From Bacillota bacterium (GTDB lineage Bacteria; Bacteroidota; Bacteroidia; Bacteroidales; Bacteroidaceae), in contig JAMPFD010000010.1 of the NCBI GenBank assembly GCA_023664625.1, positions 43,005 through 107,004 on the forward strand: 64,000 nucleotides of DNA, in the 5' to 3' direction. Numbering within the stretch: the first letter of the stretch is position 1; every line of letters begins with the position of its first letter. A program made the translations under genes and the position numbers. A model generated the notes under the pieces. That model saw nothing but the letters and a program-made list of their open reading frames with translations, did no database searches and was not told the origin of the DNA. Shown piece by piece: positions 1 through 64,000 of the stretch.

Positions 1-168
1 GAGACATTCCAACAGTATAGTGAGAACTGGAGACATGCCCGCAAATTCAATCTCACTATAACTTGGGCTTTCGGAAAGAACAATGCCAAGAAGAAACAGG
101 GAATGGAGCACCAGCAGGATAACGACGACGAAAGTAACGGCTCTTATGGCAGAGGCGGTGAAGACTAA
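1..168 (+). CDS. C-terminal end of an outer-membrane beta-barrel protein (partial)
   Basis: The reading frame is open from the first base and stops at 166-168, giving the last 55 residues of a protein that begins outside the window. The segment RKFNLTITWAFGK, with alternating hydrophobic residues and an aromatic near the end, looks like the last transmembrane strand of the large outer-membrane beta-barrel (TonB-receptor-like) proteins of Bacteroidetes. It is followed by a polar Gln/Asp/Gly-rich tail of about 30 residues, which is often seen in these proteins. The exact family and any ligand cannot be told from this fragment. Confidence 0.6.
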   Translation, partial: ETFQQYSENWRHARKFNLTITWAFGKNNAKKKQGMEHQQDNDDESNGSYGRGGED

Positions 169-222
169 ATGTCAAGAGTTGAATAGTCTCTGCTAAATAA
201 TTGAAAAAATAAGATAAAAACC

Positions 223-253
223 TTTGTATTTTGAGAGCTTATGCGTAATTTTG
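223..253 (+). promoter_or_regulatory. Bacteroidetes-type promoter of the DUF4494 gene
   Basis: TTTG at 223-226 is followed by exactly 19 bases and then TAATTTTG at 246-253. This matches the Bacteroidetes housekeeping consensus TTTG-N19-TAnnTTTG in every defined position. Transcription would start near 260, about 70 bases before the start codon at 329. Confidence 0.75.
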
Positions 254-328
254 CAAATATATATGCAAATATTGCATAAGCTCTCAATGCATACTATAGT
301 TGTACACATTTATAAAAAAACATAAGAT

Positions 329-817
329 ATGAGATCAAGAACAGCGAACTGGTTTGAGACCAAGATACGTTATGAGAAAATGATGGAAGACGGACGACAG
401 AAAATGGTCACAGAACTCTATGTCGTTGATGCCCTTTCATTTACAGAAGCAGAATCAGCCATTATAGAAGAAATGTCAAGCTATATCAGCGGAGATTTCA
501 AAGTGACAGGAATATCGCAGGCTGGATACGGTGAGATATTCTTCTCCGACCTTGACACTGACGACAAGTTCTTCAAGGTGAAACTCAAGTTCATAACAAT
601 AGACGAGAAGACACAGAAGGAGAAGCTATCACCTGTGACATATCTCGTACAGGCTCATACGCTCCAGCAGGCGGTAAAATACGTGGAGGACGTTATGGGA
701 GGAACAGCCATTGATTATCAGTTCTCTGCCATTCAAGATACTTCAATAATGGATATCTTCGAGCACAATGCCGCAAAGAAGCAGGAAGTGAACGACAAGC
801 CTGAATACGAGCAGTAA
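329..817 (+). CDS. DUF4494 family protein
   Basis: This 162-residue soluble protein matches the pattern of DUF4494, a family of small Bacteroidetes proteins without a known function. The N-terminus RSRTANWFETKIRYEKMMEDG, the central GYGEIFFSD stretch and the SPVTYLVQAHTLQQA segment are features I associate with this family. There is no signal peptide or membrane segment, so it should be cytoplasmic. It has its own consensus promoter and is followed 73 bases later by the yggS-like gene on the same strand, so the two may be cotranscribed. I infer no role. Confidence 0.8.
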   Translation: MRSRTANWFETKIRYEKMMEDGRQKMVTELYVVDALSFTEAESAIIEEMSSYISGDFKVTGISQAGYGEIFFSDLDTDDKFFKVKLKFITIDEKTQKEKLSPVTYLVQAHTLQQAVKYVEDVMGGTAIDYQFSAIQDTSIMDIFEHNAAKKQEVNDKPEYEQ

Positions 818-890
818 GTACATATCACCGCAATCTAATGCGGACATATCGGAATAACGGATGTTTATCTAATTTTCATGGACATTCCTG

Positions 891-1556
891 ATGATAAAGG
901 AAAAATTACATAACATTCTTGGCAGCCTGCCCACAGACTGCCGCCTCGTCGCAGTAAGCAAGTACCATCCGGCAGAGATGATACTTGCATGCTACGATGA
1001 AGGACAACGTATTTTCGGTGAAAGCCATGAACAGGAAATCAGGCAGAAACACGAAATGTTACCCAAGGATATAGAATGGCATTTCATCGGACATCTTCAG
1101 ACAAATAAGGTGAAATATATTGCACCTTATATTGACATGGTTGAGGCATGTGACTCTGTCAAACTTATGAGAGAAATAGAGAAACAAGCTGCCAAGAATG
1201 ACCGTATCATAAAAGTACTTCTTGAGCTTCATATTGCAGAAGAAACCTCAAAATACGGTTTCCAGCTTGACGAATGCCGCAAATTCCTTGCAGAAGGCGA
1301 ATGGCATGACATGAGCCATGTGAGGATCTGTGGACTTATGATGATGGCGTCAAATACAGAAGATGAGGAACAGATACGCCGTGAGTTCACGGCCGCAGCA
1401 GATTTTTTTGATGAAATCAAAGCCGGTTATTTCGCCGATGACGACAACTTCCGTGAACGTTCATGGGGAATGTCGTCTGATTTCAAGATAGCTCTGCAAT
1501 GCCGCTCCACCATGGTTCGTATAGGGACATATATTTTTGGTGAAAGACAATACTGA
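891..1556 (+). CDS. YggS/PROSC-family pyridoxal-phosphate homeostasis protein
   Basis: The 221-residue product has the layout of the YggS family: a single alanine-racemase-like TIM barrel without a second domain. Lys24 in VAVSKYHP is the expected Schiff-base lysine for pyridoxal 5'-phosphate. Further family motifs are FGESHEQE, WHFIGHLQTNKVKYI and the phosphate-binding end WGMSSDFKIAL...VRIGTYIFGER. Members bind PLP without known catalysis and keep PLP and amino-acid pools balanced. Length is normal for the family (220-235). The ATG at 891 starts directly in the family N-terminus, so the start is well supported. Confidence 0.93.
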   Translation: MIKEKLHNILGSLPTDCRLVAVSKYHPAEMILACYDEGQRIFGESHEQEIRQKHEMLPKDIEWHFIGHLQTNKVKYIAPYIDMVEACDSVKLMREIEKQAAKNDRIIKVLLELHIAEETSKYGFQLDECRKFLAEGEWHDMSHVRICGLMMMASNTEDEEQIRREFTAAADFFDEIKAGYFADDDNFRERSWGMSSDFKIALQCRSTMVRIGTYIFGERQY

Positions 1557-1688
1557 AAAGAAACTGTGAAAAAGGGAATAAGCACGACAATCGCCCATGT
1601 CAGTGAATTATTGTGTGGCATGACGTTAAAAAAGGCTAATTCCACCTGCTTTTGATTTTCATTTCTTGCTTCCTTTAAGATTTTTTGC

Positions 1689-1696
1689 TATTTTTG
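1689..1696 (+). promoter_or_regulatory. -7 box (TATTTTTG) upstream of the small secreted protein
   Basis: TATTTTTG fits TAnnTTTG and sits 26 bases before the ATG at 1722. A CTTG at 1665-1668 is near the expected -33 position, but the spacing is 20 rather than 19 and the match is partial. Confidence 0.5.
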
Positions 1697-1721
1697 CATT
1701 GCAAATACAAAAGAATCGTTT

Positions 1722-2024
1722 ATGATGAAATACATATACTCCATTCTCTTTACTTTGACCTTGACAGCCGTTATGCCACAGTGCGTGATGGCCAATGTGG
1801 AGATTATAGAGCAGGAACAACAACCGGTTGTTTCTGTAACTAACGAATCAACCATCCACGTTGTCAACGCCAACGGACAGATGCTGTATGTGTACAATGT
1901 AGCCGGCGTACGGGTCAAAAGCATTATTGTTGACGGGCATGACCGCCATTATGACCTAAGCCTTCCTAAAGGTTGCTATATCATAAAGGTTGGCAAGACT
2001 GTCCGCAAAATTTCCATCAAATAA
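1722..2024 (+). CDS. Small secreted protein consisting of a type 9 sorting-domain-like module
   Basis: The 100-residue product begins with a signal peptide (about residues 1-24, ending MPQCVMA). Nearly all the rest looks like the C-terminal sorting tail found on type 9 secreted proteins of Bacteroidetes: a VYNVAGVRV element, then DLSLPKGCYIIKVG, and a final VRKISIK strand. Such tails normally follow a large cargo domain; here there is only a linker of about 25 residues. It may be a stand-alone surface or secretion-related peptide, or a cargo gene that lost its catalytic part. The ECF sigma gene begins 76 bases downstream on the same strand. That it is expressed is an inference from the -7 box and intact signal peptide. 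Confidence 0.65.
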   Translation: MMKYIYSILFTLTLTAVMPQCVMANVEIIEQEQQPVVSVTNESTIHVVNANGQMLYVYNVAGVRVKSIIVDGHDRHYDLSLPKGCYIIKVGKTVRKISIK

Positions 2025-2100
2025 ACAAGGAAAAGAACTTTTTCTCTACACCGAGAGATTGAAAATAATCATAACATGTAGAGACTTTTGACCTTGACTG

Positions 2101-2610
2101 ATGGATTCCAGAAGAAAAGAATTTGAACAGATAGTTGACCAATACGGCGAAAAGCTGTATAGGCAAATTCGTCGTATGGTGCTGAATCATGATGATGCCC
2201 ATGACGTCCTACAAAACACTTTTATAAAAGCTTGGAACGGTTTGCCAAACTTTGAGGGCAGAGCACACTTATCATCATGGCTCTACCGCATCGCTGTCAA
2301 TGAAGCTCTTGACTTTCTCAGAAAAAAGAAACAACACTGGTCACTGTCATATGACGACAGTGAGGGATTTTCTATTGCGTCAAGACTTATGGCAGACGAA
2401 TATTTCGACGGTGACGAAACTGCAGCAAAGTTACAGCAGGCGATAGACGAATTGCCACACATGCAGAAGCTTGTATTTCAGCTGAAATATTTTGAAGACA
2501 AGAAATATTCAGAAATCAGTGAGATACTCGGCAAGTCCGAGGGGACCCTGAAAGCAAGTTTTCATATTGCGGTAAAGAAAATTTCAGCGTTTTTCGAACA
2601 AAATGATTAA
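2101..2610 (+). CDS. ECF-type RNA polymerase sigma factor
   Basis: The 169 residues have the two domains of extracytoplasmic-function sigma factors and nothing else. Region 2 covers about residues 10-80 and includes DDAHDVLQNTFIKAWNGL and the -10 recognition helix around LSSWLYRIAVNEALDFLR. Region 4 covers about residues 112-165, with LPHMQKLVFQLKYFEDKKYSEISEILGKSEGTLKASFHIAVKKI, a helix-turn-helix for the -35 element. It is followed by a membrane protein with an anti-sigma-like layout and a periplasmic CpxP/Spy-like protein, an arrangement common in Bacteroidetes envelope-stress cassettes. The target regulon is unknown. Confidence 0.93.
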   Translation: MDSRRKEFEQIVDQYGEKLYRQIRRMVLNHDDAHDVLQNTFIKAWNGLPNFEGRAHLSSWLYRIAVNEALDFLRKKKQHWSLSYDDSEGFSIASRLMADEYFDGDETAAKLQQAIDELPHMQKLVFQLKYFEDKKYSEISEILGKSEGTLKASFHIAVKKISAFFEQND

Positions 2611-2668
2611 ACCTTTTCTAAGTTTTTCCATCTTACCTAATAAAGAACAATTGTAGTAAAGAGATATC

Positions 2669-3031
2669 ATGAGCGACAAAGATTTTAACATAAAGGAACA
2701 TTTCAAAGTCCCGGCAGGTTACTTTGAGAATCTTACGGCACAAATAATGGCCAATATCCCAGACCAGGAAAGTGAGCCGTCAAAAGTCGCCTCAAAGCAT
2801 TTAATCATATCCGTGAGAAATTCACGTCTTCCATATTATGCCTCCTCAATTGCCGCTTCATTACTTATCACCATAGTTGCCATAACATCAAATATGGAAT
2901 TGCAAGACGACACACACATTGCCGATGCAGAATCAGGAAACTCAATGGAGCAGTATGCATATACAGTTGACGAGGCTGCTGACTACACAATGTTTGACAA
3001 CCAGGATATTTATGATATGATAACAGAATAA
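2669..3031 (+). CDS. Putative anti-sigma factor, single-pass membrane protein
   Basis: The 120-residue protein has a cytoplasmic N-terminus of about 50 residues, one hydrophobic segment near residues 54-72 (YYASSIAASLLITIVAI) and an acidic periplasmic tail. The N-terminal phrase NIKEHFKVPAGYFENLTAQIM is typical of small Bacteroidetes proteins encoded after ECF sigma genes. The predicted role is to hold the sigma factor at the inner membrane until an envelope signal arrives. The zinc-binding anti-sigma motif HxxxCxxC is absent, so the assignment rests on layout and position 58 bases after the sigma gene. Confidence 0.65.
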   Translation: MSDKDFNIKEHFKVPAGYFENLTAQIMANIPDQESEPSKVASKHLIISVRNSRLPYYASSIAASLLITIVAITSNMELQDDTHIADAESGNSMEQYAYTVDEAADYTMFDNQDIYDMITE

Positions 3032-3069
3032 TATCCACTAAAGAAAGGAAAACGAAAAAAGCAAAAAAT

Positions 3070-3561
3070 ATGAACAGACTCTTTTATTTAATATTGTTTC
3101 TTTCTCTTGCACTAACTGCCATGGCAACCAGCCAAAAGCAGTTTGACAGGGAAGCATACGAAAAAGAACAGCATCAATTTATTATACAAAAAGCCAAACT
3201 GACACAAGAGGAAGCCAATAAGTTCTTTGCCATATATGATGAGATGCGCACAAAAGAACGCCAACTCTTCAAGCAGACACATAATCATAGGAATCATCGT
3301 CCCAAAACAGAAGCGGAATGCCGCAAAGCTATTATGGAAAGGGACAAACTTGATATCCAGAGAAAGCAGCAACAGCAGAAATATCATATTCGGATGCTGA
3401 AAGTGTTGCCTGCAACAAAAGTCATGGAAGCATTGCACCAGGCTGAGAAGTTTGACAAAATGAAGTTCCGCCAAATGAGCAGAGAACGCAACAAAACTAA
3501 TAAACAACACACAAACAATCAGCAAAAGCCACGCAAAACAAAGCAAAACACGGCAAAGTAA
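3070..3561 (+). CDS. Periplasmic CpxP/Spy-like protein
   Basis: The 163-residue product has a signal peptide (about residues 1-19, cleaved near TAMA-TSQ) and is otherwise helical and charged. The segment KAKLTQEEANKFFAIYDEMR resembles the repeated LTxxQ helix of the Spy/CpxP group of periplasmic chaperones and metal sensors. The last 35 residues are very basic and rich in Asn, Gln and Lys. It is the last gene of the sigma/anti-sigma cassette (38 bases after the previous stop). Its likely role is sensing or buffering misfolded envelope protein, but this is inferred from family and neighbours. Confidence 0.65.
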   Translation: MNRLFYLILFLSLALTAMATSQKQFDREAYEKEQHQFIIQKAKLTQEEANKFFAIYDEMRTKERQLFKQTHNHRNHRPKTEAECRKAIMERDKLDIQRKQQQQKYHIRMLKVLPATKVMEALHQAEKFDKMKFRQMSRERNKTNKQHTNNQQKPRKTKQNTAK

Positions 3562-3695
3562 AAACACAAGAAACAATCTATATCAATAAACATTACATAA
3601 CGGTAATATAAACAAACGCCCAGTCAAAACGTTAAATAATAATAATAATAGCATATATTACATATTTAACTTCAACATATTTGCATATTTATTGC

Positions 3696-3703
3696 TAACT
3701 TTG
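3696..3703 (+). promoter_or_regulatory. -7 box (TAACTTTG) of the rpsF-rpsR-rplI operon
   Basis: TAACTTTG fits TAnnTTTG and lies 90 bases before rpsF, leaving a leader long enough for control by ribosomal protein binding. No good -33 TTTG is seen at the right distance. The gap 3562-3792 is AT-rich and contains a short run of AAT triplets near 3635-3650; nothing else was recognised. Confidence 0.55.
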
Positions 3704-3792
3704 CAGCCGATTTGTGCAAAGAAGCATATTTAATATATTGCTGAGCACATTCACTCATACATTAATTAATATTTAATCAACATTTATCTATC

Positions 3793-4137
3793 ATGATGAA
3801 TCAGTACGAGACTGTCTTCATTCTTACTCCCGTTTTGTCTGACGAACAGGCAAAGGAGACAGTTGCAAAATTCACAACACTGCTCAAGAACAATGGAGCA
3901 GAAATCGTGAACGAGGAGAACTGGGGACTCAAGAAAATGGCTTACGCTATTGACAAAAAGTCTACAGGTTTCTATAACCTCGTTGAGTTTAAGGCTGAGC
4001 CAGAGGTAATCGCTACACTCGAGACAGGCTTCCGCCGTGATGAAAAAGTAATCCGCTTTATGACTGTCAAGTTGGACAAGTATGCTGCACAGTATGCAGA
4101 GAAGCGTCGTAACAAACTTTCAAATAAGGAGGCATAA
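3793..4137 (+). CDS. rpsF: 30S ribosomal protein S6
   Basis: The 114-residue protein starts with [18 protein letters not shown] and continues through [20 protein letters not shown], the first and third strands of the S6 ferredoxin-like fold. S6 pairs with S18 on the platform of the small subunit. Two ATG codons stand next to each other at 3793 and 3796; homologues usually begin MNQYE, so 3796 is equally possible. It heads the rpsF-rpsR-rplI operon, two bases before rpsR. Confidence 0.97.
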
Positions 4138-4139
4138 CC

Positions 4140-4406
4140 ATGGCAGAGCAGTCAGAAATCAGATATCTTACCGCCCCTACAATTGACGTTAAGAAAAAGA
4201 AGTATTGCCGTTTCAAGAAGAGCGGTATCAAGTACATTGACTATAAGGATCCAGAGTTCCTCAAGAAGTTCCTGAACGAGCAGGGTAAGATTCTCCCACG
4301 CCGTATCACAGGTACATCTCTGAAGTATCAGCGTCGTGTGGCTACCGCTATTAAGCGTTGCCGACAGATTGCACTTCTTCCTTACGTAACTGATATGATG
4401 AAGTAA
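4140..4406 (+). CDS. rpsR: 30S ribosomal protein S18
   Basis: The 88-residue basic protein contains the S18 core: [51 protein letters not shown]. It binds 16S rRNA together with S6, whose gene ends two bases upstream. The N-terminal [19 protein letters not shown] stretch is typical of Bacteroidetes S18. Start and length agree with the family. Confidence 0.98.
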
Positions 4407-4428
4407 TAAAAACTGGAGGACTACAATA

Positions 4429-4950
4429 ATGGAAATCATTCTGAAAGAAGATGTTATCGGTCTTGGATACAAGAACGATATAGTGGATGTGAAGGCTGGA
4501 TACGGCCGTAACTATCTCATCCCACAGGGCAAGGCTATCATCGCTTCTCCTTCAGCAAAGAAAGTTCTCGCTGAGAATCTCAAGCAGCAGGCTCATAAGC
4601 TCGCTGCCATTCTCTCCAAAGCAGAGGAAGAGGCTGCTAAGTTCAATGGCGTATCTGTAACAGTGGAAGGCAAAGTTTCTGCAACAGGTGCTCTCTATGG
4701 TTCTGTCACAGCAGCTACAATAGCTGCAGAACTTGCTAAGCAGGGATTGGAGATAGACCGCAAGCGTGTCCTCATGAAGGACATCAAGTTTGTAGGCGAA
4801 TATGCTGCAACACTTATTTTCCACAAGGCTGTTTCAGTAGAAATTCCTGTGACAGTTATCGCAGAGGGCGAGACAGCTCCTGTAAAGGAAGAGACTCCTG
4901 CGACAGAGACTGAAACTACAGAGACTCCTGCTGAGGAAGTTGCAGAGTAA
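4429..4950 (+). CDS. rplI: 50S ribosomal protein L9 with an acidic C-terminal extension
   Basis: The N-terminal domain MEIILKEDVIGLGYKNDIVDVKAGYGRNYLIPQGKA is diagnostic of L9, a two-domain protein joined by a long helix that binds 23S rRNA near the L1 stalk. The second domain ends near residue 147 (FHKAVSVEIPVTVIAEGE). A further tail of about 25 residues, almost only Glu, Thr, Pro and Ala, makes it 173 residues instead of about 148. The tail is low-complexity and likely disordered. Gene order after rpsR with a 22-base gap is standard, and a strong terminator follows. Confidence 0.97.
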   Translation: MEIILKEDVIGLGYKNDIVDVKAGYGRNYLIPQGKAIIASPSAKKVLAENLKQQAHKLAAILSKAEEEAAKFNGVSVTVEGKVSATGALYGSVTAATIAAELAKQGLEIDRKRVLMKDIKFVGEYAATLIFHKAVSVEIPVTVIAEGETAPVKEETPATETETTETPAEEVAE

Positions 4951-4980
4951 TCCTTTTGCAATAAAAGTAAAATTCTATAT

Positions 4981-5019
4981 AAAAGTTCCTGACAGCATGT
5001 CTGTTTGGGACTTTTTTTA
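4981..5019 (+). terminator. Rho-independent terminator after rplI
   Basis: AAAAGTTCC (4981-4989) pairs with GGGACTTTT (5007-5015) with one G-U pair, ACAG/CTGT extends the stem inside, and a T run follows. It lies 30 bases after the rplI stop codon. Confidence 0.85.
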
Positions 5020-5056
5020 TTTAATGGAACAAAAGTAATTTTAATTTATATCAATT

Positions 5057-5953
5057 ATGAAAGCATTTGTATTTCCTGGCCAAGGTGCCCAGTTCTCAGG
5101 AATGGGCAAAGAACTTTACGACACCAATCCTAAAGCAAAGGAACTTTTTGACAAGGCAAATGAAATTCTCGGTTTTGAGATAACAAAAATAATGTTTGAA
5201 GGCACCGCTGAGGAACTGAAGCAGACAAAGGTGACACAGCCTGCTGTATTCCTTCATTCAGTAATCTCTGCAATATGCCTCGGAGATCAATTCGACGCGG
5301 AAATGGTAGCCGGTCACTCTCTTGGTGAGTTCTCCGCACTTGTTGCTGCCGGAGCACTTTCATTTGAAGACGGACTGAAGCTTGTCTCCAAGCGTGCTAT
5401 GGCTATGCAGAAAGCTTGCGAAGCAGCACCTTCCACCATGGCAGCGATCATAGGTCTTGATGACGCAAAGATAGAGGAGATATGCGCAGGAATATCAAAG
5501 GAAGACTGCATTGTGGTCCCGGCCAATTACAACAATCCAGGACAGCTTGTCATTTCCGGAAACAAAGAAGCCATTACAGAAGCTTGTGAGCAGTTAAAGG
5601 CTGCAGGTGCAAAGCGCGCCCTTCCTCTCCCAGTGGGTGGAGCATTCCACTCCCCTCTCATGCAGCCTGCGAAAGACGAACTTCAGGCGGCCATCGAAGC
5701 AACAGAATTCCAGACTCCGAAGGTTCCTGTATACCAGAATGTCGATGCAAAGGCTCATACTAATCCTATGGAGATTAAAGAGAACCTCATCGCCCAGCTT
5801 ACAGCTCCTGTAAAATGGACTTATGAAGTACAACAGATGATAGCTGACGGTGCAACAGACTTCGTTGAGTGCGGTCCAGGCAAGGCACTGCAAGGAATGA
5901 TAGCAAAAATAGCAAAAGGCAATGATTCTGTGACAATCTCCGGAATTGCATAA
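5057..5953 (+). CDS. fabD: Malonyl-CoA:ACP transacylase
   Basis: FabD moves the malonyl group from CoA to acyl carrier protein, giving the extender unit for type II fatty acid synthesis in the cytoplasm. The 298 residues begin MKAFVFPGQGAQFSGMG, carry the nucleophile Ser88 in VAGHSLGEFSAL, the catalytic histidine in GGAFHSPLM, and end with the family pattern FVECGPGKALQGMI. Length is standard. The GH13 gene starts 26 bases downstream, so the two may share a transcript. There is no other fab gene in the window. Confidence 0.97.
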   Translation: MKAFVFPGQGAQFSGMGKELYDTNPKAKELFDKANEILGFEITKIMFEGTAEELKQTKVTQPAVFLHSVISAICLGDQFDAEMVAGHSLGEFSALVAAGALSFEDGLKLVSKRAMAMQKACEAAPSTMAAIIGLDDAKIEEICAGISKEDCIVVPANYNNPGQLVISGNKEAITEACEQLKAAGAKRALPLPVGGAFHSPLMQPAKDELQAAIEATEFQTPKVPVYQNVDAKAHTNPMEIKENLIAQLTAPVKWTYEVQQMIADGATDFVECGPGKALQGMIAKIAKGNDSVTISGIA

Positions 5954-5979
5954 TATCCGCACTCTTCCACATTTGTCAA

Positions 5980-7665
5980 ATGGAAAAAATCATAATATAT
6001 CAAATGTTCACCCGCTTGTTTGGCAACAAGAATGTCAGCAGGCGGGTGAATGGTTCTATAGAAGAGAATGGCGTAGGAAAGTTCAATGACATAGACCTTT
6101 CCGTACTTCGCCGTATCAAGAAACTCGGATGCACTCATATTTGGTTTACAGGAGTCATACGCCATGGCACCGCCACTGATTACAGCCAATATGGCATACC
6201 AAGAAACCATCCGGCAATCATAAAAGGCAAAGCTGGCTCTCCTTACGCCATAACGGACTATTATGACGTAGATCCGGATATGGCCACCGATGTAACAAAG
6301 CGCATGGATGAATACGAACAACTTATAGCACGTGCACATAAGGCAGGTCTGAAGGTCATCATGGACTTCGTACCCAACCACGTTGCCCGTGAGTATAAGT
6401 CCATCTGCTGCCCTCAGGACGTAAAGGTTCTCGGCGAAGATGACAACCAGGAATGGCATTTCTCAACAAGCAATAATTTCTACTATTGCTGGGGGCAAGA
6501 CTTTCATCCACATTTTGACACATCCCACGACAGCGACGGCAACACAATAGAGCCATACAAGGAACAGCCTGCCAAAGCAACAGGCAATGATGTTTTCTCT
6601 GCCCAGCCAGGAAAGAACGATTGGTACGAGACAGTCAAGCTCAATTACGGTATAGACTATTGTGACGCAGGAGGCCGCTCCGAACATTTTGCAGACGAAG
6701 AAGGAAATGTACCGGACACATGGTTCAAGATGACCCAGATTCTTATGTTCTGGGCATCAAAGGGAATTGACGGATTCCGTTGCGACATGGCAGAAATGGT
6801 TCCGGCAGCATTCTGGCATTACGCCACCAATGAGGTCAGAAGAGTCTATCCTTGGATAATATTCATCGGTGAGGTCTACGACCCAAATCAATACCGGTGC
6901 TACATAGATGCCGGATTCGACTATCTGTACGATAAAGTAGGAATGTACGACACTGTACGCGCCGTAACCTGCGATCTATGCTCTGCACAGGAAATAACAC
7001 GTCAATGGCAAGCTACGGAAGACATCAAGGACAAGATGCTATATTTCCTTGAAAACCATGACGAGCAACGCATAGCCTCAGACTTCTTTGCCGGCTCTGC
7101 CGAAAAAGGAATTCCTGCACTTATTGTCTCTGCCCTACTCCGCCACAATCCTTTCATGCTCTATGCCGGTGAGGAATTTGGCGAAAAAGGTATGGATGTC
7201 GAAGGGTTCTCCGGATGCGACGGACGCACGACAATATTCGACTACTGGTGTGTTGAAACTTTACGTAAAGGCTACTACTCACGCAAAGAACTTAGCAAGG
7301 AAGAGAAGTCACTGGAGAAAATCCATTCACAGATACTCAATATTGCTGCCACGGAAGCTGCCATTTCTGACGGAAAATTCTTTGACCTCATGTATGTCAA
7401 CAGCCATCTGCAACAGCAATATGCTTTTATGCGTGGCCATAACAACGAAATTTTGCTTATCATCGCAAATTTCTCCGACAAGGACGAGAGCGTAGAGGTT
7501 AACATTCCGAAAGCCGCCATTGAGTATCTCGACATAGCTCCTGGCACATATAAGGCGAAAGAACTCATTTCCAAGAAAGACATTACGCTATGTCTTTCGG
7601 ACGACAACAGCGTGAAAATTCCTGTCAAGGCATACAACGGCATTGTCTTAAAAGCCATTCTATAA
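5980..7665 (+). CDS. GH13 alpha-amylase-family enzyme, cytoplasmic
   Basis: The 561-residue protein has the full GH13 catalytic (beta/alpha)8 barrel. Visible conserved regions are DFVPNHV (region I), GFRCDMAE with the nucleophile Asp269, FIGEVYDP with the acid Glu298, and FLENHDEQR with Asp361. A beta-sandwich domain follows (about 460-561). There is no signal peptide, so it should act inside the cell on maltodextrins or glycogen rather than on external starch. Family members hydrolyse or rearrange alpha-1,4 glucans; the exact specificity cannot be read from these motifs. It sits between fabD and an FKBP gene (17 bases downstream) with no other glycan genes nearby. Confidence 0.92.
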   Translation: MEKIIIYQMFTRLFGNKNVSRRVNGSIEENGVGKFNDIDLSVLRRIKKLGCTHIWFTGVIRHGTATDYSQYGIPRNHPAIIKGKAGSPYAITDYYDVDPDMATDVTKRMDEYEQLIARAHKAGLKVIMDFVPNHVAREYKSICCPQDVKVLGEDDNQEWHFSTSNNFYYCWGQDFHPHFDTSHDSDGNTIEPYKEQPAKATGNDVFSAQPGKNDWYETVKLNYGIDYCDAGGRSEHFADEEGNVPDTWFKMTQILMFWASKGIDGFRCDMAEMVPAAFWHYATNEVRRVYPWIIFIGEVYDPNQYRCYIDAGFDYLYDKVGMYDTVRAVTCDLCSAQEITRQWQATEDIKDKMLYFLENHDEQRIASDFFAGSAEKGIPALIVSALLRHNPFMLYAGEEFGEKGMDVEGFSGCDGRTTIFDYWCVETLRKGYYSRKELSKEEKSLEKIHSQILNIAATEAAISDGKFFDLMYVNSHLQQQYAFMRGHNNEILLIIANFSDKDESVEVNIPKAAIEYLDIAPGTYKAKELISKKDITLCLSDDNSVKIPVKAYNGIVLKAIL

Positions 7666-7682
7666 ACTGATTCCACAGGATC

Positions 7683-8081
7683 ATGTCAAAAAGAGACTAC
7701 ATAAGAACAAATAAGGAATGGCTTGCCGCCAAATCCAAGGAGGAAGGTGTAAAGCACATTGACAAAGGAATTCTATACAAGGTGTTGTCCGAAGGAGATC
7801 CTTCTCGAAAGAGTCCTTCCGCCAGAAGCATTGTCACGGTTCATTATACCGGCAAGACCATTGACGGCAGGATTTTTGACAGCAGCATCGGCAGTGTACC
7901 TTTGGCATGTCGTCTCTGTGACCTTATCGAAGGATGGATCATAGCCTTGCAGCAGATGCATGCCGGCGACAAATGGGAAGTATATATACCTGCTGAAATG
8001 GGTTATGGCAAATTCTCACAGCCAGGTATCCCTGGCGGTTCCACACTCATTTTTGAAATAGAGCTGTTGGGCATCGCATGA
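7683..8081 (+). CDS. FKBP-type peptidyl-prolyl cis-trans isomerase
   Basis: The 132-residue protein is a single FKBP domain. The conserved pieces are VTVHYTGKTIDGRIFDSS, the flap DLIEGWIIALQQMHAGDKWEVYIPAEMGYG and the end GSTLIFEIELLGI. Members speed up proline isomerisation during protein folding. Many Bacteroidetes FKBPs are exported lipoproteins, but this one has no signal peptide (N-terminus MSKRDYIRTNKEW), so it is probably cytoplasmic. It follows the amylase gene by 17 bases. Confidence 0.93.
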   Translation: MSKRDYIRTNKEWLAAKSKEEGVKHIDKGILYKVLSEGDPSRKSPSARSIVTVHYTGKTIDGRIFDSSIGSVPLACRLCDLIEGWIIALQQMHAGDKWEVYIPAEMGYGKFSQPGIPGGSTLIFEIELLGIA

Positions 8082-8342
8082 TAAGCGACACCTCAAAACC
8101 ACAGCATAAACACATAAAGGGACAGGATTGTCAAAATGTTCACTACATATCTGACAGCCCTGCCCCTGTCTGTATGCAGCCATGAATTCAAGGCGGTCCG
8201 CGCCATAACCATAGAAAACAAGACATAAACCGGCATGACTTCGTCCGTATCAAAGAAAGTCACTTTACGGCATATCTCATCATCTTGAGATATAGCGAAA
8301 TAAGCGTCATGAAAGCTTTTAGAATTCAACCGTGAAACATCT

Positions 8343-8439
8343 TTGAATGTAAAACGTAACACTTTACAGTATGAAAGGTTACCTTTTATGATGCGACGTG
8401 TCACCTTTTGCATGACAAAAGGTGACACGTCGGAAACCA
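8343..8439. repeat. Intergenic palindrome of 22-bp units, locus A
   Basis: A perfect 17-bp inverted repeat (8394-8410 and 8416-8432) surrounds a 5-base loop. From the loop, units of exactly 22 bases run outward: on the minus strand 8408-8387, 8386-8365 and 8364-8343, and on the plus strand 8418-8439. They share AAAGGTRAC at the start, with the outermost unit degenerate. No T run follows, so it is not a simple terminator. The same unit occurs at 18145-18241, 30001-30080 and 47903-48021. The rest of the 8082-8554 gap shows nothing recognisable. Confidence 0.85.
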
Positions 8440-8554
8440 TACGGATATTACCCGCTTAATGGCCGCTATGACTCACAGGACACACGCAATACCACGGACA
8501 GCACTCTCCATCAAGCAACCATGGTTTTAGCGTAGCAGAATCTCCTGCAATCAC

Positions 8555-9067
8555 TTATCGCTCGTAATCGACGAAGCGAAACTTCTGCCTGTGCTTCTCA
8601 TCCATATCATGAGACTCACTCCAGACCTCTTTCCATCCTTCGTACTCCGGGAAAAACGCATCAGCATTCTCAGGTATGTCAAAAACCTCCGTAAGACACA
8701 GTCTGTCAGCAACAGGCAAAGCCTGCTCATACACTGCCGCTCCTCCGATTATATACACATCTTCACCCTCCGCACAGCTATTCAAAGCAATATCCAGTGA
8801 CGGATAGACATCACATCCCGGAAACCTGTCACCAGGGACGGACACCTCTGTCACAGAATTGAACACACTCCTGCTGAGCACAATGTTGCGGCGATTAGGA
8901 AGAGCCCCCTTCGGCAACGACTCAAAAGTTTTCCTGCCCATTATTATCGTATGTCCGGTGGTCAGCTGCTTAAATCTTTTCAAATCATCCGGCAACCAGT
9001 ATATCAGTTTGTTACCATAACCAATCGCACGGTTTTCTGCCACGGCAGCAATAATGTTTATTCTCAT
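8555..9067 (-). CDS. folA: Dihydrofolate reductase
   Basis: DHFR reduces dihydrofolate to tetrahydrofolate with NADPH. From the ATG at 9065-9067 the product has 170 residues, starting MRINIIAAVAENRAIGYGNKL. Family motifs are WLPDDLKRFKQLT (substrate-binding aspartate and helix), HTIIMGRKTFESLPKGALPNR (NADPH-binding), VYIIGGAAVYEQAL and the closing RFVDYER. An upstream in-frame ATG at 9130 would add 21 residues with no counterpart in the family, so the shorter form is preferred. No thymidylate synthase gene, the usual partner, is present in the window. Confidence 0.95.
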   Translation of the reverse strand: MRINIIAAVAENRAIGYGNKLIYWLPDDLKRFKQLTTGHTIIMGRKTFESLPKGALPNRRNIVLSRSVFNSVTEVSVPGDRFPGCDVYPSLDIALNSCAEGEDVYIIGGAAVYEQALPVADRLCLTEVFDIPENADAFFPEYEGWKEVWSESHDMDEKHRQKFRFVDYER

Positions 9068-9210
9068 ATCCTCATTCTGAAAGTTATTTCCCGTTTTGCA
9101 TATTTCCGCATACATAAGATCCAAGATCATTCCTTACCACATACCTTCATAACCAATTGTAATCTAAACCGTAAGGAATGTTTTTCTCTTGCATAAGAAA
9201 CATATTTATG

Positions 9211-9218
9211 CAAAGGTA
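9211..9218 (-). promoter_or_regulatory. -7 box of the dihydrofolate reductase gene
   Basis: On the minus strand this reads TACCTTTG, matching TAnnTTTG. Transcription toward the DHFR gene would begin near 9204. No clear -33 box was found. Confidence 0.45.
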
Positions 9219-9283
9219 AGCATAATTTCGCTAATGAACGAATAAAAAAGTTTAAATATTACACTTTTCTCATGGATTATTCG

Positions 9284-9291
9284 TAACTTTG
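9284..9291 (+). promoter_or_regulatory. -7 box (TAACTTTG) of the M6 metalloprotease gene
   Basis: TAACTTTG fits TAnnTTTG and lies 53 bases before the ATG at 9345. The -33 region is T-rich without an exact TTTG at 19 bases. Confidence 0.5.
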
Positions 9292-9344
9292 TATCCTAAT
9301 ATCACGAAAAACATTCACAAATACACAGTCCAAAGCAACTCATT

Positions 9345-11120
9345 ATGAAACAAGTAATCCTATCCGTCATATTTTTGCTAATTACCGTGGCAGGTCTTTA
9401 TGCCGCAAAGTCGTCAGGAACGCCAAAAGCTATCAGGCAACCTGACGGAACGACTCTCATGGTCCGTCTCTTCGGCGACGAGCATTTTTCATGGTACCAG
9501 ACAATGGACGGCATCATCATAGTACATCAGGACAAAGCGTTCTATATAGCAGAAATAGGCAATGACGGTTCAACAAGAAGCACCGGAGTACTGGCACATA
9601 ATCTTGGCAGCAGGAAACCTCAGGAACAGGCACTTGCAAAGGCACAAGACAGGCACAAGTTTTTCACGAAGGGGGCCGAGATGTCAAAAGCCAGGCGTAA
9701 AGCCATTGCCGGATACCCGGGCAATGACTTCTGCCCTCACAGCGGAAACATACGCATTCCTGTCATAATGGTAGAGTATACAGATATCAAGTTTACCTTC
9801 CAAGAGAAAAGCATCTGGGAAGACTACTTCAACGGCACAGAAAGATTCGCGCCATCAAACGAAGCACGATTCAAGGGACACAGTTCTGTAGGCCGGTACT
9901 TCGCCGATGCCAGTTTCGGCAATTTCACACCAGAATTTGACCTATACGGCATTTATACCGTCACCGGAACACATGACCATTACGGATATGGCACCGGCAA
10001 CACCGGCACCATCATCAGTGAGGCTCTGAGTCTTGCCGACAATGATATTGACTTTTCCAAGTATGACTACAATAACGACGGTAAAGCTGATATGGTCTAT
10101 ATCCTGTATGCCGGAACTGGGGCGAACATCAGTGGTGACGATTCAGACATCTGGCCGCAATGCTACTACCGAAGCAATTATCAAAAAGACGGAAAACGCA
10201 TCAATATCATCGGACTGTCCAACGAACTTGCCATCAGTGCCAGCCAGAATAACGGAACGGCACTGCGCGCCGGCATCGGAGTACTCTGCCATGAGATGAG
10301 CCATGGTCTCGGCTTGCCGGATCTTTACAACACCGCCGGTGCTGCCCCGAAAGATGAACACGGATACAACGACTGGAACAACTGCGGACCGGAAGACTGG
10401 GACCTTATGGACGGAGGAGAGAATATCTTCAACGGTTTCTGGCCGGTGCAGTATGCAGCATGGGAAAGGGACATAATGGGGTGGACAACCCTTGAGGAAC
10501 TTAACAGTCCTGCAGACATCACTCTATATCCGCTTGACAGCAATACGGGCAAAGGTAAGGCTTTCCGTATAACCAACCCTGCAAATCCAAATGAATATTA
10601 CGTGCTTGAAAACTTCGGCAAAGACAAATGGAATGAATATCAGGGACGTAAAAGTTCCACAGGACTACTTATAACACACGTCAATGACATCAGTCAATAT
10701 GGGATGTCGCCAAACAACACTTACAAACACCCAAACCTGACCCTCGTCCCTGCCGACGGTTTCCTCTTCGGCTCCTACTCCGTCGGAGAGACTATCTGGT
10801 ACAATGGAATGGAACAGCAAGGAACCAAGGCTATGTTTGAGGAAGAACTGAAAGGTGATCCCTATCCCGGCAACAAGGATGTTACGGCCGTCGGAGCATA
10901 TAAAAACTATGTCGGTGATGACATGACATCACAATTTCCGCTCACCGACATAAGACAAAACGAAGACGGAAGCGTCAGTTTCCGCTTCATGGGCGGGGAA
11001 TCCACAGGGATCAGTAATATAAACAACAATACAGATTTCTGTACTCAACCTAAAAAAATCATAAGAAACGGGCGGATTGTCATTGGCTGCCATAATATTG
11101 CCGGACAGAGAATAAAATAA
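9345..11120 (+). CDS. Secreted M6-family (immune-inhibitor-A-like) metalloprotease
   Basis: The 591-residue protein has a signal peptide (about 1-20, MKQVILSVIFLLITVAGLYA), an N-terminal propeptide-like region (about 25-130) and a catalytic domain with the zinc motif HEMSH in GVLCHEMSHGLGLPDLYN. The DYNNDGKADMVYILYAGTG stretch before it is typical of the M6 domain. These enzymes are secreted or surface proteases. The C-terminus (IIRNGRIVIGCHNIAGQRIK) looks like a sorting tail that stops at the AGQRIK element. It precedes the alpha-2-macroglobulin-like gene by 107 bases on the same strand. Confidence 0.9.
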   Translation: MKQVILSVIFLLITVAGLYAAKSSGTPKAIRQPDGTTLMVRLFGDEHFSWYQTMDGIIIVHQDKAFYIAEIGNDGSTRSTGVLAHNLGSRKPQEQALAKAQDRHKFFTKGAEMSKARRKAIAGYPGNDFCPHSGNIRIPVIMVEYTDIKFTFQEKSIWEDYFNGTERFAPSNEARFKGHSSVGRYFADASFGNFTPEFDLYGIYTVTGTHDHYGYGTGNTGTIISEALSLADNDIDFSKYDYNNDGKADMVYILYAGTGANISGDDSDIWPQCYYRSNYQKDGKRINIIGLSNELAISASQNNGTALRAGIGVLCHEMSHGLGLPDLYNTAGAAPKDEHGYNDWNNCGPEDWDLMDGGENIFNGFWPVQYAAWERDIMGWTTLEELNSPADITLYPLDSNTGKGKAFRITNPANPNEYYVLENFGKDKWNEYQGRKSSTGLLITHVNDISQYGMSPNNTYKHPNLTLVPADGFLFGSYSVGETIWYNGMEQQGTKAMFEEELKGDPYPGNKDVTAVGAYKNYVGDDMTSQFPLTDIRQNEDGSVSFRFMGGESTGISNINNNTDFCTQPKKIIRNGRIVIGCHNIAGQRIK

Positions 11121-11227
11121 TTCCCCATATGGATTCCGCACCCTCTTTCCTCAGTTCCCGCTCCCTATCAGGACACTGATAAAGCAAGGATATGAAAAAA
11201 AAGAACAGAACCTAAAGAAATCACGTC

Positions 11228-14200
11228 ATGAAAAAGATTTGGACAATACTTTTCTCTTTAGTCATGTCACTGACGGCATACGCCGCAGACTATGACAACA
11301 TTTGGAAAAAATACTGTGAGGCTGTAGAGAAGGATATGTACCAGGACGCACAGGAACAGCTGAGAAATATAGAGAAACTGGCTGAGAAAGATTCTGTCCT
11401 TGCCGCTGTCTATCATACGATCAAGAAAGACTACGACAAAGCCCTCAGTAATCCTGACCTGCTGGCAAAGGAGAAGTCCACGCCATGGAAACGCATCATC
11501 AACAAAGGCACTGACGATGAACTGTGGAACGAAGACCTGCTCAGCATTATCGGACACCAGGCCGGACGCTACTCCTTCCTGAAACATTACTATGACAGTA
11601 TCGGCAACCGTAAGGCGGCATGCGTGGAACTGTATCTTGAAGTGCTCCATTTCAACTCCCGCAATGACGACATGTCCAGAACAACAAAACGCCGTATGCT
11701 GAAAGAAGGAATGAAAAAATACCAAGATCTTGAAGAAGTGGCATTGCTGGCACAGGAAGACTACTCTCTCATGTATCAGGACAATGACATTTCCAGACTT
11801 TCATGTTATACATACCTTCAGAATTGTATCAGCAAATTCAGCAGCAACAAGTACTTGAACTTCTTCAAAAACAAACTCAACGACATAACATTTCCACGGT
11901 TTGAATTCACCCTCAACAGGGAGAATACCATGCTCATTGTAAGGAATATCAGTACTCTTGACATAGAGTTCCTTCCCCTGAACTGCACCGGAGCCATGTC
12001 CCTCTCCACATATAATACGGCAGACCTTGCAAAACTAAAAAAACTTGTAAAAGGCAAAGCCGTATGCACCATATCCCGCGACTACTCTTCCCCTAATCCA
12101 TGGGAGGAAGTAAAAGATACAGTGGAAACTCCGCGACTGCCTGTCGGCATGTATCTTGTCAAGGCTTCAGCCGACGGCCTTACCACTTATCAGGTATTCT
12201 ACAATTCAGACATCACCTTACTCACCCTCCCGACAAGCAAAAAAAACATCAGAATCGCCGCCGTGTCGACGACAACAGGCAAGGAACTCCCGTCATGCTC
12301 AATCGTTCTTACACAAGAAAGCGATAACAAAACCATACAAACATATACTGCCGTAACGGATAAGCAAGGAGAAATCATCTTTAAAGGAAACTTCAAGCCC
12401 AACTACATTTATGCCTATACCACGCATGACAAGGCGTTCCATAAGACACGCTACAGCAATAACTTTCACTATCATGAATACAAGGAAAAGAAAGACATCC
12501 TTGAACTCTTCACCGACAGAGCCATCTACCGTCCGGGACAAACAATAAAAGGCTGTGTTGTCGCGTATAATGCCAGCAACACCGACTCAATCAGGACTAT
12601 CGCCGGAAAACAGATAAATATAACCATTAAGGACGCAGAGTACAAGGCTGTTCATACGGACTCCGTCATAACGGACAGCCACGGCAATGCCGGATTCGAA
12701 TTTACCATGCCGGACCGTTTGGAGAGAAACGGGAACTTCACCATCACGGCACAGACTGCCACTGACATATCTGCCACGAACCATGTCCGTGTGGAGGAAT
12801 ACAAACGGCCTACGTTTGAAGTGAATGTCATTGACGACAAGACAAAATATGCCGATCATGACAGCACCTATTTCCACGGAGACAGTGTCGCAGTGGCTTT
12901 TGAGGCCAAGACTTTCACACAAATTCCTGTCAGCAACGCAACCGTGGAGTATACCATTAAAAGGCGGGCCCGTTTCTATCGGTTCGGAGAGTCACGCATC
13001 ATAGCCGAGAACGTCAAAGTAACAACTGACAGTGAAGGAAAGATCATCATTCCTCTGCATATCATATTGCCGGAAGAAGGATTCGGCATGTTCGTCTACG
13101 AGATTACTGCAAAGGTTACCGGCAAGGACGGAGAATCACGCGAAGCGAGAGCCAATGTAATGGCAAGGATAAAGAGTCCCGGCAGCAAAGATTATACTGC
13201 CGGTGCCAACAACGGGAACCAACATAGCAATAAGCCACTGTTCAAGGTCAGCGCGAAGTCGTTCCCGCACGAAGGCAGTATCCTCTTCACTGTCACGGAC
13301 AGCCTTTCCGAAAAGCCACTCTATGTACGTGGGGCATTCTTTGCAGACGGCAAGTGCATCATGAAAGGAACTTTCACTGTCAGAGGCTCTTACTCCAAGG
13401 AACTTTCCTATAAAAAAGAATACGGAGACAACCTGACCATAAGATGCATAGCAGTAAGGGACGGAAAGACATATCAGTTTGACGAAACCATAACACGTCC
13501 TCAGCCAGACCTGACTCTCACGCCGGTCTGGACCACTTTCCGTGACAGGACACAGCCTGGTGCCATGGAGACATGGAGCCTGCGCATTCTCAGCGGCAAG
13601 AAGAAGTCTTTCCCTGCAAGCACCGCTTCAATGATAGCGACCGTCTACGACAAGAGCCTTGACCTCGAGACCCGTCACAGATGGAGCATTCAGGTAATGA
13701 GGGATTATGCTTTTTTGAACACATCATGGAGGGCAATTCAATCTTCATCCTTCTTTTGCAGCAAGTATGCAACAGTGAAAAATCTGACAGAGAAGTTTAT
13801 CAACTATGCCTGCTTCAGACCAGAACTGCTGGCTTTCTCAGAAGAAGACATGGATTTCTCCACACAATATACCGGAAGAATAATAATCCGAGGCAGACAG
13901 CCTCTTGCCATGGCAATGGCTAAGACATCCGCAGTCACTGCCAAGCCGGAACTGTCAAAGGCTATTGTAGTCGGCGCATACAATGCAGAAGCCACAAAAG
14001 AAGCTTCTTCCGACATGGCAAATGATGAAGGAGGGTACGGCAATAAACATGAAGACCTTTCCACACTTGTACGCACCGACCTCGGCGAGACTGCCTATTT
14101 CAATCCGTCACTCGTAGCTGGCAAAGACGGAAGCATCAGCATGTCCTTCCGCATGCCTGAGACAATGACAACATGGCGGTTCCTCGGCTTAGTCCATGAC

Positions 14201-16147
14201 GACATGATGCGCCACGCCTTTATCGACACTACATGTGTCGCAAAGAAAGACATCATCGTCAAGCCGAACGTTCCACGATTCTTCCGTAATGGTGACAGAC
14301 AGACCGGCGACCGACCTGTATTCGCCTCAACGGTAAGCAACACCACCGACAATACTGTCACTGCCAATGTCATAATGCAACTTCTTACAGCTGATGCAGG
14401 AACCGTCATATGGGAGAAAAAGACTTCTGCCTTGATTGGTGCCAACAGTTCTGAGGCCGTTGCTCTCGAAACTCCTGCAATAACATTCCAAGACAGTGTC
14501 CTGATCTTCCGCATCGTGGGTACTACAGCCAACGGTGCAAGTGACGGAGAGCAACATTATATCCCCGTACTCCCTGCTGTCAGCGAGACTACTGCCACCA
14601 TTGCTTTCACACAACGTGGAGACAGCAACTATGCCACAGACATCAGTGACCTGCTCATAAACGGCAGTACAGACCGTAAGATGACAGTGAGATTCACAGC
14701 TAACGCCGAGCGTGTCGTACTCGATGCCATACCTCACATCACACGGCCGGAGCACAAGGATGCCCTGTCCCTTGCCACTGCTGTATATGTAGGTTCAATG
14801 TATCCTGCCCAGACTCCTGACACACTCGTGAAATCACTGACCGACGAACTCCGCGGACTCCAGCTTTCTGACGGCTCATGGTCATGGTGGGAAGGCATGA
14901 ACGGCTCCGCATACATGACAGCAAGCATTACACGATACCTCGCACGCCTGCAGCATAAGCATCTTGGCACAAAAGATACGGAGGAGATGCTCGGCAAAGC
15001 CATGCCTTATCTTCTCAACACAATCAGCGAGGAGGTAAAAAACATCCGCAAGCGAAAGCATTCCAAAGGCATCCACCCTTCTGAACTCGCTATCGATATA
15101 CTTTATATCTGCGCCCTGCAGAGAAGTTCCGGCAAGACTTTCGGCAGGCAGGCGGAGGCTGACATCAAGTACCTTGTCGGACTACTGGAGAAAGTTCCGT
15201 CCGAATTTACTGTCTACGGCAAGGCTCACAGCGCAATCATACTCGCACTCTATGGCAAGAAAGCCAAGGCTCTGGAGTTCATCGAGAGCATGAAGCAGTA
15301 TTCCGTCTATACCCCTGAGGCGGGACGCTATTACGATACACGCAAGGCATACTACTCATGGCGTAACTACAAAATACCAACCGAAGTCGCCGCCATAGAG
15401 GCTATGCGTATGGTACGTCCTGACGATGTGAAGACTGTGGAAGAGATGCAACAGTGGCTCCTGCACGAGAAACGTACACAGCAATGGGACAACTCTGCCA
15501 ATACCGCTGACGCTGTATGGGCCTTCATATACGGCAATAATGACATTGACCTCTCCCAGAGCATAAGCGGTCAGCTGACATTCGGCGGCAAAGAAATAAA
15601 AGACGGTGACACTGTCGACATTGAGCCGGGACGGACAATATTCTCCTCCGTCAAGGATTCAAAAGGCACTGCATGGGGCGGACTCCTCATAACCCAGCGT
15701 GCACCGCTGTCCTCAGTAAAGACAACGGGAACAGGATTCTCCGTAAAGCGTGAGATTGTCGGGAACTCATCACCTGCCACAGGAGACAAGGTGACGGTAC
15801 GCCTGACCGTGACCGCCGACTGTGACTACGACTTTGTCAAGGTCACAGACAACCGTGCCGCATGCCTGGAGCCCGTCCGGCAGACAAGCGGTTACCAAGC
15901 AGCAAAGACAGGAGGTACGGCTCGCGGCTCATGGAGCGGATATTATCGCGAGACAAAGGACACTCAGACAAACTACTATTTTGACAAGATGGCTAAAGGC
16001 ACGCATATCATCGAGACAGAGTATTACACAGACCGTGAGGGAAAGTATCAACAGGGCATCTGCACCGTAAGCTGCGCCTACGCTCCAGAGTTCTCTGCCA
16101 CAGAGGCTCTGAAAGTCATGGAGGTTCAAAGCAATACCGATAAATAA
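11228..16147 (+). CDS. Alpha-2-macroglobulin family protein lacking the thioester motif
   Basis: The 1639-residue protein starts with a signal peptide (about 1-19, ending TAYA). An alpha-helical N-terminal region precedes macroglobulin-like beta domains, seen at LFTDRAIYRPGQTIKG (about 425-440). The A2M domain is near residues 945-1010 (RTDLGETAYFNPSL...FRMPETMTTWRFLGLVHDD). The alpha/alpha-toroid domain follows from about 1160, including LSDGSWSWWEGMNG near 1215. The CxEQ thioester expected at the start of that domain is absent; the equivalent stretch reads PHITRPEHKDALSLATA. Family members trap proteases in the bacterial envelope; a form without thioester cannot bind covalently. A protease gene lies immediately upstream. 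Confidence 0.9.
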   Translation: MKKIWTILFSLVMSLTAYAADYDNIWKKYCEAVEKDMYQDAQEQLRNIEKLAEKDSVLAAVYHTIKKDYDKALSNPDLLAKEKSTPWKRIINKGTDDELWNEDLLSIIGHQAGRYSFLKHYYDSIGNRKAACVELYLEVLHFNSRNDDMSRTTKRRMLKEGMKKYQDLEEVALLAQEDYSLMYQDNDISRLSCYTYLQNCISKFSSNKYLNFFKNKLNDITFPRFEFTLNRENTMLIVRNISTLDIEFLPLNCTGAMSLSTYNTADLAKLKKLVKGKAVCTISRDYSSPNPWEEVKDTVETPRLPVGMYLVKASADGLTTYQVFYNSDITLLTLPTSKKNIRIAAVSTTTGKELPSCSIVLTQESDNKTIQTYTAVTDKQGEIIFKGNFKPNYIYAYTTHDKAFHKTRYSNNFHYHEYKEKKDILELFTDRAIYRPGQTIKGCVVAYNASNTDSIRTIAGKQINITIKDAEYKAVHTDSVITDSHGNAGFEFTMPDRLERNGNFTITAQTATDISATNHVRVEEYKRPTFEVNVIDDKTKYADHDSTYFHGDSVAVAFEAKTFTQIPVSNATVEYTIKRRARFYRFGESRIIAENVKVTTDSEGKIIIPLHIILPEEGFGMFVYEITAKVTGKDGESREARANVMARIKSPGSKDYTAGANNGNQHSNKPLFKVSAKSFPHEGSILFTVTDSLSEKPLYVRGAFFADGKCIMKGTFTVRGSYSKELSYKKEYGDNLTIRCIAVRDGKTYQFDETITRPQPDLTLTPVWTTFRDRTQPGAMETWSLRILSGKKKSFPASTASMIATVYDKSLDLETRHRWSIQVMRDYAFLNTSWRAIQSSSFFCSKYATVKNLTEKFINYACFRPELLAFSEEDMDFSTQYTGRIIIRGRQPLAMAMAKTSAVTAKPELSKAIVVGAYNAEATKEASSDMANDEGGYGNKHEDLSTLVRTDLGETAYFNPSLVAGKDGSISMSFRMPETMTTWRFLGLVHDDMMRHAFIDTTCVAKKDIIVKPNVPRFFRNGDRQTGDRPVFASTVSNTTDNTVTANVIMQLLTADAGTVIWEKKTSALIGANSSEAVALETPAITFQDSVLIFRIVGTTANGASDGEQHYIPVLPAVSETTATIAFTQRGDSNYATDISDLLINGSTDRKMTVRFTANAERVVLDAIPHITRPEHKDALSLATAVYVGSMYPAQTPDTLVKSLTDELRGLQLSDGSWSWWEGMNGSAYMTASITRYLARLQHKHLGTKDTEEMLGKAMPYLLNTISEEVKNIRKRKHSKGIHPSELAIDILYICALQRSSGKTFGRQAEADIKYLVGLLEKVPSEFTVYGKAHSAIILALYGKKAKALEFIESMKQYSVYTPEAGRYYDTRKAYYSWRNYKIPTEVAAIEAMRMVRPDDVKTVEEMQQWLLHEKRTQQWDNSANTADAVWAFIYGNNDIDLSQSISGQLTFGGKEIKDGDTVDIEPGRTIFSSVKDSKGTAWGGLLITQRAPLSSVKTTGTGFSVKREIVGNSSPATGDKVTVRLTVTADCDYDFVKVTDNRAACLEPVRQTSGYQAAKTGGTARGSWSGYYRETKDTQTNYYFDKMAKGTHIIETEYYTDREGKYQQGICTVSCAYAPEFSATEALKVMEVQSNTDK

Positions 16148-16261
16148 GACATGGAAGCATCCTCACCTGTCATCACTTCCAGGAAAAGCACCCCTTAACG
16201 GCACCCCGCCACAGAATATTACAACAAATTGAAAACAAGAAAAACAGAAAGACAAAACTGA

Positions 16262-17596
16262 ATGAAATTTGAAGAATTAGACCTTTCGTACAATATCCTC
16301 GATGCACTTTATGACATGAAGTTTGAGGATTGCACCCCCATACAGGAACAAACAATACCCCATATACTCAATGGCGAGGACGTGCTCGGCATAGCACAGA
16401 CAGGAACGGGAAAGACAGCGGCTTACCTGCTGCCCGTCCTCTCTCTCATTGACGACTATCCTAATGACTTCCCGAGTGATGCGATAAACTGTGTCATCAT
16501 GTCACCGACCAGAGAACTGGCACAGCAGATTGACCAGGCGATGCAGGGATTCGGATACTATCTTGACGGAATCTCCTCCATACCGGTCTACGGCGGTAAC
16601 GACGGCAACCGTTTCGAACAGGAAGTGAAGGCCATGAAGAAGGGTGCAGGACTCGTCATAGCAACCCCGGGGCGCCTCATATCCCACCTGCAAATTGGCA
16701 ACCTTGACCTTTCACGATGCTCATTCTTCATCCTTGACGAAGCCGACCGCATGCTGGACATGGGATTCTCCGAAGACATAATGAAGATTGCCAAAGAACT
16801 GCCGCCTACATGCCAGACAATCATGTTCTCCGCAACAATGCCGGAGAAAATCGAGGAACTTGCCAAGACAATTCTCAAAAATCCTGTTGAGGTCAAGATT
16901 GCCGTCTCCAAACCTGCGGAAAAGATACACCAGTCGGCATACGTCTGCTACGAGCCACAGAAACTGCGCATTATTGAAAACATATTCAAACAGGGCGGCC
17001 TGCAGCGCGTCATTATCTTCTCCGGCAAGAAAACCAAGGTCAAGGACATCACCACAAAACTCGCACGCATGAACATAAACTGCGGTGCCATGCATTCTGA
17101 CCTGACCCAGGCTGAGCGTGACGACATAATGTTCCGGTTCAAAGCTGGTCAAATCGATGTGCTGATCGCTACGGACATTGTATCAAGAGGCATTGACATC
17201 GATGATATTCTCATGGTCATAAACTATGATGTCCCACACGATGCAGAAGATTATGTCCACCGCATCGGACGCACCGCACGCGCTCAGAGGGACGGACGTG
17301 CCGTCACTCTTGTCAATGAGGACGACATCTACTATTTCAAGATGATTGAGAAATTCCTTGAACGCGAGGTTGAAAAGAATCCTATGCCTGAGGGGCTTGA
17401 AAAAGGACCAGAATACAAAGTAAGTTCAAAGAGCGGTATGCACACAAAACGTGGTACACAACGTAATACGCGCACGACACGCAACAACAAAAACAGCAAG
17501 ACCAGGCAGTCAAAAGACGGAGATACAAAGAAAAGGCAAAACCGGCAGCGACGAAAGCCGGACGGCAAGCAGAAGAAGGCAAAGGGACAGGAATGA
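16262..17596 (+). CDS. DEAD-box ATP-dependent RNA helicase (RhlE-like)
   Basis: The 444-residue protein has the two RecA-like domains of DEAD-box helicases: the Q motif near CTPIQEQTIP (24-33), Walker A AQTGTGKT (45-52), PTRELAQQI, DEAD at 159-162, SAT, and in the second domain DIVSRGIDI and HRIGRTAR. It unwinds short RNA duplexes, for example during ribosome assembly or RNA decay. The last 70 residues are very basic and low-complexity (Lys, Arg, Thr, Asn), like RNA-binding tails of RhlE-type enzymes. The gene ends before a strong terminator and appears to be a single transcription unit. Confidence 0.95.
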   Translation: MKFEELDLSYNILDALYDMKFEDCTPIQEQTIPHILNGEDVLGIAQTGTGKTAAYLLPVLSLIDDYPNDFPSDAINCVIMSPTRELAQQIDQAMQGFGYYLDGISSIPVYGGNDGNRFEQEVKAMKKGAGLVIATPGRLISHLQIGNLDLSRCSFFILDEADRMLDMGFSEDIMKIAKELPPTCQTIMFSATMPEKIEELAKTILKNPVEVKIAVSKPAEKIHQSAYVCYEPQKLRIIENIFKQGGLQRVIIFSGKKTKVKDITTKLARMNINCGAMHSDLTQAERDDIMFRFKAGQIDVLIATDIVSRGIDIDDILMVINYDVPHDAEDYVHRIGRTARAQRDGRAVTLVNEDDIYYFKMIEKFLEREVEKNPMPEGLEKGPEYKVSSKSGMHTKRGTQRNTRTTRNNKNSKTRQSKDGDTKKRQNRQRRKPDGKQKKAKGQE

Positions 17597-17637
17597 TTCT
17601 TCCACATGACATTCATAACACAACAATAACATTCAAT

Positions 17638-17694
17638 AAACAAAGAAGACTCACACGGTCCTTTCCGAAAGGACTATGTGAGTCTTCTTTGTTT
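17638..17694 (+). terminator. Long hairpin terminator after the DEAD-box gene
   Basis: An 18-base outer stem (17638-17655 with 17677-17694) is perfect, and an inner GTCCTTT/AAAGGAC stem closes around CCG. The outer arm ends in TCTTCTTTGTTT. It lies 42 bases after the stop. Confidence 0.85.
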
Positions 17695-18144
17695 ACCGTT
17701 TTGACAGAGAAGAACAACCACAGAACACAAAACCGGTGGTGAGGGAGTATTGCTGTTTTCTTGCCGTGACAGTTCCAAACATACAGGTTGTTACAAAATG
17801 ATATAGAGGAAACAATGTATCAGTTCCTTGTCACAACACTTCTAAAATTCAGATAACGACAAGCTCCCGAAACATCACTCCGCATACTAAAAAATCAATG
17901 CCGTGCAGGCATATCACCACACAGTGTATTCCATTCTACGGCATCAGTTTGCAAAACAATTATTTCATATAAGTAACTATTGATAATTATTTTATAATAT
18001 AATGTTTTCTCACTAAAACTTGTTCTTTTTTGTCAGTTAGTGCTTGTCACTCAGTCACAATGCACGCATTGCTCCTTCGGTTCCGTACACTAACCGCATA
18101 AAAAATAACTGCGTTTTTAGTATAAACTAATTTCCAACAGTTAC
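17695..18144. other. Gene-free stretch with nested small inverted repeats
   Basis: No coding frame is convincing here. GTTAGTG (18036-18042) pairs with CACTAAC (18088-18094), and CAATGC (18058-18063) with GCATTG (18066-18071) inside it, so the DNA could make a small branched hairpin. The rest is AT-rich without a recognised element. Confidence 0.4.
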
Positions 18145-18241
18145 TTAAAATCAAAAGCTAACCTTTCGCTCTGTAAACCGTTACCTTTTGCAGTGTAAAA
18201 GGTAACGGTTTACAGAGCGAAAGGTAACACTTCACGATAAG
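18145..18241. repeat. Intergenic palindrome of 22-bp units, locus B
   Basis: A perfect 29-bp inverted repeat (18161-18189 and 18197-18225) flanks a 7-base loop. Units of 22 bases run outward on the plus strand at 18198-18219 and 18220-18241 and on the minus strand at 18188-18167 and 18166-18145. Inner units begin AAAGGTAACGGTTTACA. It lies 127 bases past the 3' end of the sensor kinase gene. This is the most regular of the four copies in the window. Confidence 0.88.
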
Positions 18242-18368
18242 AAAATTCAGCGTTCGGATTGTTACAGTTTATGGAAAGACAAGAAAAAGAATTACGGGCG
18301 GGCTTGTTGTACAGCATTTAAGAATGGTTATCAGGCACGTACAGCCATTAAGACATAAAAAACATCTG

Positions 18369-21300
18369 TCACAGCAGAGGGATAATGACCTGCAGCATGT
18401 CATTATCCAAGGTTGTACCACAGCGGTGAAGGGAGAACTGTTCTCCAAGGTCACGGACAATCTGTGTGCAGACTCTTATTCTTATCTCATCATACCGTAT
18501 GACAGGAATATTATATTCTGAATATTTCCCTTCTGTCCTTTCAGGCAATATGTCAGCCTTGCGCTGTCCGCTGAGACGGGCGAGATTGCGGAGAAGAATA
18601 TCCTTAAGCAAAGCCGGAGGCAACATCTGCGTGCCGTTCACCATAGCCTGCCTGGCCAATATGCCGTAGACTGCACGGTAATAGCGCGCCACCTCGTCAA
18701 GCTCACAATAGGACTGGCCGGTACCGGTATAGGAAAGTAACTGACGGATACGCGAGGGATAGTACATTGTCTCGTGCTTTATTGCGGAGAAAGAATTTGA
18801 CATCACATTGTCAAGAACGTGCATACGGTCGCGCTCAAAGGAGAGCCTGGCATGGCGCTCGCGAAGTTCCGAAAGACTACGCTCCCGTTTCTGCTGTTCA
18901 TTACGCATATTGTCCATGGCGCGGCGTACATCCCTTATGACATATTTATAGTAAGAGAAATAGTAGACCGGAAGGAAAAGTAACAGTAATATGACAAGCA
19001 AAGCTATTGCCACATTACGGTTTGTCTCCGTGACTTGCATGCGGCGGCAATATTCTTCGAGTGTATTATCCGCATAATACTCTTTGTACATCTGCGTGTA
19101 TATTCTGTTATTGTAGGCATACACGTCCCATTCATGCAGTGCGAGAGACGCCACGGCAATCTCATTGCGTAAGGACATAAGAGTCTGATAGTCCATGGGG
19201 ACAGAGTCTTTCATCCAGCGCATATCGGCAGGATAGGTCATATCACGGTCAAAGAACATGAGCGTATCGTTGCGCTGTCCGCCGCCGGCAAGATAATCCT
19301 TGTTTATTTCCTCCATGCAATGTCTGGCAAAGGCAAGGGCTTCGGTATACTTTCCCTTGACATTGCACTCATAAACACTGTCTGCAAGCGATTCATACTC
19401 CCTGGAATTGACAGACATGGCACTTGCAAACATCAATATTGCAACGGAAAGACGCCGTACTCCCGCGGGCAGACGGAAGAAGAAGCGTGAGCCTCTGCCC
19501 TCCTTGCTGTCGACATCTATCATGCAACCGGCAAAGAGGGCGTTCGTTTTCTTGTATTTCTCTATAATGCCTTTACAGTTAAGAAGTCCGAAGCCGTGGG
19601 AGATTCCTGACGTATCTTTTCCCCGGGTCACTTCGTCTACAATCGGCTTGACGTCAAATATATGCTCCGCCTGCCGCTCTGTCATGCCACACCCGTTGTC
19701 CTCGACAGACAATTCAACCATATTGCCGCCAACGGCCTTCGCACTTATCCTGACAAAACCGTTACGGAGAGAAAACTTGCGCGCATTGTCACACAATGTG
19801 TTTAGCATGAAGAGAGTCAGGCTTCTGTCAGCCTTGACATACTCAGGTGTGTCCTCTATCTCAAGTCTGACACCCTGATGCGTATAACTTATGGCATTCT
19901 TACGTATTATGTCAAACAGAGGCTGTAAAGGAAAGGTTTCAATATGCAGGGAGAGAGAACCTTTTTTAAGTTTTATCCAGTCGGTCAGGAAATCATTCCG
20001 GCTGTTTATTCTGTCCACAAGTTCTGCGATATACTGACGGCGTTCATCTCTTATTTTTTCCGTTTCTGTCTTCTCACAGAGCGAGGAAGTTTCGTGAAGC
20101 ATGCGGTCTATAAGCGGTGTCATGGAATTAATGAGATGCATCTTGGCACGATGCTCTGCGTATGTCTCCTGAAGCATGGACAATTCGTGGCCAACCACCG
20201 CACATTGCTCTTCACACTCTTCTATTTGCTCCTCCAACTGCGCTATATTCCGGCTGCTGTCTTCCTGTAACGATGCTATATGCCCCAATAGCCGGCCTTT
20301 ACGTGACAGACGTCTGCGGCGGACAACGAGACAGACGAGCAGGAGTATCAGGCAGGCAACGACACATATTATTATATATATAAGGATATTGAGCCACTGC
20401 ACCTGCTTCCCGAGCTGCTCGGCACGCGCCTCCCATTGCTTATCCTGCCGTGTGTCTTCATAAAGGTCAAGATACATGTTGCGATGACGGTCGCTCTCCT
20501 GTTTCATGTCCATTGCCGAAAAGGCAATGGAGAACTGTTCGTAGATAGATGCCATAAGAGCTGGTGCCTGCACCACGGCGGTGTCAGTCTTCAAAGCCTG
20601 CTGCAAGGAATATATTGCTCCGGGATAGTCTCCGATATGTATATAACACCGCGAAAGCGTACGCCATGCCGCAGCTTGCTGGTAGACATCACCATAGTCC
20701 TTGAAGAGTTTCAGAGCCTTGTCAGCAAGAACTCCTGCAGAAAAAGAGCCTGTGCTGTCTATGCCGAGATATCTGCGGGCCAGACGCTCGTCAGGAATCT
20801 CCATCCCTGGATTGTCTGTCATCCGTTCGCTGAGAGCCTGCAGGACATTGGCACACCAATATGTATAGCCGCTTTCATAAGAGATAATGTAGCACTGCAT
20901 CAGACAGTCTAATTCCTGATGTGCAATATTCTCCTTTGTGCCGTTTCTGAGTATTCCACCTGAACCTATATTATACAAATAGGCTACATACTGTGCCGTA
21001 TCACGCTTCAGGTCAGCGATACTGTCAGCCTTCAGATGGGAAGCTACCGCATCGTCTGTATTGCCTACATAATAGTCATAGACGGAAGAGACAAGGTACA
21101 GCTCGCTTTCGGCGTATAACAGCCGGCCTTTCTCATGGTCTGACAGTTTAGGGGACTCTGTCTTTATCCGTTTCAGATGATGTAACGCAAGTTGTCTGTA
21201 CTGATAGTAATCTTTATTGTCTGAACATCGCTGGCAGATACGCATCTGCTGGACAGAGGCTACAAGGAGCTCTATGCTGTTATCAGTTGTACGGTGCACT

Positions 21301-21608
21301 TCTCCAAGAAGCGAGTCTGCAATAGTGTACTGCATCTTCCCTATATGATAGAACGCTATGTTGTTGAGAGCCTCTGCCTTTTGGTCGGAAGAAAGACAGG
21401 GAAGCTGCATCACACTGTCAGCATAAAGCTTTGTCTTGGCAAGTGAACGGTAATGCTGCGAGTATGCCATTCCGTTGAGACGCCTTGCCTCTCTTTCATT
21501 ATTTGAGCAGGAATAAAAAGAAAGCAGACTTCCCATCATCACCATGATGACAGAAAGCCTGCACGATATGTTATTTATAAATGACAACTTATATTCTGTA
21601 ATTATCAT
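18369..21608 (-). CDS. Two-part membrane sensor kinase (DUF5112/DUF5113-like)
   Basis: The 1079-residue protein starts with a lipoprotein-like signal (Cys34 in SFYSCSNN), then TPR-like helices to about 390, a membrane segment at about 406-430, a coiled coil, and a histidine-kinase-type ATPase domain with N box LNTLCDNARKF (602-612), DNGCG (637-641) and GFGLL (672-676). A clear HisKA H-box is not seen. At about 717 a second hydrophobic segment starts a second half, with its own helical sensor region, a membrane segment near 850 and a C-terminal domain of unknown function. I recall such proteins as carrying DUF5112 and DUF5113. No response regulator gene is adjacent, so its partner is encoded elsewhere. 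Confidence 0.8.
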   Translation of the reverse strand: MIITEYKLSFINNISCRLSVIMVMMGSLLSFYSCSNNEREARRLNGMAYSQHYRSLAKTKLYADSVMQLPCLSSDQKAEALNNIAFYHIGKMQYTIADSLLGEVHRTTDNSIELLVASVQQMRICQRCSDNKDYYQYRQLALHHLKRIKTESPKLSDHEKGRLLYAESELYLVSSVYDYYVGNTDDAVASHLKADSIADLKRDTAQYVAYLYNIGSGGILRNGTKENIAHQELDCLMQCYIISYESGYTYWCANVLQALSERMTDNPGMEIPDERLARRYLGIDSTGSFSAGVLADKALKLFKDYGDVYQQAAAWRTLSRCYIHIGDYPGAIYSLQQALKTDTAVVQAPALMASIYEQFSIAFSAMDMKQESDRHRNMYLDLYEDTRQDKQWEARAEQLGKQVQWLNILIYIIICVVACLILLLVCLVVRRRRLSRKGRLLGHIASLQEDSSRNIAQLEEQIEECEEQCAVVGHELSMLQETYAEHRAKMHLINSMTPLIDRMLHETSSLCEKTETEKIRDERRQYIAELVDRINSRNDFLTDWIKLKKGSLSLHIETFPLQPLFDIIRKNAISYTHQGVRLEIEDTPEYVKADRSLTLFMLNTLCDNARKFSLRNGFVRISAKAVGGNMVELSVEDNGCGMTERQAEHIFDVKPIVDEVTRGKDTSGISHGFGLLNCKGIIEKYKKTNALFAGCMIDVDSKEGRGSRFFFRLPAGVRRLSVAILMFASAMSVNSREYESLADSVYECNVKGKYTEALAFARHCMEEINKDYLAGGGQRNDTLMFFDRDMTYPADMRWMKDSVPMDYQTLMSLRNEIAVASLALHEWDVYAYNNRIYTQMYKEYYADNTLEEYCRRMQVTETNRNVAIALLVILLLLFLPVYYFSYYKYVIRDVRRAMDNMRNEQQKRERSLSELRERHARLSFERDRMHVLDNVMSNSFSAIKHETMYYPSRIRQLLSYTGTGQSYCELDEVARYYRAVYGILARQAMVNGTQMLPPALLKDILLRNLARLSGQRKADILPERTEGKYSEYNIPVIRYDEIRIRVCTQIVRDLGEQFSLHRCGTTLDNDMLQVIIPLL

Positions 21609-21668
21609 TTACGACAGGTAACGAAGACAGCTTCTGCCGTCATTCCTGTCCATCCTAACATCATATTC

Positions 21669-22328
21669 TTATTTCTTGCAGTAGCTGAGAGCCTCTTTGC
21701 ACTTGTCTGTAACATACTGCCAGTCACCAGCTGCGACCTTGTCTTTAGGGAAGAGCTTAGAGCCCATGCCTACGCAGAAGACACCTGCTGCGAACCATTT
21801 CTCGAGATTTTCCTTCTCCGGTGCCACACCGCCGGTAACCATAATCTTAGACCAAGGCATTGGAGCCATAAGACCCTTGATGAGGTTAGGACCAACAACG
21901 TCGCCTGGGAACACCTTTGTGAAATCACATCCGACTTCCTGTGCCTTACCAATCTCTGACGGTGTAAGACAACCTGGACAATATGTCACGCAGCGACGGT
22001 TACAAACAACAGCTATATCAGGGTTGAAAAGAGGACCTACAATGAAGTTTGCACCAAGCTGAAGATAAAGAGATGCAGTAGGAGCGTCTACAACAGAACC
22101 GATACCGAGAGCCAGCTCAGGACACTCAGTATTGGCCCACTTGGAGAGTTCACCGAACACTTCGTGTGCGAAATCACCACGGTTAGTGAACTCGAAAGCG
22201 CGTACACCACCCTCGTAACAAGCCTTTATCACATTCTTACAAACTTCAACGTCCTTATTATAAAAAACAGGAACCATAGGTGCTGCAGCGATTTTCGCCA
22301 TCACCTGAAACTTATCGAACTTTGCCAT
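21669..22328 (-). CDS. eda: KDPG/KHG aldolase
   Basis: The enzyme cleaves 2-keto-3-deoxy-6-phosphogluconate to pyruvate and glyceraldehyde 3-phosphate, the last step of hexuronate breakdown. The 219 residues show the class I aldolase barrel with the Schiff-base lysine Lys138 in DFTKVFPGD, the conserved glutamate in AFEFTNRG, and the phosphate-binding end MVTGGVAPE...VGMGSKL. It lies 97 bases downstream of kdgK on the same strand, so the two probably form an operon. Length and start agree with the family. Confidence 0.95.
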
Positions 22329-22425
22329 TTTCCTTTTCTTTTATATTATTTTTGTCCTTTCAAGAGAAAAAGGCTTATGGAATATCCATGAAAGAATATT
22401 CTATAAGCCTTTGATTCATTGTTGA

Positions 22426-23448
22426 TTAACGCTGTACGCGACCATTTGCATTACCACCGGCGAGAGCTTCTACCTCTGAAACGTTTACGAGGTTATAGTC
22501 TCCGTTTATAGTGTGCTTGAGAGCAGAAGCAGCTACAGCAAACTCAAGAGCCTCACCCTGTGTCTCCTTTGTCAGAAGACCATGGATAAGACCACCGGAG
22601 AATGAGTCGCCGCCACCTACACGGTCAATGATAGGATTGATTTCATAACGCTTTGACTGATAGAATTCCTTACCGTCATAGATAAGAGCCTTCCAGCCGT
22701 TGAATGTTGCAGAGTAAGACTCACGGAGAGTTGATACGACATACTTGAAGCCGAACTCTTCCTTCATCTGCTTGAAAATGCCCTCATAACCGGCAGCATT
22801 TGTCTCACCGCCTTCTACGTCTGCATCAGGCTTGAAACCGAGACACAGTTCTGCATCCTCCTCGTTACCGATGCAGACGTCAACATACTGCATGAGCGGA
22901 CGCATGATGGAAATAGCCTTCTCTGATGTCCAGAGCTTCTTACGGAAGTTAAGGTCTACAGATACTGTAACGCCATGACGCTTAGCAGCCTCACAAGCAA
23001 GCTTTGTCAGTTCAGCAGCCTTATCGGAAATAGCAGGAGTAATGCCTGACCAGTGGAACCAGTCTGCACCTTCCATGATAGCATCGAAGTCAAAATCCTC
23101 TGGGGTTGCCTCTGCAATAGCAGAGTTTGCACGGTCATATATAACCTTTGAAGGACGCATTGACGCACCTGTCTCGCAATAGTAAAGACCAACACGGTCA
23201 CCGCCACGGGCAATGAACTTTGTGTTGACACCGTAACGACGAAGAGAATTGACAGCAATCTGACCAATCTCATGAGCAGGAAGCTTTGTCACAAGGTACG
23301 CATCATGACCATAGTTAGCACAGCTAACTGCCACATTAGCCTCACCACCGCCAGGAATGATGCGGAAAATGTCTGTCTGAATGAAACGGTCCTGTCCATT
23401 AGGACTAAGGCGAAGCATAATCTCGCCGAGTGTCACTACTTTTGCCAT
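22426..23448 (-). CDS. kdgK: 2-keto-3-deoxygluconate kinase (PfkB family)
   Basis: KdgK phosphorylates 2-keto-3-deoxygluconate, the product of altronate or mannonate dehydration, to make the substrate of Eda. The 340-residue protein has PfkB features: an N-terminal GEIMLRLSP strand, the sugar-binding PGGGEANVAVSCANYG motif, and the ATP-binding signature DRVGGGDSFSGGLIHGLL with the catalytic aspartate. It is the first gene of a leftward operon with eda and is divergent from the LacI-type regulator. Substrate choice is inferred from the neighbouring eda and uxaA. Confidence 0.92.
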   Translation of the reverse strand: MAKVVTLGEIMLRLSPNGQDRFIQTDIFRIIPGGGEANVAVSCANYGHDAYLVTKLPAHEIGQIAVNSLRRYGVNTKFIARGGDRVGLYYCETGASMRPSKVIYDRANSAIAEATPEDFDFDAIMEGADWFHWSGITPAISDKAAELTKLACEAAKRHGVTVSVDLNFRKKLWTSEKAISIMRPLMQYVDVCIGNEEDAELCLGFKPDADVEGGETNAAGYEGIFKQMKEEFGFKYVVSTLRESYSATFNGWKALIYDGKEFYQSKRYEINPIIDRVGGGDSFSGGLIHGLLTKETQGEALEFAVAASALKHTINGDYNLVNVSEVEALAGGNANGRVQR

Positions 23449-23524
23449 AGTTTTGTTCTGATTTAAGTTATTATATTATATAAAAATGTATATATCAACG
23501 TACATACTTGATTAAAATCATCTA

Positions 23525-23532
23525 CAAAACTA
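23525..23532 (-). promoter_or_regulatory. -7 box of the kdgK-eda operon
   Basis: The minus strand reads TAGTTTTG, matching TAnnTTTG, 77 bases before the kdgK start. No exact -33 was found. Confidence 0.5.
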
Positions 23533-23628
23533 CACATTATTTTGCTAATAAAAGAAGAAAATAATGAAAAAATGACTTTTTTTAATATTTTTATGGACTG
23601 TGTGTTCGCACAATTCAAATTTTATTGT

Positions 23629-23636
23629 TATTTTTG
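23629..23636 (+). promoter_or_regulatory. -7 box (TATTTTTG) of the LacI-type regulator gene
   Basis: TATTTTTG lies 32 bases before the ATG at 23668. Transcription would begin near 23643, which excludes the longer in-frame start at 23542 and supports 23668. Confidence 0.6.
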
Positions 23637-23667
23637 CAGTGAATTCCTGAACAATGTTTTTCAATTA

Positions 23668-24732
23668 ATGAGCCAAAAGGTAACAATCAAAGACATAGCA
23701 AAACGCGCCGGAGTATCGGTAGGAACGGTCGACAGGGTATTGCACAACCGTCCGAACGTATCTAAATCGTCATTGGAAAAGGTAAAGAATGTGTTGGAGA
23801 CCATCAACTACAAACCCAACGCATATGCCTCGGCAATGGCAGCAAACCGTCATTGTACATTCTATCTCCTATTGCCGAAACAAGAGTCTGACGACTATTG
23901 GGCTGAGGTGGAAGAAGGTGCAATGTATGCTGTGGAGACCCACCGCGACTTCAAGATTAACGTACGCACAATCAGATACAACCGTTTCAGGGAGGATTCT
24001 TTCCATGACGCATGCCTGCAATGCATGGCAGAGGAGCCTGACGGAGTAATCATTGTCCCAGCCACCCTTGACTCCACACGCACATTTACAGAAAAGCTTC
24101 ACGAACTTGACATACCGTTTATCTTCCTTGACTCCTACCTTCCAGACCTAAAGCCATTGGCATTCTATGGTCAGGACTCTTTCTGCTCCGGACTGTTCGC
24201 GGCAAGAATGATGATGCTTATTGCCGGAAAGGAAAAGGAAATAATGCTGATGAAACAAACAAAAAACGGCAGCATCGCCTCCAAGCAGCAGTATAACCGT
24301 GAAGTAGGCTTCCGACATTACATGAGCGACCATCATCCTGAAATAAAAATCATAGAGTTAGACCTTCCTCTGGAAAAAGACATCAAGGCGCATAACGAGC
24401 TGCTTGAAGATTTTTTCAAGAACTATCCTAAGATGCACCACTGCATCACGTTCACATCAAAAGCATATATCGTCGGTGAGTTCATACTGCACACAAACCG
24501 CAGAAACGTACAGATTATGGGCTATGACATGATAGGGAAGAACGCAGAGTGCATCCGACAGGGAAGCATTTCATTTCTCATTGCCCAGCATGGATACATG
24601 CAAGGCTACAACTGTGTCGACGCCTTGTTTCGCGCCATCATACTGAAACATGAGGTCAACCCCGTGAATTATATGCCTATAGAACTTCTTACGAAAGAGA
24701 ACGTCAACTTCTACCAGCACAGACAGACTTAA
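23668..24732 (+). CDS. LacI-family transcriptional regulator, probably of hexuronate use
   Basis: From the ATG at 23668 the product has 354 residues. The N-terminus VTIKDIAKRAGVSVGTVDRVLHNRPNVS is the LacI helix-turn-helix plus hinge region, followed by a periplasmic-binding-protein-like sensor domain (from about 60) that would bind a small sugar. An upstream ATG at 23542 would add 42 residues not found in the family and lies before the predicted transcription start. It is divergent from kdgK-eda and followed by uxaA, so the expected inducer is a hexuronate or 2-keto-3-deoxygluconate. The operator is not known. Confidence 0.92.
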   Translation: MSQKVTIKDIAKRAGVSVGTVDRVLHNRPNVSKSSLEKVKNVLETINYKPNAYASAMAANRHCTFYLLLPKQESDDYWAEVEEGAMYAVETHRDFKINVRTIRYNRFREDSFHDACLQCMAEEPDGVIIVPATLDSTRTFTEKLHELDIPFIFLDSYLPDLKPLAFYGQDSFCSGLFAARMMMLIAGKEKEIMLMKQTKNGSIASKQQYNREVGFRHYMSDHHPEIKIIELDLPLEKDIKAHNELLEDFFKNYPKMHHCITFTSKAYIVGEFILHTNRRNVQIMGYDMIGKNAECIRQGSISFLIAQHGYMQGYNCVDALFRAIILKHEVNPVNYMPIELLTKENVNFYQHRQT

Positions 24733-24958
24733 AGCGCATCTGCAAAGCATAACGGATGAACGCTATTATCCTTATGAAAAAGTAAGAAATACTTGTCACT
24801 GCACACAGCGCCTATACAATATTGGAAATAGCCGTATTTGGACATTTAGACATTGCTGTGTGACACATGGGAAGAAGTTCAATACATTATAAAAGCAGGT
24901 TATATCAAAATAGGAACAGATTATATCAAATCTCACAAACAATAAATCCAACAAAATT

Positions 24959-26455
24959 ATGAAGCAGCAAGCATTCTTAAAAATCAATCCAGCCGACTCT
25001 GTAGTCGTTTGCCTCCAGCCCATAGCCAAAGGCACACAGATTGAAGTCGACGGGAAGTCCGTAATTCTCCTCCAGGACACTCCTGCCGGCCATAAAGTTC
25101 TTATAGAGGACAAGGCTGAGGGCGAAGACATCATAAAATACGGCTATCCTATCGGGCATGCAAAGACTGCCCTGAAAGCAGGCGAATGGGTTAATGAGGA
25201 CAATCTCAAGACCAATCTTTCCGGCAAACTCGAGTATACATACAACCCTGTAGGCGAGAAACTGACCATCCCTTGCGAGAACCGCACCTTCAAAGGCTAT
25301 GTCCGCAAGAACGGAGATGTCGGTGTGCGTAACGAAGTATGGATAGTCCCTACCGTCGGCTGTGTAAACGGAATCGCAGAGAAACTTGCAGAGAAACTAC
25401 GCGAGGAGACAAAGTGCGAAGGCATAGATGCCGTGTACACATGGCACCACAACTATGGATGCTCGCAGCTTTCCGATGATCATGAGAACACAAGGAAAGT
25501 CCTCCGCGATCTCGTGCTCCATCCAAATGCAGGAGCTGTCCTCGTGCTTTCCCTCGGTTGCGAGAACAATCAGCCAAAGGATTTCATGGAAATGCTTGGC
25601 GATTACGACAAAGACCGCATCAAACTCCTCATCACTCAGGATGTCGACGGTGACGAAGTAGAGGCCGGAATGGAGATCCTCCGCGACCTTTACAAAACTG
25701 CCAAGGAAGACAAACGTGAGGACGTGCCGGTCTCAAAGCTCCGTGTAGGTCTGAAATGCGGCGGTTCTGACGGTTTCTCCGGTATCACGGCAAATCCTCT
25801 TGTCGGGGAGTTCTCCGACTGGCTTGTGGCACAAGGCGGCACATCAATCCTCACAGAGGTGCCTGAAATGTTCGGTGCCGAGACAATACTCATGAACCGT
25901 TGCGAGACCAAGGAACTCTTTGAGGACACCGTTAAGCTGGTCAACGACTTCAAGGAATATTTCCTTTCCCACGGAGAGCCTGTCGGAGAGAATCCTTCAC
26001 CAGGCAACAAGAAGGGCGGCATCTCCACCCTTGAGGACAAGGCTCTTGGATGTACGCAGAAGTGCGGACGTGCTCCTGTCAGCGGAGTACTCAGCTATGG
26101 CGACCGTCTGAAGGTCAACGGCCTGAACCTCCTTTCTGCCCCAGGCAACGACCTCGTGGCATCTACGGCTCTTGCTAGTGCCGGTTGCCACATTGTGCTT
26201 TTCACAACAGGCCGCGGCACGCCGTTCGGGACATTCGTACCGACCATGAAAATTGCAACAAACCCCACCCTTGCAAGCCGTAAGGCCAACTGGATAGACT
26301 TCAATGCCGGCCAGCTCATAGAGGGCAAAGATATGCTCACGGTCCGCAACGAGTTTATCGACAAGGTTCTTGCCGTTGCTTCCGGCGAGCAGTCCCGTAA
26401 CGAAATCAATGGCTACCGTGAAATTTCAATCTTCAAAAACGGTGTGACACTGTAA
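24959..26455 (+). CDS. uxaA: Altronate dehydratase
   Basis: UxaA removes water from D-altronate to give 2-keto-3-deoxygluconate in galacturonate breakdown. The 498-residue protein has an N-terminal SAF-like domain (about 10-95) and the large galactarate/altronate dehydratase domain, with GYVRKNGDVGVRNEVWIVPTVGCVN, TWHHNYGCSQL, VLSLGCENNQP, GLKCGGSDGFSGITANP and FTTGRGTPFG. These cysteine-rich motifs hold the metal site. Together with kdgK and eda it completes the route from altronate to pyruvate. The isomerase uxaC and reductase uxaB are not in the window. Confidence 0.94.
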   Translation: MKQQAFLKINPADSVVVCLQPIAKGTQIEVDGKSVILLQDTPAGHKVLIEDKAEGEDIIKYGYPIGHAKTALKAGEWVNEDNLKTNLSGKLEYTYNPVGEKLTIPCENRTFKGYVRKNGDVGVRNEVWIVPTVGCVNGIAEKLAEKLREETKCEGIDAVYTWHHNYGCSQLSDDHENTRKVLRDLVLHPNAGAVLVLSLGCENNQPKDFMEMLGDYDKDRIKLLITQDVDGDEVEAGMEILRDLYKTAKEDKREDVPVSKLRVGLKCGGSDGFSGITANPLVGEFSDWLVAQGGTSILTEVPEMFGAETILMNRCETKELFEDTVKLVNDFKEYFLSHGEPVGENPSPGNKKGGISTLEDKALGCTQKCGRAPVSGVLSYGDRLKVNGLNLLSAPGNDLVASTALASAGCHIVLFTTGRGTPFGTFVPTMKIATNPTLASRKANWIDFNAGQLIEGKDMLTVRNEFIDKVLAVASGEQSRNEINGYREISIFKNGVTL

Positions 26456-26460
26456 TACGA

Positions 26461-26542
26461 AGGCGGCTATTTCGCCTGATAACCGAGTGGACAAAATCAG
26501 TAAAGACATTCCCTTAACGGGACGTAAGCTGATTTTGTTCAC
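26461..26542. other. Paired inverted repeats between uxaA and the antiporter gene
   Basis: AGGCG/CGCCT forms a small hairpin at 26461-26477. A 14-base arm at 26487-26500 pairs with 26529-26542 with one mismatch (core ACAAAATCAG), and TCCC/GGGA may close the inside. There is no T run, so it is not a standard terminator. It could be a processing or attenuation site. Confidence 0.4.
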
Positions 26543-26579
26543 TTGCATAATAACGGAATCCGACGGAAGTTAACAGCAC

Positions 26580-27845
26580 ATGGCATTATTCCCACTCTTC
26601 ACATTCATATCACTCTATCTGATAATATCCATCGTTATGGGCGATTTCTATAAAGTTCCCATAACGGTGGCTTTTTTGGTTTCTGCCATAGTGGCCGTGG
26701 CAACCCTCAAAGGCAAGCCCCTCCCGGAACGTCTCAAAGTATTTTCCCGTGGTGCAAGCTCAGAAAACATGATACTCATGATTCTGATTTTCATCCTTGC
26801 CGGAGCCTTCGCCTCTTCTGCCAAAGAGATGGGAAGCATAGACAACACCGTCAGCCTCGCCCTCACCTATCTGCCGCCAGGCATGCTCATGGCCGGGATT
26901 TTCCTTGCAGCCTGCTTCATATCCATTTCCGTCGGGACAAGTGTCGGCACAGTTGTCGCGCTTATTCCCATAGCCTCCGGCCTGGCGGAATCCACCGGCA
27001 CAAATACCGCCATGATGTGTGCAGTGGTCGTAGGAGGAGCATTCTTCGGGGACAACCTCTCATTCATCTCCGATACCACAGTCGTTGCAACACAGACCCA
27101 AGGCTGTAAAATGAGCGACAAATTCCGTGCAAACCTCTTCATAGTAATACCCGCCGCTGTCATGATTTTCCTTCTCTACATGGTTATAGGAAGCAACATT
27201 GGCACTCCGGCCGACATCCACGAAGCAGACTTTCTAAAAGTGCTGCCCTATCTTGTCGTCCTCGTAGCGGCAGCAATAGGACTCAACGTGCTTGTAGTCC
27301 TCACCATCGGCATTGCCCTGACAGGACTGATAGGCATCATCGGCGGGACCTTTGACATATTCGGCTGGATGCAGTCCATGAACACCGGCATTCTCGGAAT
27401 GGCAGAACTCATCATCGTCACCATGCTCGCCGGAGGAATGCTCGAGACCGTCCGTGAAAACGGAGGAATAAACCTTATCATAAATCTTATCACACGCCAC
27501 ATCGACAGCCGGCGCGGAGGTGAAGCGGCAATAGCAGCCCTTGTCACCATAGTCAATTTCTGTACGGCGAACAACACCGTGGCAATAATCACCGTCGGAC
27601 CTATCGCCAGACAAATATCCGAAAGATTCAGAATCGACCCGCGCCGCTCGGCATCCATCCTTGACTCTTTCTCCTGCTTCGCACAGGGCATCATACCCTA
27701 CGGAGCACAGCTGCTCATGGCAGGAGGACTCGCGGCAATAGCCCCTATAGAAATCATTCCCTATTTGTTCTACCCCTACGCCCTCGGCATCTGTGCCGTC
27801 ATGGCTATAATCACAGGCAGACCACGCCGGTTTACAGAAAAATGA
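26580..27845 (+). CDS. NhaC-family Na+/H+ antiporter-like transporter
   Basis: The 421-residue protein is strongly hydrophobic with about ten to twelve membrane helices. Family motifs include SVGTSVGTVVALIPIASGLAE, VVGGAFFGDNLSFISDTTVVAT and NFCTANNTVAIITVGPIA, the discontinuous-helix regions of the NhaC group. Members exchange Na+ for H+ or carry organic anions with Na+. Its place 124 bases after uxaA leaves open a link to hexuronate uptake, but no substrate can be read from the sequence. Its stop codon overlaps the next start by four bases, so the pair is translationally coupled. Confidence 0.88.
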   Translation: MALFPLFTFISLYLIISIVMGDFYKVPITVAFLVSAIVAVATLKGKPLPERLKVFSRGASSENMILMILIFILAGAFASSAKEMGSIDNTVSLALTYLPPGMLMAGIFLAACFISISVGTSVGTVVALIPIASGLAESTGTNTAMMCAVVVGGAFFGDNLSFISDTTVVATQTQGCKMSDKFRANLFIVIPAAVMIFLLYMVIGSNIGTPADIHEADFLKVLPYLVVLVAAAIGLNVLVVLTIGIALTGLIGIIGGTFDIFGWMQSMNTGILGMAELIIVTMLAGGMLETVRENGGINLIINLITRHIDSRRGGEAAIAALVTIVNFCTANNTVAIITVGPIARQISERFRIDPRRSASILDSFSCFAQGIIPYGAQLLMAGGLAAIAPIEIIPYLFYPYALGICAVMAIITGRPRRFTEK

Positions 27846-28498
27846 ACCAAACCACAGAAATCATCTTCGACAACCTTTTCATACTTCTGCGCCGGAAAGC
27901 TTTCGGCTCAGAAGAAGAGACCCTGCCCATGTCCCAATGGAAGTGGAAACAGGCGGAACGCCTGATGAAGAAAGCAGAGGAAGACCCAGAGCCATACTCA
28001 GGCGCAGAAACATACCACTTTATAAGCCAATTCCAAGAAAAAAAAAGGGACATGATATGGCGGGAAGAGCCACACACAATCGACACATCAACCGAAACCC
28101 TGGAACTTCTAAACCTTATTATATACAATATAAACCATATAGAAAGACTCGGCTTCTCCGTCCACGGCATCATTCTTATCGGACAATATCTCCGCCGGCG
28201 CGGAGACCGCGTGGACTTTGTCAAACTTGACAACTGGATAAACAAACTGCACATACGCCGCATGACATCACTCATCGGGTCAATCCTGACAGAGATCTTC
28301 AATTTCGATGACGACGAGGTGCCGTTTCTATACAAAAAATACAAGAAAGCAAGGATACTTCTCTGTACCCAACTGCATAACGGCACATCCACCGGTTTTG
28401 TCCACAAAACAGGCTCGCTTTTGCGCTACTCCCCTTTCGGAGCCGTAGGCTATTGGGGCCAGCTGACGAAAAAGGCACTTGACAGCATCGAAGAATAG
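27842..28498 (+). CDS. Conserved-looking protein of unknown function coupled to the antiporter
   Basis: The start codon overlaps the antiporter stop in an ATGA arrangement. The 218-residue product is soluble, rich in charged and aromatic residues and mostly helical, with no signal peptide. A central stretch NLIIYNINHIERLGFSVHGIILIGQYLRRRGDRVD and the end LLRYSPFGAVGYWGQLTKKALD look structured. I do not recognise the family. Tight coupling suggests a partner or regulator of the antiporter, but this is only positional. Confidence 0.7.
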   Translation: MNQTTEIIFDNLFILLRRKAFGSEEETLPMSQWKWKQAERLMKKAEEDPEPYSGAETYHFISQFQEKKRDMIWREEPHTIDTSTETLELLNLIIYNINHIERLGFSVHGIILIGQYLRRRGDRVDFVKLDNWINKLHIRRMTSLIGSILTEIFNFDDDEVPFLYKKYKKARILLCTQLHNGTSTGFVHKTGSLLRYSPFGAVGYWGQLTKKALDSIEE

Positions 28499-28677
28499 AT
28501 CCAAGACCACCGGCATTATACAATCAAGGCCGGTCAAGGCCACCGGGAAAGTGCTATTTTTACCGTGTACGTACACAATCTTTAGCATTAACATTATTTT
28601 AACTTTTGGATAACATCTGACAATCAACATGTTACGAAAAAGTTACAGATAATCTCCAAAAAAAAACATAAAAAAAC

Positions 28678-28708
28678 TTTGCTGGTATCAAAAAAGTATG
28701 TACCTTTG
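28678..28708 (+). promoter_or_regulatory. Exact Bacteroidetes promoter of the 53-residue lipoprotein
   Basis: TTTG at 28678-28681, 19 bases, then TACCTTTG at 28701-28708 match the consensus fully. The leader to the ATG at 28759 would be about 44 bases. Confidence 0.8.
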
Positions 28709-28758
28709 CAACGTTTTAATAACAATTGATTGTTTTACAGATTTAAAAGCTTAAAGAA

Positions 28759-28920
28759 ATGAAGAAATTAGTATTTATGTTCGTAGCTATGGCAGCTATC
28801 TCTTTCGCATCATGTGGTGACAAGACTCAGCAGGCTGAGGCTACTGATACAGTTGACACAGTTGCAGTTGACACAGTTGCTGCTGACACACTGGTTGCTG
28901 ACACAACAGTTGCTGAGTAA
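28759..28920 (+). CDS. Very small repetitive lipoprotein (53 residues)
   Basis: The ATG at 28759 opens a 53-codon frame ending at 28920. The product begins MKKLVFMFVAMAAISFASCGDK, a lipoprotein signal with Cys19 as the lipid-bearing residue. The mature part is only 35 residues of degenerate DTV(A/V) repeats, acidic and probably disordered. An exact promoter lies upstream and a good terminator downstream, so it is a single-gene unit that is probably strongly expressed. It may be an abundant small envelope lipoprotein; I know no function. Confidence 0.8.
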   Translation: MKKLVFMFVAMAAISFASCGDKTQQAEATDTVDTVAVDTVAADTLVADTTVAE

Positions 28921-28950
28921 TATACTCAGTACGAACAGTACGACAGACAC

Positions 28951-28985
28951 GACCGCTGACTCTCAGAGTTGGCGGTCTTTTTGTT
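28951..28985 (+). terminator. Terminator after the small lipoprotein gene
   Basis: GACCGC (28951-28956) pairs with GCGGTC (28972-28977), with ACTCT/AGAGT inside, followed by a run of five T. It lies 30 bases after the stop. Confidence 0.85.
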
Positions 28986-29102
28986 TACGGGAATAACGCA
29001 TGTGACAAACTATCGTCTCACGACAACAACCTAAAAAAACGTGCGGGAGCACGGAAGAAAAAGATTACAATTCTGATTAAACTCATTCCTCATTATCCAT
29101 CC

Positions 29103-29909
29103 ATGATAGAAAAAGTAAAGAAAATCGTAGTTGAGGCATCACATCTGATGGCCACGGACTCTTTTGAGATAGAGGAAAAAGACGGCATGTCCAATATCGT
29201 GACATCCTCCGATGTCGCCGTTCAGGACTTCCTCTGCAAGAATCTCTCCGCCCTCCTGCCGGGCAGCGGCTTCCTGTGTGAAGAAAAGGACATCAATGAC
29301 CTGGCACAAGAACATACCTGGATTATCGATCCAATCGACGGCACGGCAAACTACAGCCGCGGCATAGCCCAATGTGCCGTATGCGTAGGACTGCGGAAGG
29401 ATAATGCCATGTTGCTCGGTATCGTCTATGTACCACTCACAGGCGAGCTGTTCTTTGCCGAGAAAGGCAAAGGTGCATTCCTCGAGATCATAGACTGTGA
29501 GACAAAAGCCACACTCAAACCTGCAAAACGCATAAAGGTATCAGGACGGCCGTTCGGCAATGCACTGCTCTGCACGGCACTCCCGGTATACCATAAGGAA
29601 CATGCCGGAGTATGCTCGGACATAATCAGTGAGGCATTTCCCCAGATAAACGACCTCCGGCGCTTCGGAGCCTGTGCCCCGGAACTCTGCTATGTGGCAA
29701 TGGGACGCTGTGAGATGTATTTTGAATATATCCTCAGCCCATGGGACTACGCTGCCGCATCCCTTATACTCACGGAGGCAGGAGGTATCATCACCGACCT
29801 GGAAGGCAATGCAGTGACATGTGTCACCCCTTGTGGCCTCATCGCCGGGAACTCTCACGAAAACCATCAGAAGCTGCTTGCAATCGTACGCAGACACTAC
29901 AGGAAATAA
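29103..29909 (+). CDS. Inositol-monophosphatase-family phosphatase
   Basis: The 268-residue protein has the metal-binding motifs of this family: GSGFLCEEKD, WIIDPIDGTANYSRG with the paired aspartates, and SPWDYAAASLILTEAGG near the C-terminus. Members are Mg2+-dependent phosphatases acting on inositol phosphate or on 3'-phosphoadenosine compounds. The motifs do not decide between SuhB-like and CysQ-like activity. No signal peptide is present. It stands alone between the small lipoprotein unit and a long gene-free gap. Confidence 0.9.
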   Translation: MIEKVKKIVVEASHLMATDSFEIEEKDGMSNIVTSSDVAVQDFLCKNLSALLPGSGFLCEEKDINDLAQEHTWIIDPIDGTANYSRGIAQCAVCVGLRKDNAMLLGIVYVPLTGELFFAEKGKGAFLEIIDCETKATLKPAKRIKVSGRPFGNALLCTALPVYHKEHAGVCSDIISEAFPQINDLRRFGACAPELCYVAMGRCEMYFEYILSPWDYAAASLILTEAGGIITDLEGNAVTCVTPCGLIAGNSHENHQKLLAIVRRHYRK

Positions 29910-30000
29910 GCATTCCGGCACTTGTCTGAATGTCTCATGACAGTCTGCACTACAAGGAGAATCAGGACAAACAAACCGGCCATCTACGACAGGAATAATT

Positions 30001-30080
30001 AAAGGTGACGATTTGCAGTCCAAAAGGTAACGTTTTTATATGTGAATCGTTACCTTTTGTACTGCAAATCGTCACCTTTT
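30001..30080. repeat. Intergenic palindrome of 22-bp units, locus C (convergent arrangement)
   Basis: Arms of 32 bases (30001-30032 and 30048-30079) pair with a single mismatch around a 15-base loop. Here the 22-bp units point toward the centre (plus 30001-30022 and 30023-30044; minus 30079-30058 and 30057-30036), the reverse of loci A, B and D. Units begin AAAGGTGAC (outer) and AAAGGTAAC (inner). The rest of the gap 29910-30275 holds nothing recognised. Confidence 0.85.
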
Positions 30081-30275
30081 AATTCCCAGACCAATATAAT
30101 CCTGAATATCAAAGAATTACAGCCACGTTAAATGCAACATAGCTTTTTCCTGTAAATTCCGGCGAGCCGTTATCCCAGACATCATCTTCACACAGTAAGG
30201 CCACGGCTGATTTTTCAACAGCAGCCCCTCCCGTCTGTCACGCCCCGCACCGGGAAATTCACCCTTCATACACAC

Positions 30276-30812
30276 TTATTCATACCCTCTGTTGCCCAAG
30301 GTAACGACATCAAGGTCCTTCATCTGCTCCCCGTCAATCGTCAGACGCACCAGCGTTCTCTCGGTATGCCATCCCTGTATGCCCGCCGCACCGGGATTGA
30401 CATGCAGCAGACCAAGAGACTTGTCTGCCATTACTTTCAGTATATGCGAATGTCCTGAGATGAACAGCCGTGGAGGATTATTGCATATCAGGTGCATGAC
30501 GGAACGGTCATACCTTCCCGGGTAGCCGCCGATATGTTTCATGAGCACTTCCACTCCCTCACATTTCCAGCGTAAGATCTCAGGAAAAGCAAGGCGCAGG
30601 TCTCCGCCGTCACAGTTCCCGCAGACAGCCCTGACAATCCGCACCTTCGGATTGCCGTCCCTGTCAGTACCGAATGGTGCGCTGAGACGTTCCAATATAT
30701 CCATTCCGCAGATGTCTCCGGCATGCCATATCTCGTCACATTCATCAAAGTACTGCAAATACTTGTCATCCCACCAGGAATGAGTATCGCTGATTATACC
30801 TATCCTTTTCAT
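30276..30812 (-). CDS. YfcE/MJ0936-type metallophosphoesterase
   Basis: From the ATG at 30810-30812 the product has 178 residues, beginning MKRIGIISDTHS. The calcineurin-like motifs follow in order: SDTHS, WHAGDI, CGNCDGG and FISGHSH, which hold the two metal ions. Members hydrolyse phosphodiesters; the natural substrate of this subgroup is mostly unknown. A longer start at 30863 would overlap the end of ligA and adds residues not typical of the family. The gene follows ligA on the same strand with a 43-base gap. Confidence 0.92.
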   Translation of the reverse strand: MKRIGIISDTHSWWDDKYLQYFDECDEIWHAGDICGMDILERLSAPFGTDRDGNPKVRIVRAVCGNCDGGDLRLAFPEILRWKCEGVEVLMKHIGGYPGRYDRSVMHLICNNPPRLFISGHSHILKVMADKSLGLLHVNPGAAGIQGWHTERTLVRLTIDGEQMKDLDVVTLGNRGYE

Positions 30813-30855
30813 TGTCACATGCTTTTCCCGATAAAAATGTCTGCTCCTGTCGGCA

Positions 30856-33057
<2,202 letters not shown>

Positions 33058-33093
33058 TTACAACAATATATGCAAAGAAATAGAAAAAATATG

Positions 33094-33235
33094 TACCTTT
33101 GCATAAGATAAGCGGCACCTCGGCAAACGTAAGCAAGCTACGTATGCGCTCGGTTTGCAGTATCTTTGCATAAGATAAGCGGCACCTCGGCAGACATGGG
33201 CAAGCTACGTATGCACCCGGTTTGCAGTATCTTTG
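33094..33235 (+). repeat. 67-bp tandem repeat carrying three -7-like boxes
   Basis: TACCTTTG at 33094, TATCTTTG at 33161 and TATCTTTG at 33228 are exactly 67 bases apart. The 67-bp segments between them are nearly identical, sharing GCATAAGATAAGCGGCACCT, GCAAGCTACGTATGC and CGGTTTGCAG. Each box fits TAnnTTTG, so this may be a multiplied promoter element. The last box would start transcription near 33242, ahead of the MaoC-type gene at 33335. From memory, similar GCGGCACCTCGGC-type segments occur before many genes in Prevotella and Bacteroides. Confidence 0.8.
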
Positions 33236-33334
33236 CATAAGGCTGACCGATTCCACGAGGGACGGAAAACATAGTTTTCTGTCGCCGGCATGATAATAAG
33301 AACAACGGCAAAACTAAAACAAAAAAATACAAAA

Positions 33335-33802
33335 ATGGCAAAAGTTATTATTAACTCGTATGACGAGTTTGCTGAATATCTCGGCAAAGAGATAGGCACA
33401 ACAGACTGGTTTCAGATTGACCAGGACCGTATAAACCTTTTCGCTGACGCGACACTGGACTATCAGTGGATTCACGTGGATGTGGAGCGGGCAAAGACTG
33501 AAAGCCCTTTCAAGTCTACAATTGCGCACGGCTATCTGACCATGTCTCTCCTCCCGAAACTGTGGTATGACACTATTGAGGTCAACAACGTAGCGCAACT
33601 CGTCAACTATGGCCTGGACAAGATGAAATTCGGCATGCCGGTTATCACGGGAAGTTCTATCCGCATGAAGACTGTCCTTCATAATATTCAGAACCTCCGC
33701 GGTGTATGCAAGGCTGAAATTAAGTTCACAATTGAAATCAAGGACCAGCGCAAGCCTGCCCTGGAAGGTATCGCGACCTTCCTTTATTACTTCAACAAGT
33801 AA
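33335..33802 (+). CDS. MaoC-like hotdog-fold dehydratase
   Basis: From the ATG at 33335 the product has 155 residues, starting MAKVIINSYDEFAEYLGKEIG. The segment FADATLDYQWIHVDVERAK followed by TIAHGYLTMSLLPKL is the MaoC-type hydratase signature, with the catalytic Asp and His. Such proteins hydrate or dehydrate acyl-CoA or acyl-ACP thioesters. The upstream in-frame start at 33290 adds 15 residues that do not belong to the family. No fatty-acid genes are adjacent, so the substrate remains open. Confidence 0.9.
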   Translation: MAKVIINSYDEFAEYLGKEIGTTDWFQIDQDRINLFADATLDYQWIHVDVERAKTESPFKSTIAHGYLTMSLLPKLWYDTIEVNNVAQLVNYGLDKMKFGMPVITGSSIRMKTVLHNIQNLRGVCKAEIKFTIEIKDQRKPALEGIATFLYYFNK

Positions 33803-33924
33803 GAATCTTGGTACATTTGGCCCCGGTCATAAGAATCTTACTGCCATGCTATTATTGCTGTAAGACCGGATATACTGCTTAAAGAAGCGGCAACAAGAAA
33901 CGAAACGTATGGCCAAATGTCATA

Positions 33925-33976
33925 AAACATGAATGTCCGGACTGCATCAAGCCGAGCAGTCCGGACATTCATGTTT
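33925..33976. terminator. Bidirectional hairpin between convergent maoC-like and htpX genes
   Basis: A perfect 21-bp inverted repeat (33925-33945 and 33956-33976, core GTCCGGACTGC) surrounds a 10-base loop, with AAAC and GTTT at its edges. It lies between two convergent genes and likely ends transcription from both sides. A second distant inverted pair, ACATTTGGCC at 33813 and GGCCAAATGT at 33911, lies before it. Confidence 0.7.
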
Positions 33977-34043
33977 ATACTGTAGAATAGCAAATTGCAC
34001 GCCAAGGCTGTCTGTTCCACCATGCCTTATTGGCACTTCCTGA

Positions 34044-35051
34044 TCAGAATTGCTCAAGAATCTTTATTCTCTTGGCTGTATCGGGATGTGTGGAGAAGAG
34101 GCTTCCCATAAAGGAGCTGAAACCCGAAAGCGCCATCTGCGGATGAATTATGAACATTTGCGCCACATCGTCACGCCCAGTATTCCCAAGTCCGGGGTCT
34201 CCTGATATTTTCCTTAGGGCTGAAGCGAGTGCCAACGGGTTGCCGCAGAGTTCTGCTCCGCCGGCATCGGCCATATACTCACGCCTCCGTGAGATGGCGA
34301 AACGTGTCATCATTGTGAACAGATAGGCTATCGCACAGCAAAAGACACCTATCAGCATCACCATTGCCATGGAAACTCCGCTGCCTTTTTCGTCATCACG
34401 GCTGCCGCGGCTTCCACCGCCAAACCACAGCATGTGGTAGAACATATTGTAGACCATACCCATAATAGTTGATATTATGCCTACAAAAACAATACTGATG
34501 ACAAGCAGACGGGTATCATTATTGCGGATATGTGTCAGCTCATGGCCTATCACTCCGGCAAGCTCATCATCGTCAAGCAACCTGAGCAGACCTGTCGTTA
34601 CCGTCACAGTATATGACTTGCTGTCTATACCTGAGGCAAAAGCATTAAGCTGCGGATCGTCAATGACATTGATTTTCGGCATTTCCATGCCACAGGCCAT
34701 TGTCAGGTTCTCCACTATATTGTACACGCGCGGATTCTCACGGCGTTCCAAAGGGCGGGCACCTGTAGCGGAACGTATCATGGACGTATTGCTGAAATAG
34801 GCTATGGCAAACCATAGTCCCACTCCGCCAACTACCCACGGGAGGGCTCTGAAGAAATAGTAATTGACGGCATCGGCATCCAACCGGTGGACTAATTCTC
34901 CGTACTCGTTATAATATCCGCCCCCAAAATAATTGACCAAAGCAAGGAATACCCACACCATGCCGAGCATAATGACAGGAAACATTATGAGAAGGATTAT
35001 GCTCATAATGTTATTTCTCGACTGCTGGGTTTGCATTCCGACATATTTCAT
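34044..35051 (-). CDS. htpX: M48-family membrane metalloprotease (HtpX-like)
   Basis: The 335-residue protein has two N-terminal membrane segments (about 15-40 and 70-88), the zinc motif HELTH in GVIGHELTHIRNND, two further hydrophobic segments after it, and the EYMADAGGAELCGNP stretch that supplies the third zinc ligand. HtpX-type proteases degrade misfolded inner-membrane proteins. It is encoded 81 bases after lemA on the same strand, a frequent pairing. Length is slightly above the E. coli enzyme, mainly in the loop before the final helices. Confidence 0.93.
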   Translation of the reverse strand: MKYVGMQTQQSRNNIMSIILLIMFPVIMLGMVWVFLALVNYFGGGYYNEYGELVHRLDADAVNYYFFRALPWVVGGVGLWFAIAYFSNTSMIRSATGARPLERRENPRVYNIVENLTMACGMEMPKINVIDDPQLNAFASGIDSKSYTVTVTTGLLRLLDDDELAGVIGHELTHIRNNDTRLLVISIVFVGIISTIMGMVYNMFYHMLWFGGGSRGSRDDEKGSGVSMAMVMLIGVFCCAIAYLFTMMTRFAISRRREYMADAGGAELCGNPLALASALRKISGDPGLGNTGRDDVAQMFIIHPQMALSGFSSFMGSLFSTHPDTAKRIKILEQF

Positions 35052-35132
35052 ACTTCTATACTTTTCAAAAAGACAGAACTACAATTGCCGGCAATCCGCC
35101 AAAGTCATGACCGCCGGACAATTTCTCCACAC

Positions 35133-35696
35133 TCAGAAACTCACTTCCGGAGCTTTTTCCACAGCCGCACGGTCAGCAGGAGCAATCTCAAACATCGGCT
35201 CCCGCTGGAATCCGAACATGCCTGCAAGGATATTTCCGGGGAATGTCTGCACGGCATTGTTCAGCTCACGTGTGGTTGAATTGAAGAAACGGCGTGTTGC
35301 AGCAAGCTTGTTCTCTATGTCTGACAACTCACCCTGCAATTGAAGGAAGTTCTGATTAGCCTTTAGTTCAGGATAGGCCTCAACAGAGACTTTCAGCCCG
35401 GAGAGCGCACTGGAAAGCATGTTGTCCGCATTAATCTTATCATTCAGATTTGTGGCTGACATACACGCAGAGCGTGCTGCCGTCACGGCCTCAAGCAGTT
35501 CCTTCTCATGCTTGGCATATCCCTTTACGGTCGCCACAAGCTGTGGCACAAGATCATAACGCTGTTTCAGCTGTACGTCAATATTACTGAAAGCGTTCTC
35601 ACGGTTGTTGCGCAAGCGCACAAGATTGTTGTAGATAGAAATCACCCAAAGTACAATCAGTACTACAACGGCGATAATGACAATTGATGTAATCAT
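35133..35696 (-). CDS. lemA: LemA family protein
   Basis: The 187-residue protein has one N-terminal membrane segment (about 3-21, ITSIVIIAVVVLIVLWVISIY) and then the helical LemA domain with YNNLVRLRNNRENAFSNIDVQLKQRYDLVPQLVATVKGYAKHE and the conserved FNSTTRELNNAVQTFPGNILAGMFGF. The bulk of the protein is a long helical bundle. Its function is not established. It is the upstream partner of the HtpX-like protease gene, suggesting that the two work together at the membrane. Confidence 0.95.
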   Translation of the reverse strand: MITSIVIIAVVVLIVLWVISIYNNLVRLRNNRENAFSNIDVQLKQRYDLVPQLVATVKGYAKHEKELLEAVTAARSACMSATNLNDKINADNMLSSALSGLKVSVEAYPELKANQNFLQLQGELSDIENKLAATRRFFNSTTRELNNAVQTFPGNILAGMFGFQREPMFEIAPADRAAVEKAPEVSF

Positions 35697-35795
35697 ATTT
35701 TCTGTTTTTAATTATATTCCCACATGATTTATATCCGTATCTCGTATGACTCAGATAATCATCGTTGCATAATGATGCAGCTAAAAATCAATATA

Positions 35796-35835
35796 CAAAA
35801 ATAACGCCAAATGTCGGAATTGACAAATTGGCGTT
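35796..35835 (-). terminator. Terminator after the lytic transglycosylase gene
   Basis: AACGCCAA (35803-35810) pairs with TTGGCGTT (35828-35835), extended by TGTC/GACA. On the minus strand a T-rich ATTTTTG follows. It lies 58 bases past the stop of the transglycosylase gene. Confidence 0.65.
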
Positions 35836-35892
35836 GATTTTTTATGCTTTATTACACATTTTCAAAAGAAATTGTGGATAAATCACAATGTC

Positions 35893-36309
35893 TCACTTCA
35901 TTGCCGCAAGTACCTTTCTATAATATCTGTTGGTACTTCTCAGACGATAATTTACTCCACCGTTCCATGCCCTGATGGCTTTCTCAATGTTATTGTCCTT
36001 GTTGTAATGGCTCTGTATGAGCAAAAACATTTCCTTGGACTTCTCTACAGAGAAACGGTCCTGAAGAGTATAGCGCTTCTTGGAGTTGCGCGATTTAAGG
36101 ATATTGTTGCAGTCCTTAACCAAAATCGGGTTAATCTGCATCGCACCACATGACAGTCCGTTCACTGCCTTTGGGTTTCCTTCACTCTCAACCTGGATGA
36201 TTGCCGCCATTACTGGCTCCCAATCAAATGCTTCCTTAGCGGTTGCGGACACTGTTGATAATAATAATACTACAAATGATAATACAATCTTTTTTGAATT
36301 AAAAGTCAT
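35893..36309 (-). CDS. Small lytic transglycosylase (SLT domain)
   Basis: The 138-residue product has a signal peptide (about 1-24, ending STVSATA) and a compact SLT fold. Glu41 in IIQVESEGNPKAV is the catalytic acid, followed by GLSCGAMQINPIL and the closing AIRAWNGGVNY motif. Such enzymes cut the glycan strand of peptidoglycan between MurNAc and GlcNAc with formation of 1,6-anhydroMurNAc. It has no cell-wall binding module and is near the minimum size. It is a single gene divergent from the acyl-CoA synthetase. Confidence 0.92.
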   Translation of the reverse strand: MTFNSKKIVLSFVVLLLSTVSATAKEAFDWEPVMAAIIQVESEGNPKAVNGLSCGAMQINPILVKDCNNILKSRNSKKRYTLQDRFSVEKSKEMFLLIQSHYNKDNNIEKAIRAWNGGVNYRLRSTNRYYRKVLAAMK

Positions 36310-36745
36310 TATTTATTGGTTTCTGACACTTTGGAAACGACATCACGTCAATCCGCGAACTGCTATACTCTGGGATATGAGCATCCGCATATTAGCTATA
36401 TTACTTTTACCCTTGGATTCTCATCCATTCTATTATAATATATAATAAGGTGTTCCGTACGGAAGTTAGCAATTCTAAATGTCAATTAATACTGAGGGGC
36501 ATCCTCTTCCGGCAGTCTGCGACCAAGGGAAGAATCCCGAACACCCCCACCATAACATCGGCAAAGGTACCACATTCTATTGATACACGAAAACTTTGCT
36601 GTTGATTTCTAACTGTTTACATGTGTTTTTTTATTCTATGTCAAAATCTTTGCACAAAACAACTACAATGAGCAATAAACAAAACTATTTTACATAAACA
36701 TTCAATTTTGCACAGTTTTTCCTTGGCAATATGCGGAAAAAGAAT
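36310..36745. other. Divergent intergenic region before the transglycosylase and acyl-CoA synthetase genes
   Basis: The stretch is AT-rich without a convincing coding frame. It must hold the promoter of the leftward transglycosylase gene, but no clear TAnnTTTG box for that direction was identified. Nothing else was recognised. Confidence 0.4.
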
Positions 36746-36753
36746 TAATTTTG
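36746..36753 (+). promoter_or_regulatory. -7 box (TAATTTTG) of the acyl-CoA synthetase gene
   Basis: TAATTTTG lies 39 bases before the ATG at 36792. CTTGG near 36722 may serve as a weak -33. The predicted start of transcription near 36760 leaves only about 11 bases before a TTG at 36771, so the ATG at 36792 fits better. Confidence 0.5.
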
Positions 36754-36791
36754 CACATTGAACACGCCTTTTGTGCAAAAGAAATACAGAT

Positions 36792-38489
36792 ATGAAATTA
36801 GATAGAATGACCATGGAACACCTCAGTATTCCAGCTGAGATTCCAAGTTTCAACGCATACATAGAGCAGTCGATAATAGACCACTGGGATCTTAACGCGC
36901 TTACCGACTATCAAGGTGCCACGCTTCAGTACAAGGATGTGGCACGAAAGATTGAGAAATTGCACATCCTGTTTGAAAGTTGCGGCATCAAACCGGGAGA
37001 CAAGATTGCCATCTGCGGCAGAAACATGAGCCATTGGGCTGTAGCTTTCATGGCAACAATGACGTATGGTGCAGTCATAGTGCCTATTCTGCACGAATTC
37101 ACTCCTGACCAGATTCATAACATCGTGAACCACTCCGATGCGAGAATCCTCTTTGTCGGAGATGTCGTGGCCAACCAGATAGTTCCTGCCGAGATTCCGG
37201 CTTTGGATGGAATCATCAACCTTCAGGACTTCTCCCTCTTAGAGTCACGCACGGAAAAACTGACATACGCCCGCGAGCATCTTAACGAACTCTTCGGCAA
37301 AAAGTTCCCGAAATACTTCCGTAAGGAGCATGTCTCATACTTCAGGGAAGCCGACACTGAAGACCTTGCCATGATAAACTACACATCAGGCACCACCGGC
37401 TTCTCAAAGGGCGTAATGATTCCTTACCGTGCACTATGGGGAAACCTTGATTTTGCCCACAACGCACTTGGCAAATATGTCGCTCCTGGATACAAGACTA
37501 TCTCCATACTGCCTATGGCACACATGTACGGTATGGCATTTGAGTTTATCTACGAGTTCGTAGCCGGATGCCATATCCATTACCTGACACGCATTCCTTC
37601 ACCGGCCATTGTTGCACAGGCATTTGCCGATGTCAGGCCATGCATAATCATTGCCGTACCTCTCATCATTGAGAAAATCATAAAAAAGAAAGTATTGCCG
37701 AAAGTATCCGCACCGCATGTTAAGGCCCTCATGAAGACTCCTGTCGTCGGAACGAAGCTGAAAGCACGTATCCGAGAGCAGGTGTATCAGGCTTTCGGAG
37801 GCAGACTATATGAAATAATCGTAGGCGGAGCGGCGCTGAATCAGGAAGTGGAAAAGTTCCTCACGGACATCAGCTTCCCTGTTACAGTCGGATATGGTGC
37901 AACAGAATGCGCCCCAATCATATCCTATGATGACTGGCAGGACCGGGCAATAGGCTCATGCGGACGTGCCGCATACCACATGGAAGTGAAAATTGATTCG
38001 CCTGACCCACACAACATACCTGGTGAGATACTCACACGCGGATGCAATACCATGCTCGGTTACTACAAAAATGAGGAAGCGACAAAGAGCGTACTCATTG
38101 ACGGATGGTATCATACGGGTGACCTTGGTATAATGAATGAAAAAGGACAGATTTTCATAAAGGGACGATCCAAGAATATGCTCCTCGGTGCCAACGGACA
38201 AAATATCTATCCAGAAGAAATTGAGGACGCACTGTCAAGCCTCAGCATGGTAAGCGAATGCCTCGTAGTACAAAGAGGAGAAAAACTTGTCGGTCTTGTT
38301 TATCCAGACTATGACGAGGCAAAGAAGCAGAATCTTGACACAGAAGCCCTGAAAGGTATCATGGAACAGAACCGCGAGGATCTCAACTCCACACAGCCGG
38401 CATACCAGAAACTTGCGGCAATAGAACTGATGGAAACTGAGTTCAAGAAGACTCCAAAGAAGTCCATCAAGAGATATCTCTACAACTAA
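36792..38489 (+). CDS. AMP-forming long-chain acyl-CoA synthetase
   Basis: The 565-residue enzyme activates a fatty acid with ATP and joins it to CoA. The adenylate-forming motifs are MINYTSGTTGFSKGVMIPY (P-loop), VGYGATECAPIISY, DGWYHTGDLGIMNEKG and GRSKNMLLGANGQNIYPEEIE. A final lysine-bearing segment TPKKSIKRYLYN supplies the catalytic lysine of the C-terminal domain. It lacks a signal peptide. The ATG at 36792 is chosen over the in-frame TTG at 36771. A strong terminator follows, so it is probably monocistronic. Confidence 0.93.
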   Translation: MKLDRMTMEHLSIPAEIPSFNAYIEQSIIDHWDLNALTDYQGATLQYKDVARKIEKLHILFESCGIKPGDKIAICGRNMSHWAVAFMATMTYGAVIVPILHEFTPDQIHNIVNHSDARILFVGDVVANQIVPAEIPALDGIINLQDFSLLESRTEKLTYAREHLNELFGKKFPKYFRKEHVSYFREADTEDLAMINYTSGTTGFSKGVMIPYRALWGNLDFAHNALGKYVAPGYKTISILPMAHMYGMAFEFIYEFVAGCHIHYLTRIPSPAIVAQAFADVRPCIIIAVPLIIEKIIKKKVLPKVSAPHVKALMKTPVVGTKLKARIREQVYQAFGGRLYEIIVGGAALNQEVEKFLTDISFPVTVGYGATECAPIISYDDWQDRAIGSCGRAAYHMEVKIDSPDPHNIPGEILTRGCNTMLGYYKNEEATKSVLIDGWYHTGDLGIMNEKGQIFIKGRSKNMLLGANGQNIYPEEIEDALSSLSMVSECLVVQRGEKLVGLVYPDYDEAKKQNLDTEALKGIMEQNREDLNSTQPAYQKLAAIELMETEFKKTPKKSIKRYLYN

Positions 38490-38539
38490 ACTGTCCCGCA
38501 AACAGGAGCAGACATGCATATTCATACACGAAAGCACAG

Positions 38540-38578
38540 GAAAAAGCCCTGAAATTCATTGAATTTCAGGGCTTTTTC
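38540..38578 (+). terminator. Long perfect terminator after the acyl-CoA synthetase gene
   Basis: Two 19-base arms (38540-38558 and 38560-38578) pair perfectly around a single base, so the working loop is only a few bases. The core AAAAAGCCCTG/CAGGGCTTTTT supplies the T run on both strands. Confidence 0.9.
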
Positions 38579-38612
38579 ATACAATTGTCTTGCTAATGTC
38601 AAAATAAATCAC

Positions 38613-38620
38613 TACTTTTG
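38613..38620 (+). promoter_or_regulatory. -7 box (TACTTTTG) of the following unknown gene
   Basis: TACTTTTG fits TAnnTTTG; a TTG at 38590-38592 is close to the -33 position. Transcription would start near 38627. Confidence 0.5.
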
Positions 38621-38696
38621 TGACGGCAACATGTTCATTGTATGCATGCTGCACAAAGACCTTAAATCACCATCCCAAAAACATCATACGGAAAAC

Positions 38697-39560
38697 ATGG
38701 CAAAGGAAAACAAGACACCGACATGGGAAGAACTGCTGGAATCCATGGCTACATCATTAAAGCACCCCACAGATACGGCATGGAACATCTACCGATACCT
38801 CACGGCACATTATAAAGAACTCAGTTCTGAAGAAGCACGTACACTGCTTGCATCGTACATGAAAATACCACTCGTCCATCCTTCATTGCTTCATTCATGC
38901 ATCCTCGGCACAGCAATTAAGATGTCTCTTGTACACGAAGACTTCAATCTGCCTGCCTTTCTGAAATTGTGGGGCTTCCCCGCAAATCTCCGCAGCGAAG
39001 ACTTGCAATGGAGAAAAGATAATTACGGACATACCTTTCCGTCACTGAAGGAAAGAACCGATAGAGCCATAAGGGAATATAACCAGAAACACATAGACAT
39101 CTCAAAGAAAATCATCGGCTATGTCGACCGTTATGATGCGAAACACAGTCATTACCACATCTTCGACCAAATGTCACGCCACTTCGTTGCAATTGCACCG
39201 AAAACGCCTCCCACCGTCGGCGAATATGTCTGGTTTGCACCTGTAATTCCTGAAAAAGGAAATTTCAAGACAGCAGTGGCACTCACGCCCATAGATCATA
39301 AGGACGGACAACGTATCTTCGGCATAATGAAAGCCAGAGTGCAATACGTTAACAATGAAAAAGAATACTTCGGCTATGAGATTCTGTCTCCTATCCCATC
39401 AACTCCTGAAGGCATAATAACAAAAGAAGGCTATGGCAAGCTGTCACTCGCCGGAACTGCCGGACTCTCTGCAAATCAAGAAATCGGCATCATTCTTTTC
39501 CTCACCCGCGGAAAAGAAGGAAAGAAACGCAACCATATTGCAGAAATAATATTACAATAA
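38697..39560 (+). CDS. Protein of unknown function
   Basis: From the ATG at 38697 the product has 287 residues and no signal peptide or membrane segment. The first half is helical with TAWNIYRYLTAHYKELSSEEARTLLASYMKI and LHSCILGTAIKMS; the second half is beta-rich (YHIFDQMSRHFVAIAP, EYVWFAPVIPEKGNF). I do not recognise the family. Longer in-frame starts at 38559 and 38631 run into the terminator or start at the predicted transcription start, so 38697 is preferred. It is probably a single-gene unit. Confidence 0.7.
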   Translation: MAKENKTPTWEELLESMATSLKHPTDTAWNIYRYLTAHYKELSSEEARTLLASYMKIPLVHPSLLHSCILGTAIKMSLVHEDFNLPAFLKLWGFPANLRSEDLQWRKDNYGHTFPSLKERTDRAIREYNQKHIDISKKIIGYVDRYDAKHSHYHIFDQMSRHFVAIAPKTPPTVGEYVWFAPVIPEKGNFKTAVALTPIDHKDGQRIFGIMKARVQYVNNEKEYFGYEILSPIPSTPEGIITKEGYGKLSLAGTAGLSANQEIGIILFLTRGKEGKKRNHIAEIILQ

Positions 39561-40011
39561 GTAACTTTTGAAAATTTGTTCAGGCTACGAAAACTGTCAT
39601 TTTCTTGACAGTTAGAATTCGAGACTGAAAAACCGGGACATAGATTGCATCCGGGGTATGAAAAACGTTTTTGGGAAATAGTAACGAAATCAGATTAGCA
39701 TAATGAATGGTTATCACCATAATATCCATTGCAATATTGGGACTAACGACCGGATTTCCAGATAAGGGGACAAAAAGTTCCACAAGCAGTAACTTCTGAT
39801 GTCATATCCGTTTTTTCAAAAGTACACCGATGACGGCAGCCGAACTATCCGTAACGCAGTTCCGGACACATTCCTGAGGCTGAGAATGATTCTTGCATAT
39901 TACATGCACATGGATGCTTCCTGACTCAAAGGAGTGAGCAGACCGGGTATTTAACAGAGTTGAAGTTTCATTAGAATGCAAATGTCATACGTCCTACCTT
40001 TGTTGACGGCT
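39561..40011. other. Gene-free gap with one hairpin
   Basis: AACTGTCA (39592-39599) pairs with TGACAGTT (39606-39613) around six bases, 31 bases after the previous stop, but no T run follows. A TACCTTTG at 39995 looks like a -7 box but no rightward gene follows. Nothing else was recognised. Confidence 0.4.
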
Positions 40012-40054
40012 AAATAAAAAAGGCCATGCCGTAAGTTTCTACGACACAGCCTTT
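40012..40054 (-). terminator. Terminator of the NifU-like / GGGtGRT operon
   Basis: On the minus strand AAAGGC pairs with GCCTTT and the stem continues inward for eight more base pairs, several of them G-U, followed by a T run ending in TTTTTTATTTA. It lies 21 bases past the stop of the GGGtGRT gene. Confidence 0.75.
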
Positions 40055-40074
40055 ATCATCAAAGAAAATTTAAT

Positions 40075-41085
40075 TTACTTGTTCAGAGCAAGAGCCACAT
40101 TAACGGCACAAGCTACTGTACAGCCAACCATCGGGTTGTTGCCGATACCGAGGAAGCCCATCATCTCAACGTGAGCAGGAACAGAAGAAGAGCCTGCGAA
40201 CTGAGCATCAGAGTGCATACGTCCGAGAGTATCAGTCATGCCGTAAGATGCAGGACCTGCTGCCATGTTGTCAGGATGGAGTGTACGGCCTGTACCGCCA
40301 CCTGAAGCAACTGAGAAGTATGGCTTGCCTGCAAGGATGCGCTCCTTCTTGTATGTTCCGGCTGTAGGGTGCTGGAAACGTGTAGGGTTGGTGGAGTTGC
40401 CTGTGATGGAAACGTCAACGTTCTCCTTCCACATGATGGCAACACCCTCACGGACATCGTCAGCGCCGTAGCAGTTGACCTTTGCACGAGGGCCGTCTGA
40501 GTAGGCTTTTGTCTTCACAACCTTCAGTTCGCCTGTGAAATAGTCGAACTCTGTCTGTACGTAAGTGAAACCGTTGATACGTGAGATAATCATTGCAGCG
40601 TCCTTGCCAAGACCGTTAAGGATGACGCGGAGAGGCTTCTGGCGCACCTTGTTTGCCATCTCGGCAATTTTGATGGCACCCTCAGCAGCTGCGAAAGACT
40701 CGTGGCCTGCAAGGAATGCGAAGCACTCTGTCTCCTCACGGAGAAGACGTGCAGCGAGGTTACCGTGACCTATGCCAACCTTGCGGTCGTCAGCAACAGA
40801 ACCAGGAATACAGAAAGACTGGAGTCCGATACCTATTGCCTCTGCAGCATCAGCAGCGGTCTTGCAGCCCTTCTTGATAGCAATGGCTGAACCTACTACA
40901 TATGCCCACTTGGCATTCTCGAAACAAATCATCTGAGTTTCCTCGCAAGTCTTGTATGGATCAAGACCTGCCTTCTCACAAATCTCGTTAGCCTCTTCAA
41001 TAGAAGCGATACCGTTCTCTTTCAGCGCAGCAAGCACCTGATTGATACGACGGTCCTGTGATTCAAATTTAACTTCTCTAATCAT
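40075..41085 (-). CDS. GGGtGRT family protein
   Basis: The 336-residue protein carries the motif that names its family: GGGTGRT at 262-268 in FSVASGGGTGRTLHPDNMAAG. Other conserved stretches are FCIPGSVADDRKVGIGHGNLAARLL (about 91-115), FLAGHESFAAAEGAIKIAE and NSTNPTRFQHPTAGTYKKE. Several cysteines are present (C36, C47, C54, C74, C92, C205, C322, C326). The family has no known biochemical role; I recall it mainly from anaerobic Bacteroidetes and Clostridia, usually beside a NifU-like protein, as here (18 bases after it). Confidence 0.92.
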   Translation of the reverse strand: MIREVKFESQDRRINQVLAALKENGIASIEEANEICEKAGLDPYKTCEETQMICFENAKWAYVVGSAIAIKKGCKTAADAAEAIGIGLQSFCIPGSVADDRKVGIGHGNLAARLLREETECFAFLAGHESFAAAEGAIKIAEMANKVRQKPLRVILNGLGKDAAMIISRINGFTYVQTEFDYFTGELKVVKTKAYSDGPRAKVNCYGADDVREGVAIMWKENVDVSITGNSTNPTRFQHPTAGTYKKERILAGKPYFSVASGGGTGRTLHPDNMAAGPASYGMTDTLGRMHSDAQFAGSSSVPAHVEMMGFLGIGNNPMVGCTVACAVNVALALNK

Positions 41086-41103
41086 AGTCTGTTTCCTCCT
41101 GTA

Positions 41104-41805
41104 TTATTCTTTACGTGGGTCAATAGACTTAACAGCACCCTGCTCAGGTTTTGTGCGTCCGTATGTACCTGTTACTGACTTGAGAGCCTCGTTGGCATCA
41201 ACGCCCTTCTTTATGGCGTCCATGAACTTGCCCATGTGAACGAACTCATAACCGCAGACCTCGTTGTCTTCATCAAGGAACTGCTTTGTGATATATCCCT
41301 CTGTAAGCTGGAGGTAGCGTGTGCCCTTTGCCTTTGTGCCGTAGAGAGTGCCGCACTGTGACACGAGGCCCTTGCCGAGATCCTCAAGACCCGCACCGAT
41401 AGCAAGGCCGCCCTCAGAGAATGCAGACTGTGTACGTCCGTATACAATCTGGAGGAAAAGCTCGCGCATAGCAGTATTGATGGCATCACATACGAGGTCT
41501 GTATTGAGGGCCTCAAGGATTGTCTTGCCAGGAAGTATCTCAGAAGCCATTGCAGCAGAGTGAGTCATTCCTGAACAGCCGATTGTCTCTACAAGTGCTT
41601 CCTCGATAATACCGTCCTTTACATTAAGCGAGAGCTTGCAGCAACCCTGCTGTGGAGCACACCAACCAATACCGTGAGTCATACCGGAGATGTCCTTAAT
41701 CTCCTTTGCCTTAATCCACTTTCCCTCTTCCGGAATCGGAGCCGGGCCGTGGTTCGGGCCTTTTGCAACGACGCACATGTCGTTAACTTCCTTTGTATAA
41801 ATCAT
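41104..41805 (-). CDS. NifU-like iron-sulfur cluster scaffold
   Basis: The 233-residue protein contains a NifU/IscU-like domain. Possible cluster ligands are C49 in GWCAPQQGCC, C55/C56, C77 in ETIGCSGMTHSAAMASEIL and C106 in DLVCDAIN. The N-terminus KWIKAKEIKDISGMTHGIGWC and the C-terminal EFVHMGKFMDAIKKGVDANEALKSV extend beyond a minimal IscU (about 130 residues). It is the first gene of a two-gene operon with the GGGtGRT protein and has a -7 box upstream. It may deliver clusters to, or modify, its partner; no standard isc or suf gene is nearby. Confidence 0.85.
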   Translation of the reverse strand: MIYTKEVNDMCVVAKGPNHGPAPIPEEGKWIKAKEIKDISGMTHGIGWCAPQQGCCKLSLNVKDGIIEEALVETIGCSGMTHSAAMASEILPGKTILEALNTDLVCDAINTAMRELFLQIVYGRTQSAFSEGGLAIGAGLEDLGKGLVSQCGTLYGTKAKGTRYLQLTEGYITKQFLDEDNEVCGYEFVHMGKFMDAIKKGVDANEALKSVTGTYGRTKPEQGAVKSIDPRKE

Positions 41806-41894
41806 ATGTTCGTAAAATTATGAGTAACACGTGATGTCATCAGATAATAACCATGCATCAATGTACTCGGTTTAATAATTAAAAATCCTGAATG

Positions 41895-41902
41895 CAAAGT
41901 TA
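41895..41902 (-). promoter_or_regulatory. -7 box of the NifU-like operon
   Basis: The minus strand reads TAACTTTG, 90 bases before the NifU-like start. No clear -33 box is seen. Confidence 0.5.
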
Positions 41903-41986
41903 CAAAAATATTTTAAAGAATACGGAAATTGCGTAAACTATTTATTTTTTTTACGGTATTTTTGATGTAAATAAAAATATTTTTCG

Positions 41987-41994
41987 TAATTTTG
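41987..41994 (+). promoter_or_regulatory. -7 box (TAATTTTG) of the DUF4375-smpB operon
   Basis: TAATTTTG lies 86 bases ahead of the DUF4375 start. TTTG at 41961 is a possible -33, but with a spacing of 22. Confidence 0.5.
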
Positions 41995-42079
41995 CCGTAT
42001 AAATCCGGCGTATTAATATCCTGCGGCCATAAACCTTACCGGCGCGGGAGGGGCATATGCGGCAAAAGTTATATATTTT

Positions 42080-42595
42080 ATGATACAGGTTACCATACAT
42101 GATGAGACATTGAGGCATGCGGCAACGGCAGGGATGGATGAGTTCGTACAGGTCTTTGTTGACAGCATCATGAACGCTGTAGGCGGAGAGCTGACAGCTG
42201 AAGCAATGGCAGAACTGAATTCCGACCAGATAACCCTCATTGCTTACTCCATGCTCCGTGAGGAAGTTATGGACGGAGGGTTTGTACAGCTGATACATAA
42301 CGGACTGGGAAAGTTTATCTTTTTCAATCCGTTTGCCAAGGCTTTGGCACTGTGGGGGCTGACCGATCTTGCACGGCTCATAAGGAAAGGACATAAGTAT
42401 TATAAGAAATACCATGAGGAGATAGAGGTGGAATGCACCGATGAGGAGTTCATGGCCATGTTCGAGCGTATGCCTGAGTTCGACGATCTTGATGATGAGT
42501 TCGTTGCAAACGAGGAGGAATGGACTGGCGAAATAGCCCGTTTCATAGATAATAATATAGAGAAATTCGCATCTATAGATGGCAAAGAAGGATAA
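42080..42595 (+). CDS. DUF4375 (DMP19-like) domain protein
   Basis: The 171-residue acidic protein fits the DUF4375 pattern: [62 protein letters not shown]. This family includes Neisseria DMP19, described as a DNA mimic. The C-terminal third is rich in Asp and Glu ([18 protein letters not shown]), but other members of the domain lack a proven function. The gene overlaps smpB by 17 bases, so the two are translationally coupled. A leftward frame over the same region was judged to be a shadow. Confidence 0.85.
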
Positions 42596-43055
42596 AATGC
42601 CGAAAGGCAAAATCATGATAAAGAACAAGAAGGCATCATTTGACTACTTCTTCATTGACACATACACTGCCGGCATGGTGCTTACCGGTACGGAAATAAA
42701 GAGTATCCGCCAGGGAAAAGCTTCACTGGTGGACACGTTCTGTTATGTGCATAACGGTGAAATATGGGTAAAAGGAATGAATATCTCCCCATATTTCTAT
42801 GGTTCTTACAACAATCATGAGCAGAAACGCGACCGCAAACTTCTTTTGAACAAGAAAGAAATCAAATACCTTGAAGTGAATACCAAGCATCAGTCCGGTT
42901 TCACAATCATACCTATATGTGTCTATATCAATGAGAACGGATTCGCAAAGATGGACATTGCCCTTGCGAAAGGCAAGAAAGAATATGACAAGCGCAACAC
43001 ATTAAAGGACAAGGAGGACAGGCGCGAAATGGATCGCGCTATCAAGCGATTCTGA
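42579..43055 (+). CDS. smpB: SsrA-binding protein
   Basis: SmpB binds tmRNA and brings it to ribosomes stalled on broken messages, leading to tagging and release. The 158-residue protein has the OB-fold core ([40 protein letters not shown]) with [28 protein letters not shown], and the basic tail [26 protein letters not shown] that enters the decoding centre. The start overlaps DUF4375. The tmRNA gene itself is not in the window. Confidence 0.97.
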
Positions 43056-43057
43056 CA

Positions 43058-44587
43058 ATGGAACTACTTAAACGACTTTATACCGACACTTTCGGAGAAG
43101 AACCGCATTCTGTCGAACAGATTGCCGGAGCCGGAAGTAACAGGAACTATTACAGATTCTATGACAGGGACGGGAAATCAGTGATAGGCGTAGTGGGAAC
43201 TTCCCGCGATGAGAACCATGCTTTTATAACTATAGCGGAACATTTTGAACGCAGACAGCTTCCTGTACCTCACGTCATAGCCAGGAGCCATGACGAAATG
43301 AGATACCTTCAAGAAGACCTTGGAGCACGTTCGCTGTTTGATGCAGTAAAGGGTGGACGTGATGCCGGTGGCAGGTATAATAAGGAAGAGAAAGAGCTTC
43401 TGAAGAAGACAATCAGGGAATTGCCCAATCTTCAGATTCGCGGAGCACGCGAAATGGATTTCTCCGTATGCTATCCTCAACCGGAATTTGATGTCGCCAA
43501 CGTACTTTTTGACCTTAATTATTTCAAATACTGTTTCCTTAAAGCTACAGACCTTGACTTCCATGAACTGAAACTGGAAGCTAATTTCCGCATGTTGGCA
43601 AAAGACCTTGTCGCTGTAAGCACAACGGAAAGTTTCATGTACCGCGACTTCCAGGCACGCAATGTTATGCTGGACAAGACGGGAAAGCCTTATTTTATCG
43701 ATTTTCAGGGAGGCAGGAAAGGCCCTTATTATTACGATGTGGCATCATTCCTGTGGCAAGCCTCGGCACTTTATTCTGATGATCTGCGCAAGGAACTCAT
43801 TGAAGAATATTATACTGCCCTGCGACAATACACAGAAGTGCCGAGCCGCCGGGAATTTAACGAGAGACTTCAGTTGTTTGTGCTTTTCCGGACGTTACAG
43901 GTTCTTGGTGCATACGGCTTCCGTGGTTATTTTGAACGTAAGGCTCATTTCATAGAAAGCATACCTCCGGCTATTGAGAACCTGCGTCAGCTTCTCTGCA
44001 TGAATGACTTCCCGTACCCGTATCTTACGGATATGCTTAAAAGACTCTGTGCGCTCCCGCAGTTCCCCCCTCCACAGGAACAGCCGAGAAAACGCGGCGA
44101 CGGCTACAGGGTTGCGGAGAATGACGTGTATAAAGCTAAGCCGCAGGACGGTCCCGCCACTTTTTCGAAATATGACGGCAAAGGACCTCTGGTTGTACGT
44201 GTGATGAGTTTCTCTTTCAAGAAAGGCATTCCTGAAGATCCATCCGGAAATGGAGGCGGATATGTCTTCGACTGTCGCTCAACGCATAACCCCGGGCGCT
44301 ATGAGCCCTACAAGCAACTTACAGGATTGGACGAGCCGGTCATTCGCTTTCTTGAGGACGACGGAGAGATTCTTACCTTCCTCGATTCAGTGTACAGACT
44401 TGCCGACCACCATGTCGAGAGGTACATACAGCGTGGCTTCACGTCACTGATGTTCTGCTTCGGCTGTACCGGCGGACAACACCGTTCTGTATATTCGGCT
44501 CAGCATCTTGCGGAACATATCCATAAAAAATTCGGTATCAAGGTAGAAATCTGCCATAGAGAACAAAACATACAATGCACATTGTAA
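43058..44587 (+). CDS. AmgK-like sugar kinase fused to a RapZ C-terminal domain
   Basis: The 509-residue protein has two parts. Residues 1-335 form an aminoglycoside-phosphotransferase-like kinase with the catalytic loop FMYRDFQARNVML (Asp197, Asn202) and the metal aspartate in YFIDFQGGRKGPYYYDVASFLW (Asp215), close to AmgK, which phosphorylates MurNAc and GlcNAc at C1. Residues about 379-503 match the C-terminal domain of RapZ, with FDCRSTHNPGRYEPY and GCTGGQHRSVYSAQHLAE; in enterobacteria this part senses glucosamine-6-phosphate. The RapZ N-terminal P-loop domain is missing. A role in amino-sugar recycling or cell-wall supply is likely. No murU gene is nearby. Confidence 0.88.
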   Translation: MELLKRLYTDTFGEEPHSVEQIAGAGSNRNYYRFYDRDGKSVIGVVGTSRDENHAFITIAEHFERRQLPVPHVIARSHDEMRYLQEDLGARSLFDAVKGGRDAGGRYNKEEKELLKKTIRELPNLQIRGAREMDFSVCYPQPEFDVANVLFDLNYFKYCFLKATDLDFHELKLEANFRMLAKDLVAVSTTESFMYRDFQARNVMLDKTGKPYFIDFQGGRKGPYYYDVASFLWQASALYSDDLRKELIEEYYTALRQYTEVPSRREFNERLQLFVLFRTLQVLGAYGFRGYFERKAHFIESIPPAIENLRQLLCMNDFPYPYLTDMLKRLCALPQFPPPQEQPRKRGDGYRVAENDVYKAKPQDGPATFSKYDGKGPLVVRVMSFSFKKGIPEDPSGNGGGYVFDCRSTHNPGRYEPYKQLTGLDEPVIRFLEDDGEILTFLDSVYRLADHHVERYIQRGFTSLMFCFGCTGGQHRSVYSAQHLAEHIHKKFGIKVEICHREQNIQCTL

Positions 44588-45267
44588 TAGCAGGAAATAT
44601 CGGTTCGGGAAAAACAACGCTGACAAAAATGCTTGCCAAGCACTACAAATGGGAAGCAAAATTTGAACAGGTTGTCAATAATCCATATCTCGAAGATTAC
44701 TATAAAGACATGAGGCGATGGTCATTCTGTCTTGAAGTGTTCTTCCTAAAAGAACGTTTCAAGGATATACTTGCCATCTCCGAAAACCGGTCCACTGTCA
44801 TTCAGGACCGTTCCATATTTGAGGGCGTGTACGTATTTGCCAAGAACAATCATGACCAAGGCACAATCTCCGACCTGGATTTCCAGACTTATATGGAACT
44901 GTTTGAGCAGATGATGTCAATAGCAAAGACACCGGACCTGATGATTTACCTCCGTGCGGACATCAACCATCTTGTGGCAAACATACAGAAACGCGGACGG
45001 GACTACGAGCAGAGCATCAAGCTTGACTATCTGAAAGGTCTTAACCAACGTTATGAACACTTTATTTATGAGGACTATCCCGGCAAGGTTCTCACCGTAG
45101 ATGTCAACAATATGGACTACGAGCATAACCCTCAGGACTTCAGATACATCACGGATCAGATAGACAGTCTCCTCTTCGGACTCTTTCCGCTTCAGGAAGA
45201 AGACGGCGGAGAAACCGGAAATCATGTCTCCGACAGTGACGGTTCCTGCATTTCCGACGACCGTTAA
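44575..45267 (+). CDS. Deoxynucleoside kinase, first of two tandem copies
   Basis: The 230-residue enzyme begins with the P-loop IAGNIGSGKTTLTKMLAKHY and carries the deoxynucleoside kinase pattern NPYLEDYYKDMRRWSF, the DRS motif in VIQDRSIFEG and the lid-type arginines in KRGRDYEQSI. It phosphorylates deoxynucleosides in salvage. The start overlaps the preceding gene by 13 bases. The last 25 residues are an acidic, Ser/Asp-rich tail lacking in the second copy. Base preference cannot be read from the motifs. Confidence 0.93.
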   Translation: MHIVIAGNIGSGKTTLTKMLAKHYKWEAKFEQVVNNPYLEDYYKDMRRWSFCLEVFFLKERFKDILAISENRSTVIQDRSIFEGVYVFAKNNHDQGTISDLDFQTYMELFEQMMSIAKTPDLMIYLRADINHLVANIQKRGRDYEQSIKLDYLKGLNQRYEHFIYEDYPGKVLTVDVNNMDYEHNPQDFRYITDQIDSLLFGLFPLQEEDGGETGNHVSDSDGSCISDDR

Positions 45268-45330
45268 TGCAGGAAAACGTAAAAACGCCTATCATATAAC
45301 GAAACCACATAAACACTTCATACCTTTACA

Positions 45331-45945
45331 ATGCATATAGCAATAGCAGGAAATATCGGCTCAGGAAAGACAACTCTCACCCGGATGCTGGCAAAAAGAT
45401 ACGGCTGGACACCACGCTACGAGCCTGTAGACAACAATCCTTATCTTGAAGACTTCTACGGAGACATGAACCGCTGGTCGTTCAATCTTCAGATATTCTT
45501 CCTCAACAAACGTTTCCGTGAGGTCGTTGAAATATCCAAGTCCGAAGACATCATCATTCAGGACAGGACGATTTTCGAGGATGCACGTATCTTTGCTCCA
45601 AACCTTCATGCACAAGGATATATGAGCGACCGTGACTTTGCAAATTATTCCGACCTCTTTGACCTCATGATGTCGCTCGTCGGGATGCCTGACCTGATGA
45701 TATATATCCGTTCGACAATACCTAATCTCATCTCCCAGATTGAGAAGCGCGGCCGTGAATATGAACAGACAATACGCATAGACTACCTTACAGGACTCAA
45801 CAACCGTTATGAAGAATGGATAAAGAACTATAAGGGCAATCTCATCATAATAGACGGAGACACGTGTAAGTTTGGGGACAATCCGAAGGACTTTCAGAGG
45901 GTGACAGACATGATAGACCAGAACCATCTGTTCGGTCTCTTCTAA
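45331..45945 (+). CDS. Deoxynucleoside kinase, second tandem copy
   Basis: The 204-residue protein is a paralogue of the gene just upstream: P-loop IAGNIGSGKTTLTRMLAKRY, NPYLEDFYGDMNRWSF, IIQDRTIFED (Thr in place of Ser in the DRS motif) and KRGREYEQTI. The two copies align almost end to end, except for the acidic tail of the first. Bacterial pairs of this kind can form heterodimers with different base specificities, as known for the dAK/dGK pair of Lactobacillus. The gap to the first copy is 63 bases and both follow the kinase-RapZ fusion. Confidence 0.93.
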   Translation: MHIAIAGNIGSGKTTLTRMLAKRYGWTPRYEPVDNNPYLEDFYGDMNRWSFNLQIFFLNKRFREVVEISKSEDIIIQDRTIFEDARIFAPNLHAQGYMSDRDFANYSDLFDLMMSLVGMPDLMIYIRSTIPNLISQIEKRGREYEQTIRIDYLTGLNNRYEEWIKNYKGNLIIIDGDTCKFGDNPKDFQRVTDMIDQNHLFGLF

Positions 45946-46006
45946 AACAAGGCTGCCCCGATACCGGATACCAACGGCATTTCTTACCAAGGAAAGAAAA
46001 ACAAAT

Positions 46007-46903
46007 ATGCAACTGTACACACCTGTAGCACTTCCTCCGGACATTATCTCTTTGGATATTGATTCAAAGGTAATGATGCTCGGATCCTGCTTTGCCGAAA
46101 ATGTCGGTGAGCGGCTGAAGATATGCATGGGAAGTGACGGAGTTGATGTCAATCCCTTCGGTGTTCTTTATAATCCTGCCAGTATTGCCCAGGCCCTGCA
46201 GATAATGATGGACAGAGAAAGCATCCATGCCATTACGGACGGCAGGTTCATCTTTCACGGACAAGACGGTGTATGGCACAGCTGGCTCCATAGCAGCCGG
46301 TTCTCTGACAATACGCAGGAAGGATGTATAGAAAAGACCGTCTCGCGTCTTGTTACTGCTCAAAAGATGCTCAGGGAGGCAACATTGCTTTGCGTGACTT
46401 TCGGAACAACGCGCCATTATGTGCACGACGGCATCGTTGTAGCCAACTGCCATAAAGAGCCGCAGAGATGTTTTACGGAGAAAGAACAGACTCTTGATGA
46501 ACTTACGGCTCTGTGGGAGAAAATCATTAGTGAACTCCGTGAGTTCAATCCCGGATTGAATATATGCTTTACAGTAAGTCCTTACAGATATAAGAAATAC
46601 GGTTTCCACGAGTCCCAGATACAGAAAGCCAAACTGCTTCTCCTGTGTGACCATCTCTGTCATGAAAGTTCTGCGACAAAGGAAAGCGGAGGGAAGGTGG
46701 CATACTTCCCGTCATACGAAATTCTGCTTGACGAATTGCGTGACTACAGGTTTTACAAGGAGGACATGCTCCATCCTTCCGGTCAGGCTGTAGATATCAT
46801 AGCTGAGAGGTTTATGGACTGGTCTTTCTCGCCACGTCTCATGGAGGAGAGCGTCAGAAGACAGAAAGAGCACCGTCTGTCACAGCATAGGAAACTGCTT
46901 TAG
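46007..46903 (+). CDS. GSCFA domain protein
   Basis: The 298-residue protein has the family motif GSCFAENVGERL near residue 27, followed by NPFGVLYNPASIAQAL and the later CFTVSPYRYKKYGFHESQIQKAKL and YFPSYEILLDELRDYRFYKEDMLHPSG stretches. GSCFA proteins resemble SGNH/GDSL esterases: GSC near the N-terminus is block I and the Asp-x-x-His in DMLHPS would be block V. There is no signal peptide. The substrate is unknown. It follows the second kinase by 61 bases on the same strand. Confidence 0.92.
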   Translation: MQLYTPVALPPDIISLDIDSKVMMLGSCFAENVGERLKICMGSDGVDVNPFGVLYNPASIAQALQIMMDRESIHAITDGRFIFHGQDGVWHSWLHSSRFSDNTQEGCIEKTVSRLVTAQKMLREATLLCVTFGTTRHYVHDGIVVANCHKEPQRCFTEKEQTLDELTALWEKIISELREFNPGLNICFTVSPYRYKKYGFHESQIQKAKLLLLCDHLCHESSATKESGGKVAYFPSYEILLDELRDYRFYKEDMLHPSGQAVDIIAERFMDWSFSPRLMEESVRRQKEHRLSQHRKLL

Positions 46904-46941
46904 AACAAATTACAATAACCAAAAGGAAACAAGTACCACTT

Positions 46942-47649
46942 ATGAAAATATGCTATATTGTTGCCATGGAGGCAGAAGCCAAGCCTTTTGTAGAGAAGTT
47001 CGGAGTGGAGAAGGTGGAGAACGCTTTCGGCGAGCTTCCGTGTCAGCTCTACAGTCACAGGCTTTCCGAGGACAATGCCCTATATATTGTCGTTAATGGC
47101 AAACAGCATGGCTCCAGCCTCATAGGATGTGAGGCAGCGTCTGTCACAACGCTTAAAGCTATAGAAGAACTCCGTCCTGATCTCATAATAAACAGCGGAA
47201 CCTGCGGCGCATTCATCAAGAACGGTGCAGAGATAGGCAAGGTGTATGTCGGAAACGGAGTGATGTTCCATGACAGACGTGTCATGGGGGATGACAAATG
47301 GTATACACAGTCTATCGGCAACTACAGGCTTTCCGACCGTTCTGCCGAGATAGCCGCGGCTCTTGGAATGCCCATGGGCAAAGTGACGACAGGCTCCTCA
47401 CTTGACATTCAGCCGTGCGACCTTGAAGTCATGGAGCAGCATGGTGGTGAACTGAAAGATATGGAAGGTGCGGCAGTGGCTTTTGTCTGCTCACTGATGA
47501 ATGTTCCGTGCATTCTCGTGAAGTCTGTCACAGACCTCATTGACGGCGGCGAGAATACATTTGAGGAGTTCAGCCGTAACCTTGACCATGCCTCCGAAGA
47601 GCTTAGCAAGGCAAACGTAAGGATTGTGGAGTATCTTATAAATCATTGA
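46942..47649 (+). CDS. MTA/SAH nucleosidase-like enzyme
   Basis: The 235-residue protein belongs to the nucleoside phosphorylase/nucleosidase fold. It starts MKICYIVAMEAEAKPFVEKFG, has NSGTCGAFIKNGAEIGKVYVG, DMEGAAVAFVCSLMNVPCILVKSVTDLIDGG with the catalytic aspartate, and FEEFSRNLDHASEEL. Members split methylthioadenosine or S-adenosylhomocysteine; this one could also act on other purine nucleosides. It is the last gene of the rightward run and is followed by a strong terminator. Confidence 0.88.
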   Translation: MKICYIVAMEAEAKPFVEKFGVEKVENAFGELPCQLYSHRLSEDNALYIVVNGKQHGSSLIGCEAASVTTLKAIEELRPDLIINSGTCGAFIKNGAEIGKVYVGNGVMFHDRRVMGDDKWYTQSIGNYRLSDRSAEIAAALGMPMGKVTTGSSLDIQPCDLEVMEQHGGELKDMEGAAVAFVCSLMNVPCILVKSVTDLIDGGENTFEEFSRNLDHASEELSKANVRIVEYLINH

Positions 47650-47738
47650 TGCGGCATGTCAGAGAAGGAGGCAGAAGATAATCGGGGTGATTACTCATAA
47701 AGTCAATGTACTAGCTTGCTGTACATAAGATTTTTCAG

Positions 47739-47785
47739 GTGTGGCTTTTGAACGGAAGACTGTGTCCGGAAGCCACACTTTTTTT
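47739..47785 (+). terminator. Terminator after the nucleosidase gene
   Basis: GTGTGGCTT (47739-47747) pairs with AAGCCACAC (47770-47778), followed by seven T. It lies 90 bases after the stop. Confidence 0.85.
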
Positions 47786-47902
47786 GTATATAAACGAAGT
47801 ACATGGCATGGATTCGGAGAACAGAAGGAAGCAAGGCCAGGAATAAAGCATTATCTATGTATCATATTGATATATAGCACAATATGCAGTTCTCTATACC
47901 AT

Positions 47903-48021
47903 TACGCCTTAAAAGAGTAACATGGCATATATAATCCGTTACCTTTCGTCATGTAAAAGGTAACGGTTTATCATGTAAATCGTAACACTTTACAATGGCA
48001 AAGGTAACGGTTTCTTTTCCG
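47903..48021. repeat. Intergenic palindrome of 22-bp units, locus D
   Basis: The core is an 11-bp inverted repeat CCGTTACCTTT (47936-47946) and its complement (47956-47966) with a 9-base loop. On the plus strand three 22-bp units run outward (47956-47977, 47978-47999, 48000-48021); the middle one is degenerate. On the minus strand one good unit (47946-47925) and one degenerate unit follow. This is the longest but least perfect of the four copies. The remainder of the gap 47786-48191 holds nothing recognised. Confidence 0.8.
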
Positions 48022-48191
48022 ATTCTTCCGGCTATGGCTATATGGTGTATATTTGAATTATACTCCGGGAAGAGAATAATCCTTAATTGTTTTTTATTGA
48101 TGCCCGCTAAAAAAACAGCAAAAGCTGCGTGAAAAGATAATATATCTTTTATTACAGTTATGGTACAAGCTGTTTTTATTATCCTCGCGTA

Positions 48192-49271
48192 CTAAGTCAG
48201 CGGATTCCATCCCTGTGCCTTCAAGGGGAATTCATTGTTGTCACGAGTCACAAGCAACTGTCCGAACTCCGGTTTGGTGATATGTCCTATCATCCTTACG
48301 CCCTCCATGCATTCAACCTTTGACAGATCACCTATAGGCACAGTGAACAGCAGTTCATAATCCTCACCTCCATTGAGTGCACAGGTCGTAAGATTCATGT
48401 TAAACTCCTCGGCAGTCACTGCCACCTGATAGTCTATCGGAATATTCTTCTCATAGATACGGCATCCGCATCCGGACTGACGGCATATATGCATCAGTTC
48501 GGAAGAGAGTCCGTCAGAGATGTCCATCATGGCCGTAGGTCTTACACCTGCCTTGCGGAGAGTCTCTATGATGTCACCACGTGCTTCCGGTTTCAGCTGA
48601 CGCTCAAGGAGATATTCCTTGCCTGCGAAATCAGGAGAAAAGGCAAGCATTTCTATACGCCTGCGTTGCTCTGCCTTGTCTGTGTATTTTGCCTGGATCT
48701 CGCGTATCTGCTGATAGTATACACTCTTCTCACGTTCAAGAATCTGCAGACCCATATATGCAGCCCCGAGGTCACCGGTCACACATACAAGGTCTGTATC
48801 CTTTGCGCCGGAGCGATATACAATATCCTCCTTTAGGGCAATACCTATACAGGTGATGCTTATGGCGAGTCCCGTAAGTGACGATGTCGTGTCACCTCCT
48901 ACGATATCTATGCCCCATTTGTCACAGGCAAGGCGCAGGCCGCTGTAGAAGTCCTCAACATCCTCTACCGTGAAACGCTTGGAAAGAGCAAGGGAGACGG
49001 TCATCTGCCTTGGTGTGCCGTTCATGGCAAAGATGTCTGAGATGTTCACCATGGCACTCTTATAGCCCAGTTGCTGCATACTGATATATGTAAGGTCAAA
49101 ATGCACACCCTCCATAAGCATGTCTGTAGTCACAAGAGTCTGCTCGTCGCTGTTTCCCGCTATCACGGCACAGTCATCACCGACACTTTTCAGTGTGGAC
49201 GGATTCTTTGTCTCAATGTCTTTTGTAAGGCGTTCGATAAGTCCGAATTCGCCGAGTTCTTTTATCTCCAT
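48192..49271 (-). CDS. thiL: Thiamine-monophosphate kinase
   Basis: ThiL phosphorylates thiamine monophosphate to thiamine diphosphate. The 359-residue protein shows GEFGLIERL, SVGDDCAVIAG with the metal aspartates, TTDMLMEGVHFDLTYISMQQLGYKSAMVNISDIFAMNG, VGGDTTSS, TGDLGAAYMGL and MDISDGLSSELMHICRQSG. It shares one base with the stop codon of lpxK (TAATG), so the genes are translationally coupled. It is longer than E. coli ThiL (325) mainly around residues 185-235. Confidence 0.95.
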   Translation of the reverse strand: MEIKELGEFGLIERLTKDIETKNPSTLKSVGDDCAVIAGNSDEQTLVTTDMLMEGVHFDLTYISMQQLGYKSAMVNISDIFAMNGTPRQMTVSLALSKRFTVEDVEDFYSGLRLACDKWGIDIVGGDTTSSLTGLAISITCIGIALKEDIVYRSGAKDTDLVCVTGDLGAAYMGLQILEREKSVYYQQIREIQAKYTDKAEQRRRIEMLAFSPDFAGKEYLLERQLKPEARGDIIETLRKAGVRPTAMMDISDGLSSELMHICRQSGCGCRIYEKNIPIDYQVAVTAEEFNMNLTTCALNGGEDYELLFTVPIGDLSKVECMEGVRMIGHITKPEFGQLLVTRDNNEFPLKAQGWNPLT

Positions 49272-50437
49272 TATTTAAAGTTTATTTTAGTTCTTTCTGC
49301 TGCCGTCTCTGAGTCCTTGAGTCTTGAGAGTATGGAGTTTCTGGAATTCTTCTGCATGTACGACAGTATGAATTCATTGAACTCATCTGCTCCGTCAAGC
49401 ATGAACCCGATCTCTATCGGCAACGCAAGGATGCTTCTGCGCACCGCATCAGACAGTCCGTCTATGTCCCTCAGACGTGCCGCGTCCTTCTCTGTAGTGA
49501 TTATCAGACGTGGCTCAGGAACAGTATCAAAGAGGTTGTTAATCCTGTCAATATCACTGTCAGAGAATCTATGATGGTCACTGAAAGCCAGTGATGTCAG
49601 GTTCTTTGTGTATTTTCCGAGGTCAAGCAGAAGTTGCTGTGGAGAGGCAATGCCTGTAAGGACAACGGCATTATGTTTTTCCGACAGCTCGTCAAGCCTC
49701 ATGGCACTGCCCTCAGGAAAGACGGGAATGAGATTGCCGTAGTTCAGTGTGCTGAAGAAAAGTTTCTGATACGGACGCAGCGACATGGCTTTCTTTATTA
49801 CGCGGAAATCCATTGGACGCAAGTCTTTGGGACATTTTGTAACAATAACAATGTCAGCCCGCTCCTTGCCGCTCTTAGGCTCACGCAGACGCCCAGCCGG
49901 CAGCAACTTGTCGTAGACAATAAGACGGTGGTAGTCAACAAGAAGGATATTCACACCTGGTTTTACATAACGGTGCTGGTAAGCATCATCCAGAATTATA
50001 ACATCGGTATCATCAGTCTCCTTATCGTGGCGCAGACGGTCTATGCCTTCGCATCTGTCGGCATCCACGGCGATATAGACACGGTTCTTATCAGAAGGTG
50101 CCCCGTATTTCATATACATCTGGCAAGGTTCGTCACCTATGTCCGCGGCAGTCATATCTCCTCCCGCAAGTATATATCCCCTTGTCTTTCTCTTATATCC
50201 GCGTGAAAGAACCGCAACACGCACCTTGTCACGCAACAGGCGTACAAGATACTCCACATGCGGTGTCTTGCCGACACCGCCGACAGTGATGTTGCCGACA
50301 GAGATTACCGGAATGGTAAAACTCCGGCTGCGCAGCAGTCCCGTCTCAAAGAGCATATTGCGGAAACCTACCCCTGCACCGTATAGCCAGCTTAACGGTA
50401 TAAGTGCTTTATATATCTTTATGAAATCACCTTCCAT
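49271..50437 (-). CDS. lpxK: Tetraacyldisaccharide 4'-kinase
   Basis: LpxK adds the 4'-phosphate to the lipid A disaccharide at the inner membrane. From the ATG at 50435-50437 the protein has 388 residues, starting MEGDFIKIYKALIPLSWLYGAGVGFRNMLFETG, the amphipathic membrane-binding N-terminus of the family. The P-loop is GNITVGGVGKTPHVEYL, followed by LSRGYKRKTRGYI and ILDDAYQHRYVKPGVNILLVDY. A longer frame from 50563 adds 42 residues unlike the family. It is coupled to thiL and lies 149 bases after sppA. Confidence 0.95.
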   Translation of the reverse strand: MEGDFIKIYKALIPLSWLYGAGVGFRNMLFETGLLRSRSFTIPVISVGNITVGGVGKTPHVEYLVRLLRDKVRVAVLSRGYKRKTRGYILAGGDMTAADIGDEPCQMYMKYGAPSDKNRVYIAVDADRCEGIDRLRHDKETDDTDVIILDDAYQHRYVKPGVNILLVDYHRLIVYDKLLPAGRLREPKSGKERADIVIVTKCPKDLRPMDFRVIKKAMSLRPYQKLFFSTLNYGNLIPVFPEGSAMRLDELSEKHNAVVLTGIASPQQLLLDLGKYTKNLTSLAFSDHHRFSDSDIDRINNLFDTVPEPRLIITTEKDAARLRDIDGLSDAVRRSILALPIEIGFMLDGADEFNEFILSYMQKNSRNSILSRLKDSETAAERTKINFK

Positions 50438-50586
50438 CTGTAAATGATAAACCGGCAGGCAGTGTCTTGTAATGGGCACCTGCCCGCCGGGCTTTATGCC
50501 GGACTGCAGACCGGCGGTTCTGGGATTATACGGCCGTAAGGATACAATGGCGTATGGCCGCATGGATAATTGTCACGCAAGGTTCC

Positions 50587-52377
50587 TTACTTCATATTAA
50601 GGATGTACGGCATACGTGCCTGAACAGGAGACTGTTCGTTAATGGCACGCATAAGCATGAATGGCTCATAGTATGAACCAAGTGCAAGCCGAAGATTCTC
50701 GTCGAGTGCGCTGCCTGTACCGCCCTTTACCTTATTGAGCAACTGGACCATAAAGTCCGGTGCCGCAGGATAATCCACAGTGCTGTACTCCTTGACCTTG
50801 GCAAGCTGAGCCGCCTTCTTCACTGCATCATCTATACCGCCAAGCTGATCGACAAGACCATTCTTCAGGCCGTCTGTCGCAAGCCATACCCTGCCCTGGG
50901 CAAGTTCCTCAACTTTGGCAACCGGCATCTTACGGCCGTCTGCCACACGCTTGCGGAAAAGGGCATACCCTTCATTAATCCATGTCTGCATGGCAGCAAT
51001 CTCATCTGCTGTCAGCGGACGTGACATTGCGACAGGAGAGAAAGTGGCGTTGGCGTTTGTCTTCACCTCGTCATAGTGGAACTTCAGTTTCTGAGTCATC
51101 AGTCCTGTCAAATCAGGAAATGCTCCAAAGATACCTATAGAACCAGTAATTGTATTTGGCTGGGCTACAATCCAAGAAGCGTTGCAAGACATATAGTAGC
51201 CGCCGGAAGCGGCACATCCTCCCATGGAAACAACGACAGGCTTTGCTTTCTTAAGTTCTGATATATAGTGCCACATCTGCTCTGAGGCGTATGCGTCACC
51301 GCCCGGAGAATTGATACGCAGGACAACTGCCTTGATTTTGTCGTCCTTTGCAAGCTTCTCCATATCCTTGCAGACATTCTTTCCGACTATCTGTGTAGTG
51401 CTTCCCATGGCAAAACCCGTAAGAGCATCCTGGACAATAGAGCCCTCACAATAGTAAACTGCAATCTTGTTGTCAGAGTCTTTGTCAACAGTGACATTCT
51501 TCATTGCTGTCACGCTGAGTTGATTTATCTCAGACTCGGAACTGATACCGAGAATTTTCTTCACTTCTGCCTTTACCTGATCGGCATAGAGCATTCCGTC
51601 AACAAGTTTTTGTGCCTTGAGAGTCTTTGTTGAACTCATCACGGTAAAACCGTCTGCAATTTTATTGAGTTCTGCAACACCAATCTTTCTGGATGCGGAA
51701 ATGTCTTTCAGCATATTATGCCACATACCGTTGATATATGCAGAAACCTGCTCACGGTTGGCGTCGGACATCTTATCCTCCGTGTACATTTCCGTGGCAC
51801 TCTTGTATGTACCTACCTTTATTATATTGTACTTCACACCGAACATAGCCATGAAATCCTTGACATACATAGGCTGCGCACCTATACCATGGAAATCAAG
51901 ACGACCGTAAGGATTGATGTATACCTTATCGGCTACTGATGCGAGATAGTATGCTCCCTGAGTAAAATTCTCGCCATAAGCGATAATCCATTTCTTCTTG
52001 GCCTTGAACTCTTTCAGTTTGTTGCGTATTTCCTGGATGGTCGCAGCGTCTGCGGCAATGGTGCCGGTCTCTACATATATACCTTTTATATATTCATTCT
52101 CCTTGGCCTTGTCTATGGCTGACAGAATGTCATTCAGTCCGGTGGACTGCACTTCGTCCCCAAACAGACCGGAGAATGGATCATCGGAACCCTGCTCCGT
52201 TATCTGCCCCTGGAGATTGAGGACAAGTACAGAATTGTCCTTAACCTCAGTCTCCGCCGATGAGGATGACGATGCTATCATACCTATAAGACTGATTATG
52301 GAGAATGCAATGAAAATACCTATACAAAGGAATACGCCGAATACTGTGGCGAGAATATTCTTAAAAAAATCTTTCAT
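50587..52377 (-). CDS. sppA: Signal peptide peptidase SppA, long form
   Basis: The 596-residue protein has one N-terminal membrane segment (about 9-36) and the two tandem S49/ClpP-like domains of the 67-kDa type. The first domain includes KKWIIAYGENFTQGAYYLASVADKVYINPYG, where the catalytic lysine is expected; the second has VVVSMGGCAASGGYYMSC with the catalytic serine in AASGG. SppA degrades leftover signal peptides in the inner membrane. lpxK and thiL follow on the same strand. Confidence 0.96.
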   Translation of the reverse strand: MKDFFKNILATVFGVFLCIGIFIAFSIISLIGMIASSSSSAETEVKDNSVLVLNLQGQITEQGSDDPFSGLFGDEVQSTGLNDILSAIDKAKENEYIKGIYVETGTIAADAATIQEIRNKLKEFKAKKKWIIAYGENFTQGAYYLASVADKVYINPYGRLDFHGIGAQPMYVKDFMAMFGVKYNIIKVGTYKSATEMYTEDKMSDANREQVSAYINGMWHNMLKDISASRKIGVAELNKIADGFTVMSSTKTLKAQKLVDGMLYADQVKAEVKKILGISSESEINQLSVTAMKNVTVDKDSDNKIAVYYCEGSIVQDALTGFAMGSTTQIVGKNVCKDMEKLAKDDKIKAVVLRINSPGGDAYASEQMWHYISELKKAKPVVVSMGGCAASGGYYMSCNASWIVAQPNTITGSIGIFGAFPDLTGLMTQKLKFHYDEVKTNANATFSPVAMSRPLTADEIAAMQTWINEGYALFRKRVADGRKMPVAKVEELAQGRVWLATDGLKNGLVDQLGGIDDAVKKAAQLAKVKEYSTVDYPAAPDFMVQLLNKVKGGTGSALDENLRLALGSYYEPFMLMRAINEQSPVQARMPYILNMK

Positions 52378-52514
52378 TTGTCTTTTCTTTTACCGAGACC
52401 CGTCTGTAATTTCCATAATACCATGAATTTATCCGCATATCACGAAAAGATTTCATCAGGCATCGGAGTATAAAATATGTGTGCCAGCAAAGGCAAAAGG
52501 CATAAGCCTAAACG

Positions 52515-52553
52515 TAAACACTGAGGTCTCCGGCAATCCCGGAGGCCTCAGTG
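52515..52553 (-). terminator. Terminator after the methylmalonyl-CoA mutase genes
   Basis: CACTGAGG-t-CTCCGG (52519-52533) pairs with CCGGAG-g-CCTCAGTG (52539-52553), with a T-rich stretch after it on the minus strand. It lies 12 bases past the mutB stop. Confidence 0.8.
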
Positions 52554-52565
52554 TATGAATATAAA

Positions 52566-54716
52566 TTAATCTTTATCCATAAGGAGTTCCATCATTGTCT
52601 TGGCTGAATAAGCCACAGAAGTTCCAGGGCCGAAGATTGCGGCGACACCAGCCTTGTAAAGGAAGTCGTAATCCTGTGCAGGAATGACACCACCGGCGAT
52701 CACCATGATATCCTCACGTCCGAGCTTCTTCAGTTCTTCGAAGAGCTGAGGAATAAGAGTCTTGTGGCCTGCGGCAAGAGACGACACACCGACAATATGC
52801 ACATCATTCTCCACAGCCTCACGTGCAGCCTCGGCAGGAGTCTGGAACAAAGGTCCCATGTCCACGTCAAAACCACAGTCTGCATAACCGGTGGCAACGA
52901 CTTTTGCACCACGGTCATGACCGTCCTGTCCCATCTTGGCAACAAAAATACGAGGACGGCGTCCTTCTTTCTCTGCAAACTCGTTCGTCAAGCGAACAGC
53001 TTCCTCAAACTCTGAATCCTTCTTGTACTCAGAAGAATATACACCTGATATCGTTCTTACCACAGCTTTATATCGTCCTACTATTTTTTCACAAGCGTCA
53101 CTGATTTCACCGAGTGTACAACGGAGCTTAGCACACTCTACTGCAGCTTCCAGCAAGTTACCATCACCGGTACGGACAACTTCCGTCAGAGCGTCAAGTG
53201 CTTTCTGACATGCCTCATTGTCACGGTTTGCCTTAAGTTCTTTGAGTGCTGCCTCCTGCTGCAGACGTACGGCGGTATTGTCAACTTCGAGAATATCAAT
53301 CGGATCCTCGTGGTCAAGACGGTACTTGTTTGTGCCAACAATGGTCTGGACACCGGAGTCGATACGTGCCTGTGTACGTGCCGCAGCCTCCTCTATTCGC
53401 ATCTTAGGCACACCAGTCTCAATTGCCTTTGCCATGCCGCCGAGCTTCTCGATCTCCTGAATATGCTCCCAAGCCTTCTCAACAAGTTCCTGAGTCAGGG
53501 ATTCTACATAATAGGAACCGGCCCATGGGTCAATCTCCTTGCAGACCTTTGTCTCATTCTGGATATAGATCTGAGTGTTACGCGCTATACGTGCAGAGAA
53601 ATCTGTAGGAAGGGCGATGGCCTCATCAAGAGAGTTTGTGTGCAGAGACTGTGTATGTCCGAGCACTGCAGCCATTGCCTCAATACATGTACGGCCGACA
53701 TTGTTGAAAGGATCCTGCTCAGTCAGTGACCATCCTGATGTCTGCGAGTGTGTACGGAGAGCCATGGACTTCGGGTTCTTTGCACCGAAACTCTTCACAA
53801 TCTTAGCCCACAGCAGGCGTCCAGCACGCATCTTGGCAATCTCCATAAAATGGTTCACGCCAATAGCCCAGAAGAAGGAAAGACGCGGAGCAAAAGCATC
53901 AATGTCAATACCTGCATTGACTCCGGCACGTAAATAGTCCATACCGTCTGCAAGGGTATATGCAAGCTCGATGTCAGCAGTCGCACCGGCCTCCTGCATG
54001 TGATAACCCGAGATGGAGATACTGTTGAACTTCGGCATATTCTTTGACGTATACTCGAAGATGTCAGCAATAATCTTCATTGAGAATGACGGCGGATAGA
54101 TATAGGTATTACGCACCATGAACTCCTTCAATATGTCGTTCTGTATCGTTCCGGCCATCTCTTCAAGCTTCGCACCCTGCTCCAGACCGGCTACGATATA
54201 GAAAGCGAGGATAGGGAGCACCGCACCGTTCATTGTCATGGAAACTGACATCTTGTTCAACGGGATACCGTCAAACAGCACTTTCATGTTCTCAACGGAG
54301 CAGATTGACACACCTGCTTTGCCTACATCACCGACAACACGCATGTTGTCAGGGTCATAGCCACGGTGGGTAGGAAGGTCAAAGGCTACGGACAGGCCTT
54401 TCTGGCCGGAAGCGAGATTCCTGCGGTAGAAAGCATTGGACTCTTCCGCCGTTGAGAATCCTGCATACTGACGGATAGTCCACGGACGGAAAGGATACAT
54501 CATTGAATATGGGCCACGAAGGAACGGAGGAATACCGGCAGCGAAGTCCAAATGCTCCATGCCTTCAAGGTCTTCCTTTGTATATACAGGCTTTACCTCT
54601 ATGTGCTCAGGTGTCTTCCATACATTTTTGACACCATTCTCCTGCTGCCACTTTGCACCATCTTTCTTCTCGATACCTGCAAAGATATCAACATTCTTAA
54701 AATCTTTTCTTGCCAT
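52566..54716 (-). CDS. mutB: Methylmalonyl-CoA mutase, large (catalytic) subunit
   Basis: This B12-dependent enzyme interconverts succinyl-CoA and methylmalonyl-CoA, the key step from succinate to propionate. The 716-residue subunit has the substrate barrel ([54 protein letters not shown]) and the C-terminal cobalamin domain with the lower-ligand histidine in [16 protein letters not shown] and the VSSLAAGH and VIAGGVIP loops. It follows mutA with a 7-base gap. No epimerase or decarboxylase gene is adjacent. Confidence 0.97.
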
Positions 54717-54723
54717 AGTTCTT

Positions 54724-56574
54724 TTAGATACCGAGTTTTGAGTTAAACATCTTCAAGGTTTCAAGCTGATTGACCTTAACGTGGATAAAGTTCTCTATAC
54801 CTGCTGCCTTCAGTTCCTCAGCACATGCCGGAGCACCGGCAACAACGTAGATTGCACGGTTGTCAAGATACTTGAACGCCGGTACAGCATACTCAGCATA
54901 CTCGTCGTCGCTTGAACAGAGAACAACAATGTCGGCACCCGCCGCAACGGCAGCGTCTATGCCCTCCTCGACAGTCTTAAAGCCAAGATTGTCAATCACC
55001 TTATAGCCTGCGGCCGCAAGGAAGTTGCATGAGAACTGGGCACGTGCCTGACGCCATGCAAGGTTGCCGATTGTAACCATGAATGCAACAGGCTGTTTTT
55101 CTGCTTTTTCCGTGGCAAGACGAAGATTCTCAAAGTCCGCGGCAAGGCGTGTTGCCTTGACAGCTTTCAGAGTTCCTTCCTCACCACACTTTCCCTTACA
55201 TTCTGAACCAAGAGGAGCCTTACCCTCAGAAGTTTCTATGAAGTTAGGGAACTGGTTTGTTCCGAGAATAAATTCACGGCGTTGTGCAGCATGAAGGTGA
55301 CGTTTCTCGTTTGTAGCATTGATGTCATCCTGCACAGAACCTGCTTTCAAAGCAGCAAGGAAACCGCCCTGTTCCTCAACATCAAGGAAGATCTTCCAAG
55401 CCTCCTTTGCCAATGAAGAAGTCAGTTCCTCTATGTAATAAGAGCCGGCGGAAGGATCTACGACTGTATCAAAATGACATTCCTCCTTCAGTAGCAACTG
55501 CTGATTGCGTGCTATGCGTTCAGAGAAATCGTTAGGAGTCTCATAAGCGGCGTCGAAAGGTGTCACTACAATTGAGTGAACGCCGGCAAGTGCAGCAGAC
55601 ATTGTCTCTGTCTGTGAGCGGAGCATATTGACATACGCGTCAAATATCGTCATGTTGTACTTTGTTGTCTCGGCATTGACAATCATCTTGCAAGCGCAAT
55701 CACATGAAGGATTGTACTGTTTGACAATCTCTGCCCAAAGAAGACGTGCTGCACGGAACTTTGCAATCTCCATGAAATAGTTCTCGGAGATACCCATATT
55801 GAACTTGATTTTCCTTGCGGCAAGAGTAATATCAACACCAGCATCCACAAGCATCTGAAGATATTCCGCGCCCCACGCGAGAGCATATCCCAGTTCCTGA
55901 ACGATATATGCACCGGCATTGCTCAGTGCTACGGTATTTACGGAAATCACACGGAAATGAGGATAGTCCTTGACAGCCTCGACAAGAGGTTTTGCAAATT
56001 GGAGCATTCCCTCCACATTCTTTCCGCCAAGCATCTTCTCCATAGGGTCCCAATCAATTGAAGCAACAATGCTTTCCTTGTCATATCCCCTCTTTTCAAA
56101 GATGTCAACAAGCATTTCCGCAAGTTCTACAGAATGACGCTTGCACGTAGTGAAATTCAGTTCCACACAATCACAGTGGATACCTTCCAGCAGAGTTTCC
56201 ACATACCCACGGCTAAGTTCTGAGCCGCAGATATGGAAGCCGAGCGAGTCGACACCCTTGTCCAGCACGTCCAGTGCTTTCTTATTTGCTTCGGCAGCAG
56301 AGCCGGCCACGATGTTCTGGCGCACATACCACTCATTGTCGAGCTTCTTGTTGCCACGCACGAAAGGAAACTCCCCCGGCATAGCATCAGGTGTCTGCAG
56401 CTTTTCCACATCTTCCTTGCGGTAGAACGGCTGCACATTGAAACCTTCGTTGGTCTTCCACACCAGACGCTTACTGAAATCAGCGCCTTTCAGGTCAACC
56501 TGAATTTTGTCAAGCCACTCCTGACTTGTAGGTGCGACAAACTCTCCGAAAAGTTTTTCGTTCTTTTTTGCCAT
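54724..56574 (-). CDS. mutA: Methylmalonyl-CoA mutase, small subunit
   Basis: The 616-residue protein is the non-catalytic partner of MutB in the heterodimeric mutase. It keeps the barrel ([73 protein letters not shown]) and a degenerate cobalamin domain near the C-terminus ([32 protein letters not shown]) that lacks the DxHxxG cobalt ligand, as expected for this subunit. It is the first gene of the leftward pair. A B12 riboswitch was looked for upstream and not seen. Confidence 0.96.
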
Positions 56575-56893
56575 AGTTATTTATAAGTTTTATTATGTTA
56601 TGTTGCTATATTCCATTCACATTATAATGAACGCATATAATATTTTGCAAATTTACAGATTATTTTGCAAATAGGAGAATCCTACAACGAAATTTAACGT
56701 AAGTCGGGCATTTTACCATTGTCCAAGATACCTGCAACAGCAAATAATGTCACACTTACAGACTTCTTTCTGTTTTCCATATCACGAAACTGTACATTCA
56801 AGCAATAAAGGACACAAGATTACACACATCACCCGTAATGTTATTATTTTATAATAAACACAGAACAGGAAACGCTGTTTAGAGAAAAATTAT
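56575..56893. other. Divergent intergenic region between mutA and valS
   Basis: The minus strand reads TAAATTTG at 56655-56648, a possible -7 box for mutA. No cobalamin riboswitch box, hairpin or coding frame was recognised in the rest. Confidence 0.4.
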
Positions 56894-56901
56894 TAATTTT
56901 G
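56894..56901 (+). promoter_or_regulatory. -7 box (TAATTTTG) of valS
   Basis: TAATTTTG lies 39 bases before the ATG at 56940. The predicted transcription start near 56908 rules out the in-frame TTG at 56910 as a normal start. Confidence 0.55.
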
Positions 56902-56939
56902 TATCCAAATTGCAAAAAATCAAAATAGAACAACAAGAT

Positions 56940-59645
56940 ATGGAATTAGCAAGCAAGTACAATCCTAAAGACGTGGAGTCCAAATGGTACCAATACTGGA
57001 CGGACCACAAACTCTTTTCAAGCAAGCCCGACGGCCGCGAGCCATACACGATAATAATCCCGCCGCCCAACGTCACAGGTGTATTGCACATGGGACACAT
57101 GCTTAACAACACCATTCAGGACATCCTTATCCGCAAGGCCCGCCTTGACGGGAAGAACGCCTGCTGGGTTCCCGGCACCGACCATGCGTCAATAGCCACA
57201 GAAGCCAAGGTCGTTAACAAGCTCGCTCAGCAGGGCATAAAGAAGCGTGATCTCACACGTGAGCAGTTTCTGGAGCACGCATGGGCATGGACAGAGGAAC
57301 ATGGAGGCATCATACTGAAACAGTTACGCAAGCTCGGAGCATCCTGCGACTGGGACCGCACAGCATTCACACTTGACGAGATCCGCTCTGAGTCTGTCAT
57401 GAAAGTTTTCGTTGACCTGTACGAAAAAGGCTATATCTACCGTGGCCTGCGCATGGTCAACTGGGATCCGAAGGCTCAGACCGTGCTCTCTACCGAGGAA
57501 GTAATCTACCGTGAAGAGAAATCAAAGCTCTATCACCTGAAATACTATGTTGCCGACACCGACACCAATCCTGTTGTACTTACAGGAGAAGAAGGAGAAG
57601 TGTTCCATAAGGACGACAAAGGCTACTATGCCGTTGTTGCCACGACACGTCCTGAAACAATCATGGGCGACACCGCAATGTGTATAAATCCCAAGGATGT
57701 GAAGAACCAGTGGCTGAAAGGCCATAAGGTCATCGTGCCTCTTGTCAACCGCGTTGTCCCTGTAATAGAGGACCGCTACGTGGACATAGAGTTCGGTACA
57801 GGCTGTCTGAAAGTTACTCCGGCTCATGATGTCAACGACTATGCTTTGGGGAAAACACACAATCTCGAGACCATCGACATCTTCAATCCTGACGGCACCA
57901 TCTCCGAGGCAGGCGGTATTTATGTAGGCATGGACCGTATGGTCGTGCGTAAGCAGATTGCCAAGGACCTTGAGGAAGCAGGACTCATGGACCATATTGA
58001 GGACTACGACAACAAGGTGGGATACTCCGAGCGCAACCAGGATACAGCCGTGGAGCCGCGACTATGCAAGCAATGGTTCCTCTCCATGCAGCACATGGCA
58101 GACATAGCCCTGCCGCCGGTACTTGAAGGCAAACTGAAGTTCTACCCGAACAAGTATGTAACGACATACAGAAACTGGCTGGAGAACATTCAGGACTGGT
58201 GCATCTCACGCCAATTGTGGTGGGGTCACCGCATCCCTGCCTACTTCCTTCCTGAGACAGAGGAAGGCCAGGAGCGTTTCGTTGTCGCACTGACTGATGA
58301 GGAAGCCCTTGCAAAGGCAAAGGCAATCGAGCCGGCAATAACCATGGAGCAGCTCCGCCGTGACGAGGATGCTCTTGACACATGGTTCTCTTCATGGCTC
58401 TGGCCTGTCTCCCTCTTTGACGGCATCAACAATCCTGATAACGACGACATAAAATATTACTACCCTACTTCCGACCTTGTGACAGGTCCGGACATCATCT
58501 TCTTCTGGGTTGCGCGCATGATCATGGCAGGATGTGAATACATGAAGGACATTCCTTTCCGCAATGTCTACTTCACCGGCATCGTACGTGACAAGCTCGG
58601 ACGCAAGATGAGCAAGTCCCTCGGTAACTCCCCTGACGCTCTCGAGCTCATAGAACGTTTCGGTGCCGACGGCGTACGTATGGGCATGATGCTCGCGGCA
58701 CCTGCCGGAAACGATATTCTCTATGACGATGCGCTCTGTGCACAGGGCATGAACTTCTGTAACAAGATGTGGAACGCATTCCGCCTCGTCAAGGGATGGG
58801 AGGTTGCCGGCATCGAACAGCCGGAGAGCAACGCCAAGTCCATAGCATGGATGAACGCGAAGATAAAAGCAGACTACGCCGAAATCAACGACCATTTCTC
58901 AAAATACCGCCTCAACGACGCACTGATGACAGCCTTCAAACTGTTCACGGACGAGTTCTCCGGATGGTATCTCGAAATGATCAAGCCTGCATATCAGGCT
59001 CCTATCGACAAGGAGACATACGAGGCTACACTGGCTATTTTTGACAAACTCCTGCACATCATCCATCCGTTCATGCCGTTCATCACAGAGGAACTGTGGC
59101 AGCACATCATCGACCGCAAGGACGGTGAGGCTCTCATGGTGGATGTATTCCGCCTTGAACAGCCCACCGATGAGGAAAAAGAAATCCTTGCACGTTACGA
59201 GACTGCCAAGCAGATTATCTCAGGGGTGCGTGGCGTAAGGCAGTCAAAGAACATCGCTCCGCGTGAGCCGCTGACACTTGAGATTGTGGCAAACGAGGCT
59301 GATGCCGACACAGAGCTTAACGCTATCATAAAGAAAATGGCGGGGCTCTCCGACATCCGTTATGTACAGCAGAAGGGCGACGGCTCGTCATCATTCATGA
59401 TAGGTACGCGCGAGTATGCCGTTCCTCTCGGCGACCTCATTGACACAGAGGCTGAAATCGCCAAGGCAGAGGCAGAGTTGAAGCATCTCGAAGGCTTCCT
59501 CAACGGCATCCGCAAGAAGCTCTCCAACGAGCGTTTCGTTGCCAACGCGCCGGAGGCTGTCGTTGCTCTTGAGCGCAAGAAAGAGGCTGACTCTCTCGAA
59601 AAGATTGCCGCACTCAAAGAGACCATCGCCAATCTGAGCAAGTAA
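56940..59645 (+). CDS. valS: Valyl-tRNA synthetase
   Basis: ValS charges tRNA-Val. From the ATG at 56940 the enzyme has 901 residues and begins [20 protein letters not shown]. Class I motifs are [21 protein letters not shown] (HIGH variant) and [15 protein letters not shown] (KMSKS). The editing domain lies between them ([16 protein letters not shown]), followed by the anticodon-binding helical domain with [13 protein letters not shown] and the C-terminal coiled-coil arm ([33 protein letters not shown]). Length is typical for Bacteroidetes. Confidence 0.98.
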
Positions 59646-59655
59646 TAACCATATC

Positions 59656-59708
59656 CATGCCATGCCTTTCATGTCAGAAGTGACTGCCGGGCATGGCATG
59701 ATTGTTTT
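59656..59708 (+). terminator. Terminator after valS
   Basis: CATGCCATGCC (59656-59666) pairs perfectly with GGCATGGCATG (59690-59700), followed by ATTGTTTT. It lies 10 bases past the stop. Confidence 0.75.
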
Positions 59709-59793
59709 AAATCACACGGATTTTCACTACGGCATGACGCATAGCTTGCGGAGCTTCCGCAAAACTTTCCATGCCGATAACATCAAAAAAACT

Positions 59794-60165
59794 ATGATAA
59801 AGGAAGGACTTACCTACAAATCGTGTCTCACTATCAAGGACACTGACACTGCCATAGCCCTTGGTTCCGGCGATATGCCGGTGCTTGCCACACCGAGAAT
59901 GATGGCGCTAATGGAGAATGCCGCAATGCTCGCTGTAGCCGGAAGTCTGCAGGAAGGAGAGACTACTGTCGGAGGACATATAGAATCAAGCCATCTTTGC
60001 CCCACCCCTGTGGGCAAAACAGTGGAAGCGACAGCACGGCTCGTAACGGTTGACGGCAGAAAACTGAAATTTGAGATTGAGGCTTACTGCGAAGGAACTC
60101 TGCTGGGTAAAGGTTCTCACCTGCGCTTCATAGTCAACCGTGAGAAGTTCATGGGCAGGTTATAA
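59794..60165 (+). CDS. Hotdog-fold thioesterase (fluoroacetyl-CoA-thioesterase-like)
   Basis: From the ATG at 59794 the product has 123 residues, starting MIKEGLTYKSCLTIKDTDTAIALGSGDMPVLATPRMMALMENAAMLAV. This opening and the following EGETTVGGHIESSHLCPTPVGKTVEATARLV are typical of FlK-like small thioesterases. They hydrolyse acyl-CoA thioesters; the substrate here is unknown. A longer start at 59662 would read through the valS terminator and is not supported. Confidence 0.88.
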   Translation: MIKEGLTYKSCLTIKDTDTAIALGSGDMPVLATPRMMALMENAAMLAVAGSLQEGETTVGGHIESSHLCPTPVGKTVEATARLVTVDGRKLKFEIEAYCEGTLLGKGSHLRFIVNREKFMGRL

Positions 60166-60239
60166 GCAACCATTGCAGATATTTTCTCTTTATACTAAGG
60201 ATAATTTTCAACAGATACCTAACAAGAACTGACTACATC

Positions 60240-60845
60240 ATGAGACACTCAATCACAACACTCATACTCGCACTGTTCCTTGGCACAAGTTCGTGCATGG
60301 CTTCTTCCGACAAGGAGACAACAAAGAAAAACGACCGGAACGTGACGGAAACGGTAATCAACAATATCATGTCACGCCGCAGCATAAGGAAATTTACAGC
60401 GCAAACGGTGTCACGAGACACACTTGACAGAATCATTGAGTGCGGAATAAACGCGCCAAACGGAATGAATGCCCAGAACTACGAGGTGAGAGTCGTTGAC
60501 GATCCGAAGTCGGCGGCTTACCTTTCGGAGAACCTTAAAGGACTGTATAAAGCGCCTGTCTATCTGTTCATCGCCGCAAACGAAGAGTACGACATGGCGC
60601 AGATTGACTGCGGACTGCTCTCGGAAAACATCTGTCTCGCCGCCACCGCCTACGGTTTGGGCACGATAAATCTTGGAATGCCTGTCCGCTCATTGAAGGA
60701 AAGGCGTGACTTGACGGACAGACTCGGCTTCAGCGAGCATTACAATGTCTGCCTCATAGTTGCCCTTGGCTTCCCTGATGAAGCTCCGAAAGCCAAACCA
60801 CGCAACAAGAACAAAGTGCAGTTTGTGAGAATCTTGGAACAATAA
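60240..60845 (+). CDS. Nitroreductase-family flavoprotein with an export signal
   Basis: The 201-residue protein has the FMN-binding nitroreductase core: MSRRSIRKFTAQTVSRDTLDRIIECGINAPNGMNAQNYEVRVV, then DCGLLSENICLAATAYGLGTINLGMPV and IVALGFPDEAPKAKPRNK. Before it stands a signal-like N-terminus, MRHSITTLILALFLGTSSCMASSDK, with Cys19 in a loose lipobox. This would place the enzyme in the envelope. Most nitroreductases are cytoplasmic and use NAD(P)H, so an exported form would need another electron source. The gene stands alone, 74 bases after the thioesterase gene. Confidence 0.85.
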   Translation: MRHSITTLILALFLGTSSCMASSDKETTKKNDRNVTETVINNIMSRRSIRKFTAQTVSRDTLDRIIECGINAPNGMNAQNYEVRVVDDPKSAAYLSENLKGLYKAPVYLFIAANEEYDMAQIDCGLLSENICLAATAYGLGTINLGMPVRSLKERRDLTDRLGFSEHYNVCLIVALGFPDEAPKAKPRNKNKVQFVRILEQ

Positions 60846-61077
60846 AGTACAAAAGGATAACGTGTGTCAAAATATGCACAGCCTCACAATTCCTATGAGG
60901 TGGTACTATACTATTACCAAACAGTAACCCTGCACTATATAGTTACGAGGCTGCCTGACACACAAAGTCTGGCAACCTCATAAATGTATAGAAACATATG
61001 CAAGCCGTCCAGCTTACACAACAGTTCACAGCAATCAGGCGTGACACAGTTCGGTTGACATCCCATTCTGTCTTAAA
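60846..61077. other. Gene-free gap with an imperfect hairpin
   Basis: GAGGcTGCCtGAC (60947-60959) pairs with GTCtGGCAaCCTC (60967-60979) apart from two mismatches, without a T run. It may end the nitroreductase transcript. Nothing else was recognised. Confidence 0.4.
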
Positions 61078-61134
61078 CAAAAAAAACAATAACCGTATAC
61101 GCCGTACCATGAATAACGGCATATACGGTTATTG
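61078..61134 (-). terminator. Terminator of the TerB/VWA-like operon
   Basis: Two 19-base arms (61087-61105 and 61116-61134) pair with one mismatch around ten bases. On the minus strand a run of T follows at once. It lies 20 bases past the last gene of the operon. Confidence 0.85.
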
Positions 61135-61154
61135 TCTTTTCATGACAGACAATC

Positions 61155-62024
61155 CTATTGATCCATAAAATTATCTATTATATTGAATGTACTGGTTAAG
61201 TTAGCATCCGTCTCATGTACATAGCATTTCTCTATGCCCATTTCTTCAAACCAGTTCTTTATAACCTCAACCATCTTATCACGATGTTGCAGAGAATAGG
61301 GGTTTACCTCAAGCATCAGAACCTCCACATTCTTTCCTTTCAGTCCTCCCTTCCGCTTATCCAACAGAGAAGAATTCTGCACTGCAAGCGTCTGAGGCAA
61401 GATATAAGAATAGGCATCACCTGCCTTGATCTTGTGATTTGCGGCATAAAGGTATCCATCGGTAAGGATTACAATGATGTTACGTGTATTCTCACTGACA
61501 CACAAATTATCTACATTCTTATTCTGGAAAAAATCCCATATATCACATCCCACCCAGTTTTTCTGTTGTATTGTCTGGTCATATATATGAGCCAGATTCT
61601 TTTGAAAAGTCCCTTTCATAGCGTCCAAAGCATCTCTTTTTTCAATGCCCTTCTTTTTGGCTATATCAACATCTAAGCCTTCCGCAAGTACCGCAATGCC
61701 AGGGTCAGCAGGAGCTGGATAGAAAAATACTTTCATTCTATTCTTACTTTTCAGTATATTGGGTTCCAAAGTCTTTGCCTTAAATATATCCACAAGATGA
61801 TTTACTATAGCTGTGTCCCTATAAGTCTGGCTGGGAGTCATTCCTCTGACCAGTCGGTCTGACAAATCCAAATATACGGAAATATTCAGAGACTGCTCCG
61901 ACTGAGACCGTTCTTCAGTCCCTTCAGCGGCACGGTCATTCCCACGGGAGCCACAACCTACAAACGCACACAGTGACACTATGGCCACAGATACAATGAC
62001 TATATACTTTTTCATAATCCACAT
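61155..62024 (-). CDS. Lipoprotein with a VWA-like domain, last gene of the operon
   Basis: The 289-residue protein has a lipoprotein signal (KKYIVIVSVAIVSLCAFVGCGSR, Cys24), a short polar linker and then a domain resembling von Willebrand factor A. The first metal-site strand reads ISVYLDLSDRL in place of the usual DxSxS, and the later strand is NIIVILTDGYLY with the TDG element. The last metal threonine is not clear. It is probably tethered on the periplasmic face of a membrane. The start at 62024 is one base after the preceding stop; 62015 (MKKYIV) is an equally good start. Confidence 0.7.
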   Translation of the reverse strand: MWIMKKYIVIVSVAIVSLCAFVGCGSRGNDRAAEGTEERSQSEQSLNISVYLDLSDRLVRGMTPSQTYRDTAIVNHLVDIFKAKTLEPNILKSKNRMKVFFYPAPADPGIAVLAEGLDVDIAKKKGIEKRDALDAMKGTFQKNLAHIYDQTIQQKNWVGCDIWDFFQNKNVDNLCVSENTRNIIVILTDGYLYAANHKIKAGDAYSYILPQTLAVQNSSLLDKRKGGLKGKNVEVLMLEVNPYSLQHRDKMVEVIKNWFEEMGIEKCYVHETDANLTSTFNIIDNFMDQ

Positions 62025-62025
62025 A

Positions 62026-62862
62026 TTATTTATTCTTTAACAGATCTCCTATTGTAGAATTGAATATTACTGTTGCTTCATCCTTATCGGTCTGTGGCAT
62101 TGACAAGATTTGCATCTGTGTAACCCAGCCAGCAAAGAAATTGTTCATCTCGGTTCTTATAGCTGCATAGTCTATATACACTTCCTTTCCCAATCGTGTC
62201 ATCAGAGACGTTATCATCTTGTTATTTTCCGCAATATGGCTTCTCAACGCTTCTATCTCACCTTTTACAGATTTCTTCTTAGCTTCAAGAGACGTTATTT
62301 CATCTTTTATGGCCATAAGACGTGTTTTGTTCAAATCCATGTTGTTATACGCACTCATACACATATCAAAGACTATTCCCCAGATAATATATACAACAAA
62401 GCCACAGAAAATAACAACCCAGATATTCTCATCCGTCACCGCCAACGATATTGAATAGTCCTGATCTCTGGGCACAGCACCTGTTATTCGTCCTATCTCA
62501 TGAAATTTATGTCCTATACAATAAGCCAGAATGCAGTCAAAAGCGAATGTAACTCCCACCATGGCCGCCATTTTTATATATTTTCCAACACCTTGCTGCA
62601 CGGAAAAGAAATGGAGGCAGAAACCCAGTCCGAGAAAAATAATTGGAGCGCAAAGGACAAACAGAAAAGCCATAGTGCCCATCTCTGCGGCATGAGACAG
62701 AGCCTGAGCGTCAAAAAGGGCATCCATAAGATTCTCTATTGAATCCGTATTCTTGAAAAATGCAGAATAGAACGTGGAACTATAAAAGAGAAACAGATAC
62801 ATAGTGAGCGGAACTATAACACACAAACCTATTATAAGTTTCAGTTTTTGTTCCTTATTCAC
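62026..62862 (-). CDS. Multi-pass membrane protein with a coiled-coil domain
   Basis: The 278-residue protein has hydrophobic segments at about 9-31, 62-85, 98-117 and 148-170. The coiled coil (about 180-225) includes TRLMAIKDEITSLEAKKKSVKGEIEALRSHIAENNK, and a C-terminal region of about 50 residues ends QTDKDEATVIFNSTIGDLLKNK. I do not recognise the family. Its start overlaps the previous gene's stop by four bases and the lipoprotein gene begins one base after its stop, so the three products are likely made together in fixed ratio. Confidence 0.7.
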   Translation of the reverse strand: MNKEQKLKLIIGLCVIVPLTMYLFLFYSSTFYSAFFKNTDSIENLMDALFDAQALSHAAEMGTMAFLFVLCAPIIFLGLGFCLHFFSVQQGVGKYIKMAAMVGVTFAFDCILAYCIGHKFHEIGRITGAVPRDQDYSISLAVTDENIWVVIFCGFVVYIIWGIVFDMCMSAYNNMDLNKTRLMAIKDEITSLEAKKKSVKGEIEALRSHIAENNKMITSLMTRLGKEVYIDYAAIRTEMNNFFAGWVTQMQILSMPQTDKDEATVIFNSTIGDLLKNK

Positions 62863-63275
62863 TTTCTCTTTTCCAATTTCTGTCTCTCGGTCTTCAGTTC
62901 GTCTATTTGGTCATTGAAATCATTAATATCCTCTGTCTTTGCACAGATTTTCTTCTCATCATTAGCATTTTCATCCTTCTTTGTATCAATCTGCGCTTGG
63001 GTGTTCTTACGGGCTTGTTCCTGTAATTCCACATTATTTGCCTGCTCGGTATAGATATGATTATATACCTTATGCAAATAAGGTGAGAGAGCATTCTTGC
63101 TTCCTGACACCACTCCGCACATACGCGTTCCCCACTGTAGATACGTCTCACCCTGTCTGATATTCTCTGAGTTCACAGGAGGAGCCTGAATATCCTGTTG
63201 GCTACCACTTAGCTTAAAAAGAGTGCGCACTTTGCTTCCAAAGCCTTGCTTCGGCTGTACTGATTCGTTTTCCAT
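62859..63275 (-). CDS. Small coiled-coil protein of the same operon
   Basis: The 138-residue soluble protein has an N-terminal part with GFGSKVRTLFKLSGSQQDI and YLQWGTRMCGVVSGSKNALSPYLHKVYNHIYTEQ, then a highly charged helix from about 75 to the end (DINDFNDQIDELKTERQKLEKRK). I do not recognise the family. The charged helix could pair with the coiled coil of the membrane protein encoded next. It begins nine bases after the TerB-like gene. Confidence 0.7.
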   Translation of the reverse strand: MENESVQPKQGFGSKVRTLFKLSGSQQDIQAPPVNSENIRQGETYLQWGTRMCGVVSGSKNALSPYLHKVYNHIYTEQANNVELQEQARKNTQAQIDTKKDENANDEKKICAKTEDINDFNDQIDELKTERQKLEKRK

Positions 63276-63284
63276 AGTTTGCCG

Positions 63285-63680
63285 TTATTTGTTGGTTATT
63301 TCATTTATCACCTCTTTTTCTTTTTTGCCTGATTTCACCTGTTCCAGCATATAATCGGCAATCTCTTCCGCATTATCACTCTGGAAGCCCAGACGTATGG
63401 CATAACGTGTCAACAGATGTCTTTCTGTCTTATCAACTTCACCATCGGCCCATGCAATCTCTGCCATCTGAAAAAGAATGGAAATCCGGTCTTCAACATT
63501 TTCCGGGGCGACAAACGATGTGCCGGACTCTACTATCACCCTGTTTATTTCTTCTGCTGGCAGATTATAATTCTCACGTCCGATACGATAAAGTGCCTCC
63601 AGTTCTTTGGCTTCAACTATACCATCGGCAATAACCATGCTGTAAAGCCGCAAGAAGTGTGACTTCAAAAGTTCATTCAT
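63285..63680 (-). CDS. TerB-like protein, first gene of the operon
   Basis: From the ATG at 63678-63680 the product has 131 residues and is helical. Two similar acidic helix pairs are seen: MVIADGIVEAKELEALYRIG near residue 15 and IAWADGEVDKTERHLLTRYAIRLGF near 75. This ADG..E repeat is the mark of TerB-like domains, which bind metal at those acids. TerB proteins appear in tellurite-resistance and phage-related stress systems. A longer frame from 63752 adds 24 residues unlike the family. Confidence 0.75.
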   Translation of the reverse strand: MNELLKSHFLRLYSMVIADGIVEAKELEALYRIGRENYNLPAEEINRVIVESGTSFVAPENVEDRISILFQMAEIAWADGEVDKTERHLLTRYAIRLGFQSDNAEEIADYMLEQVKSGKKEKEVINEITNK

Positions 63681-64000
63681 AGTTTTTTTTGTCTTTAGAA
63701 TGTCTCTCCAGCCACCACAAGAGACGGTTATTATATTGCAGAAGCGTGGCACTGACTATGCCATATCTAACTTGAAGGTCCTAGGAAAACCTGTAACACG
63801 GATATGGAGATAGCAGCCCACACTATACGCATGGGAACCACTATGCCATCTCTTGTGTTACATCTTGTGAATTTCCTTGTAGATTCACAAACGAAGTGCA
63901 ATAAACCAAGCCGTGCTCTCCGTCTTGGAGCGTAGCGGAAAGGCAGAGAGCACGGCTACGGCTCATGAGCAACCGGCAATACAAAAAAACGAAAGAGGAG
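63681..64000. other. Gene-free right edge with three inverted repeats
   Basis: TGTAACAC (63792) pairs with GTGTTACA (63855), TTGTGAAT (63865) with ATTCACAA (63883), and AGCCGTGCTCTC (63909-63920) with GAGAGCACGGCT (63946-63957). The promoter of the TerB-like operon must be here, but no TAnnTTTG box was found for it. The last hairpin may be a terminator or part of an RNA gene that continues past the window. Confidence 0.45.

Follow-up and report, generated by a model that had tools for sequence, protein, structure and literature searches.

Intergenic arrays of dyads in a 22-bp register in Palleniella-type and other Prevotella genomes

Intergenic DNA of the genome studied here carries arrays of short imperfect dyads, usually four per array, which are held in a strict 22-bp register and occur in either orientation. 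The window, i.e. the whole stretch of 64,000 nucleotides that was analyzed (G000:C1:43005-107004), belongs to a genome of 2.87 Mb (G000, hereafter the source genome). An earlier note on this DNA had described palindromes built from units of 22 bp. The units and their phase hold, but the palindrome is not the building principle. The source genome is related to Palleniella, with a DNA ligase 87% identical to those of two genomes that were taken as Palleniella muris NM73_A23 (G125) and the MAG Prevotella sp. SC0317_S2_2 (G060, hereafter SC0317).

Architecture of the arrays

Array B (18154-18232, no strand assigned) consists of four 13-bp imperfect dyads (AAnnGTnACnnTT) with centres at 18160, 18182, 18204 and 18226, a spacing of exactly 22 bp regardless of orientation (= - + +). 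A weak fifth position is seen at 18248. The perfect 29-bp inverted repeat previously reported for this locus was recovered (18161-18225, no strand assigned). It is formed by units 2 and 3, which are in -+ order, and extends into units 1 and 4; the arms are located at 18161-18189 and 18197-18225 and enclose a loop of 7 nt. A second measurement of the repeat gave 32 nt at 97%. The genes on both sides point toward the array, namely a DEAD/DEAH-box helicase gene assigned by Pfam (16262-17596, plus strand) and a histidine kinase-like gene with HATPase_c, DUF5112 and DUF5113 (18369-21608, minus strand). Directly to the left of the array, at 17970-18147, we observed a MITE-like element with two 33-nt arms that are 82% complementary. 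This element has matches in P. muris (contigs C12 and C7), and similar ends occur beside arrays at loci L002, L029, L033, L046 and L050.

Three further gaps in the window hold such arrays, none of them assigned to a strand, which brings the number to the four originally claimed. Array A (8352-8430) has centres at 8358, 8380, 8402 and 8424, and its last two units lie inside a 17-bp perfect inverted repeat. Array C (30001-30079) has centres at 30007, 30029, 30051 and 30073 in ++-- orientation, with arms of 35 nt that are 94% complementary. The centres of array D (47934-48012) are at 47940, 47962, 47984 and 48006. Allowing at most one mismatch, the motif AAAGGTRACNNTTNNCA occurs 9 times in the window as compared to 0.25 expected. 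Genome-wide, 187+177 matches were obtained, versus 22+20 for the reversed pattern. Further copies are thus present in the genome and keep the exact phase, the two points on which the initial proposal had been made to depend. A different interspersed repeat of about 145 bp was observed at 33082-33241, with more than 20 matches in P. muris and SC0317.

The register extends across 461 kb of source-genome sequence, where distances between pairs of sites were 22 bp (125 cases), 44 bp (80), 66 bp (42) and 88 bp (4); a Markov control displayed no peak. The counts follow a 3:2:1:0 series and therefore indicate arrays of four. Among the 46 arrays of the source-genome sample, 32 had four units, 6 had five, 2 had three and 6 had two, and shuffled controls of the sample contained no arrays. 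Four units were also counted in 9 of 11 arrays in P. muris, 14 of 18 in P. intestinalis, 4 of 5 in SC0317, 13 of 23 in G078 (the remaining 10 scored three units) and 4 of 6 in G010. In G084 the same finder returned 3 to 7 units, with four units in 5 of 18 arrays, and four stand out in the consensus. Loci L085-L121 were picked for holding arrays, and most stretches from the source genome, P. muris and SC0317 were picked around known hits or orthologues, so that densities in these samples are biased. Arrays that had under four units or lay close to a locus end are not part of the four-unit sets (87 arrays for covariation; 121 for the tests of similarity, stems and words). Reversed sequence yielded as many arrays as the real strand, we think because reversed linkers mimic the core. 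Shuffles and Markov resampling were therefore used instead.

The units commonly carry AAAGG on one side and AA plus a variable dinucleotide (x) on the other, and both orientations occur. The letters of the core are dyad-symmetric; the purine/pyrimidine (R/Y) positions at ±8 vary without regard to their partner positions, and perfect dyads within units are avoided (-3/+3, z -6.4). Units 2 and 3 have the same orientation in 38 of the 44 arrays, among 87, in which both could be oriented. At the array edges AACRAA...TTYGTT is more frequent than the linker TTYRCAnTGYRAA, and the left and right edges share one consensus in inverted sense. Beyond the edge, conservation of the flanks is weak in the arrays of the source genome, as is the signal of a motif TGATNATCA at +22/+33 outside the array.

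Distribution in the genus and relation to PINSR

The earlier note had mentioned similar segments in other Prevotella genomes, and such relatives were found, with the same frame and other central words, G084 included. Across 150 genomes of the genus, the unit pattern of the source genome gave 131 hits in P. muris, 125 in the source genome itself, 58 in SC0317, 26 in G078, 17 in G065 and 7 in G010, with 0 to 4 in the others. Among named genomes, an exact two-unit pattern was found in 37 stretches, all of which belong to P. muris, P. intestinalis or one of three Prevotella MAGs. Arrays with a 22-bp register and other central words are present in G078, G010 and G065, and the frame was recognized by eye at loci of G012, G003, G039, G140, G044 and G122. 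A frame pattern with at most 3 mismatches was found in 19 of the 150 genomes, with 0 or 1 in the controls. A looser linker pattern was passed by 21 of 150, or about one in seven, under a rule of at least 80 hits over both strands and at least twice the genome's own control (counted from the table). In G058 the reversed control pattern exceeded the forward pattern (474 versus 235), hinting at a different abundant repeat. Within the family, the linker pattern reached at least 20 hits over both strands in 12 of 47 sampled genomes of the genus and in 1 of 202 family genomes outside it (G303, 18+16). Extrapolation from 45 arrays in 670 kb of source-genome sequence gives about 190 arrays per genome.

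One relative is known from the literature. Naito et al. (December 2015, PMC4755523) described PINSR as an intergenic repeat of 188 bp with 177 and 184 copies in two strains. In the portion of that paper available to us, the repeat was judged non-coding and without terminal inverted repeats, and was reported also downstream of tnaA; about three-quarters of the copies were common to the two strains, and it was absent from most strain-specific mobile elements. In G084 we found 18 arrays in 160 kb, embedded in a repeat of which about 190 bases are conserved by eye, and one copy is located directly downstream of tnaA (array at 1140-1250 and tnaA at 1492-2868 on the minus strand of L363). Judged by its repeat, its tnaA neighbour and its two contigs, G084 is probably a member of the P. 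intermedia group. Its repeat appears to fit PINSR in the length of about 190 bp, the intergenic copies and the copy downstream of tnaA, a likeness by traits and not by letters, and its core consists of 22-bp units. PINSR as published is group-specific, and the same portion of the paper states neither 22-bp units nor outside relatives nor a function (PMC4755523).

The 22-bp frame is not confined to the intermedia/nigrescens group but occurs in Palleniella, G078, G010, G012, G003 and others. The window array is therefore at most a relative of PINSR and not PINSR itself. In contrast to PINSR, the Palleniella arrays keep the core alone, with other words, and PINSR-like conserved flanks outside the unit core were not seen in the arrays of the source genome. 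Among the matches listed, no second publication on PINSR was found, and titles and the opening parts of abstracts revealed no work on the arrays in Palleniella. Beyond this one published relative, the architecture of four units at 22 bp, the breadth in the genus, the spacing and the restricted matching of words are new.

A PINSR-type copy lies at 9382-9414 of L364, an IMG/VR contig of 37.7 kb that is filed as viral and that may represent host DNA at a prophage edge. Both G084 and G132 also contain repeats of about 90 bp that are rich in TTTACACGTAAA- or TTTTCATGAAAA-type palindromes, e.g. at joined-stretch offsets 87097 (G084) and 31007 (G132).

Genomic context, spacing and divergence

The location of the arrays was classified in four Palleniella-type genomes using crude ORFs as gene calls and leaving out 6 arrays at contig edges. 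The intergenic position that the earlier note had described was observed for 92 of 93 arrays, with 32 in convergent, 51 in tandem and 9 in divergent gaps, and a single array within a gene. Background gaps of at least 150 bp comprised 73 convergent, 180 tandem and 63 divergent cases. Convergent gaps are thus over-represented and divergent gaps under-represented (arrays convergent versus divergent, Fisher P 0.006). The suggested check on gene ends accordingly revealed a preference in the Palleniella-type genomes. It was not seen in G078 and G010, where arrays numbered 7 in convergent, 15 in tandem and 6 in divergent gaps, versus 20, 78 and 22 in the background. In tandem gaps the array lies at a median of 121.5 bp beyond the upstream gene, and its polarity is the same as that of transcription in 27 of 43 cases (27 versus 16, not significant).

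Neighbouring arrays are also seldom close together. Of 94 spacings in contiguous stretches from five genomes, 4 were below 4 kb as compared to 18-23 expected from random choice among eligible gaps, and 0 of 3000 random placements were as low in each of three null models. These stretches include every array found; most of them, including C26, C11 and the window, were already known to bear arrays. By genome, the repulsion was seen in the source genome (P <= 0.0003), G078 (0.002-0.025), P. muris (0.03-0.06) and G084 (0.01-0.05), and was absent from G010, whose 5 spacings went in the opposite direction. The contiguous source-genome sample contains about one array per 15 kb. Its spacing shows no significant regularity by itself (CV 0.85, P 0.09-0.20), with array-free stretches of 35 and 65 kb. 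The sole pair closer than 4 kb in this sample was observed at L034 16927-17881, where two arrays 0.87 kb apart enclose a short ORF that may be an ATPase remnant.

Nine orthologous array pairs from the source genome, P. muris and P. intestinalis differed at 9 of 288 core sites and 28 of 288 linker sites, at 7 of 144 sites of the word and AG dinucleotides and at 4 of 36 centre sites. Seven of 9 tested array gaps of the source genome, a set from which array D is left out, hold an array in P. muris, and one of these is clearly the same array (97% identical). The P. muris arrays in matching gaps were not counted as orthologues, being mostly unlike in sequence and often located in large insertions. 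For one array (L035 18411 in the source genome and L174 17079 in P. muris), the array and its 80-bp flanks are 96-99% identical in a surrounding block of 86% identity. When P. muris contigs C44 and C11 were compared to the source genome, 7 of 10 gaps differing by more than 1 kb held an array, versus 3 of 15 other gaps (P 0.034), and arrays may thus mark insertion-prone gaps. Within genomes, we found no near-identical pairs among 64 arrays of the source genome, 28 of P. muris and 12 of SC0317 (best 0.78, 0.71 and 0.67 at non-core sites), and one pair at 0.85 among 17 arrays of P. intestinalis. In G132, 20 examined copies of a longer element with the 22-bp frame are closely alike over about 100 bp.

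Matching of inverted units and possible roles

Arms that match nearly base for base, as seen at locus B, do not represent a general rule. Perfect stems of at least 20 bp were found in 1 of 64 arrays of the source genome, which is locus B (median 11 bp), and in 2 of 28, 0 of 17 and 1 of 12 arrays of P. muris, P. intestinalis and SC0317, respectively. The similarity of units within arrays is close to that between arrays, with 0.531 versus 0.525 in the source genome (38 arrays), 0.580 versus 0.551 in P. muris, 0.583 versus 0.597 in P. intestinalis and 0.546 versus 0.559 in SC0317. The pooled test of covariation between arms, which had been suggested as a check, gave no consistent positive signal (units 2 and 3 mostly negative, units 1 and 4 with z from -0.9 to +2.6), and a hairpin over the whole array was rejected. 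Pooling had, however, concealed the pairs of neighbours in -+ order, which carry matched words, and the absence of any pairing was rejected as well. Pairing or copying of arms thus holds for these neighbours and not for arrays in general.

Of 25 pairs of neighbours in -+ order, 21 agree in their word (CC 11, GT 7, GG 2, TC 1), as compared to 5.0 expected from the pooled set and about 6.3 by species (binomial P about 2e-9 at p 0.26). Twenty of the 25 pairs stem from the source genome alone, where 17 of 20 agree versus 4.7 expected. The complementarity spans the 13-bp units (offsets 5-17), whereas the 9-nt loop, the linkers and the flanks do not match. The words of +- neighbours are not matched (7 of 27 versus 5.4 expected; 1 of 10 in the source genome), although their centre base and outer R/Y positions agree above expectation. 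Among orthologues, 4 of 26 x halves differ, a small sample in which the word dinucleotides change at about the rate of the linkers, and shared descent alone therefore does not account for the -+ match, which points to selected pairing or to correction by template switching at these pairs. Template switching has been described to homogenise the arms of inverted repeats (as outlined in PMC8604942). By reasoning, such correction of pairs with a perfect loop-side stem would need no function and would predict the difference between -+ and +- neighbours. In G084, all 16 copies with a constant fourth word repeat the word of unit 1, inverted, in either unit 2 or unit 3, 8 of them perfectly and 8 with one of seven letters off; this test omits 13 of the 29 rows as misregistered or odd, and the copies are related by descent. 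Matching in other genomes goes in the same direction and is weak, with 8 versus 3.5 in G078 (P 0.02) and, not significantly for adjacent units, 6 versus 3.4 in G010, 1 versus 0.7 in G065 and 4 versus 1.7 in a mixed set.

We consider it possible, if short of probable, that the arrays are cooperative binding sites for a putative protein and have a structural or boundary role as an element dispersed over the chromosome. One dimer of a putative, probably oligomerising, DNA-binding protein would bind to each imperfect dyad of 13 bp, and the spacing of 22 bp, i.e. two helical turns, would set all dimers on one face of the helix. Usually four dimers would sit side by side on an array and read double-stranded DNA. 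Our best guess is that, located behind transcription units, the arrays would serve as topological insulators, anchors or roadblocks, a boundary role resembling that proposed for BIMEs in enterobacteria. Palindromes would arise where adjacent units happen to be inverted, and template switching via a hairpin, or selection for pairing, would keep their words alike. A protein that reads double-stranded DNA is suggested by the orientation-free helical phase, the dyad core, the independent R/Y degeneracy and the preferred number of sites, and a structural or boundary role by the mutual avoidance and, in Palleniella, the position past gene ends. From this evidence, in which we also count the distinct edges, the conservation of the core and the precedent of Lrp, we infer a protein that binds cooperatively, a role of the arrays as boundaries and the reason why words are species-specific.

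The sites of Lrp/AsnC proteins are likewise imperfect inverted repeats, of 13-17 bp, placed two or three helical turns apart, and engage several dimers with wrapping of the DNA; in the excerpt consulted they have an AT-rich centre, whereas the centre of the arrays is GT-AC or GC-rich (PMC2995911). Lrp/AsnC itself was rejected as a discriminating partner, since PF01037 was found in 40 of 40 genomes (1-4 copies), array-rich and array-poor alike. Counted against the platform are the deviations from four units in G084 and the source genome, the patchy distribution (21 of 150), the words that differ between species, the missing gene-end preference in G078 and G010, the irregular spacing in the source genome and the lack of repulsion in G010. 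Furthermore, protein binding alone does not predict the matching of -+ words.

The -+ pairs make it a serious, if rather unlikely, alternative that the functional form is a hairpin, either RNA or a DNA cruciform. Inverted neighbours would then form a stem of 13 bp that closes a loop of 9 nt, and the hairpin would act on the 3' ends of mRNA or on single-stranded DNA. The word agreement, its restriction to the unit, the insufficiency of descent and the results for G084 and G078 agree with this, as does L017, where both members of a core pair that hardly varies elsewhere are changed together. Stems of at least 15 bp exceed those in unit-permuted arrays in the source genome (20 of 64 versus 5.9) and P. 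muris (13 of 28 versus 3.6), less clearly in SC0317 (3 of 12 versus 1.4), but not in P. intestinalis (3 of 17 versus 5.2). Folding energy relative to the permuted arrays is lower in the source genome and P. muris but higher in P. intestinalis and about equal in SC0317. Most neighbours have the same orientation and are unable to pair in this way, the +- neighbours are unmatched, and perfect dyads inside units are avoided. The -+ pairs come largely from one genome, adjacent pairs do not reach significance in G010, G065 or the mixed set, and for the GCGGCTS word in the related copies of G084, letter seven matches its partner in only 5 of 13 cases. RNA would not need the 22-bp register, and no Rfam match above the gathering score was found in the 64-kb window. 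Another reading, unlikely in our view, gains weight from the patchy distribution and from the forms that are amplified in other species, namely that of a non-autonomous mobile element (REP/BIME- or MITE-like) that is spread by a putative enzyme and whose copies would be kept apart by target immunity. In line with mobility, which the earlier note had listed as an option, the pattern is hit hundreds of times per genome, some gaps hold an array in one species but not in another, G132 and G084 have closely alike copies, and a PINSR-type copy lies on the contig filed as viral. For the source genome the option is less convincing. Its 64 arrays include no near-identical copies, nor do those of P. muris and SC0317; the exact Palleniella-type ++ pattern occurs in 0 viral contigs, and array B has no plasmid match. 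A RAYT/Y1 partner was rejected for the source genome, with 0 matches to Y1_Tnp (PF01797) as compared to 5 of 14 control genomes that were positive.

The arrays are intergenic, numerous and made of palindromic units in both orientations, as are REP/BIME elements with RAYT, which also form regularly spaced clusters of mixed orientation with species-specific sequence; binding of IHF and DNA gyrase is reported for BIMEs (PMC2817692). The arrays differ in their usually four units, their 22-bp dyad lattice and in that the clusters keep apart. The BrickBuilt MITE of Porphyromonas gingivalis is intergenic with tandem units of 23 nt, but is described in the accessible text as having 1 to 22.8 direct repeats, a leader and a tail with small inverted-repeat ends, and 19 copies (PMC4596501). 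We regard it as improbable that the arrays are transcription terminators or 3'-end processing signals. In the Palleniella-type genomes, one or both of the adjoining genes end toward the array in 83 of 92 intergenic cases (32 convergent, 51 tandem), and convergent gaps are over-represented against divergent gaps. Inside arrays B and C, however, there is no terminator-like site (GC stem followed by a T run), the nearest such hit being about 42 bp beyond C, in agreement with the initial remark that these are not standard terminators. The distance past the upstream gene, the non-significant polarity, the density of about one array per 15 kb and the lack of gene-end preference in G078 and G010 argue in the same direction. 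Ordinary minisatellite decay or amplification without function, to which the 22-bp tandem frame and the variable unit number in part of the arrays could be attributed, is highly improbable, given that four is the usual count in five genomes examined, that the likeness within and between arrays gives no signal of tandem duplication, and that the core is conserved between species.

The protein-bound platform can be extended to a broader picture, which we regard as doubtful, in which Prevotella chromosomes would be divided by about 190 four-site platforms per genome. These would be spaced by function and bound by a fast-evolving protein with a species-specific word, in analogy to an insulator or loop anchor, and the pairing of inverted neighbours would be a by-product. 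The results connect the published PINSR with a broader family of the genus that has a precise architecture, a spacing rule and, in Palleniella-type genomes, a preference for gene ends. A repeat of obscure role thereby becomes a question open to experiment in gut Prevotella, and the species-specific words would provide a natural experiment in which the specificity of DNA binding and about 200 target sites would change together.
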